A stretch of DNA of 37,534 bases from Gammaproteobacteria bacterium (GCA_018815765.1 JAHIWM010000216.1:1-37534), one strand, 5' to 3'; positions 1 to 37,534 are shown, numbered from the stretch's first letter. Notes: generated from the sequence alone by a model not told the origin. Numbers and translations: made by a program.

Positions 1-599
1 ACAATAGACTCGACTTTCCACTGATTTAAAAACTCAGTTTCTTCGTCACGTAAATGCAGAATAATTTCTGTACCACGGCTAGGTTTGACGATAGGAGTAA
101 TAGTGTATTCACCCTCGCCTGTAGATTCCCACTCAACAGCAGAATCAGCTGGGGCACCTGCTTTACGGGTTTTGACTGTCACTTTGTCGGCGACGATAAA
201 AGCAGAGTAGAAACCCACACCAAACTGACCAATCAGTTGAGAGTCTTTGCTTTGATCACCAGACAGCTGACCAAAAAATTCTTTAGTGCCGGATTTCGCG
301 ATAGTACCTAAATGGCTAATCACCTCATCCTGCGTCATACCAATACCGTTGTCGCTGATGCTAATGGTTTTAGCGGCTTCATCCAGACTGATACGAACGC
401 GTAATTCGCCATCATTGTCATACAGGCTGCTGTCTGACAAAGCTAAAAAGCGCAGTTTATCAGCCGCGTCTGAGGCGTTGGATACCAGCTCGCGCAGGAA
501 AATTTCTTTATTGGAATACAGCGAATGGATCATCAGCTGCAGAAGTTGTTTGACCTCGGCCTGAAAGCCGTGCTTTTGTTTTTGTACTGTCTCAGTCAT
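1..599 (-). CDS. htpG: Molecular chaperone HtpG (Hsp90), N-terminal part, truncated by window start
   Basis: Reverse-strand translation from ATG at 599: [51 protein letters not shown]...[13 protein letters not shown]...[17 protein letters not shown]; classic Hsp90 GHKL motifs; position next to recR. Confidence 0.96.
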
Positions 600-636
600 A
601 TACAGCTCCTTATCTTTCGTGGAATGACTTTAATGC

Positions 637-667
637 AAAGGCGCTAGTGCAAGGGCGTAGCGCCTTT
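637..667. repeat. Perfect inverted repeat AAAGGCGCTA-N11-TAGCGCCTTT upstream of htpG
   Basis: 10-bp arms at 637-646 and 658-667, read directly. Confidence 0.8.
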
Positions 668-784
668 CGAATTGTGCTGGCAAGGATATGGGTTTAATAC
701 CCACAAATATCAAGGGGGCAATAACGGCAAATCAAAGAACAAAATGGAGGAACAGGCAATTGGAGAAAGAATAAGCAGAGCTAA

Positions 785-900
785 AGCTCCAAGGATACAG
801 GTTTTGAGCAAAGGCATTGGAGCTAGAGCGCGGCGGCTAGCAAGCGAGCCCCCAGGAGCATAGTAGTCCCTATGTGACTAGGGCGAGAGGCGAAGCCAAC
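785..900. repeat. Nested-palindrome intergenic element between recR and htpG
   Basis: AGCTCCAA(785-792)/TTGGAGCT(817-824); GGCT(835-838)/AGCC(894-897); CATAG(859-863)/CTATG(870-874) with a loop TAGTCC; no supported coding capacity. Confidence 0.55.
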
Positions 901-925
901 AAAGCTATAGCTTCAAGGGCGCAGC

Positions 926-1528
926 TCAGATAGGTTTGCGGCCACTAAAGGCGTGTGACAAGGTAGTGCCATCCACATACTCTAAATCACCACCCACAGG
1001 CACACCGTGGGCGATACGGGATACATTGACCTGATACTTTTTGCACTGTTCAGCAATGTAATAAGCTGTGGCATCGCCTTCTACGGTCGGGTTGGTTGCC
1101 AATATCACTTCCTGCACTGAGCCTGTACCCAACTGCTTTTGCAGTAAATCCAGGCCCAATTCAGAGGGACCTATACCATCAAGTGGCGACAACTGGCCCT
1201 GCAAGACAAAATAACGGCCTTTAAACTGACCTGTTTGCTCTATGGCAAACTGATCAGAAGACGAAGCGACAATACAAAGGCTTTGACTGTCGCTGCGCCT
1301 CGGGTCTGAGCAAATAGCACATAAATCAGTTTCGCAAAAAGTACGGCACTGCTGGCAATGCCCTACTTTCTCCATCGCCACAGCCAAAGCTTTCGACAAC
1401 TGCACAGCGCCTGAACGGTTGCGTTCCAGCAACTGCAGGGCAATACGTTGTGCCGACTTTGGACCTACGCCTGGCAATATACGCAAGGCGTCGATCAGTT
1501 GCTGCAACAATGGGCTAAATTTGCTCAT
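926..1528 (-). CDS. recR: Recombination protein RecR
   Basis: 200 aa; [31 protein letters not shown], zinc-finger Cys cluster, TOPRIM-like [22 protein letters not shown]; synteny with dnaX-ybaB. Confidence 0.97.
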
Positions 1529-1546
1529 AGTAGATCAGATAACCAC

Positions 1547-1882
1547 TTAAAACGGCATCTTAAAACCAGGAGGTAATTGCATACCACCTGTTACAGCAGC
1601 CATTTTGGCTTTATTATTTTCTTCAACACGGCGTACCGCATCGTTGATGGCTGCAGCTACTAAGTCTTCAACCATTTCTTTGTCATCCTGCATCAGACTG
1701 TCGTCGATGCTGACACGGCGTACATTGTGGTTGCCTGTCATGGTGACTTTCACCAAACCTGCACCCGACTCGCCCGTGACTTCCAGATTAGCCAATTCCT
1801 GCTGGGCTTTTTGCATTTTATCCTGCATGGCTTGCGCCTGCTTCATGATATTGCCTAAACCGCCACCACCACCTTTGAACAT
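1547..1882 (-). CDS. ybaB: YbaB/EbfC family nucleoid-associated protein
   Basis: [50 protein letters not shown]; start trimmed to MFKGG at 1882 from the longer ORF. Confidence 0.95.
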
Positions 1883-1958
1883 AACTGTACTCTCTTTAAA
1901 AATGACTCGATTAAACTGGCGACAAGATAATGACTTGAGCCCCAAAATACAAGACGAA

Positions 1959-4103
1959 TTAGTTGACGATAATACTATCGGCGACTATTTCCGCCCCAAA
2001 CTCTTTTTGCAGTTGAACCACCCACGGATCCTGTTGCAGCAACTGCTCTACATAAACCAGACGTTCCTGCTCAATACGCTGCTGAATAGCCACTGGGCAA
2101 GTCTCGACCCAGGGTTGGTACTGAATTTCCAGCTGAACCGCTTTACTAAATGCCTGACTCAGCTCTTTGACAATTTCAGCACGGAATTTTTCTTTATCCA
2201 GATGCTGCTGGCTTTGACAGACCAGTAACTGCACCGTATCACCTGCCCAACTGATGCAACTGTGCAGCAGATATAACCGCAATAATCCACCTAAATTCAG
2301 GCTATCGACTAAAGCTGCCCACTCATCGACCTGAGCAGCAAGGCGCACAGAGAAGTTTTCAGCTGTAATCACACCATCAAAACGATACTGTGCCTTAGTT
2401 TCTGGCGACGCAGCAACTGGTTGTGGTTCTGGCACAGGTTCAGATTGATGTTGCTGCTGAAATTCCTGCCAGGCCCAATCGGCCGCAAAATCTGCATCCT
2501 CTGTTGGTATATCTGAAGGATCAGATTCATCCGGATAAGCAGACATTGCTGGTTCTGGCTGTTCTTGTGCGGCAGCGGAAACCTGAGTGAGCTGAATAAC
2601 AGCTGGAGCTGTCTGTAACGGCTGATTCACAGGAGCTTGCTGGTGTAACTCGGGCTGTTGAGCTGCAGCAGGAGCAGCTTGTGCTCTTTGGATAGCAGCA
2701 GCCTCTGCAGCCTTGGCTACAGCAGGAGTTGGTTCAGACTTTTTTTCGGTCTGAGTCTCCACAGCTCTATCAGCGCTAACAGCATCAGTTTTAATACCAC
2801 GACGCGCCAGAATAGAAGCGGCAATACCTGCTGCAGCTGGTGGCTGCGCTGCTGGTATTTCCATAGTAACTTCAGGCTCTGTCTGATAAGGCTCTGCCAT
2901 AGGAGGCATAGGATCAGGCTCTTTAGCCGGAACTGCAGTTTCAGGCAAATTAAATTTTGCTTTGAGTTCTGCCGCATGTGAGACAGGAGTTGAAGCGCGC
3001 ATGGCAGGAGAAGTATCAGTACCAGGCACAAAAGCTACAGCTCGTAATAACGCCATTTCCAGACCAATACGTGGCTCTGGTGCAAAGGCCAATTCTTTTT
3101 TACCGGAGATCAGTAACTGATAAAACAGCTGTAATTGCTCAGGGCTTTGTTGCTCTGCCAATTGCTGCACAAAAGCACTGTGGTCTGTGACCAAATCAGC
3201 AGCCTGCCAGTTAAACTGACTTAAGGCCGCCAAATGCAGTAAGGCCAGCATATCATCCAGCACATGGGCAAAATGACTATGCTGCTGTACCAATTGATCC
3301 AGATGCTGTTTCAGCGCAGCTAAATCACGGTTAATGACAGCAGCTAATAAAAGCTCAGCCCATTGCTGCTCCAGATATCCCAACATATCGCGCACCAGCG
3401 GCACTGTAATATTGGAATTACTCTGGGCTATGGCCTGATCAGTCAGACTTAATGAATCGCGTAAACTGCCTTTGGCAGCGCGGGCTAACAAAGCTAACGC
3501 ATCTTCGGCAGCCGGAATTCCTTCCTGCGCCAATACATAAGACAAATGCTGTTTAATTTGCTCTGGGCTTAACGCCTTTAAGCTGAACTGCAAACAACGG
3601 GATAACACTGTGACAGGCAGTTTTTGTGGATCAGTCGTCGCCAACAGAAACTTCACATGTGGCGGTGGTTCTTCCAGAGTTTTCAAAAGCGCGTTAAAGC
3701 TGTGGCGCGACAGCATATGCACTTCGTCTATTAAGTAGACTTTATAACGACCGCGGCTTGGCGCGTACTGCACGTTATCGAGTAAATCGCGTGTGTCTTC
3801 TACTTTAGTGCGGGATGCAGCGTCAATTTCTAACAGATCAACAAAAAAACCCTGATCAATTTCAACACAAGCACTACAGACACCACAAGGCGTGGAGGTC
3901 ACGCCAGTTTCGCAGTTTAAACTTTTAGCAAAAATACGGGCTATGGTGGTTTTACCGACACCACGGGTGCCGGTAAACAAATAGGCATGATGTAATCTGT
4001 TGTGATTCAGCGCATTAGTCAGCGCTGTTTTCACATGATCCTGGCCGACCAATTGACCAAAATGTTGCGGTCGCCATTTTCTTGCCAGTACTTGATAACT
4101 CAT
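1959..4103 (-). CDS. dnaX: DNA polymerase III subunits tau and gamma
   Basis: 714 aa; [32 protein letters not shown], Walker [12 protein letters not shown]8CGVCSAC zinc motif, [42 protein letters not shown]. Confidence 0.98.
2702..2760 (-). promoter_or_regulatory. Putative programmed -1 frameshift signal in dnaX (SD-like GGAG, slippery A_AAA_AAG, downstream hairpin)
   Basis: Minus strand GGAG(2760-2757)-11 nt-A AAA AAG(2745-2739); -1 frame then reads GTC TGA, stop at 2736-2734; downstream TGTAGCC-AA-GGCTGCA pairing at 2721-2706. Confidence 0.85.
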
Positions 4104-4124
4104 GCCACCTGCCTGTTGTTGGAA

Positions 4125-4673
4125 TTAATCGCCTGCAAATTCAACCAGACTGTAAAGGTTCAAACCCAGCTTTTCTAAACGGGCTTGTCCGCCTAAGTCC
4201 GGCAGATTTACCACAAAAGCAGCGTCTGTGGCTTTGCCACCTAAGCGCTCGACTAAACTGGTTGTTGCAGCAATAGTACCACCTGTAGCCAATAAGTCAT
4301 CCACTAACAGCACCTTATCTCCGGCCACTATAGCGTCTTTATGAATTTCCAACGTGTCTTCGCCGTATTCCAGCTGATAAGACTGGGCAATACGTTCACG
4401 TGGCAATTTTCCCGGTTTACGCACTGGCACAAAAGGTAATCCCATCGCATAAGCTAAAGGTGCACCAAAAATAAAACCGCGGGATTCAGTACCAACAATC
4501 TTAGTAAAACCTTTGCCCTGATACTCTAGTTTGAAGGCATCAATCACCTTCGCAAACGCATCGGCGTCCAGCATCAGACTGGTGACGTCACGAAATAAAA
4601 TACCTGGCTTTGGATAGTCAGGCACAGCTTTAATCACCTGACTTAATAAAGCGGAAAGAGATTGTGTAGTCAT
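4125..4673 (-). CDS. apt: Adenine phosphoribosyltransferase
   Basis: [18 protein letters not shown]...[33 protein letters not shown]...[14 protein letters not shown]; start at [10 protein letters not shown]. Confidence 0.97.
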
Positions 4674-4738
4674 TCTCAGAGCCTTGATTTTAAAATAAAA
4701 AACAACGTCGGGCAAAAACAGCACGACTTAAAATAGAT

Positions 4739-4766
4739 AAAAAAACCGCCACAAGGCGGTTTTTTT
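4739..4766 (-). terminator. Bidirectional-looking intrinsic terminator AAAAAAACCGCC-ACAA-GGCGGTTTTTTT
   Basis: Perfect GC stem with A/T tracts on both sides, between the MNIO operon and apt. Confidence 0.85.
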
Positions 4767-4781
4767 ATCACTCGCAATACT

Positions 4782-4934
4782 TTAGCTGAAAAAGCGAACC
4801 CAGCTGATAATTGGAGGAAGGCATAAGCACGCCAGAAAAGCGACAATCAGTAAAACTAACTGGACTATGCCAAAAGATTCTTTAAAATTTTCGTCTGCCA
4901 TAATGCGAACCCATTCACTAAAAAGGTGGAACAT
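4782..4934 (-). CDS. Small putative single-TM protein (50 aa; alternative start at 4901 gives 39 aa), not in the ORF track
   Basis: Reverse-strand translation MFHLFSEWVRIMADENFKESFGIVQLVLLIVAFLACLCLPPIISWVRFFS*; hydrophobic helix; followed directly by terminator. Confidence 0.5.
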   Translation of the reverse strand: MFHLFSEWVRIMADENFKESFGIVQLVLLIVAFLACLCLPPIISWVRFFS

Positions 4935-4945
4935 GGTAATGAATT

Positions 4946-5683
4946 TTAGTCAGCTTGAAAAGCATGCACTATGCCTTTCTCTGCAAAATTTAGCAGTATT
5001 TGCTCTGCACCCGACAATAACTGAGTAGGATCCAGTTGTGGCACGTAAGGCGATAACTGCTCCAGCAGTTCAGTCAGGGTCAAACCCGGCTGTTGTGCCA
5101 ATACCTGTAATAACAAAGTGGTCAGTTGATTTAACGCGATAAATTTTACTTCGTCATCAAAATTGCGATGGATCAGTAAAAAACTGGCTTCGACTTCACT
5201 CGGCTGAAACTCAACACAAATTTTATGCACCGGATACTGATACGCCTGAACTGATGCTAAATCAGACAATTGCAGTGCCTGCTGTTTTAGATCCATCACT
5301 GCAAGCCCGACTAGTGCCTTACGGGTTGCCAATTCCAGCTCTAGCCACTCGTAGTGCGCCAATTCCAACATAAAAACAGGGTCATCATCCTGAAGTTTGT
5401 ATTGGTCTTGCAAAAAATCTAAGAAACTTTTGGCTATGGATAAAAAGAATGGATTCTCGCAGCGATAGCCGGCAAAAAACAGCTGTAAACGCTGTTGCCA
5501 TGCTTGCTCTGTGTACAAGGATTTCAATACAGGAAAAGCACTGCTGACAAACCCTGAAACATTGTTAAACAATAACTCCCGATACACATCCAGGCGTTCC
5601 TGCACCACATCGGCTGGTTTTTCGTTCTGCTCTGGAGAGCGTAAATAAGCCACGAACTGATGCTGGACCTGTTGAAATTTCAT
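4946..5683 (-). CDS. DUF2063-type MNIO partner protein (BufC/HvfC-like)
   Basis: MKFQQVQHQFVAYLRSPEQNEKPADVVQERLDVYRELLFNNVSGFVSSAFPVLKSLYTEQAW...; adjacent to DUF692 gene. Confidence 0.88.
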   Translation of the reverse strand: MKFQQVQHQFVAYLRSPEQNEKPADVVQERLDVYRELLFNNVSGFVSSAFPVLKSLYTEQAWQQRLQLFFAGYRCENPFFLSIAKSFLDFLQDQYKLQDDDPVFMLELAHYEWLELELATRKALVGLAVMDLKQQALQLSDLASVQAYQYPVHKICVEFQPSEVEASFLLIHRNFDDEVKFIALNQLTTLLLQVLAQQPGLTLTELLEQLSPYVPQLDPTQLLSGAEQILLNFAEKGIVHAFQAD

Positions 5684-5684
5684 A

Positions 5685-6533
5685 TCAGGCCCTTAACTTC
5701 ATAGAGTCAGTTGGCTGCAGGCGACGAATATGCGCTAGCTCAAGTTGCAGTTGCTGCATATCCGGAATGTTGAAATCCCGCTCCAGCAAAGTCGGAAACA
5801 GGCCATGATGCTGATAAGCTTCAGATAATAAAGCCCAAACCGGATCAGACACATCAGCACCATGGGTATCAATCAATAAGCTGTCATGTTGGCGGTAATG
5901 CCCCGCGACATGACCATAGGTAATACGTTTTGTTGGCAGTCCTTTTAGGAAAGCCAGAGCATCATAGCTGTGATTGACTGAATTAACGTATATGTTATTC
6001 ACATCTAACAGCAGCTTACAGTCGGCTAACTCTAATACCGCATTGGTAAACTCAAGCTCAGACAATTCCTGGCCAGGCGCTGCATAATAAGAGACATTTT
6101 CAATCACTAAAGGCTGCTCAAGAATATCCTGCACCATACGGATACGGTCAGCCACATACACAGCGGCCTCTTCGGTAAAAGGAATAGGTAATAAATCGTA
6201 CAGATGCCCTGCTGCAGAGCAGTAACTTAAGTGCTCGCTGTAGAGCTTAATCTGATGCTCTTTTAAAAAGGCTTTGATTTGACGAACAAAATCCAGATCT
6301 AATGGGTCAGGGCTACCTAAAGACAAAGACAAGCCATGACAAATAAAGGGATAACGTTCAGTTAATTGACGGAATTTTTTCTGGTAAGTACCGCCATAAG
6401 GTAACCAGTTTTCCGGCGCCACTTCGAAAAAGTCGACGTCCGCTTGCGGCTGATCCAATACAGAATTCAGCATTTCTCGCCGTAGGCCTAAACCCACCTG
6501 ATGCGAAGTTAAGCCAAAAGGGAAATCAGACAT
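5685..6533 (-). CDS. DUF692 multinuclear non-heme iron-dependent oxidase (MNIO; BufB/HvfB-like)
   Basis: GLGLRREML, FFEVAPENWL, ICHGLSLSLGS, YSEHLSYC, VIENVSYY, LLLDVNNIYVNS, GHVAGH, IDTHGADVSDPVWAL, LLERDFNIPD match MNIO motif series. Confidence 0.93.
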   Translation of the reverse strand: MSDFPFGLTSHQVGLGLRREMLNSVLDQPQADVDFFEVAPENWLPYGGTYQKKFRQLTERYPFICHGLSLSLGSPDPLDLDFVRQIKAFLKEHQIKLYSEHLSYCSAAGHLYDLLPIPFTEEAAVYVADRIRMVQDILEQPLVIENVSYYAAPGQELSELEFTNAVLELADCKLLLDVNNIYVNSVNHSYDALAFLKGLPTKRITYGHVAGHYRQHDSLLIDTHGADVSDPVWALLSEAYQHHGLFPTLLERDFNIPDMQQLQLELAHIRRLQPTDSMKLRA

Positions 6534-6550
6534 AAAGTCTCCTCAAAGCA

Positions 6551-6574
6551 GTCAGCCTGCCTGTGCAGGCTGAC
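6551..6574 (-). promoter_or_regulatory. Perfect hairpin between precursor gene and MNIO gene
   Basis: GTCAGCCTGC-CTGT-GCAGGCTGAC, 10-bp stem, 4-nt loop, no U-tract on the minus strand. Confidence 0.75.
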
Positions 6575-6585
6575 CCAAGGTGGTA

Positions 6586-6909
6586 TTAAGCCATGCCTCC
6601 GCATTTACCTTCACCACATTTAGCTTCTTTAGTTTTTTCTTTGTCTTTAGCGTCTTTTTTATCGCCGCCACATTTGCCTTCACCACACTTGGCTTCTTTA
6701 TCTTTCGCTTTGGCTTTATCTTCGCCGCATTTAGCTTCTTTATCTTTGGCTTTGTCAGCGCCACATGAGGCTTCGGCGGACGCTAACTGGTAACCAGCAT
6801 TCAGCTGCTCAGCAGAAAACGGATTTGCATTTGCGCTTAAGCTCAAAGTGGCTAACGAACCCAGTACTAAAGCACTGACGGCAACAGCTGTAGTTTTATT
6901 TGATTTCAT
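6586..6909 (-). CDS. Cys-rich secreted RiPP metallophore precursor (HvfA-like)
   Basis: 107 aa; N-terminal signal peptide-like region, Lys/Asp/Glu-rich C-terminus with EASCG, 3x EAKCG, 2x EGKCG; immediately upstream of DUF692/DUF2063 genes. Confidence 0.88.
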   Translation of the reverse strand: MKSNKTTAVAVSALVLGSLATLSLSANANPFSAEQLNAGYQLASAEASCGADKAKDKEAKCGEDKAKAKDKEAKCGEGKCGGDKKDAKDKEKTKEAKCGEGKCGGMA

Positions 6910-7064
6910 AACGATGTTCCTTGTGGTTGCATTAAATTGCCTAAAGTAGACCTGCTATACGAACAATAAATTTCATTATTTTTATATTTTTTGATTTGCA
7001 TCAGGATGGGACCGAAACAAAAGTCCAATAATCCTTGTTATCACTCATTGCAGAGATCCATAAC

Positions 7065-7421
7065 ATGGATTTTCAAGATTACGAAGACAAACTTGTTCAG
7101 ATGCGGTCACAGCAGGTTTTTAAGATCCTCAGCTATCTGAAATCTGTAGCTGACCCCGAAAATCTGCAGCTTTTACACCGCCTTGAAAACACAGATGTAG
7201 AGCAATGGCCAGAAGCTATGGGTATACATCTGTGCAAATCCTTGCATGAACTGAACAGTGAACTTCAATCAATTCTGGCAGCCCAAAGCCAATTTGACAT
7301 AGGGCAATATGGATACTGCGCATCGTGCGAAAAAAAATTAGAACCGCAAAGGCTCTGCTCCGATCCAACAACACAATATTGCCTCGAATGCCAAACGAAA
7401 TTAAACAAAGCCCATCGCTAG
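7065..7421 (+). CDS. DksA/TraR-family C4 zinc-finger-like protein
   Basis: YGYCASCEKKLEPQRLCSDPTTQYCLECQTKLNK (CX2C...CX2C); start MDFQDYEDKLVQ. Confidence 0.72.
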   Translation: MDFQDYEDKLVQMRSQQVFKILSYLKSVADPENLQLLHRLENTDVEQWPEAMGIHLCKSLHELNSELQSILAAQSQFDIGQYGYCASCEKKLEPQRLCSDPTTQYCLECQTKLNKAHR

Positions 7422-8572
7422 TTATTCAATTCGCCAACCATCTCAACAAAGTCAGTAATAGCAGCAATCTCCGTTTCAGACAAAAAGGGATTCCAAACGT
7501 CAGCTAACAATACGTATCTGCTTTCGTCACTTCGATTCCACGCTTCATGCAAATAAGTATCATCGAACAGGAAAATTTTACCTGATTGCCACTCCAGTTC
7601 ACCTATACCACATAAATTTAATCGGCAGTGCTCTGGAATTTTTAATCCCATATGTAAAACGCACCTGCTGTTTGTCACACCCCGGTGAGGCAAAATATGA
7701 GCCTGAGGCCTCAGCACTGAAAAACAAGCTTCAGGACTGTGGTCTGCAATATGCACAAGGGGCAAATTGGCGAGTATCGCAGACGTCTTAGGACAAAGCT
7801 GGTGGGTTTCATCATACTTTTTGCCATGTCTGAAGAAAAACAAAGCATCCCAGTTTCCGCCTGCGGTCAGAGCATTTCCCTGTACATGCTCTGTATAGGC
7901 CGGAATATCGGTTTTATCAGCCAGCATAGCCTCAAGTTCGCCAAGAATAATCGGATATTGATCTTCGTAATAATCTGCAAAAGGGAGCTCTTTGCGATCA
8001 AACATCGGCCTGACAGGAAGACCCGGAATGTAGAGAAAATTCGGATTTTGCCGTTTATCCTCTATGTCCAGAGGAATTGCGCCACTGTACATCCGAATAC
8101 CAGCATCGACTCTAACCAGCTCACTTTTGCCATATTTATTATTTAATTCATCCAGCCAGTCATTCATCACCTCTTTTCTGTAGCGTTCAGCATAATTGAC
8201 CGCATGAATGACTAAGGGCCTGCACCAATGAGGTGTCGAATCGTTGTCTAACCAGAATCCAAAAGAATTCGCAGACTTAAGGGCATATAAATAGGCCTTA
8301 AACGCCTTCTTCTGTTCTCCATTTTTATCTAACAAATGAGCGAGAACCAGTCTGGAAGAATAGGCATCGGCGTTGCCTTTTAACACAAAATGCAAAGTGG
8401 TCACAGCATCGGCAGTCTGAACGATTCGCATCAATAACTCCCCCGTCAGACTATGAAACCATATATCTCGTGGGTATTTTAATAAGCTATCTTCTGCAAT
8501 CAGCAATGCTGTCTTCAGGTCGCCCTGTTGATAGGCCTGTCTAATATTTTCTTTCATTGTTTCTACAAGCAT
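7418..8572 (-). CDS. TPR-containing aspartyl/asparaginyl beta-hydroxylase-family protein
   Basis: LRPQAHILPHRGVTNSRCVLHMGLKIP...WQSGKIFLFDDTYLHEAWNRSDESRYVLLADVWNP typical of Asp_Arg_Hydrox; helical-repeat N-terminus. Confidence 0.85.
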   Translation of the reverse strand: MLVETMKENIRQAYQQGDLKTALLIAEDSLLKYPRDIWFHSLTGELLMRIVQTADAVTTLHFVLKGNADAYSSRLVLAHLLDKNGEQKKAFKAYLYALKSANSFGFWLDNDSTPHWCRPLVIHAVNYAERYRKEVMNDWLDELNNKYGKSELVRVDAGIRMYSGAIPLDIEDKRQNPNFLYIPGLPVRPMFDRKELPFADYYEDQYPIILGELEAMLADKTDIPAYTEHVQGNALTAGGNWDALFFFRHGKKYDETHQLCPKTSAILANLPLVHIADHSPEACFSVLRPQAHILPHRGVTNSRCVLHMGLKIPEHCRLNLCGIGELEWQSGKIFLFDDTYLHEAWNRSDESRYVLLADVWNPFLSETEIAAITDFVEMVGELNN

Positions 8573-8585
8573 CGATCAGACCTTC

Positions 8586-10199
8586 TTATTCCGGAACCAA
8601 ATCAAAAGCGACAGTTAATCGGGTTTGTTCACTTTCAAAAGGTACAGTGCCATGCCACATATAGGATGGAAACAAAACGACATGTCCCGCTATAGGCTTA
8701 ACATACAGGTCGGCATCATTTTTTTGATTTGAAACGGTTTCCATTTCTCCAAACTTAATCCATCCCTGCCCTTGCTGCTCAACTGCCTGGGGAACCTGAA
8801 TATAGTAACAACCACTGATCCAGCCATCATTATGGAAATGGTTACGATGAAATCCTTTATCGGCCAATTTGACTGACCAGGAACCCGTATAACGAAACTT
8901 GTCTTTTTTTCGCTTAAAGAAATAACTTTGCGGGTCTTGCGGCATCGAACTAATAAATTCTTTCACACATAAAGAAATTGCATTCTTAAGTTGGCCGATT
9001 AAAGCAGAGTTTAAATTGAACAAATGCCCCGAAGTTTGCGACCCGTTTCTTAGCGATTGCTCTATCGGATGATTTTTACTCTGATGCAGCTCATAAAGAT
9101 AGTGAACAAGAGCATTATTGAAATCATCCATAGTTCTAAAACCTGCAGGTAGCGGCACAGGATAACAACGCACCATAGTATCGTAGTTATAGATTTCTCT
9201 GTAAGCAGACCAATTGCCCGAGTATTTATAAGATGTCGCCAGCAATGCGATGTCTTCCTGAAGTGGCGCAATGGTTTTTTTTGTCAAGGCGAGGGCCACA
9301 GGTAAAGCCTCATCCGGTTGAAACAGCGATAATCTTATGTAAATCATCAGCCGTTGAAATATGTCCGCATCATGGTACTGCTCAGGTAAAAGATGCATAA
9401 AATCAAGTGCTTCACTGTGTCGGCCAGCACTGTATGCAACATAGGCATTCAAGAAATTCAGGTTAAGTTCTGGTTGACGAATGGCTACGACAGATAATAT
9501 TTCTTCAGCTTGCGATACCCTATTCGCGTTGATCAGCTTAGATACAAAATCTCCAAGTACATCCAGATTAATCTGGCCCTCATTGCATAAATTGGTATAA
9601 AACAAACTCCAGTCACTGTCTTTCTTAAGCCAGAGCATATCAGCCCAGAGTTTCAGACAACGACGATTAAGACTGTTCGTTTTCAGGAATTGAAATAAAG
9701 TTTGATGAGCTTCACGATATAACTCAGGATCGCCAGTCGAAGCTTGTGCCTGAACTCTGAGATAAAAACTATTTTCATGGCCTGGGTTTATGTGGCTAGC
9801 ATGCTTAAGACTCTCAATAGCCTTCAGGTAAAGCCCCTGATTAAAATAGAAAAGTCCGAAGTTATAATGGAAAACATGGTTAGCTGGGTTCAAACTTATC
9901 GCTATTTTATAATTCGACTCGGCAGCCGCGAATTCTTTGATGTCAGCCAATAAATTAGCAAACTGCGCATATAATTCAGAATTCAACTTATCAGACTCAA
10001 TTGCTCTGAGAAAAGCAACTTTACTTTGCTCTTTCTGCCCAAGCTTCTGATAACAAAATGCCAGTATAGACCAGTACCCTTTCAAAGAATCGGCCCAAGA
10101 ACTGAGACTCTGCAACTCAGACAAAGCCTGCTGAATCTGACCACTGCTATACAACTTAGCTGATAATCTGAATCTCTGATTTATTAAAGAGTTCATCAT
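8586..10199 (-). CDS. TPR-containing putative 2OG-Fe(II) oxygenase
   Basis: Multiple TPR-like repeats; C-terminal HRNHFHNDGWISGCYYIQVP...GHVVLFPSYMWHGTVPFESEQTRLTVAFDLVP typical of 2OG-FeII_Oxy_5. Confidence 0.85.
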   Translation of the reverse strand: MMNSLINQRFRLSAKLYSSGQIQQALSELQSLSSWADSLKGYWSILAFCYQKLGQKEQSKVAFLRAIESDKLNSELYAQFANLLADIKEFAAAESNYKIAISLNPANHVFHYNFGLFYFNQGLYLKAIESLKHASHINPGHENSFYLRVQAQASTGDPELYREAHQTLFQFLKTNSLNRRCLKLWADMLWLKKDSDWSLFYTNLCNEGQINLDVLGDFVSKLINANRVSQAEEILSVVAIRQPELNLNFLNAYVAYSAGRHSEALDFMHLLPEQYHDADIFQRLMIYIRLSLFQPDEALPVALALTKKTIAPLQEDIALLATSYKYSGNWSAYREIYNYDTMVRCYPVPLPAGFRTMDDFNNALVHYLYELHQSKNHPIEQSLRNGSQTSGHLFNLNSALIGQLKNAISLCVKEFISSMPQDPQSYFFKRKKDKFRYTGSWSVKLADKGFHRNHFHNDGWISGCYYIQVPQAVEQQGQGWIKFGEMETVSNQKNDADLYVKPIAGHVVLFPSYMWHGTVPFESEQTRLTVAFDLVPE

Positions 10200-10210
10200 T
10201 TTCCCGTACC

Positions 10211-10239
10211 AAAAAAAAGCCAGCCCTAAGGCTGGCTTT
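10211..10239 (-). terminator. Intrinsic terminator/attenuator between TonB receptor and TPR-oxygenase genes
   Basis: Minus strand AAAGCCAGCC-TTAG-GGCTGGCTTT followed by T-run; ends 12 nt before the downstream start codon. Confidence 0.8.
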
Positions 10240-10262
10240 GTACTATAGAGGAAAGCTAATTA

Positions 10263-13016
10263 TTAGAACTTAGCTGAAACACGTCCATAGAAATATGCAC
10301 CAGCTGTATCATAAGATGAGTTCAGCGTGTTCATATCGTTGTTATTTGTAACATATGGAGGTTGCTTATCAAATACGTTACGAGCACCTAAAGTGAAGGT
10401 CAGGTTGTCATAGAAATAACTACCCTGAACATCGTGGTATACGTAAGCGCCAGTTTCGTTAGAAACTTTATTTGGAGCAGCTTGCATGTTTTCTACGTTA
10501 GACTGGAAACGACCAACCCAGCTTACGTTCCAATCGTCAGTGCCATAACCTAAAGTCAGGTTAGTACGTAACTTAGAGAATGCTACAGCACGACCGCCAA
10601 AGTTAGGGTCGATACCGTATTTACCAGCCAGATCTAACACTGCAGCGCCTTCCTGAGACTGGTATGAATACTCAGTCAGGTAAGTACCGTCAAGTCTTAC
10701 ATTCAGACGACCTGCGCCTAAATCTTTGTACCATGAAGCGTCAAAGTCATAACCAGCAGTTTCAAACGTTGCAATGTTTGAAGGTGCGCCAGTAACACCA
10801 ACTACGTAACCCTGGAAGTCACGGAATTGAGAACCTTGCAGACCTGGACGGTCAACAGCACTAGGGCCACCAATTAAAGCACAAGAAGAAGAGCTGAAGT
10901 TCGGGCTGTCATAACAGGACTGAATAACAGCACTGATATTAGGCACACCGATAGCACCTTCGATTTCTACTTTGTAGTAATCGATAGCAACAGTCAGATT
11001 CTCTACGAACTCAGGTGAATAAACAAAACCTACAGTAGTACTTGTTGACTCTTCAGGACCTACGTTAGGGTTACCACCTTCCAGCGTTGCTGATTGGTTG
11101 TTTGGTAACAAGAAGTTACCTGGTAAACCTTCAGCAGCACAGTTAGCTTTCAATGTTGCACTTGCTGATGCGTTAGTCGCATATTCCAGACATGGATCTA
11201 CATACGGAGTATTAGATTCAGCTTGTGGTGAATACAAGTCAGTAATAGTTGGTGCACGGAAACCATCAGCATAAGTTGCACGTACCAATAAGCTAGTTAC
11301 AGGTGAATATTCAACACCAAACTTTTTAGTGATTTGACTTTGCAGGAAGTCGTAGTTAGTACTACGTACTGCTGCAGAGAAATCTAAACGTTCAGCGTAA
11401 GACAAACCTGCCAGAATAGGCACGTTAATTTCAGCATAAGCTTCATCCAGATCGTAAGCACCTTCAGTTGGTTCGCCTACAACACCGTAGATTTCACCAA
11501 TTAATGCGCCACCGTCCGGAATTGATCTGTAACTTTCCCAGCGTTTTTCAACACCAGTAGCCCAACCAATTGAACCGGCTTCAAAACCGAAGTCACCAGT
11601 ATCACCAGTTAAGTTGGCCATAAACTGTTTAGTTACGCCAGTATCAACAGGAGAGTTAGGGATACTACCAAAAGCAACTTGTTCCGGAGTTAAAGAATCA
11701 GCCTGGAACGGGTTCCATAAGCCTACAGCAGTACAACCTGCATCTTCAGCACAAGCTGTTGGATCCAGCATCATATTGTAACGTTTGGTGTTTGCACGAC
11801 CAATATCTAAAGAAGCGTCTGTGTAACGGGCATAGTTATAAGACACATCCCATGACCAGCCGTTCTCTAAGAAGCCTTCGAAGCCTGTAACCATACGGAA
11901 GTCAGAGAAATCCTGGTTGAAGCTACGGCCACCAGTTTCTGTCAGACGACGGCTGATTACCAGATCTTCACCGATAGGGTTATTTGGGTGATCAGCTGTT
12001 ACTGTTGCACCCCAGAAGGTCGCATCTGCAGCCATCAACTGGTCTGATTGACGGTTTGTGTAACCACCTTCTAAGAAGGCTTTTACATCGTCAGTGATTT
12101 CATAGCTGGCGGCTGAGTTGATAGAGAATACGTCTTGTGGTGTAACCAGGTAACTGGCAGTTGCATAGTTATATGAATCTGTTGCTGGAGCATACTTACG
12201 CACAGCACCAGTAGTTGGGTCAACAACATAAGGACCACCAGTTGCATACTGAGAGCCAGGAACAGTAGATGACCAGGTACCAAAAGCGTTAGCACCAGAA
12301 CCAGCGTTGATTAAAGCACCACCAGATTCAGCAAATGGTTGTTTGGAGAAATCACGATCTTTCTGCCAAATCGTATTACGGTTTGCATACTCAAGTGAAA
12401 TAACCACGTTGCCTTTATCGCTTGACGTACCGATGGTAGCACCAACACGAGAAGTTTCACCGTCGCCTTCACCGGCCAGATCGTACTGAGCGGTCAGCTC
12501 AACACCTTCGAAGTTCTTTTTAGTGATGAAGTTGATTACACCAGCTATCGCATCAGAACCATAAATAGTGGAAGCGCCATCACGCAGAACTTCAACACGT
12601 TCGATAAATGCCATTGGGATTGAGTTCAAATCACCAGAAGCATAACGACGACCGTTAATTAATACTAACGTACGCGAAGCACCTAATCCGCGAAGGTTAG
12701 CAGAAGCAGCACCACCACTACCATTGTTAGTGTTAGAACCATTCATACCACCATTCATCGCTGGGATAGAATGAACGAATTTTTCGATGGTTACGTGACC
12801 TGATTTAGCTAAGTCTTCTGCACTGAATACAGTGATAGGACTTGCTGATTCAATATCCGTACGTTTAATACGAGAACCGGTAACTTCAATCCGTTCGACA
12901 TCTTTAGCTTCTTCAGCTTCCTGAGCACTTACTGATCCCGTGAATGCAGCTGTAGAGGCAGCACCGAAAGCAACTGCTAAACGCACCGCTTTGGACAACT
13001 TAGTATTTGTAAACAT
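10263..13016 (-). CDS. TonB-dependent receptor
   Basis: 917 aa; signal peptide, VERIEVTGSRIKRTDIESASPITVFSAEDL, plug NLRGLGASRTLVLINGRRY...VEVLRDGASTIYGSDAIAGVINFITKK, C-terminal YFYGRVSAKF. Confidence 0.95.
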   Translation of the reverse strand: MFTNTKLSKAVRLAVAFGAASTAAFTGSVSAQEAEEAKDVERIEVTGSRIKRTDIESASPITVFSAEDLAKSGHVTIEKFVHSIPAMNGGMNGSNTNNGSGGAASANLRGLGASRTLVLINGRRYASGDLNSIPMAFIERVEVLRDGASTIYGSDAIAGVINFITKKNFEGVELTAQYDLAGEGDGETSRVGATIGTSSDKGNVVISLEYANRNTIWQKDRDFSKQPFAESGGALINAGSGANAFGTWSSTVPGSQYATGGPYVVDPTTGAVRKYAPATDSYNYATASYLVTPQDVFSINSAASYEITDDVKAFLEGGYTNRQSDQLMAADATFWGATVTADHPNNPIGEDLVISRRLTETGGRSFNQDFSDFRMVTGFEGFLENGWSWDVSYNYARYTDASLDIGRANTKRYNMMLDPTACAEDAGCTAVGLWNPFQADSLTPEQVAFGSIPNSPVDTGVTKQFMANLTGDTGDFGFEAGSIGWATGVEKRWESYRSIPDGGALIGEIYGVVGEPTEGAYDLDEAYAEINVPILAGLSYAERLDFSAAVRSTNYDFLQSQITKKFGVEYSPVTSLLVRATYADGFRAPTITDLYSPQAESNTPYVDPCLEYATNASASATLKANCAAEGLPGNFLLPNNQSATLEGGNPNVGPEESTSTTVGFVYSPEFVENLTVAIDYYKVEIEGAIGVPNISAVIQSCYDSPNFSSSSCALIGGPSAVDRPGLQGSQFRDFQGYVVGVTGAPSNIATFETAGYDFDASWYKDLGAGRLNVRLDGTYLTEYSYQSQEGAAVLDLAGKYGIDPNFGGRAVAFSKLRTNLTLGYGTDDWNVSWVGRFQSNVENMQAAPNKVSNETGAYVYHDVQGSYFYDNLTFTLGARNVFDKQPPYVTNNNDMNTLNSSYDTAGAYFYGRVSAKF

Positions 13017-13502
13017 GTTTTTCTCCCTGGACCACTATCTAGTGATTCTATTTTTTACGATGACCAACCTTTACGGCGATTGGAACTCCGAACTTTTCGC
13101 AACCGGGGCGCCCCCCGATAACAACGCGCCGATAATAAACGTAATTTTTCAAGGCGGTCAACAGCTTTTACGGAACAAATTTCCATTGGCGTTGTCAACC
13201 GCGCCGCCAACCTATAGCCTTTTAAGTAAATATAGTTAACAGAGTTGATGTTTTTTTAAAATCGGTGCCTATTTAGCCCCCAAAAAGTTCATTTATCACC
13301 CTAAATTAGACTTGATTTTAACCATTTCTGCATTTTCATCGATTTCCGCACTCAATTTTGTAAACTTAACTCTACAACCTATAAGTCAAATTTTTTCATT
13401 TATCCGACGAAGAAAATGTCAAATTTTAACCTTAATACCAATATTGCCATCCACTGAAAGCTGACTTATCATGAATACCTGTTTTTTTATCCAGATGTTT
13501 TA

Positions 13503-15554
13503 ATGCTTACTGATGCTTTAAAAAACCAAATCCGCGACATTCACCAGCAACTCAAAAGTAATCTGACGAATTACCAGCCTCGGCCCGGCCAAAATAAGAT
13601 GGTGGCTGAAATTGCTAATACGTTGGCCGGCAGTTACCACAGCTATGACAGAACCTTATTAGTAGAAGCAGGCACGGGTACGGGCAAATCTCTGGCTTAT
13701 TTAATGGCTGCTATTCCTTTTGCATTAAAACAAAAAAAAACACTGGTGATAGCGACTGCGACTGTGGCCTTGCAAGAGCAGTTGGTGCAAAAAGATTTAC
13801 CCTTTTTTCTGAAACACAGCGGCCTGAAATTTGAGTTCTGTTTAGTCAAAGGCAGGCAACGTTATGCCTGTGTCGAAAAAATCCGCCAACAATTGCAGCA
13901 ACCTGATTTATTGCCTTTATTCCAAAGCACAGCGCCAGCCTCTTTATTACAGCAGTTACTCAGCAACTGGCAGCAACGGCATTGGCTGGGTGACAGAGAC
14001 AGCTTAAAAGAACCCATAGCTGATGAACATTGGTATGCGATTGCTTCTGATCCTGCTCATTGCAGCAAAGCCAACCCTGTGCATCATCAATGCCCTTTTC
14101 ATTTGGCCAGAGCGGAGATAGAAGGCAGCACTGTATTAGTGGTTAATCATGCCTTGTTGCTGGCTGATTTGGATGCAGGTTCGCAAATACTTCCACAACC
14201 CGCTGATTGTATTTATGTGATAGATGAAGCCCATCATTTACCCGACAGCGGTCGTGATTTTTTTTCAGCACATGCGCCGCTGAGTTTTCCGACCCAGTAT
14301 CTGGAAAAGTTAAAAAAGACCACGCAGCAGCTGGCCGGTGTATTACCGCAGCATGGCGCTATGACCGAAGTATTAAAACTCGATGAGCTGGCAAGCGACT
14401 TTTTAAAACAGCTCAAACCTGTGCAACACCAGATTGAACTGAATCAAAGCCACTGGTTTGTGAAAGAGCCGCATTACCGTTTTGCTGATGCAGTACTGCC
14501 TGAGACTTTTGCCGTCAATGCAGACCAATTGGCCGAGCTCAGCGGTAAAGCTTTGTCTGCTATAGAGAAGTTGCAACAGTTTTTATCCGAGGCAGCTACT
14601 GAGCATAAAGTAGCGACTAAGCTGGTACTGCCACTGCAGTTTGAATTAACCGCGCTAGAACACAGATTTGAGCAGCAATCAGAACTATGGCGTTTGTATT
14701 CAGTGCCGCAGCAAAAACACGTGAATCAGGCGCGTTGGGTCACACAAGATCAAAAAGAGCATCAGCAAAGCAGCGCTTATGCCAGCCCTTTGTCGGTGAG
14801 TTTTTTACTGGACGATTTATTATTTAGCCAGGCTTTTGCCACAGTCTTATGTTCCGCCACCTTAACGACGCTAAATAGTTTTGACTATATCAAGCAGGAG
14901 CTGGGCCTTTCCCAGCACCCGGGTTTGCAAACACTCAAAGTCGACTCCCCCTTTGATTACCAAAACAAAGCCAGTTTGCTGTTACCAAAAATGCAGACTG
15001 ACCCCAGCAGTGATGCCTTTACCGATGAGCTGATTGCGAGATTGCCGCAGTATCTGGAGAAAAAGGCCGGTAACCTGCTGCTGTTTGCTTCGTATTGGCA
15101 GATGCAAAAAGTCGTAGAAGCACTGCGGGGGAAAGGCTGGTCTTTTTTAGTGCAAGGCGAAGCATCCCGTCAGTCCTTACTCGAACTTCATGCTCTGAAA
15201 GTCAAAGCAGGCGAAGGCAGTATTTTATGTGGTACCCAAAGTTTTTCTGAAGGTTTGGATTTACCGGGCGCTTTGCTGACGAATCTGGTGATCACTAAAT
15301 TGCCTTTTGCTGTGCCCTCTTCTCCTTTGGAAGAAGCTTTATCTGAAGCCATTACCAAAAGAGGAGGTAATCCGTTTTTGCAAATGACAGTACCAGCCAC
15401 TGCACGAAAACTGGTGCAGGCCTGTGGTAGACTGCTGCGTCAGGAAATGGATCATGGCCGCATTGTTATTTTAGACAGACGCTTAGTGACCAAAACTTAT
15501 GGTAAGGCCATGCTCAAAGCTTTGCCTCCCTTTTCACAAACTATTGAAGAGTAA
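13503..15554 (+). CDS. dinG: ATP-dependent DNA helicase DinG
   Basis: RPGQNKMVAEIA, VEAGTGTGKSLAYL, DEAHHLPD, GTQSFSEGLDLPG, QACGRLLRQ...GRIVILDRRL. Confidence 0.93.
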   Translation: MLTDALKNQIRDIHQQLKSNLTNYQPRPGQNKMVAEIANTLAGSYHSYDRTLLVEAGTGTGKSLAYLMAAIPFALKQKKTLVIATATVALQEQLVQKDLPFFLKHSGLKFEFCLVKGRQRYACVEKIRQQLQQPDLLPLFQSTAPASLLQQLLSNWQQRHWLGDRDSLKEPIADEHWYAIASDPAHCSKANPVHHQCPFHLARAEIEGSTVLVVNHALLLADLDAGSQILPQPADCIYVIDEAHHLPDSGRDFFSAHAPLSFPTQYLEKLKKTTQQLAGVLPQHGAMTEVLKLDELASDFLKQLKPVQHQIELNQSHWFVKEPHYRFADAVLPETFAVNADQLAELSGKALSAIEKLQQFLSEAATEHKVATKLVLPLQFELTALEHRFEQQSELWRLYSVPQQKHVNQARWVTQDQKEHQQSSAYASPLSVSFLLDDLLFSQAFATVLCSATLTTLNSFDYIKQELGLSQHPGLQTLKVDSPFDYQNKASLLLPKMQTDPSSDAFTDELIARLPQYLEKKAGNLLLFASYWQMQKVVEALRGKGWSFLVQGEASRQSLLELHALKVKAGEGSILCGTQSFSEGLDLPGALLTNLVITKLPFAVPSSPLEEALSEAITKRGGNPFLQMTVPATARKLVQACGRLLRQEMDHGRIVILDRRLVTKTYGKAMLKALPPFSQTIEE

Positions 15555-15556
15555 AA

Positions 15557-16336
15557 ATGGAATTAGGTTTAGACCTCTGGGTAGTAGCAGCTTTATGTGC
15601 AGTCGCTTTAGTTGCAGGTTTTATTGATGCAGTGGCCGGAGGCGGTGGTTTACTGACTGTCCCTGCACTACTGACCGCAGGTTTACCGCCACACCTGGTA
15701 TTAGGCACCAATAAACTGGCTGCAACTTTTGGTTCCATCACAGCTTCAGTCACCTATTACAGACGCAAACTTTTTGATCCTGCGTTTTGGCGCACAGCGC
15801 TGATATTCACTGCAATTGGCGCCATTTGTGGCACTCTAGTAGTGGATTTAATCAGCAAAGAATGGCTGGAACGTATTATTCCGTTTTTTATCGTTATCGC
15901 AGCTTTGTATAGCCTGGTGGTAAAAATGCAGCCGGATGATCAGCTCACTTTGCCAGAGCAAACCCCTAAACATTTCTGGCAGCAAAGAGCCCAGGGTTTT
16001 ACTTTAGGTTTTTACGATGGCCTGGCTGGCCCTGGCACAGGTTCGTTTTGGATGGTGTCGACCATGGCGCTGTATAAAATTAATTTGCTGTTAACCAGTG
16101 GTGTGGCGCGCTCAATGAACTGTGTCAGTAATGTATTTGCGCTGGTGACTTTTGCCTGGCTTGGTCATATTTATTGGGCTTTAGGCTTAGCCATGGGCGC
16201 CTGTTTAATGCTCGGTTCTTATTTTGGTGCCCGTTCAGCGATTCGTTTTGGCAGTAAGTTTATCCGGCCGATCTTTTTAACTATGGTATTGGCTATTACC
16301 GCCCGCTTGTTATGGCAAGCCTGGAGCAATGGATGA
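15557..16336 (+). CDS. TSUP-family (TauE/SafE, YfcA-like) membrane permease
   Basis: AGFIDAVAGGGGLLTVPALLTAGLPPHLVLGTNKLAATFGSITASVTYYRR...GFYDGLAGPGTGSFWM. Confidence 0.92.
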   Translation: MELGLDLWVVAALCAVALVAGFIDAVAGGGGLLTVPALLTAGLPPHLVLGTNKLAATFGSITASVTYYRRKLFDPAFWRTALIFTAIGAICGTLVVDLISKEWLERIIPFFIVIAALYSLVVKMQPDDQLTLPEQTPKHFWQQRAQGFTLGFYDGLAGPGTGSFWMVSTMALYKINLLLTSGVARSMNCVSNVFALVTFAWLGHIYWALGLAMGACLMLGSYFGARSAIRFGSKFIRPIFLTMVLAITARLLWQAWSNG

Positions 16337-16923
16337 AAGACTTATTGGCTGCGCTTGAACAACAACTTAAACAACTGACTCAACAAGCCAAAGTGATTGA
16401 TGGCAAACAAAGCAGCTGGCAACAAAAAGCCTGGTTTGACAGTGACTTGTTTCAATCCCACTCGCCTTTTTTAACCGACTATGTGCTCGAAGCTGAAGCT
16501 ATGCTTAAACGCCTGAAAGCGAGCACAGAACAACGCACCAGTTCAGCACAGGCATTAGCGGCCAAACTCAGCGCACAAATTCAGGCCTTAAGCCGGGCTT
16601 TTCAAACCAAAGACTTACGTTATTTGCCCGGTAAAGGCAAAAAACGCCCCACTTCACCTAATGCGTCAGAACAAGCTCAGGCTATGGTTGGGCAGTTACG
16701 CCGCTCTACTCAGGAGTTGTATCAACAGCTCTCTGAATATCAAGGCTTTGAAAGGCGTTTACTGGATATGCTGGAGCTGGAGCAACGTCAGTTGTCCGGC
16801 GGTTCAGCGGACACCAGTGCCGACAGAGTATTAGCCATTCACGCCCGTTTAGGTCGTTGTCGCAAAGCCTTAAGCGAATTAGAGGTAGAAATTCAGTGGT
16901 CAGAACAAAACCGCCGGGGCTGA
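16312..16923 (+). CDS. priC: Primosomal replication protein PriC
   Basis: LLAALEQQLKQLTQQAKVIDGKQSSWQQKAWFDSDLFQSHSPFLTDYVLEAEAMLKRL; GYEFERRL-like YQGFERRLLDML; overlaps upstream gene. Confidence 0.8.
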   Translation: MASLEQWMKDLLAALEQQLKQLTQQAKVIDGKQSSWQQKAWFDSDLFQSHSPFLTDYVLEAEAMLKRLKASTEQRTSSAQALAAKLSAQIQALSRAFQTKDLRYLPGKGKKRPTSPNASEQAQAMVGQLRRSTQELYQQLSEYQGFERRLLDMLELEQRQLSGGSADTSADRVLAIHARLGRCRKALSELEVEIQWSEQNRRG

Positions 16924-17855
16924 TCTATCACCCGATTTACAGTCAGCTCGAACTGCCTTTTAAACACCGCTATCCGATAGGGAAATATCAGGCTTTGTAT
17001 CTGGCCTTATTAGAGCTGGGTGTGCCGGCCAATCAGTTCACTTCATCTCAAATCGCCAGCGCTGAACAGTTATTATCAGTACATCAGGCTTTCTATACTG
17101 AACAGCTAATCTCCGGTCAGCTTGATAACAAAGCCATGCGCCGTATAGGTTTTCCCTGGTCAGAACAATTGGTGACCCGCTCTCTAACCTCTGTAGGTGG
17201 CACAGTGCAAACGGTTCAGCTTGCTTTGAAGCAAGGTTTAGCTTTGCATTTAAGTGGCGGTTATCACCATGCTTTTGCCGGCGAAGGCAGTGGGTTTTGC
17301 TTATTTAATGATTTAGCTGTGGCGGCACGCTACGCCTTAACTCAGGGTGTGGATAAAGTGCTGATTTTTGATTGTGATGTGCATCAGGGCGATGGCACTG
17401 CCGCTATTTTTTCTGATGAACCCGCTATCATTACCGCCTCTTTACATGGCGAAAAGAATTTTCCATCCCGCAAACAGCAGTCCAGCTGGGATTTAGGTTT
17501 GCCCACAGCCTGCACCGACGATGAGTATCTGGCAGCAGTAAAACAAAGTCTGGATTATTTGTTGCGTATCCATCAGCCGGACTTAGTGATTTATGATGCA
17601 GGCATCGACATTCATCAGCAGGATGATTTAGGGCTTTTACATATCAGCACAGCGGGAGTGGCAGAGCGGGATTGGTATGTACTCAACGAATGCCATAAGA
17701 AAGGAATTCCGGTAGCAGCTGTGATTGGCGGAGGTTATCAGCGTGATCTTGAGGCTTTGACTCAAATCCATCTGCAGCTGTTTTATGCTGCTTTTAAAAT
17801 CAGCGGTTTGTCGTTACCAAATACAAACCGCTGGTTTCATGCGCTTGGCACTTAA
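16896..17855 (+). CDS. Histone deacetylase-family protein (HDAC-like hydrolase)
   Basis: HLSGGYHHAFAGEGSGFCLFNDLAVAARYAL...VLIFDCDVHQGDGTAAIF...YDAGIDIHQQDDLG...VIGGGYQRD; GTG start at 16896 more plausible than the 16857 ATG. Confidence 0.93.
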   Translation: MVRTKPPGLIYHPIYSQLELPFKHRYPIGKYQALYLALLELGVPANQFTSSQIASAEQLLSVHQAFYTEQLISGQLDNKAMRRIGFPWSEQLVTRSLTSVGGTVQTVQLALKQGLALHLSGGYHHAFAGEGSGFCLFNDLAVAARYALTQGVDKVLIFDCDVHQGDGTAAIFSDEPAIITASLHGEKNFPSRKQQSSWDLGLPTACTDDEYLAAVKQSLDYLLRIHQPDLVIYDAGIDIHQQDDLGLLHISTAGVAERDWYVLNECHKKGIPVAAVIGGGYQRDLEALTQIHLQLFYAAFKISGLSLPNTNRWFHALGT

Positions 17856-17864
17856 AGCAAGGTA

Positions 17865-18349
17865 GGGTGGATTCGCCGCAGGCAATCCGCCATAAGTTGA
17901 TGGAGCGGTGGTGTCATGATATGTAATGGCGCAATGCCGCTTCGCGTCGATTGCCCCCTACATCATGCCCTTCGAACTTGAAACAAAATAGGATGGATTC
18001 GCCGCAGGCCATCCGCCATAAGTTGATGGAGCGGTGGTGTCATGATATGTAATGGCGCAATGCCGCTTCGCGTCGATTGCACCCTACATCATGCCCTTCG
18101 AACTTGAAACAAAATAGGATGGATTCGCTGCAGGCCATCCGCCATATGTTGATGGATCGGTGGTGTCATGATATGTAATGGCGCAATGCCGCTTCGCGTC
18201 GATTGCACCCTACATCATGCCCTTCGAACTTGAAACAAAATAGGATGGATTCGCCGCAGGCAATCCGCCATAAGTTGATGGAGCGGTGGTGTCATGATAT
18301 GTAATGGCGCAATGCCGCTTCGCGTCGATTGCACCCTACATCATGCCCT
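17865..18349. repeat. Four tandem copies of a 126-bp palindromic unit
   Basis: Copies begin at 17865, 17991, 18117, 18243 (last shorter); each GGRTGGATTCGCCGCAGG...GTCGATTGCACCCTAC; unit ends pair (GTAGGGTG../..CACCCTAC). Confidence 0.95.
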
Positions 18350-18355
18350 GCCCAC

Positions 18356-19459
18356 TTAACTGTTTTGCGAACCTGCGAAATAAAACCCCAGCTGTTTGCG
18401 CACAGCCAAAGGCAGTTCCGGCAAATCCGATTTTGGCAGTAAGAACGTAGCCATATGGAATAAGTCGGTAAAAATACGGTTTTTCTCTGTGGTGCGTTTT
18501 AAATAATCATGACCAGAAGAACCGCCCGTACCAATCTTGGTTCCTAGCATGCGCTGCACCATCATGGCGTGTTTGTAGCGCCAAATCGTCATATTTTCAT
18601 CGATTTCAGTCAGGCAGGTTAATACCTGAAATGGCAGGTTAAACACAGGTTCTTCCTGATACAAGGTAATAAACAAAGCGGCTAACATAGCGCGCTGGCT
18701 TAAGCGGAAGCTACCTTGTTGTTGCAGTTCAGCGTATTTGTCTTTATCCAACAAAGCCGCAAACTTAGCTCTGGTGTTGATGATTTCCTTTAGCTGCATT
18801 TCACGTTCATGTTCAGCAATCTGCTCTATGGACAGCACTGTGCTTTCATCTTCGTTCAGCATTTTTTCTGTCGCGCTCTGGTACATCTGCCAGAAGCTAA
18901 AATCGCCAAATTGCAAAAATGGCATACGCTCCAGCCACTTTTCTACCTGTTCAAATAAACTTGGCTGAGTTTCAAGGCCTTCTAAAAACAGCCGGTCTTT
19001 TTCATTTAAGCGGCTGTAAAAGGAGTTTTTATCAAAATCGATACGGTATTCACTTTTTAAGCCCAGACCAATTTCCAGCATTTTAAATTGCACGCTCTGA
19101 AAACCAGAAGCAGGTACCAGATAATCACGGAACGACATAAAGTCTTGTGGTGTCATGGTTTCCATTACACCAATTTGCTGGTTCATCAGCTGCTGAATGG
19201 TAATCACCCGCTTCAGTTTATGCACCACACCTGTCAGTTGCTGATCTTTGACTTCATCTGCGGCAAACACAGCAAGCACAGCTTTAAGCTCATGCAGTAC
19301 TTGTTTAAACCACAATTCGTACACCTGATGCACCACAATAAATAAGGTTTCATCATGGGCTTCATTGGCATACTTGGCGCTTTCAGGCGCTTGGGCAGTT
19401 AAAATTTTGTCCAGTTGCAGGTAGTCACCGTAGTAACAAGGGGTTGTATTCTTTTGCAT
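18356..19459 (-). CDS. kynA: Tryptophan 2,3-dioxygenase
   Basis: YGDYLQLDKILTAQ...HDETLFIVVHQVYELWFKQVLHEL...ETMTPQDFMSFRDYLVPASGFQS...GTKIGTGGSSGHDYLKRT. Confidence 0.96.
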   Translation of the reverse strand: MQKNTTPCYYGDYLQLDKILTAQAPESAKYANEAHDETLFIVVHQVYELWFKQVLHELKAVLAVFAADEVKDQQLTGVVHKLKRVITIQQLMNQQIGVMETMTPQDFMSFRDYLVPASGFQSVQFKMLEIGLGLKSEYRIDFDKNSFYSRLNEKDRLFLEGLETQPSLFEQVEKWLERMPFLQFGDFSFWQMYQSATEKMLNEDESTVLSIEQIAEHEREMQLKEIINTRAKFAALLDKDKYAELQQQGSFRLSQRAMLAALFITLYQEEPVFNLPFQVLTCLTEIDENMTIWRYKHAMMVQRMLGTKIGTGGSSGHDYLKRTTEKNRIFTDLFHMATFLLPKSDLPELPLAVRKQLGFYFAGSQNS

Positions 19460-19630
19460 TTTTTAATCTTAGGCCATAGCCTGTTGTTTTGACCGCGCTA
19501 TTCTATCAGCACGACCTGAAGTTAACATCTGCTTGTAGCGTTTTATAACCGAACTGATTATGCTTAGGCTCAGTTTCAGTAACCTATTTAGCGGTCGGGG
19601 CATAAAGCCCTGGCACACAAGGAGTAACAG

Positions 19631-19900
19631 ATGAAGTTAGATGACGATATCCATAACTATTACGAAAAACTTCTGTTGGACCATTTAGTTGAGCTGCGTT
19701 TGGATGATGAGTACGACACCGAATATCTGGCCGATTTATGCTGCATAGTGCTGAATCAGTTGCCTCCTAAATATATTCGTTATGAAGTGGATATGGCGTT
19801 TTATCTGCCTCAGACTGAACGCTTTGAAATGGTGATGAAAGTGCGTGAAGCTGTTGCCAAAGCCAAAGGTTTCTTAGACACCCAACGTGACAAAAACTAA
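19631..19900 (+). CDS. Late competence ComFB-family protein
   Basis: MKLDDDIHNYYEKLLLDHLVELRLDDEYDTEYLADLCCIVLNQLPPKYIRYEVDMAFYL. Confidence 0.8.
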   Translation: MKLDDDIHNYYEKLLLDHLVELRLDDEYDTEYLADLCCIVLNQLPPKYIRYEVDMAFYLPQTERFEMVMKVREAVAKAKGFLDTQRDKN

Positions 19901-20078
19901 GACTCCGGCTTTATCGGATGCGCCCCTTGAGGTGCAACTGGCTGTGGAACTGATCCTGTTGCTGGAGCAACAGGATTTACCAGCAGAACAGATACTGGCT
20001 GCCCTCGCGATAGTGCAGCGTGATTTCCAGAAGAAAGTGCAGCCCGACCTTCAGAAAAAACCACAACAGCCTGACTAA
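19887..20078 (+). CDS. ybaM: YbaM-like (DUF2496) small protein
   Basis: APLEVQLAVELILLLEQQDLPAEQILAALAIVQRDFQKKV resembles E. coli YbaM pattern (DDVKLAVDLIVLLEENQIP...ALDIVKRDYEKK). Confidence 0.72.
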   Translation: MTKTKTPALSDAPLEVQLAVELILLLEQQDLPAEQILAALAIVQRDFQKKVQPDLQKKPQQPD

Positions 20079-20113
20079 AACCCGTTGAATTCAGCTGTTT
20101 TTATTGAGGCATT

Positions 20114-21019
20114 ATGCTAACCCATTCTATTACCTTGTATCTGGCCACCGTATTGATTTGGGGCTCGACCTTTTTCGCTATTAAATTTCAGCTCGGCGAT
20201 GTGCCGGAAATGTGGTCTATTGCCTATCGTTTTGGTCTGGCGGCTTTGTTGCTCTGGTTGTGGTGTCTGTGGCGTAAGCTGCCACTGACATTTAGTCGTC
20301 GCCAGCATGGTTGGATGGCACTGCAGGGCTTGTTTTTATTTTGCTTAAATTATCTGCTGATTTATCTGGCCACTTCTGATTTGACCAGCGGTCTGATTGC
20401 AGTGGTATTTTCCAGCATAGTACTGATGAATATCCTCAACGGCGCCTTATTCTTTCGTCGCCCTATTGAGATAAAGACCTTGCTGGGTGCTTTATTGGGT
20501 ATCCTGGGTATAGCTTTTGTGTTCTGGCCTGAACTGGCTGGTCTTGAGAGCAACGGCTCAGCTTTTTGGGGTTTAGTGCTGAGTATTGCCGGTACTTATA
20601 TAGCCTCACTTGGCAATATGCTCTCATCGAAAAACCAGCAACAGCACTTACCTGTAGTACAAAGTAACGTGTTTGGTATGACCTATGGCGCAGTGATGAT
20701 GGCGGTACTGGCTTTAGTTCAGGGCATCATGCCGGTATTTGATAGCAGTCTTAGTTTTAATCTGTCTTTGTTGTACTTGTCGTTATTCGGCTCAGTGCTG
20801 GCCTTTGGCGCTTACCTGACATTGGTAGGCCGTATTGGTCCAGCCAAAGCCGCCTACACTATGGTGTTATTTCCTATTGTCGCTTTAGGAATATCCACTC
20901 TTTTTGAAAACTATCACTGGAGCTGGTCTGCACTTATTGGTGTTTGTATCGTCGCTTTGGGCAACTTAATTATTTTGTTGCCAGCAGAGAAACTCAAACG
21001 CCTTGTCAGGCTTTCATAA
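20114..21019 (+). CDS. DMT-superfamily (EamA) transporter
   Basis: VLIWGSTFFAIKFQLGDVPEMWSIAYRFGLAALLLW; ten-TM EamA repeat pattern. Confidence 0.9.
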   Translation: MLTHSITLYLATVLIWGSTFFAIKFQLGDVPEMWSIAYRFGLAALLLWLWCLWRKLPLTFSRRQHGWMALQGLFLFCLNYLLIYLATSDLTSGLIAVVFSSIVLMNILNGALFFRRPIEIKTLLGALLGILGIAFVFWPELAGLESNGSAFWGLVLSIAGTYIASLGNMLSSKNQQQHLPVVQSNVFGMTYGAVMMAVLALVQGIMPVFDSSLSFNLSLLYLSLFGSVLAFGAYLTLVGRIGPAKAAYTMVLFPIVALGISTLFENYHWSWSALIGVCIVALGNLIILLPAEKLKRLVRLS

Positions 21020-21100
21020 GAGATACCCAGCATTTGGTTGTCAGCGCTGTTAAATCTGACTATACCTAAAGCAGTGCTTCTTTATCAGAGAACGCAAAAG

Positions 21101-21886
21101 ATGCGATGGATTGTCAGTTTTTTCTTCTTCTGTATCAGTTTTGCGCTTCAAAGCCAAAGCTTGCGGATCATCACTGTGGTCGAGCCTCCGGCCGCTTACC
21201 TGGATAGTCATGGCCAGTTAACAGGTTTTTCTGTCGAAGTGGTGCAGGCTATTCAGCGTAGTCTTGAAGACAAAACCGTCATTGAAGTATTGCCTGAAGC
21301 CCGTGCCATTCATATTGCCCGTACTGAGCCTAATGTTATTTTGTTTAGCTTTTCCAGAACACTAAAAAGAGAACACGAGTTTTATTGGCTGGGGCAGCTA
21401 AGTGTCAAGGCTTGGTCTGTTTATGCTCTGAGCTCAAATCCTGTACACATTGAGTCGCTGGAACAATTGCGTAAAGTCAAAGCTATAGGTGTGGTACGGG
21501 GGGATATCAGAGAAGAATGGCTGCTTGAACAAGGTTTTGATAACTTACACCCTTCTGTGAATCATCAGCAAAATATTCACAGGCTACGCTCTGGCCGATT
21601 AGATTTAATAGCTTACGAAAATCAGGGAATTCAGCATTTGTTGTGGGAAGAAGGTCTGCAGACTTCAGACGTAAAATCTGTCTATAAGTTAAAAACTTCC
21701 GATGTGTATTTGCTGATGTCTAAGTCAGGCACGGATCCAAAGCTGATGCAAAGTTGGAAAACGGCAGCAGAAAAATTCAGGCAAAGTGGTCAACAGCAGT
21801 TTATTGCCGAAAAATGGCAGATGATTTTAAAGCATTATCACAATATCAACACTGAAGCTGTAGAAGGTATTTTGTATTTCGAATGA
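21101..21886 (+). CDS. Periplasmic substrate-binding protein (amino-acid ABC SBP bac_3-like)
   Basis: MRWIVSFFFFCISFALQSQSLRIITVVEPPAAYLDSHGQLTGFSVEVVQAIQRSL; start trimmed to MRWIV. Confidence 0.82.
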   Translation: MRWIVSFFFFCISFALQSQSLRIITVVEPPAAYLDSHGQLTGFSVEVVQAIQRSLEDKTVIEVLPEARAIHIARTEPNVILFSFSRTLKREHEFYWLGQLSVKAWSVYALSSNPVHIESLEQLRKVKAIGVVRGDIREEWLLEQGFDNLHPSVNHQQNIHRLRSGRLDLIAYENQGIQHLLWEEGLQTSDVKSVYKLKTSDVYLLMSKSGTDPKLMQSWKTAAEKFRQSGQQQFIAEKWQMILKHYHNINTEAVEGILYFE

Positions 21887-21895
21887 CCGCATCCC

Positions 21896-21982
21896 CGTCG
21901 TACTTGAAACTTCAATTTTGTTGGCTTCCAAGCTTTGGCTACACCAAATTGAACGCAAGACGGGCGGGGACAAGCCCCGCCC
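21896..21982. repeat. REP/MITE-like composite palindrome
   Basis: CGTC(21896)/GACG(21959); TTCAATTT(21911-21918)/AAATTGAA(21946-21953); GGGCGGGG-ACAAG-CCCCGCCC (21962-21982). Confidence 0.6.
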
Positions 21983-21995
21983 CTACAGCAACAGC

Positions 21996-22523
21996 CTAGA
22001 TCTGACCCATATAGTCTTTTTTGCCTACTTCCACACCGTTGTGACGCAGCAAAGCGTAACTGGCGGTGACGTGGAAATAAAACTGTGGCAACCCATACTG
22101 AGCTAAATATTGAGTACCAGTAAAACGTTTTTCTTTGGGAGTGCCAGGACGTAACACAATTTCTTTGTCTGCGGCGTTGGCAAATTGCTCTGCAGTTAAA
22201 GTATCAAGAAAAGCCAGAGTTTTATCCAGACGTTGCTGCAATTCAGCAAAAGTCTGTTCATTGTCTTCATAACCCGGAACATCTACACCAGCTAAACGAG
22301 CTGACACACTTTTGGCAAAATCAGCAGCAATTTGCACCTGACGCACCAGCGGAAACATATCAGGGTATAAACGTGATTGCAGCAGCACAGCATCAGCCAG
22401 TTCTTTCTGTTGGCTGAATTTTTCAGCTTTAACTAACAAGTCTTTTAAGCTGGTAAGAAACTGTTTAAACACCGGAACTGATGCGCTGTAAAAAGATAAA
22501 CTCATGCTTTTTGCCTCATTCAA
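21996..22523 (-). CDS. DUF1993-family protein
   Basis: MSLSFYSASVPVFKQFLTSLKDLLVKAEKF...RLYPDMFPLVRQVQIAADFAKSVSARLAGVDVP...YFHVTASYALLRHNGVEVGKKDYMG; start possibly MSLSF. Confidence 0.85.
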   Translation of the reverse strand: MNEAKSMSLSFYSASVPVFKQFLTSLKDLLVKAEKFSQQKELADAVLLQSRLYPDMFPLVRQVQIAADFAKSVSARLAGVDVPGYEDNEQTFAELQQRLDKTLAFLDTLTAEQFANAADKEIVLRPGTPKEKRFTGTQYLAQYGLPQFYFHVTASYALLRHNGVEVGKKDYMGQI

Positions 22524-22577
22524 GCCATCTTGCCCTTTGCAAGAATCTGCTCTTTGAAATGGGGATGCGTAACAGGA

Positions 22578-23021
22578 TTACAAGGCTTCAAGCTGCTTAA
22601 ACAATAAATCACAGCTGTGTTTTAACTGCAGTAACTGCTCCAAAGGCAAACCTGACTGCTGAAAAATCGCCATCGGAATATGGCTGGCCTGAGTTTTTAA
22701 TGCCTTGCCTTGTTCAGTCAGTCGAATTTGCACCACACGCTCATCCTGCACACTGCGGGTGCGACTGACTAAACCTTTGCTTTCCAGCCGTTTTAATAAA
22801 GGAGTTAAAGTGCCGGAATCCAGATACAGTTTTTCCCCCAACTCTTTGACGTTGAGCTCTGGCTGCTGCCACAGCACCAGCATGGCCAGATACTGTGGAT
22901 AGGTTAGATCCAAAGGTTCCAGCAGCAAACGGTAACTGCGCACTAGTTTATGGCTGGCACTGTACAAAGAAAAACACAGTTGTTTTTCCAGTACTAAATA
23001 ATCTTCGTGCTCTGCACTCAT
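22578..23021 (-). CDS. ohrR: MarR-family organic-hydroperoxide regulator OhrR-like
   Basis: [77 protein letters not shown] with the N-terminal reactive-Cys context. Confidence 0.85.
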
Positions 23022-23036
23022 GGCCTTGCCCTAACT

Positions 23037-23047
23037 CAATTGAATTG
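23037..23047. promoter_or_regulatory. Candidate OhrR operator CAATT-G-AATTG
   Basis: Palindrome 16 bp upstream of the ohrR-like start codon. Confidence 0.5.
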
Positions 23048-23083
23048 TGGGCAATATACTTCAATCCAGCGGGTAAAATCCAG

Positions 23084-23536
23084 TTAACGCAAACGGGAAG
23101 AATGTGAAGCCTGCAGTAACCATTGTTTATGATGATAAAACCAGACCCGGGTAAAACGGAATTCACCCTGCCATTTTTTACCTGCCGAAATCCCCTGCTG
23201 TACAGTGCGTCCAGTCACTAATGCTGTATTCTCAAAACAACGGATCTGCACATCAAAGTTTTCAATTTGCGTATTCACTCTGTTACTGCTGGCCAGATCC
23301 TGCAAATAACTCTGTTTATTTTCCAACCGGCCATCCGAATGTGTCAGCACAAAATCATCTGACAATAGAGGGTCCAGACGTTTCACATCGGAGTGCAAGC
23401 GGAACTGGTTCCATTGCTGGTCAGTCGTGCTGTCAAACTGACCAGGGCACAAGGCCCAGCTTGGGCCAGAGCAAAACAAAATAGCTATATATAAAAAACG
23501 CATAGTGATACCTCCAAAAAAACAAGTTTGTTGCAA
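23084..23536 (-). CDS. Secreted NTF2-like (DUF4440-type) protein; start likely MRFLYIAILF
   Basis: DFVLTHSDGRLENKQSYLQDLASS...VTGRTVQQGISAGKKWQGEFRFTRVWFYHHKQWLLQASHSS. Confidence 0.75.
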   Translation of the reverse strand: MQQTCFFGGITMRFLYIAILFCSGPSWALCPGQFDSTTDQQWNQFRLHSDVKRLDPLLSDDFVLTHSDGRLENKQSYLQDLASSNRVNTQIENFDVQIRCFENTALVTGRTVQQGISAGKKWQGEFRFTRVWFYHHKQWLLQASHSSRLR

Positions 23537-23580
23537 GCGGCGGCAACAATCTGTGATTAATTGTGTGTGCTCAATACTTG

Positions 23581-23970
23581 TTAACCAAAAATCAGTTGCC
23601 AGAAGCTTGGCTTGCGGTGTTTATGGTATTTCTTTCGCAGTTCATCCATTTTCACCAGTTGTTGTTGTGCACCGGCTAAGTCATTTTTCTGTAACAACAA
23701 TTGAGTTTGATCGACCTCAACCGCCAGTTCTTTTAATCCTTGCTGAAACAACTCTGCTTTTTCAGGCTGAAATTTACCTTGTTGAGCTTGTTGCAACTGT
23801 CCCTCAAAACTAGCTAAGGCCGCTGTCATTTGCTCAACGGACTGAGCTTCATTGGCTTGTTTAAAACTCAGCGCCATCTGCTTCATGGTTTTTTCCATAT
23901 CCACATCACTGGCCGACACAGAGGCACAGACCAACACACTGCTTAACAGCACAGACATTACTACTTTCAT
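23581..23970 (-). CDS. Cytochrome b562-family periplasmic protein
   Basis: Signal peptide then DVDMEKTMKQMALSFKQANEAQSVEQMTAALASFEGQLQQAQQG...DELRKKYHKHRK; Met/His positions resemble E. coli b562. Confidence 0.72.
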   Translation of the reverse strand: MKVVMSVLLSSVLVCASVSASDVDMEKTMKQMALSFKQANEAQSVEQMTAALASFEGQLQQAQQGKFQPEKAELFQQGLKELAVEVDQTQLLLQKNDLAGAQQQLVKMDELRKKYHKHRKPSFWQLIFG

Positions 23971-24070
23971 CAGAAATCCTCTTAAAAATTCAGGCCTATT
24001 ATAAGCAAGTTCAGGTCTTATGCTGTGCATTTCTGAGCTATGATGCTGCAACTTAAGGTCAGACAGAGAA

Positions 24071-24868
24071 ATGACATCAATGAGACTGCCGATTTACCAA
24101 GTCGATGCTTTTACCGATCAGCTTTTTAAAGGCAATTATGCCGCTGTGGTGCCATTGCCACAGGCCATCAGTTCTGAGCTGATGCAACAGATAGCGACAG
24201 AAAATAACTTGTCAGAAACTGCTTTTGTGCTGAAGCTTGCTAAAGATCATTATCAGATCCGCTGGTTTTCTCCTGTCACTGAAATTGATTTTTGTGGTCA
24301 CGCCACCTTAGCTGCTGCTTTTGTATTATTTGCTCAAAGCGACAGTACAGAGCTTCGTTTTACGACCTTAGAAGTCGGAGATTTAGTCGTCAGCAAACAA
24401 GCGAATGATTGGATCCAAATGGATTTCCCACAACGCCCGGCCAGTCCTGTCGCAGCACCAGCGGCACTGCTTGCAGGATTATCCATAGCGCCAACTTTGG
24501 TACTTAGAAGCGCTCAGGCTTATTTTGCGGTTTACGATCATGAACAACAGGTAAAACAGTTAACTACAGAGAGCGAGCAGCTAAAAAAGCTGGCGCCTTA
24601 TGATGTAGTGGCAACAGCACCAGGCACAAGCTATGACTTTGTTTCCCGTTATTTCTGGCCGGCGAATGGTGGAGATGAAGACCCGGTGACAGGTTCAATT
24701 CACGCAGGTTTAGTACCGTATTGGGCAGAGCAATTGGGGAAAAACCAGTTGATGGCCTATCAGGCGTCCAGCAGAGGCGGCGTATTACGTTGTGAATTAA
24801 CCCAAGACAGAGTACTGGTGTCGGGTCAGGCAAAGTTGTACCTGCAGGGTGAAATTTATCTGCCGTAA
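24071..24868 (+). CDS. PhzF-family isomerase-like protein
   Basis: YQVDAFTDQLFKGNYAAVVPLP...ENNLSETAFVL...IRWFSPVTEIDFCGHATLAAAFVLF...DPVTGSIHAGLVPYW. Confidence 0.95.
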   Translation: MTSMRLPIYQVDAFTDQLFKGNYAAVVPLPQAISSELMQQIATENNLSETAFVLKLAKDHYQIRWFSPVTEIDFCGHATLAAAFVLFAQSDSTELRFTTLEVGDLVVSKQANDWIQMDFPQRPASPVAAPAALLAGLSIAPTLVLRSAQAYFAVYDHEQQVKQLTTESEQLKKLAPYDVVATAPGTSYDFVSRYFWPANGGDEDPVTGSIHAGLVPYWAEQLGKNQLMAYQASSRGGVLRCELTQDRVLVSGQAKLYLQGEIYLP

Positions 24869-24926
24869 CAGCTCTGACAGTGCTCAGAAACAGCAGGACA
24901 GATGATCTGTCCTGCTGATTTACACT

Positions 24927-25640
24927 TTAAATGGCAGTCAGAATACTGCTTGCTAAGCCTATCAAAGCACCAAAGACACCACCCCACACCACCAGCCAGC
25001 CTAAATGCTGGCGGATCATCTGTTGCACTATGTCTTTCACCATCTCTGGGGTCAGCTCGGCTAAACGACCTTCGACTACTGCAGCAATTTTAGGTTGCAG
25101 CAAATCAATGGTATCGCCCTGATGCAGCTGGTTTTTAATTTGCTGTTGCACTTCAGGACTATCGGCCAGCTCTATTAAAGAACGACTCAGGTTTTCAATA
25201 AAAGGCTCTTTTAGCGGCACTAACATCTGCGCGCCACCAAACATCGCCAGCATGCCACCCAAAGACGATTTTTGTACTGTCTCAAGCAAGGCATCAAAGG
25301 CAGGTGATAAGTCGATAGCCTGAATCACCGGAGCCAGTTTTAAACTGACCGCATCTTGTTCATGTTGCTCCGCAAGCAAACGTTGCAGGTTTTCTTTACT
25401 GAAAAACTGGCCCATGATCAGATCATAAATACCTTGTTTAAATTCGCTAAAACGCGCTGGTATCACGCCTGAGCCATAAAGCAAAGGCACCTTTTCAAAC
25501 AGCATATGAATCGCCAGCCAGTTAGTGACAGCACCGGAAAAAGCAAACAATCCCATAGCCCACAACCAGGGTAGTGCGAAAAACCAGCCACAGGCCATCA
25601 CAATCAAAGACAACAGATTGGTCAAAAGACTTTTATTCAT
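24927..25640 (-). CDS. DUF445-family membrane protein
   Basis: GAVTNWLAIHMLFEKVPLLYGSGVIPARFSEFKQGIYDLIMGQFF...HLGWLVVWGGVFGALIGLASSIL; start MNKSLLTNLL. Confidence 0.88.
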   Translation of the reverse strand: MNKSLLTNLLSLIVMACGWFFALPWLWAMGLFAFSGAVTNWLAIHMLFEKVPLLYGSGVIPARFSEFKQGIYDLIMGQFFSKENLQRLLAEQHEQDAVSLKLAPVIQAIDLSPAFDALLETVQKSSLGGMLAMFGGAQMLVPLKEPFIENLSRSLIELADSPEVQQQIKNQLHQGDTIDLLQPKIAAVVEGRLAELTPEMVKDIVQQMIRQHLGWLVVWGGVFGALIGLASSILTAI

Positions 25641-25780
25641 CAGAACTCCAAACAAACAGCGCAAATGGCGGCGATTGTAATCAGTGTACAGGAGAACAAC
25701 AAGAGAGCAGATAACAAAGCGTTTTACCCTCTGCAACTTTAGCTACAGAGGGCATAACAGCCTTTTCTATATAAATTGGC

Positions 25781-27754
25781 TTACACCTGAAAAGCCGCGG
25801 CCATTTGCTGCAACGAACTGGCCAGTTTAGCCTGCTCAGACACAGTTGCGGACAATTGTCTGCCGCCTTCAGCCGCATGCTCTGTCTGGTCGCTGATCTG
25901 CTGCACGCTTAATGCGATTTGTGCTGCGACTGTGGCTTGTTCCTCGACAGAAGCGCTGATCTGAATTGCCATGGCACGGATTTGTTCAATAGACTGGAAA
26001 ATACCGGATACGGCCTGACTGACCAGTTCACTTTGTTCTAAACTGGAACTGGCAAGTTGCTCACTTTGCTGCATAGAACCTGTGACCGCTGACATATCCA
26101 ATTGAAACTGACTGACCATGCCCTGAATTTCAGCGGTAGATTGCTGAGTGCGCTGCGCTAAAGAACGCACTTCATCAGCGACTACAGCAAAACCACGACC
26201 TTGATCGCCAGCTCGTGCTGCTTCAATGGCTGCGTTTAATGCCAATAAGTTGGTTTGTTCGGCAATAGCCCGGATCACAGACACCACTTCATTAATTTTC
26301 TGGCTACTTTGATTAAGTTGGCTCACCTGGGTAGCTATATGATTGAGCGTACTAACCACCTGAACCACAGCCTGATGACTTTGACCTACCCGTTCATTCA
26401 CATTGGCTGTCAGTTGATGAGTGTCTTCTGCCGCAGCTGAGCTCTGATGAACATGAGAGGCCACATCTTTCACCGATACACTCAGTTCTTCAACAGCAGA
26501 AGCCACTGTCAGTGTTTCTTCATTTTGTTTGTGTAAAGCATCCGAATTGTGATCCACTGTGGCCGCGGTTTGCTCAGCCACAGCAGAGAGCTGTACACTG
26601 GCGTGCAGTAGTTGGTCCACAGTACTACGAAATTGTTGCAGCATTTGATTTAACGCCAACGCAATCTGACTGAATTCATCACTGCCCCATTGTGGCGCTG
26701 TCACCCTTAAATCTTTTTGCTGCGCTGATTGTTGCATCACCTGCACTAGCGTATTCACTTGCATCACTAAACCGCGGATCACTTGCCAGGCTAAAAAGAT
26801 CACTGAAATCAGCACCAATAGATTCAACACAATCAACCATAAAAAGCTCTGATAACTGTGCTGATAACTCTGATCAGCTAACAGTAAAATTTGTTCTGTC
26901 AGTTGTTGTTCCATCAGTTTTAACTGATTAATGCGGGTAGTGGACAATTCAAACCATTGCTTAGGCGTGGCAATAAGCTCTTGCTGCATGGCTTGTTGAC
27001 GAATACTGAGCATCTCACTGAATTTAGGTTGTTGCTCTTCAAGCCACTGCACTTGTTCGGCTGTAGCAAACTGCTGAAATTGTGAAAAAAACAACTGCTG
27101 CTCTGCAATATTGCTCAGATACGAAATATAAGTTTCCGCAGTAAAACTGCCTTTGGTCAAAGCAGCATTGAGTTGCGCCCGTTCCAGCCCTGCCCTCTCC
27201 TTCGCTTCGCTCCAACTGTAAAGTGAGTTCAGTGGACCATTTAGTTGCATATCCGTATTAAACTTCAATACAGACTGTGCTATGGATAACAGCTGCTGAT
27301 TTAAATCAGTGTAATAACGGATCATTGCCGCTGCAGTCAGACTTTTATTGCTTACTTCTGCACGGCTCTGTGATAACCCCTTAAGCTTGGTTTCAATTTG
27401 CCGTAGCAGAATCAATTGCTCAGCGCTTTGGAAACTTTGCTGGCCTTGTTTTAACTGCTGTAAAAACAACTGAAGTTGCTGGTCCACCAAACTACGCTGC
27501 TGACTGAGTTCCGCCGGTAAATTTGCCACCTGACTATTCAGGAAACCAGCGCTTAACCCCCGCTCTTTTTGCAGTTCATGCACCAAATCGACAGCTTTTA
27601 CCAGCACCGTCATTTGTTCTGTGACTGCACTACTTTGACGGGTTTGCTGGTAACGATCGATAGCCTGCTGGCTGACAAACCAGAGTAGCAATATAAATAG
27701 CGGCAACACTAACACCAACAACCTGAATTGGATTTTTAGACTCAGCAACATCAT
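25781..27754 (-). CDS. Methyl-accepting chemotaxis protein with NIT-like sensor domain
   Basis: [19 protein letters not shown] (NIT), [63 protein letters not shown]. Confidence 0.95.
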
Positions 27755-27896
27755 GTATCTCCCTTTTGCTCATTATTCCTTTGCTTTCCACTGCACTATT
27801 CCGCCAAAACAAGGATTTATTGTTCTTAATCAATTACCTGGACGAAAGCTAAGTATAGTCAGCTGTTTTCCACTCTGTGTTTCATCTTTAAGGTTT

Positions 27897-28775
27897 TTAT
27901 TTCATCTGCAGCAGTTGCAGCCAGAAATCAGGTTTTCCCTGTTGATGTAAAGCGGGCAAAACCGGGTTATGAAGTTTAAGTACGACAGACTTACTATAAC
28001 GATAGGGTTCAAAGACGTGGCGGGTCACCGGATGCTGCTGCATAAATTTGAGTAACTCTCCTGAGTCATGCATAGTTTTTAGCCCTTGCTCCAGGCGCTT
28101 GGCCAAAGTTTTATCGTCCGGATTAACATAAAAATGTACAGGCAAAGAGTAGTGCAGCAACACTGAGGTAAAAAAACTTAATCCTTGATAATTCAGTGAT
28201 TGATTAGCGAGTTCAGCATCACCTTCTATTACGCTGCGAGGGAAATAATCACAACGGCCTTTGTGCAGCATATCCAGTATCGAATCAAACTTTTGCACTG
28301 TATGAACTTTAAGACCTGCATATTGCAACACCTGAACATCAGGCCATTTCTCTCCCTGACAAGCGGTAAATTGGCGTAAGTCCTCTACAGTTTTTATCTG
28401 CTGAAACTGTTGCAACTGACTGTTTTTGATGATCAAACCTCTTAAACCTAAACCACCATATAAAATGCTGGCAGGAACAAGCCGCAGATGCTGCTCTATT
28501 TCTGTGGTAGGGGTTAACCAGTGCACATCGATGCGATTTTTCTTCAGCATCAATTTCCACAAAGACCCTGAAGCCGGCACAGGCTCAAAAACAAGATGTG
28601 CAGGGCCATAGTCAGCGGCAGTCTTTTGCAGCACCAGATCAAGTAAATCAAAGTAATAGGACGTACTGGCTTCTAGCCTGGATTGTGGTGTGGCTACATG
28701 AATAGCGGTGCTGGCGCTTACACTGAATAAGCAGGCAAGACTAAATACACTAAAGCAAAGCGGTAATAAACGCAT
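27897..28775 (-). CDS. Periplasmic solute-binding-like protein
   Basis: Signal peptide; VLQKTAADYGPAHLVFEPVPASGSLWKLMLKKNRIDVHWLTPTTEIEQHLRLVPASILYGGLGLRGLIIK. Confidence 0.78.
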   Translation of the reverse strand: MRLLPLCFSVFSLACLFSVSASTAIHVATPQSRLEASTSYYFDLLDLVLQKTAADYGPAHLVFEPVPASGSLWKLMLKKNRIDVHWLTPTTEIEQHLRLVPASILYGGLGLRGLIIKNSQLQQFQQIKTVEDLRQFTACQGEKWPDVQVLQYAGLKVHTVQKFDSILDMLHKGRCDYFPRSVIEGDAELANQSLNYQGLSFFTSVLLHYSLPVHFYVNPDDKTLAKRLEQGLKTMHDSGELLKFMQQHPVTRHVFEPYRYSKSVVLKLHNPVLPALHQQGKPDFWLQLLQMK

Positions 28776-29103
28776 CGGATAATCCCCGGAGAACCATCCT
28801 TGAGATCATCAGTCCATCAGTAATTAACTACAATCAAATTTATCATTTTTATCAATTAATCGCAAGCCAACATTTAATGTACCACTTTTATCATATTCAA
28901 CTCAGTTGGGGATCACTGTAATGCTCTCCAGTAACAATACAAGGGCTCCTATCACAACAACGAAAAGTCCAAGCCATTGCCGGACTGTTTTGATGGGTCT
29001 GTGTGGTGTTTTTTGCGATTTAGGTTCTATCATCAGGTTTGAACAGAGGTCAGTGAAAACAACTCAGATGATAATAATTCCTATTTGCAAGATTGGCAAT
29101 ATT

Positions 29104-30552
29104 TTATGCTTCATTGCCCTTTTTAAATAACTGCAATAGCCGCGCAATTAACTGTACACCCCTAAGCAGTTGCTGCTCTGTGGTATTGGCTAAACCTATC
29201 ACCAAACCAGTACGCTTTTCGCCTGAAAACACATAACGACTTAACGGCTGCACTCTGTAGCCTTGACTTAACAACTCGGCTGTCAGTTGCTGATCTGCCA
29301 CTGCATAAGGAAACTCAATGCTAATATGCAGGCCAGCATAACGGGCATGTAGCTTCGCTTCTGGTAAACACTCTGCAATAAGCTGCAGGCAATAGTGCTG
29401 CTTTTGTTGATACAGTTGCCGCATTTTACGTAAATGCCGGCCAAAATGGCCCTCCAACATAAAATCTGCAGTGACTGCCTGAGGCAACAAAGCTACATCA
29501 CCATAAACGGCCTGCAGTAAAGCGGCAGCTTTAGGCATCCATTGTTTCGGCAGCACCAGATAGCCTAAACGTAAAGCAGGGAACAAGGTTTTGCTAAAGG
29601 AGCCAACGTAAATCACGCCCTGCCCTTGTGCTAACCCCTGCAAACTAGCGATCGGCCTGTGTTTAAACTGAAACTCACTGTCGTAATCATCTTCCACCAG
29701 AACACAGTGTTGCTGCCGCGCCCATTCTAATAAATGCAGCCGCTCTGTCAGCGGCATAATGCCACCCATGGGATATTGATGGGCTGGGGTTACAAACAGC
29801 GCTTTACAGCCGTTCAGTTGATTGAGCTCTGAAGTCGCAAGGCCATGATCTGAACTGGCATCAATATAATGGATTTCTGCTTCAGACAGTTGCAAGGCCT
29901 GACGCAAACGTGGATAACCCGGAGATTCCATCCCGACCTTGTCTCCGGCTTTACTGGCAAGCTTTGCCGCGATAAACAAAGCAGCCTGAGCACCGGGAGT
30001 GATCAGAATACAGTCCTCATCACAGACCACCTGACGGGACTGACGCAAATAGTCTTTCAACGCTAAACGCAGTGGCAAGTACCCCACAGCATCAGCCATA
30101 CCAGCCAAAGCCGCCCTGCCACTATGACGTTGAGTCAATTTTTGCCATAAAGCGAATGGAAAAGCGGATAAATCTGACACTCCTGGCTGCATCAAGCCCG
30201 AGGCAGGCCCGGTTTTGGCGCTTACGCCATAATCAAAAAGTGTCATATCTGTTTGTGCAGCGGCGAGCGGAGCTTGAGCGCTGGCCTGAAAAAACTGATC
30301 AGGTGCGGTGGATATAACCTGATAACCCCGCCCCTGTTGCCCCAGCAGATACCCTTCAGCCACCAACTGTTGCAATACCTGATTAATGGTATTGCGGCTC
30401 ATCTTTAAATCAGCGGCTAACTGCCTGCTAGAGGGTAATAACGCATCAGTTGACCACTGCGCTGTGAGCAGCTTTTCACGCAGAGCCTGATACAACTGCT
30501 GTTGCAAAGTCCCCTGACCGGACAGAAAAAAACTTCCAAGTTCAATACGCAA
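29104..30552 (-). CDS. MocR/PdxR-type GntR-aminotransferase transcriptional regulator
   Basis: GntR wHTH LLPSSRQLAADLKMSRNTINQVLQQLVAEGYL plus aminotransferase fold DCILITPGAQAALFIAAKL...VEDDYDSEFQF...YVGSFSKTLFPALRLGYLVLP. Confidence 0.95.
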   Translation of the reverse strand: MRIELGSFFLSGQGTLQQQLYQALREKLLTAQWSTDALLPSSRQLAADLKMSRNTINQVLQQLVAEGYLLGQQGRGYQVISTAPDQFFQASAQAPLAAAQTDMTLFDYGVSAKTGPASGLMQPGVSDLSAFPFALWQKLTQRHSGRAALAGMADAVGYLPLRLALKDYLRQSRQVVCDEDCILITPGAQAALFIAAKLASKAGDKVGMESPGYPRLRQALQLSEAEIHYIDASSDHGLATSELNQLNGCKALFVTPAHQYPMGGIMPLTERLHLLEWARQQHCVLVEDDYDSEFQFKHRPIASLQGLAQGQGVIYVGSFSKTLFPALRLGYLVLPKQWMPKAAALLQAVYGDVALLPQAVTADFMLEGHFGRHLRKMRQLYQQKQHYCLQLIAECLPEAKLHARYAGLHISIEFPYAVADQQLTAELLSQGYRVQPLSRYVFSGEKRTGLVIGLANTTEQQLLRGVQLIARLLQLFKKGNEA

Positions 30553-30600
30553 ACTGGATCTCTCACTTTAACAAAACTGGCACTTTTAACAGAACCAGTT
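30552..30600. promoter_or_regulatory. Candidate MocR operator: AACTGG x2 direct + CCAGTT inverted
   Basis: AACTGG at 30552 and 30575, CCAGTT at 30595, in the divergent promoter region. Confidence 0.5.
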
Positions 30601-30636
30601 TAACGATAAAACAGCAGCGGAAACAAGCACTGAGGA

Positions 30637-31038
30637 GTGTATATGCTGAGTTATCAAGTGGAATCTGGATTTGATTTAGAAGAAATGCTGGCTTTGTATA
30701 AAGCCTCAGGCATAAACAGACCCATAGAAGACAAAAGCCGGATGGCGACGATACTCGCCAGCGCCAATTTGCTGGTCACAGCACGGCAAAATGGCAAGCT
30801 GGTGGGCCTGGCCCGTTGCATGACAGACAAAGCCTGGGTGGTGTATATTTGCGATTTGCTGGTGAACAAAAATCTGCAACAACAAGGCATTGGCAAAGAG
30901 CTACTGCATCAGGTCCAGCGAATTACAGGTCCTGAAGTGCAGCAGTTGTTACACAGTGCTGAAAGTGCACTGGGTTACTACCCTAAAGTAGGGTATCAGT
31001 TATGCCACAATGCTTTTGTGGTCAAAAGAGAACGCTAA
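30637..31038 (+). CDS. GNAT-family N-acetyltransferase
   Basis: LVTARQNGKLVGLARCMTDKAWVVYICDLLVNKNLQQQGIGKELLHQV. Confidence 0.92.
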   Translation: MYMLSYQVESGFDLEEMLALYKASGINRPIEDKSRMATILASANLLVTARQNGKLVGLARCMTDKAWVVYICDLLVNKNLQQQGIGKELLHQVQRITGPEVQQLLHSAESALGYYPKVGYQLCHNAFVVKRER

Positions 31039-31044
31039 ACAACT

Positions 31045-31641
31045 ATGTATTTACCTAAACACTTTCAAAGCGAAGATCAGGAGCAGATCCGTGCTTTTTT
31101 ACAGCAGAATTATTTTGGTTTACTGCTAAGCAACAGCCCGGATTTGTTTTACAGCCCTTTGCCGTTTTTGTTTGACTGGCAAGAAGGCCAATTAAACGCA
31201 CACTGCCATATGGCCCGTAACAATCCGCAGTTAAAACAACTTAATGAACAGCAGGTGCAAATTGTCATTATGGGTCCTCATGCTTTTGTCGCAGGCGACT
31301 GTTATGGTGACGAACACGCCGTTTCAACCTGGAACTACAGTCTGGTTGAGCTCAAAGGCACAGCTTTTACGCTAAACAACGAGCAAACTCTGGCCTTAGC
31401 ACGCCGGCAAGAAAGCTTTTCCGCGCCTGATATGCAGCAATCTGCTGACTATCAGCAAAAACTGGTGAATGGGATCTGTGGGGTACGGATAGAAATCAGT
31501 AGTTGGCTTGGTAAAATGAAGCTGTCACAGAATAAATCAGCAGCACAACGCCAGAAAGTAGGTGACTATTTGCAGTCGACAGAGCAACCAAAAAGTGTCT
31601 GGCAGTTGATGCAACAACTGGGGTTGTATCAAAGCAATTAA
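31045..31641 (+). CDS. PaiB-like FMN-binding negative transcriptional regulator
   Basis: MYLPKHFQSEDQEQIRAFLQQNYFGLLLS...LPFLFDWQEGQLNAHCHMARNNPQ...VSTWNYSLVELKGTA...LSQNKSAAQRQKV. Confidence 0.93.
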   Translation: MYLPKHFQSEDQEQIRAFLQQNYFGLLLSNSPDLFYSPLPFLFDWQEGQLNAHCHMARNNPQLKQLNEQQVQIVIMGPHAFVAGDCYGDEHAVSTWNYSLVELKGTAFTLNNEQTLALARRQESFSAPDMQQSADYQQKLVNGICGVRIEISSWLGKMKLSQNKSAAQRQKVGDYLQSTEQPKSVWQLMQQLGLYQSN

Positions 31642-31692
31642 AGCAGCTTTTTAAGCAACCATCAGTTTCCGAAAACGCACTAATTTTTTATA

Positions 31693-31719
31693 AAACTCAG
31701 ACGCTTAGTCTGAGTTTTT
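31693..31719 (+). terminator. Intrinsic terminator AAACTCAGAC-GCTTA-GTCTGAGTTTTT
   Basis: 10-bp perfect stem with T tract, downstream of the PaiB-like gene. Confidence 0.85.
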
Positions 31720-31753
31720 CCGTTAATATGGGGCTTAGTTCTGTGGAGTAGCA

Positions 31754-33022
31754 GTGATGTCCGATCTGGTCAGTTGGTCCCGTATAAAAAATTTGCCTGG
31801 CCCCGCCTGGGTGCTGTTGCTCGGCAATTTTTTTGTCCGTGGCAGCTATTTTATGGTCTGGCCTTTTATCTCTGTTTTGCTGTACCAAAAGTTTCAACTC
31901 AGTGCGACTGAAATAGGCCTCTGGTTAACCAGTGCAGCTTTGCTTGCCGTGGTTTTTGGGTTTTATGCTGGCTACTTGTCTGACCGCTTTGGCCGTTATC
32001 CTTTACTGCTGGCTGCTGCCGTGCTCGGTACCTTTGCGTTTAGCTGTTTTGCTTTAACAGAAAGCAAAGAAGGTTTTATTTGCTGTATTTTCTTATCCAC
32101 TTTGCCGCGGGCTTTATGGGATGCGCCCAGTAAAGCCTGGCTGGGTGATTCATTACCAGACCCTAAAGATCGTGAACTAGCCCTGCAAGGCCTGTATTTT
32201 ATGGTCAATGCCGGAGCAGCTATCGGGCCTTTGTTAGGTCTTTCCGCAGGAATGACTGGCAATCCACTGGCTTTTTTTATTACCGCTCTGTCTTATTTTG
32301 CATTAGGTGTGGCAGTGTTATTTTTCCGCAGTAATCCCAGACAAAATGCGCAAAGGTACAATCCGATGCGGTTTGGCCAAACGCTGTTTTTATTGAAAAA
32401 AGATCAGCTGTTTTTACTGGTCATTGTCGCCAATATTTTAGTGACCTTTATTTACGCACACTGTGATTCCAGCCTGATCCAATACCTGACCCGCGCTGAA
32501 GTACCAGAATTGGTTGCGCTGATCTCAGCCATGATTATTCTGAACTCCACAGTCATAGTACTGTTCCAGTTTCCGCTGCTGCGTCTGATGGCAAGCTGGC
32601 CTGTGGTGTCACGTATTTATGTGGGTTTGTTATTACTGGCGGTATCACAACTTGGCTTTGCGCTGAACCCGCCAGAATGGTTTTGGGGCTGGATAGCAGC
32701 AGTTTTTATTTTAAGTCTTGGCGAAGCTATTTTATTTGCCAATATGAATGTGCATTTGGATCAGTTGGCCCCAGCCTCGCTACGTGGCAGCTACTTTGGT
32801 GCCGCCAGCTTGTACGCCATAGGCTACTCGTTATCCCCTGTCTTAGGAGGCGTGATATTGGACTTGTGGGGCGGCCCTGCACTTTTTGCCATTAGTTTTA
32901 GCTTATGCCTGGCTGTGTTTATCAGCTATCAGCATAGCCATAAACTACAAAGACCAGACTTCATCCAGCTTGAACAAGAGTGGAAAGAACAAGCAAAACA
33001 AGGGACAGCTGCGGGTTCATAG
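31754..33022 (+). CDS. MFS transporter (drug/efflux-type)
   Basis: LTSAALLAVVFGFYAGYLSDRFGRYPLLLAA...FYMVNAGAAIGPLLG-like FMVNAGAAIGPLLGLSAG. Confidence 0.92.
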   Translation: MMSDLVSWSRIKNLPGPAWVLLLGNFFVRGSYFMVWPFISVLLYQKFQLSATEIGLWLTSAALLAVVFGFYAGYLSDRFGRYPLLLAAAVLGTFAFSCFALTESKEGFICCIFLSTLPRALWDAPSKAWLGDSLPDPKDRELALQGLYFMVNAGAAIGPLLGLSAGMTGNPLAFFITALSYFALGVAVLFFRSNPRQNAQRYNPMRFGQTLFLLKKDQLFLLVIVANILVTFIYAHCDSSLIQYLTRAEVPELVALISAMIILNSTVIVLFQFPLLRLMASWPVVSRIYVGLLLLAVSQLGFALNPPEWFWGWIAAVFILSLGEAILFANMNVHLDQLAPASLRGSYFGAASLYAIGYSLSPVLGGVILDLWGGPALFAISFSLCLAVFISYQHSHKLQRPDFIQLEQEWKEQAKQGTAAGS

Positions 33023-33082
33023 TTAAAGTGTCCCTTGCTCTGCTTGAGCACTAACCTGGTGAGGTCAGCGCTTTTGAACATC

Positions 33083-33271
33083 TTAGTTATAACCGAGCTC
33101 TGCACAGTGATCGACCGCAGAGTCATAGCGTTTCGCTTTCACAGGTTCACAGTCGTCATCACGCCAGATTAAGCTTAAAGCTCTGCGCTCTTGCTGGGTT
33201 AAATCTTCGTTTATGCTACGGGCGCTGTATCCAAAGGTTTGCGCACTTTGCTGCTGTTTGATTGCACTCAT
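33083..33271 (-). CDS. Small hypothetical protein (62 aa)
   Basis: MSAIKQQQSAQTFGYSARSINEDLTQQERRALSLIWRDDDCEPVKAKRYDSAVDHCAELGYN; AGGAGAG RBS-like sequence just upstream. Confidence 0.5.
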   Translation of the reverse strand: MSAIKQQQSAQTFGYSARSINEDLTQQERRALSLIWRDDDCEPVKAKRYDSAVDHCAELGYN

Positions 33272-33507
33272 CAGATGCTCTCCTGTCTTTTATTTATAAG
33301 CACTGCCGGGTAAGATTCGGACTTCCCAACAGCAGGCGAATTTGAAGCTTAACCCTGTCAAGATGAGCGCTAGCTGAACTGATTGCCTATTTTTTAATCA
33401 GCCAGTACTGCATCTTCTATTGCCCGATGGTCCCTGAATCCCCCTTAAAATCCCTTTGAATAGCAGTAAGCAGCGGTTTAGTTAACAATGCCCCGCCTTA
33501 TCGTCAA

Positions 33508-33780
33508 TTGAAGATGGCACCGGAGCAGGATGCATCGAAATGCAGTGAAGAAGCGCTGTCAGCCAAATCATGGAAACTGTTATGGTTTAATCAAGAGAAA
33601 AGCCACTACCAGAAACGCCAGGAGCCCTGTTATGGCCGTATCGAACACTGGGGAGGGTGGAAAGATTGCAAACGAGCAGGAAAAGTATCGGTGAAAACCT
33701 TATAGCAAGGATGGTTCAAACTATAAACCGTCCTTGAAGGCTATGAGCTGGCACAGTCTCTTGATCAGAAAAACTTGTGA
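33508..33780 (+). pseudogene. Degenerate IS4-family (IS50/Tn5-like) transposase C-terminal remnant
   Basis: Frame reads EQDASKCSEEALSAKSWKLLWFNQEKSH...GGWKDCKRAGKVSVKTL*QGWFKL*TVLEGYELAQSLDQKNL*; alternative-frame LPETPGALLW implies frameshift. Confidence 0.82.
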
Positions 33781-33791
33781 TCAAGAGACAG
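33773..33791 (-). mobile_element. Terminal inverted repeat of the IS4/IS50-like element
   Basis: Minus strand CTGTCTCTTGATCACAAGT, first 14 nt identical to the recalled IS50 inside end CTGTCTCTTGATCAGATCT. Confidence 0.78.
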
Positions 33792-33817
33792 GCCAATGAC
33801 TGCCTTTCTTTATACTT

Positions 33818-34702
33818 CTATAAAAATAACTTAGTGTATTGTGCAGGCATTTGCTGCAAAGCTTTGATCTGCACATCTTTGTAAAACACTTCAGCAGCTT
33901 CACTTTGCAACTGAATTTTGCCTTCGGTCAAAGGCTTGGTTTTGCCTTCTGGCGTGACATATCGGGAGTTTCTCAGCACCATCACCACATGACCGTTGAC
34001 TATATGCAGGCTCTGGCCTTCAAAACTAATCAGCTCCACTGTATTCCACTGCCCTGCTGGTTTTTCATGATTGTCTTTACGCAGCACAAAACCCTGCAGC
34101 TCTTCGCCTTTGCCAACCTTGAGGAAAGGCTGACTCTCATCCGCCACAGCATTCATAATAGACTCAGGCATAAAAGCGCGGATATCAATAGCCGAACCCG
34201 CTTGTTGCCAGTAATCACCGTTGTGGCCTTCCATGATCTGAAATTCCTGCGACATCATCCAGGAGCGGAAATACTCCTGCCCATGATCACCAATGGCGTG
34301 ATACAAAATGCCGCTGTCTTTGAGTTTATTCAGGCGAGGTGGCCACTTTTTGTCGCCCCAGCGAAATTGCAATTTTAAGTGGTAGTTTTTGTAGGAATTT
34401 TTACTGGTGACAGCACCATAGATTTCACCGCTGACCCGAAGCACAGGCTCACCGTTTTCCTGCTGCATGGTAAAAACTTTATAGGTGTCGTTGCCGGTAT
34501 TTAAACCAATTGGCGCTATCGGCTTACCATGCTCGTCTTTTGGTACTGAACCATCGTAAGACTCTTTATGCTTATAACTTAAATAGGTATCCCACTGACT
34601 CAGATTTTTATCCAGCAAAGGTTGCCAGTCAGCAGCCAGCGTGGAATAACTACAAAAGGCGATAGAAAAACACAGCAGTTTAAGTTTCATTGTTTTATCC
34701 AA
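33818..34702 (-). CDS. Secreted DUF1080 (3-keto-disaccharide hydrolase-like) protein
   Basis: Signal peptide; WQPLLDKNLSQWDTYLSYK...LRVSGEIYGAVTSKNSYKNYHLKLQFRWG...DSGILYHAIG...EFQIMEG...GQWNTVELISFEGQSLHIVNGHVVMVL. Confidence 0.92.
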   Translation of the reverse strand: MDKTMKLKLLCFSIAFCSYSTLAADWQPLLDKNLSQWDTYLSYKHKESYDGSVPKDEHGKPIAPIGLNTGNDTYKVFTMQQENGEPVLRVSGEIYGAVTSKNSYKNYHLKLQFRWGDKKWPPRLNKLKDSGILYHAIGDHGQEYFRSWMMSQEFQIMEGHNGDYWQQAGSAIDIRAFMPESIMNAVADESQPFLKVGKGEELQGFVLRKDNHEKPAGQWNTVELISFEGQSLHIVNGHVVMVLRNSRYVTPEGKTKPLTEGKIQLQSEAAEVFYKDVQIKALQQMPAQYTKLFL

Positions 34703-34798
34703 TAATGAATGATTTCAATTGGATAGCAGTTTAATTCTTCACTGTAAAGCCTTTACCTTTAAATCAGGAGGTTAAGCATATTACGTTTTTTATTAAAA

Positions 34799-34845
34799 TG
34801 GGGTCAGATCACATTGTTAACAGTTAACAATGTGATCTGACCCCA
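34799..34845. repeat. Perfect 22-bp-arm palindrome TGGGGTCAGATCACATTGTTAA-CAG-TTAACAATGTGATCTGACCCCA
   Basis: Direct reading, 100 percent arm identity, 3-nt loop. Confidence 0.98.
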
Positions 34846-34852
34846 AATTGAG

Positions 34853-37534
34853 TTACCACTTCAGCTTTTGTGCATCCTTGGCCATACCAGGTTTTAGAGG
34901 TTCAGCTTTCAGTTCAGGCACTGCTTTTTCCTGCAGCTGCTTTTGCAGCAGGCTGATGGCATAAGACAACTGTGCGTCCTGACCGCTAAAACTGGCGTAC
35001 GGCAAATTATCGACCTGCACGTCCGGACTTACTCCACGGCCTTCGATGATCCAGCGTCCATCTTTATCAAATTGCGCTGTTTCAGCCACGCGAGCCACGC
35101 CCATATCAGCTAACAAATTACGGCCAGATAACCAGACACCTGCACCAGCGGTTTGCTGTCCAATCACAGGGCCTAAACCTAAGCTTTTCACACCAGCGGC
35201 AAAAGTTTCGCCATCTGAATAGGTCAGTGGATCGGTCAATACCACCAACTGGCCACGGAAGCTTTGCTGCATATTGCCATAAGCTTTGCCTTGGGTTGGT
35301 TGCCAGAATGCCCAGACCCGGCGTAACAGCTTTTCAATCACCCAGCTATCGATATTACCGCCTCTGTTACGGCGAACATCAATAATCAAACCGGGTTTAT
35401 CCACGTTGGCATAAAACTCACGGGCAAAGTTACTGATGTCATTTGGCGTCATCGCATACAAATGCAAGTAGCCCAGTTGCTGCTTGCCTTGCTGTTCTAC
35501 CTGATGCTTTTTCTGCTGCACCCAATGCTGATACCTTAAAGTTTGTTCTTGTTGCGGGCTAACAGGCACCACTACTTTTTTAAAGGCTTTGCCGTCGCGC
35601 TCTAACTGCAACAGCACTTGCTGGCCTTGTTGTTGCTGTAATACCTGATGTAAATCCAGTACTGAAGCCACAGCCTTGCCATTGACCGCCAACAAGGTAT
35701 CACCGGCTTTAAGCTCTACTCCGGCGCTATTCAGTGGACTGGCAATAGAAGGTAGATCCGGGTCGGTCTGATAAATAGTCTGCACTATCAGTTTGCCATC
35801 GCGGCTGACAAATTCGCCGCCGAGGCTGGCTGCTTTACTGCTTTCACTGGCTTTGGCATAGTCGCCACCCCGCACTTGTGAGTGCAACACAGACAACTCG
35901 CCAATCAACTGCGCCAGCAAATCATCCAGTTCAAATCTGTCTGTGACTCTGTCGAGCAAAGGCTGATAGCGTCTTTTGGTGCTGCCCCAGTCCACACCAC
36001 GCATTGCAGGGTCAAATAAAAACTCCCGGTGCATCAGCCAGGCATCATGAAACATTTGTTGCCACTCAGCTTTGGGTGTCAGCTGAAGGCTGATCTTATC
36101 GATAGCCCAGGGTTCAGCCTCTTCCCCTTCCGGTGCTTTGGCTGTGGCAGAACCTAAGAAAAATCTATACTGGCCAGGCTCAGTTTCATACTGCAAATAC
36201 AATGACTTACCATCAGCGCTGCTTTGCAAGTTACGAACCTTGCCGGCAAAACTAAGTAACTTTTTATTTTCAGGCTCAATTTTTAGTGCACGCACAGCTC
36301 CTGCGTCGCCACTGTATTCAAACTCCTGTAAATACAAGTAATCGGCTCCTGCCTGCAGCTTTTGATAGTTTCCGGCCGCAACAGGTACTTGCCATAACTG
36401 ACCAGGTAAATCCTGCAGCGCAACAGCCTTGTTTTGCCCTTCTAAGCCCGCTGTCAGCTCAGTTTCAGCAGCAAAAGGAAATTGAGCTGAGCTATCCAGC
36501 GCATAAGCAAAGACCTGCGCTCTTTTATCAAAAGCCGGTCCCATATTACGATCGCCCCATGGGCCACCCGGGGTTGGTTTTAATTCGCGCTCAGACAAAA
36601 AATACAACCAGTCACCATCAGGGTGAAATGCAGGGCTAAAGGAGTTGTATTTATCCGTAGTGAGCAATTTGGCTTGTTGCTCTTTAACTGAATACAGGCC
36701 AATTTGCTGACGGCCTACGCCATCTTTCTCCGTGGTAAAAGCCAGTAAATTGCTGTTTTTATTCCAGCTCAGGTCACTGTATGGGCTTAAACCTGAACCA
36801 CTTTTATACACCAGCTGATTGCTGCCGGTTTTTACATCCAATAGCCACAACTGGCCTTGTTTATCATCATGCGCCAGATAACGGCCATCGGGTGACAAGG
36901 TTAAATTCCAGCGAAAACCGCGGCCATCTTTAGTCAGCTGTTTGCCTTGATCTGAGCCATCAGCAGCATATTGCCAAATTTCAGGTTCACCCGACTGGTC
37001 AGAAATTAAATACACCCATTTACCATCCTGACTGACCACTGCACTGCGGGCACGAGCCGTTTCAGGCACAGCCAGTTCGACAATACGTTGAGGCGCACGG
37101 GACAACACCTGCACTTTGCTGCGAAGCGTCAAAGCCAACTTTTCTTTAGCGAATCCAACTGAGCTGGAGGTCAAATACTTCAAAGGTTCAGTTAATAAAC
37201 GCTGACGCTGTTGGGGTGAGTCTGTGACTAAAACAGGCGCCTGGACGCTACTTTGGCCTGAGGCTAAATCCAGCAGTTTGATATCAGCGCCTGACTGGTA
37301 AATGACTTTGCCCTGATCGATTCGGGCAGAGCGCACAGCAAAATCCTGTGCAGTGGTCAGCTCGTTCAGTTGAGCCGATACAGGATCGTAGGACCATAAA
37401 TTCGGGTTGCCACCTGCATCGCTTACTAATACCAGTTGGCCTTGCCAGATCATAGGGTTACGTAACGATCCCTGATGGTCTGCCAATAAACGTTCAGCTT
37501 CAAGTTGTGAACCCAGTTTCCAGCGCCATAACTG
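34853..37534 (-). CDS. Tricorn-like S41 family protease (TolB/WD40 propeller + PDZ + S41), truncated by window end
   Basis: Propeller repeats (SQDGKWVYLISDQSGEPEIWQYAADGSDQGKQLT), PDZ (GVELKAGDTLLAVNGKAV), S41 core (PGLIIDVRRNRGGNIDSWVIEKL, LTDPLTYSDGETFAAGVKSLGLGPVIGQQTAG); frame stays open to 37534. Confidence 0.92.
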   Translation of the reverse strand, partial: QLWRWKLGSQLEAERLLADHQGSLRNPMIWQGQLVLVSDAGGNPNLWSYDPVSAQLNELTTAQDFAVRSARIDQGKVIYQSGADIKLLDLASGQSSVQAPVLVTDSPQQRQRLLTEPLKYLTSSSVGFAKEKLALTLRSKVQVLSRAPQRIVELAVPETARARSAVVSQDGKWVYLISDQSGEPEIWQYAADGSDQGKQLTKDGRGFRWNLTLSPDGRYLAHDDKQGQLWLLDVKTGSNQLVYKSGSGLSPYSDLSWNKNSNLLAFTTEKDGVGRQQIGLYSVKEQQAKLLTTDKYNSFSPAFHPDGDWLYFLSERELKPTPGGPWGDRNMGPAFDKRAQVFAYALDSSAQFPFAAETELTAGLEGQNKAVALQDLPGQLWQVPVAAGNYQKLQAGADYLYLQEFEYSGDAGAVRALKIEPENKKLLSFAGKVRNLQSSADGKSLYLQYETEPGQYRFFLGSATAKAPEGEEAEPWAIDKISLQLTPKAEWQQMFHDAWLMHREFLFDPAMRGVDWGSTKRRYQPLLDRVTDRFELDDLLAQLIGELSVLHSQVRGGDYAKASESSKAASLGGEFVSRDGKLIVQTIYQTDPDLPSIASPLNSAGVELKAGDTLLAVNGKAVASVLDLHQVLQQQQGQQVLLQLERDGKAFKKVVVPVSPQQEQTLRYQHWVQQKKHQVEQQGKQQLGYLHLYAMTPNDISNFAREFYANVDKPGLIIDVRRNRGGNIDSWVIEKLLRRVWAFWQPTQGKAYGNMQQSFRGQLVVLTDPLTYSDGETFAAGVKSLGLGPVIGQQTAGAGVWLSGRNLLADMGVARVAETAQFDKDGRWIIEGRGVSPDVQVDNLPYASFSGQDAQLSYAISLLQKQLQEKAVPELKAEPLKPGMAKDAQKLKW

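Follow-up and report, generated by a model that had tools for sequence, protein, structure and literature searches.

The link between outer-membrane receptor genes and cytoplasmic dioxygenases was posed as a question in 2025 for the CciT-CciO pair (PMC12004947). The same question is raised by a 37,534-nucleotide stretch of DNA from a Gammaproteobacteria bacterium (GCA_018815765.1, JAHIWM010000216.1:1-37534), hereafter the window, in which the gene of a TonB-dependent receptor is followed by those of two Fe(II)/2-oxoglutarate (2OG) oxygenases. What do these enzymes act on, and does the receptor belong to the answer?

Genes and predicted folds in the window

The three open reading frames reported in the preliminary description are present on the minus strand with the expected domains. 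The receptor of 917 residues (10263..13016) contains a Plug domain (residues 56-160, PF07715, 82 bits) and a TonB barrel (residues 331-881, PF00593, 88 bits), both above the Pfam cut-off, and its nearest cassette relatives share 51-60% identity with it (loci L062-L065). Its signal peptide (12951..13016, minus strand), which starts with MFTNTKLSKAVRLAVAFGAAST..., is unusually conserved among cassette receptors. After a gap of 63 nt follows the TPR-2OG-Fe(II) oxygenase of 537 residues (8586..10199, minus strand), in which a signal peptide is not apparent. It matches PF13759 with 84 bits against a cut-off of 27, and consists of a TPR/helical-repeat domain recognized by TPR models and the AlphaFold2 model (residues 2-342, 9174..10196) and a C-terminal catalytic 2OG domain (8601..8882). 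A gap of only 13 nt (8573-8585) separates it from the AspH-family oxygenase of 384 residues (7418..8572, minus strand), which scores 141 bits against PF05118 (cut-off 22.6) with its Asp_Arg_Hydrox domain at 7487..7966. Both enzymes had been described as N-terminal helices joined to a C-terminal dioxygenase. This holds for the TPR-2OG oxygenase by Pfam TPR matches and for the AspH-family protein by the helix stack of its AlphaFold2 model; in the latter, Pfam calls no TPR and NCBIfam gives weak TPR matches over residues 14-100.

In the AlphaFold2 model of the TPR-2OG oxygenase (mean pLDDT 95), an extended superhelix of helices leads into a beta-barrel oxygenase domain. Human AspH is the best fold match in the PDB (8re8, E 5.6e-9); TPR scaffolds follow, together with OGT and SPINDLY, two TPR enzymes that glycosylate proteins. 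The TM-scores against AspH are modest (0.25-0.44), which we attribute to a different curvature of the repeats. For the AspH-family protein (pLDDT 92), human AspH is the closest solved relative by sequence, and the top fold matches are all human AspH over the whole length (E 7e-19). Several of the AspH entries matched by the two models contain the Factor X peptide. Therefore, as both predicted folds resemble an enzyme that hydroxylates proteins, a polypeptide is favoured over a small molecule as the substrate, in support of the preliminary description. The match further suggests the AspH-family protein as a candidate Asp/Asn hydroxylase of polypeptides. Assignment of this protein to the lipid hydroxylases LpxO or OlsC was rejected, the scores being 64.9 of 500 and 105.5 of 450 bits at the NCBIfam equivalog cut-offs.

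Judged from the alignments, the catalytic residues are intact in both enzymes. In the TPR-2OG oxygenase, His454, His456 and His516 are invariant in 124 of 124 homologues and Arg527 is found in 122, giving an H-x-H metal motif where most 2OG enzymes have H-x-D/E. His296, His307, His342 and Arg352 are invariant in the AspH-family protein.

Conservation, order and covariation of the cassette

A TPR-2OG homologue was found in 55 of 150 genomes of the family Alteromonadaceae. A receptor gene lies within 5 kb of it in 44 of 47 neighbourhoods, against a chance level that we estimate at about 15-20%, counting 52 receptor plug domains over 4.1 Mb, or roughly one per 79 kb. As a control, AspH genes outside cassettes have a receptor nearby in only 1 of 14 cases (L102-L115). 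The pairing of receptor and TPR-2OG oxygenase thus exceeds chance. A further tailoring enzyme is also encoded in 40/47 of these loci: a TPR-sulfotransferase in 21, a SAM methyltransferase in 19 and an AspH-family protein in 15. The receptor is the constant member, and the enzymes vary among TPR-oxygenase, AspH, other 2OG oxygenases, TPR-sulfotransferase, methyltransferase and Trp halogenase. The AspH gene, which had been taken as a defining member, is one of several swappable enzymes.

The cassette is also found in Shewanella, Colwellia, Pseudidiomarina, Microbulbifer, Aliikangiella, Woeseiaceae and alphaproteobacteria. Among named loci with full flanks, a sample biased toward the best matches, 29 of 42 contain the receptor. 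A class-wide profile search returned mostly TPR-only matches, and the analysis was restricted to matches that extend into the catalytic domain; outside the family, both full-length homologues on long contigs (2/2) belong to receptor cassettes that also encode AspH and a sulfotransferase, and shorter homologues occur without a receptor cassette. Some full-length alphaproteobacterial homologues also have no receptor nearby, their neighbours being unrelated, such as a glycosyltransferase. The TPR-2OG family is therefore not exclusive to receptors. The co-occurrence beyond close relatives on which the preliminary description had staked its module, naming its absence as a refutation, was found within the family and in other genera and classes. 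Cassettes occur across many marine and freshwater bacteria.

Gene order is conserved as well, the receptor being upstream on the same strand in 62 of 85 receptor-oxygenase pairs. The order of receptor followed by enzymes should not be taken for a simple three-gene operon, because a strong terminator-like hairpin with a T tract (10239-10216, minus strand) lies between the receptor and the TPR-2OG gene. The same feature was found in 35 of 39 homologous gaps, compared with 0.4 in shuffles. Only about 12 nt separate the end of the T tract from the ATG of the TPR-2OG gene in the window, leaving too little space for a promoter. The enzymes would be made by read-through, below the level of the receptor, or a promoter within the receptor gene would drive them. 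Boxes for Fur, Zur, LexA and Crp upstream of the receptors showed no excess over shuffles; in a scan with a crude consensus, the best Fur-box match in 81 upstream regions was no better than in shuffled sequence.

Receptor and oxygenase distances are correlated over 29 loci (r=0.71), and the partial correlation remains 0.63 with TtpC as the locus control (permutation p=0.0005), or 0.61 for the catalytic domain alone. This covariation supports a unit and may reflect either interaction or joint transfer of the block. Taken together, the cassette is real, widespread and ordered, and it is probably functional.

The receptors share the signal-peptide consensus MytNSKLAKaVRLAlAFGAAST. Over 31 receptors the pairwise identity is 52% in the signal peptide versus 32% in the mature protein, as compared with 27% versus 54% in TtpD and 62% versus 61% in TtpB. 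This consensus occurs in only 2 of 30 sampled receptors of the window's genome. It could act as a recognition or export-timing tag. The same signal peptide is carried without enzymes nearby by a paralogue on contig C246 and at locus L224.

In many Alteromonadaceae the cassette directly precedes the TonB2 operon ttpB(DUF3450)-ttpC-exbB2-exbD2-tonB2-ttpD; the DUF3450 gene that heads it lies within 5 kb in 25 of 47 family loci, and in Shewanella, Colwellia and Ferrimonas, too, the operon comes after the cassette. It is not an obligatory neighbour, as in the window's genome it is located on another contig (C55, L205). The window cassette is flanked by tauE-priC on one side and HvfABC-apt on the other, which elsewhere form the two ends of a larger locus, indicating that the operon apparently moved out. 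In genomes that lack a TPR-2OG gene, the contents of this TonB2 locus differ: it may hold a receptor beside a sulfotransferase or methyltransferase, a pair of receptors by themselves, a different large secreted protein, or nothing comparable.

The substrate and a proposed mechanism

Two loci outside the usual context bear on the substrate. A trio of receptor, TPR-2OG oxygenase and Trp halogenase lies in a galactoside locus with GH97, galactokinase GalK, GalT, SSF and LacI genes (L101), and the same trio is found near GH32/amylosucrase genes (L100); both receptors belong to another subfamily and lack the signal-peptide consensus of the cassette receptors. Since the same type of enzyme accompanies receptors of different ligands, the ligand is unlikely to be the common substrate, and it is simpler to assume the receptor or its machinery. 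A RiPP biosynthetic cluster was also considered and rejected. With gaps of 63 and 13 nt, the unit cannot accommodate a gene for a precursor peptide, which argues against such a cluster, and HvfA belongs to the separate HvfABC gene set.

We tentatively propose, with somewhat less than even confidence, that the precursor of the receptor, or a protein closely associated with it, is modified in the cytoplasm before export, as part of a swappable cassette. The window trio would represent one form of this widespread cassette for modifying receptors. Two cytoplasmic Fe(II)/2OG enzymes, each consisting of a helical-repeat cradle and an oxygenase domain, would grip an unfolded polypeptide with their cradles, resulting in the hydroxylation of its side chains. 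The likeliest polypeptide would be the precursor of the adjoining receptor, held between translation and Sec export, with a protein working with the receptor as the second choice. The receptor would be strongly transcribed, and a leaky terminator behind its gene would yield smaller amounts of the enzymes. A sulfotransferase, methyltransferase, other oxygenase or halogenase in the same slot would make the modification chemistry swappable. We counted in favour of receptor modification the pairing and ordering frequencies (44/47 with 40/47, 29/42 and 62/85), the covariation, the AspH folds, the sugar loci, the signal peptide and the terminators. Counted against it were the homologues without a receptor, the receptors that carry the signal peptide without enzymes, the chance that the covariation stems from block transfer of the pair, and a null result in the receptor itself: among residues tracking the presence of AspH, sulfotransferase or methyltransferase, no target could be assigned, the top columns being either not of a target residue type in the window receptor or confounded by ancestry. 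A more specific version is rather unlikely, that the conserved signal peptide marks the precursor and that swappable cytoplasmic repeat-domain enzymes hydroxylate, sulfate, methylate or halogenate it before export in many proteobacteria. That such decoration alters ligand uptake, TonB coupling or phage recognition, which is part of the same version, is likewise held with low confidence.

The oxygenases might instead act on the compound imported by the receptor, for instance breaking down or maturing a siderophore or peptide, as has been suggested for pairs of the PiuC, YbiX and CciO type (PMC12004947, PMC12004943). We regard this as unlikely. Besides the galactoside and sucrose/amylosucrase loci, the TPR cradles are typical of enzymes with protein substrates, the receptor delivers only to the periplasm whereas the enzymes have no apparent signal peptides, and Fur or Zur boxes are not enriched upstream. 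Another protein or peptide may be modified: a TonB2-system subunit, HvfA, the metallophore peptide encoded nearby, or a substrate with no linkage to the locus. We see a limited chance for this, well short of probable. The DUF3450 gene and its operon beside many cassettes, together with the long proline run (PPPPPPPPP) in TonB2 of the window's genome, would fit a TonB2 subunit; however, the operon is not adjacent in that genome or in alphaproteobacteria, and DUF3450 is present in 150 of 150 family genomes, the oxygenase in only 55. HvfABC adjoins the cassette in the window and in L090/L091, yet Hvf genes lie within 5 kb in only 3 of 47 loci, and HvfA was rejected as a general substrate. Lastly, the receptor and enzymes could lie together without any functional tie, simply by inserting at one hot spot close to priC/tauE, TonB2 and apt, which would explain the recurrent chromosomal site of the cassettes in Alteromonadaceae. 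This is improbable, as the receptor and enzymes are also found together at different sites and in further classes, with order, orientation and terminator conserved in addition to the covariation.

If receptors are indeed modified in this way, outer-membrane biology would have a general, unrecognized layer, the post-translational modification of TonB receptors. Several protein-modifying chemistries in one slot, along with varied ligand types, favour the receptor or one of its partners as the substrate, suggesting that these receptors, or proteins that work with them, are chemically modified by bacteria. The substrate question thereby becomes testable by mass spectrometry.

Comparison with known systems

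The preliminary description had taken the arrangement for a candidate undescribed module, but its type, a receptor gene with a co-conserved 2OG oxygenase gene beside it, has precedents. Pairs of receptor and 2OG oxygenase are known as CciT-CciO in Caulobacter, Fiu-YbiX in E. coli and PiuA-PiuC in Pseudomonas, where a receptor gene lies beside a cytoplasmic 2OG/Fe(II) oxygenase gene, co-conserved across Proteobacteria (PMC12004947, PMC12004943), and CciT strictly needs CciO (PMC12004947). No description of the present cassette, with its sets of receptor and sulfotransferase/TPR or halogenase/SapC, was found among the open-access papers searched. The CciT-CciO type has one small PKHD-type oxygenase, whereas the window cassette has TPR-fused PF13759 and PF05118 enzymes with swappable extras and a receptor of a different subfamily from CciT, Fiu and PiuA. 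The PKHD-type oxygenases CciO, YbiX and PiuC belong to the PF13640 family; the window enzymes gave no Pfam match to PF13640, matching PF13759 and PF05118 only. In addition, CciT-CciO is Fur-regulated, whereas the crude consensus scan gave no Fur-box signal for the window's cassette type.

The TtpB-TtpC-ExbB2-ExbD2-TonB2-TtpD proteins form the TonB2 system of Vibrio vulnificus (PMC6957404), identical in gene order and families to the operon beside many Alteromonadaceae cassettes, though no receptor-oxygenase cassette was described with it. LpxO and OlsC share the PF05118 family with the window AspH-family protein, which has an added helical-repeat domain. Human AspH is an ER-membrane enzyme acting on EGF domains, whereas the window protein has no apparent membrane anchor and carries Val305 in place of Arg688. 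Nevertheless, both combine helical repeats with a 2OG oxygenase domain, and the metal-binding His pair and the 2OG-binding Arg are aligned between them.

Gene sets beside the cassette and the TonB2 proline run

The HvfABC gene set at 4946-6909 (minus strand) adjoins apt and comprises an HvfA-like precursor, HvfB (the MNIO maturase) and HvfC. The HvfA-like product is of the oxazolone/thioamide metallophore precursor type, with KCGExKCG repeats. HvfABC likewise borders the cassette in the homologous loci L090 and L091, and lies on the far side of the TonB2 operon in several further family loci. TonB2 of the window's genome (L205:2422-3042) contains an unbroken stretch of at least eight prolines, a possible target for prolyl hydroxylation, and relatives' TonB2 has a comparable run.

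Related genes in other contexts

A paralogous TonB receptor (G000:C246:3698-6529; L270) shares the conserved signal peptide of the cassette receptors and is followed by an alkaline-phosphatase-like gene, without a tailoring enzyme. Receptor-TPR-2OG-Trp halogenase trios occur within a sucrose/amylosucrase locus (L100) and a galactoside locus (L101; GH97, GalK, GalT, LacI, SSF), which may help to explain what receptor-linked halogenases act on. Outside cassettes, five AspH-family genes of about 250 aa each form a single-strand tandem array (L115, G045:C44, 7760-11608).

The neighbouring zinc-finger gene

A DksA/TraR-like zinc-finger gene (7035-7421, plus strand) converges on the AspH-family gene with a 4-nt overlap, and in both L071 and L075 a comparable gene borders TPR-2OG. 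The fiu-ybiX pair of E. coli likewise has a zinc-finger partner, ybiI, in the same operon (PMC12004943).
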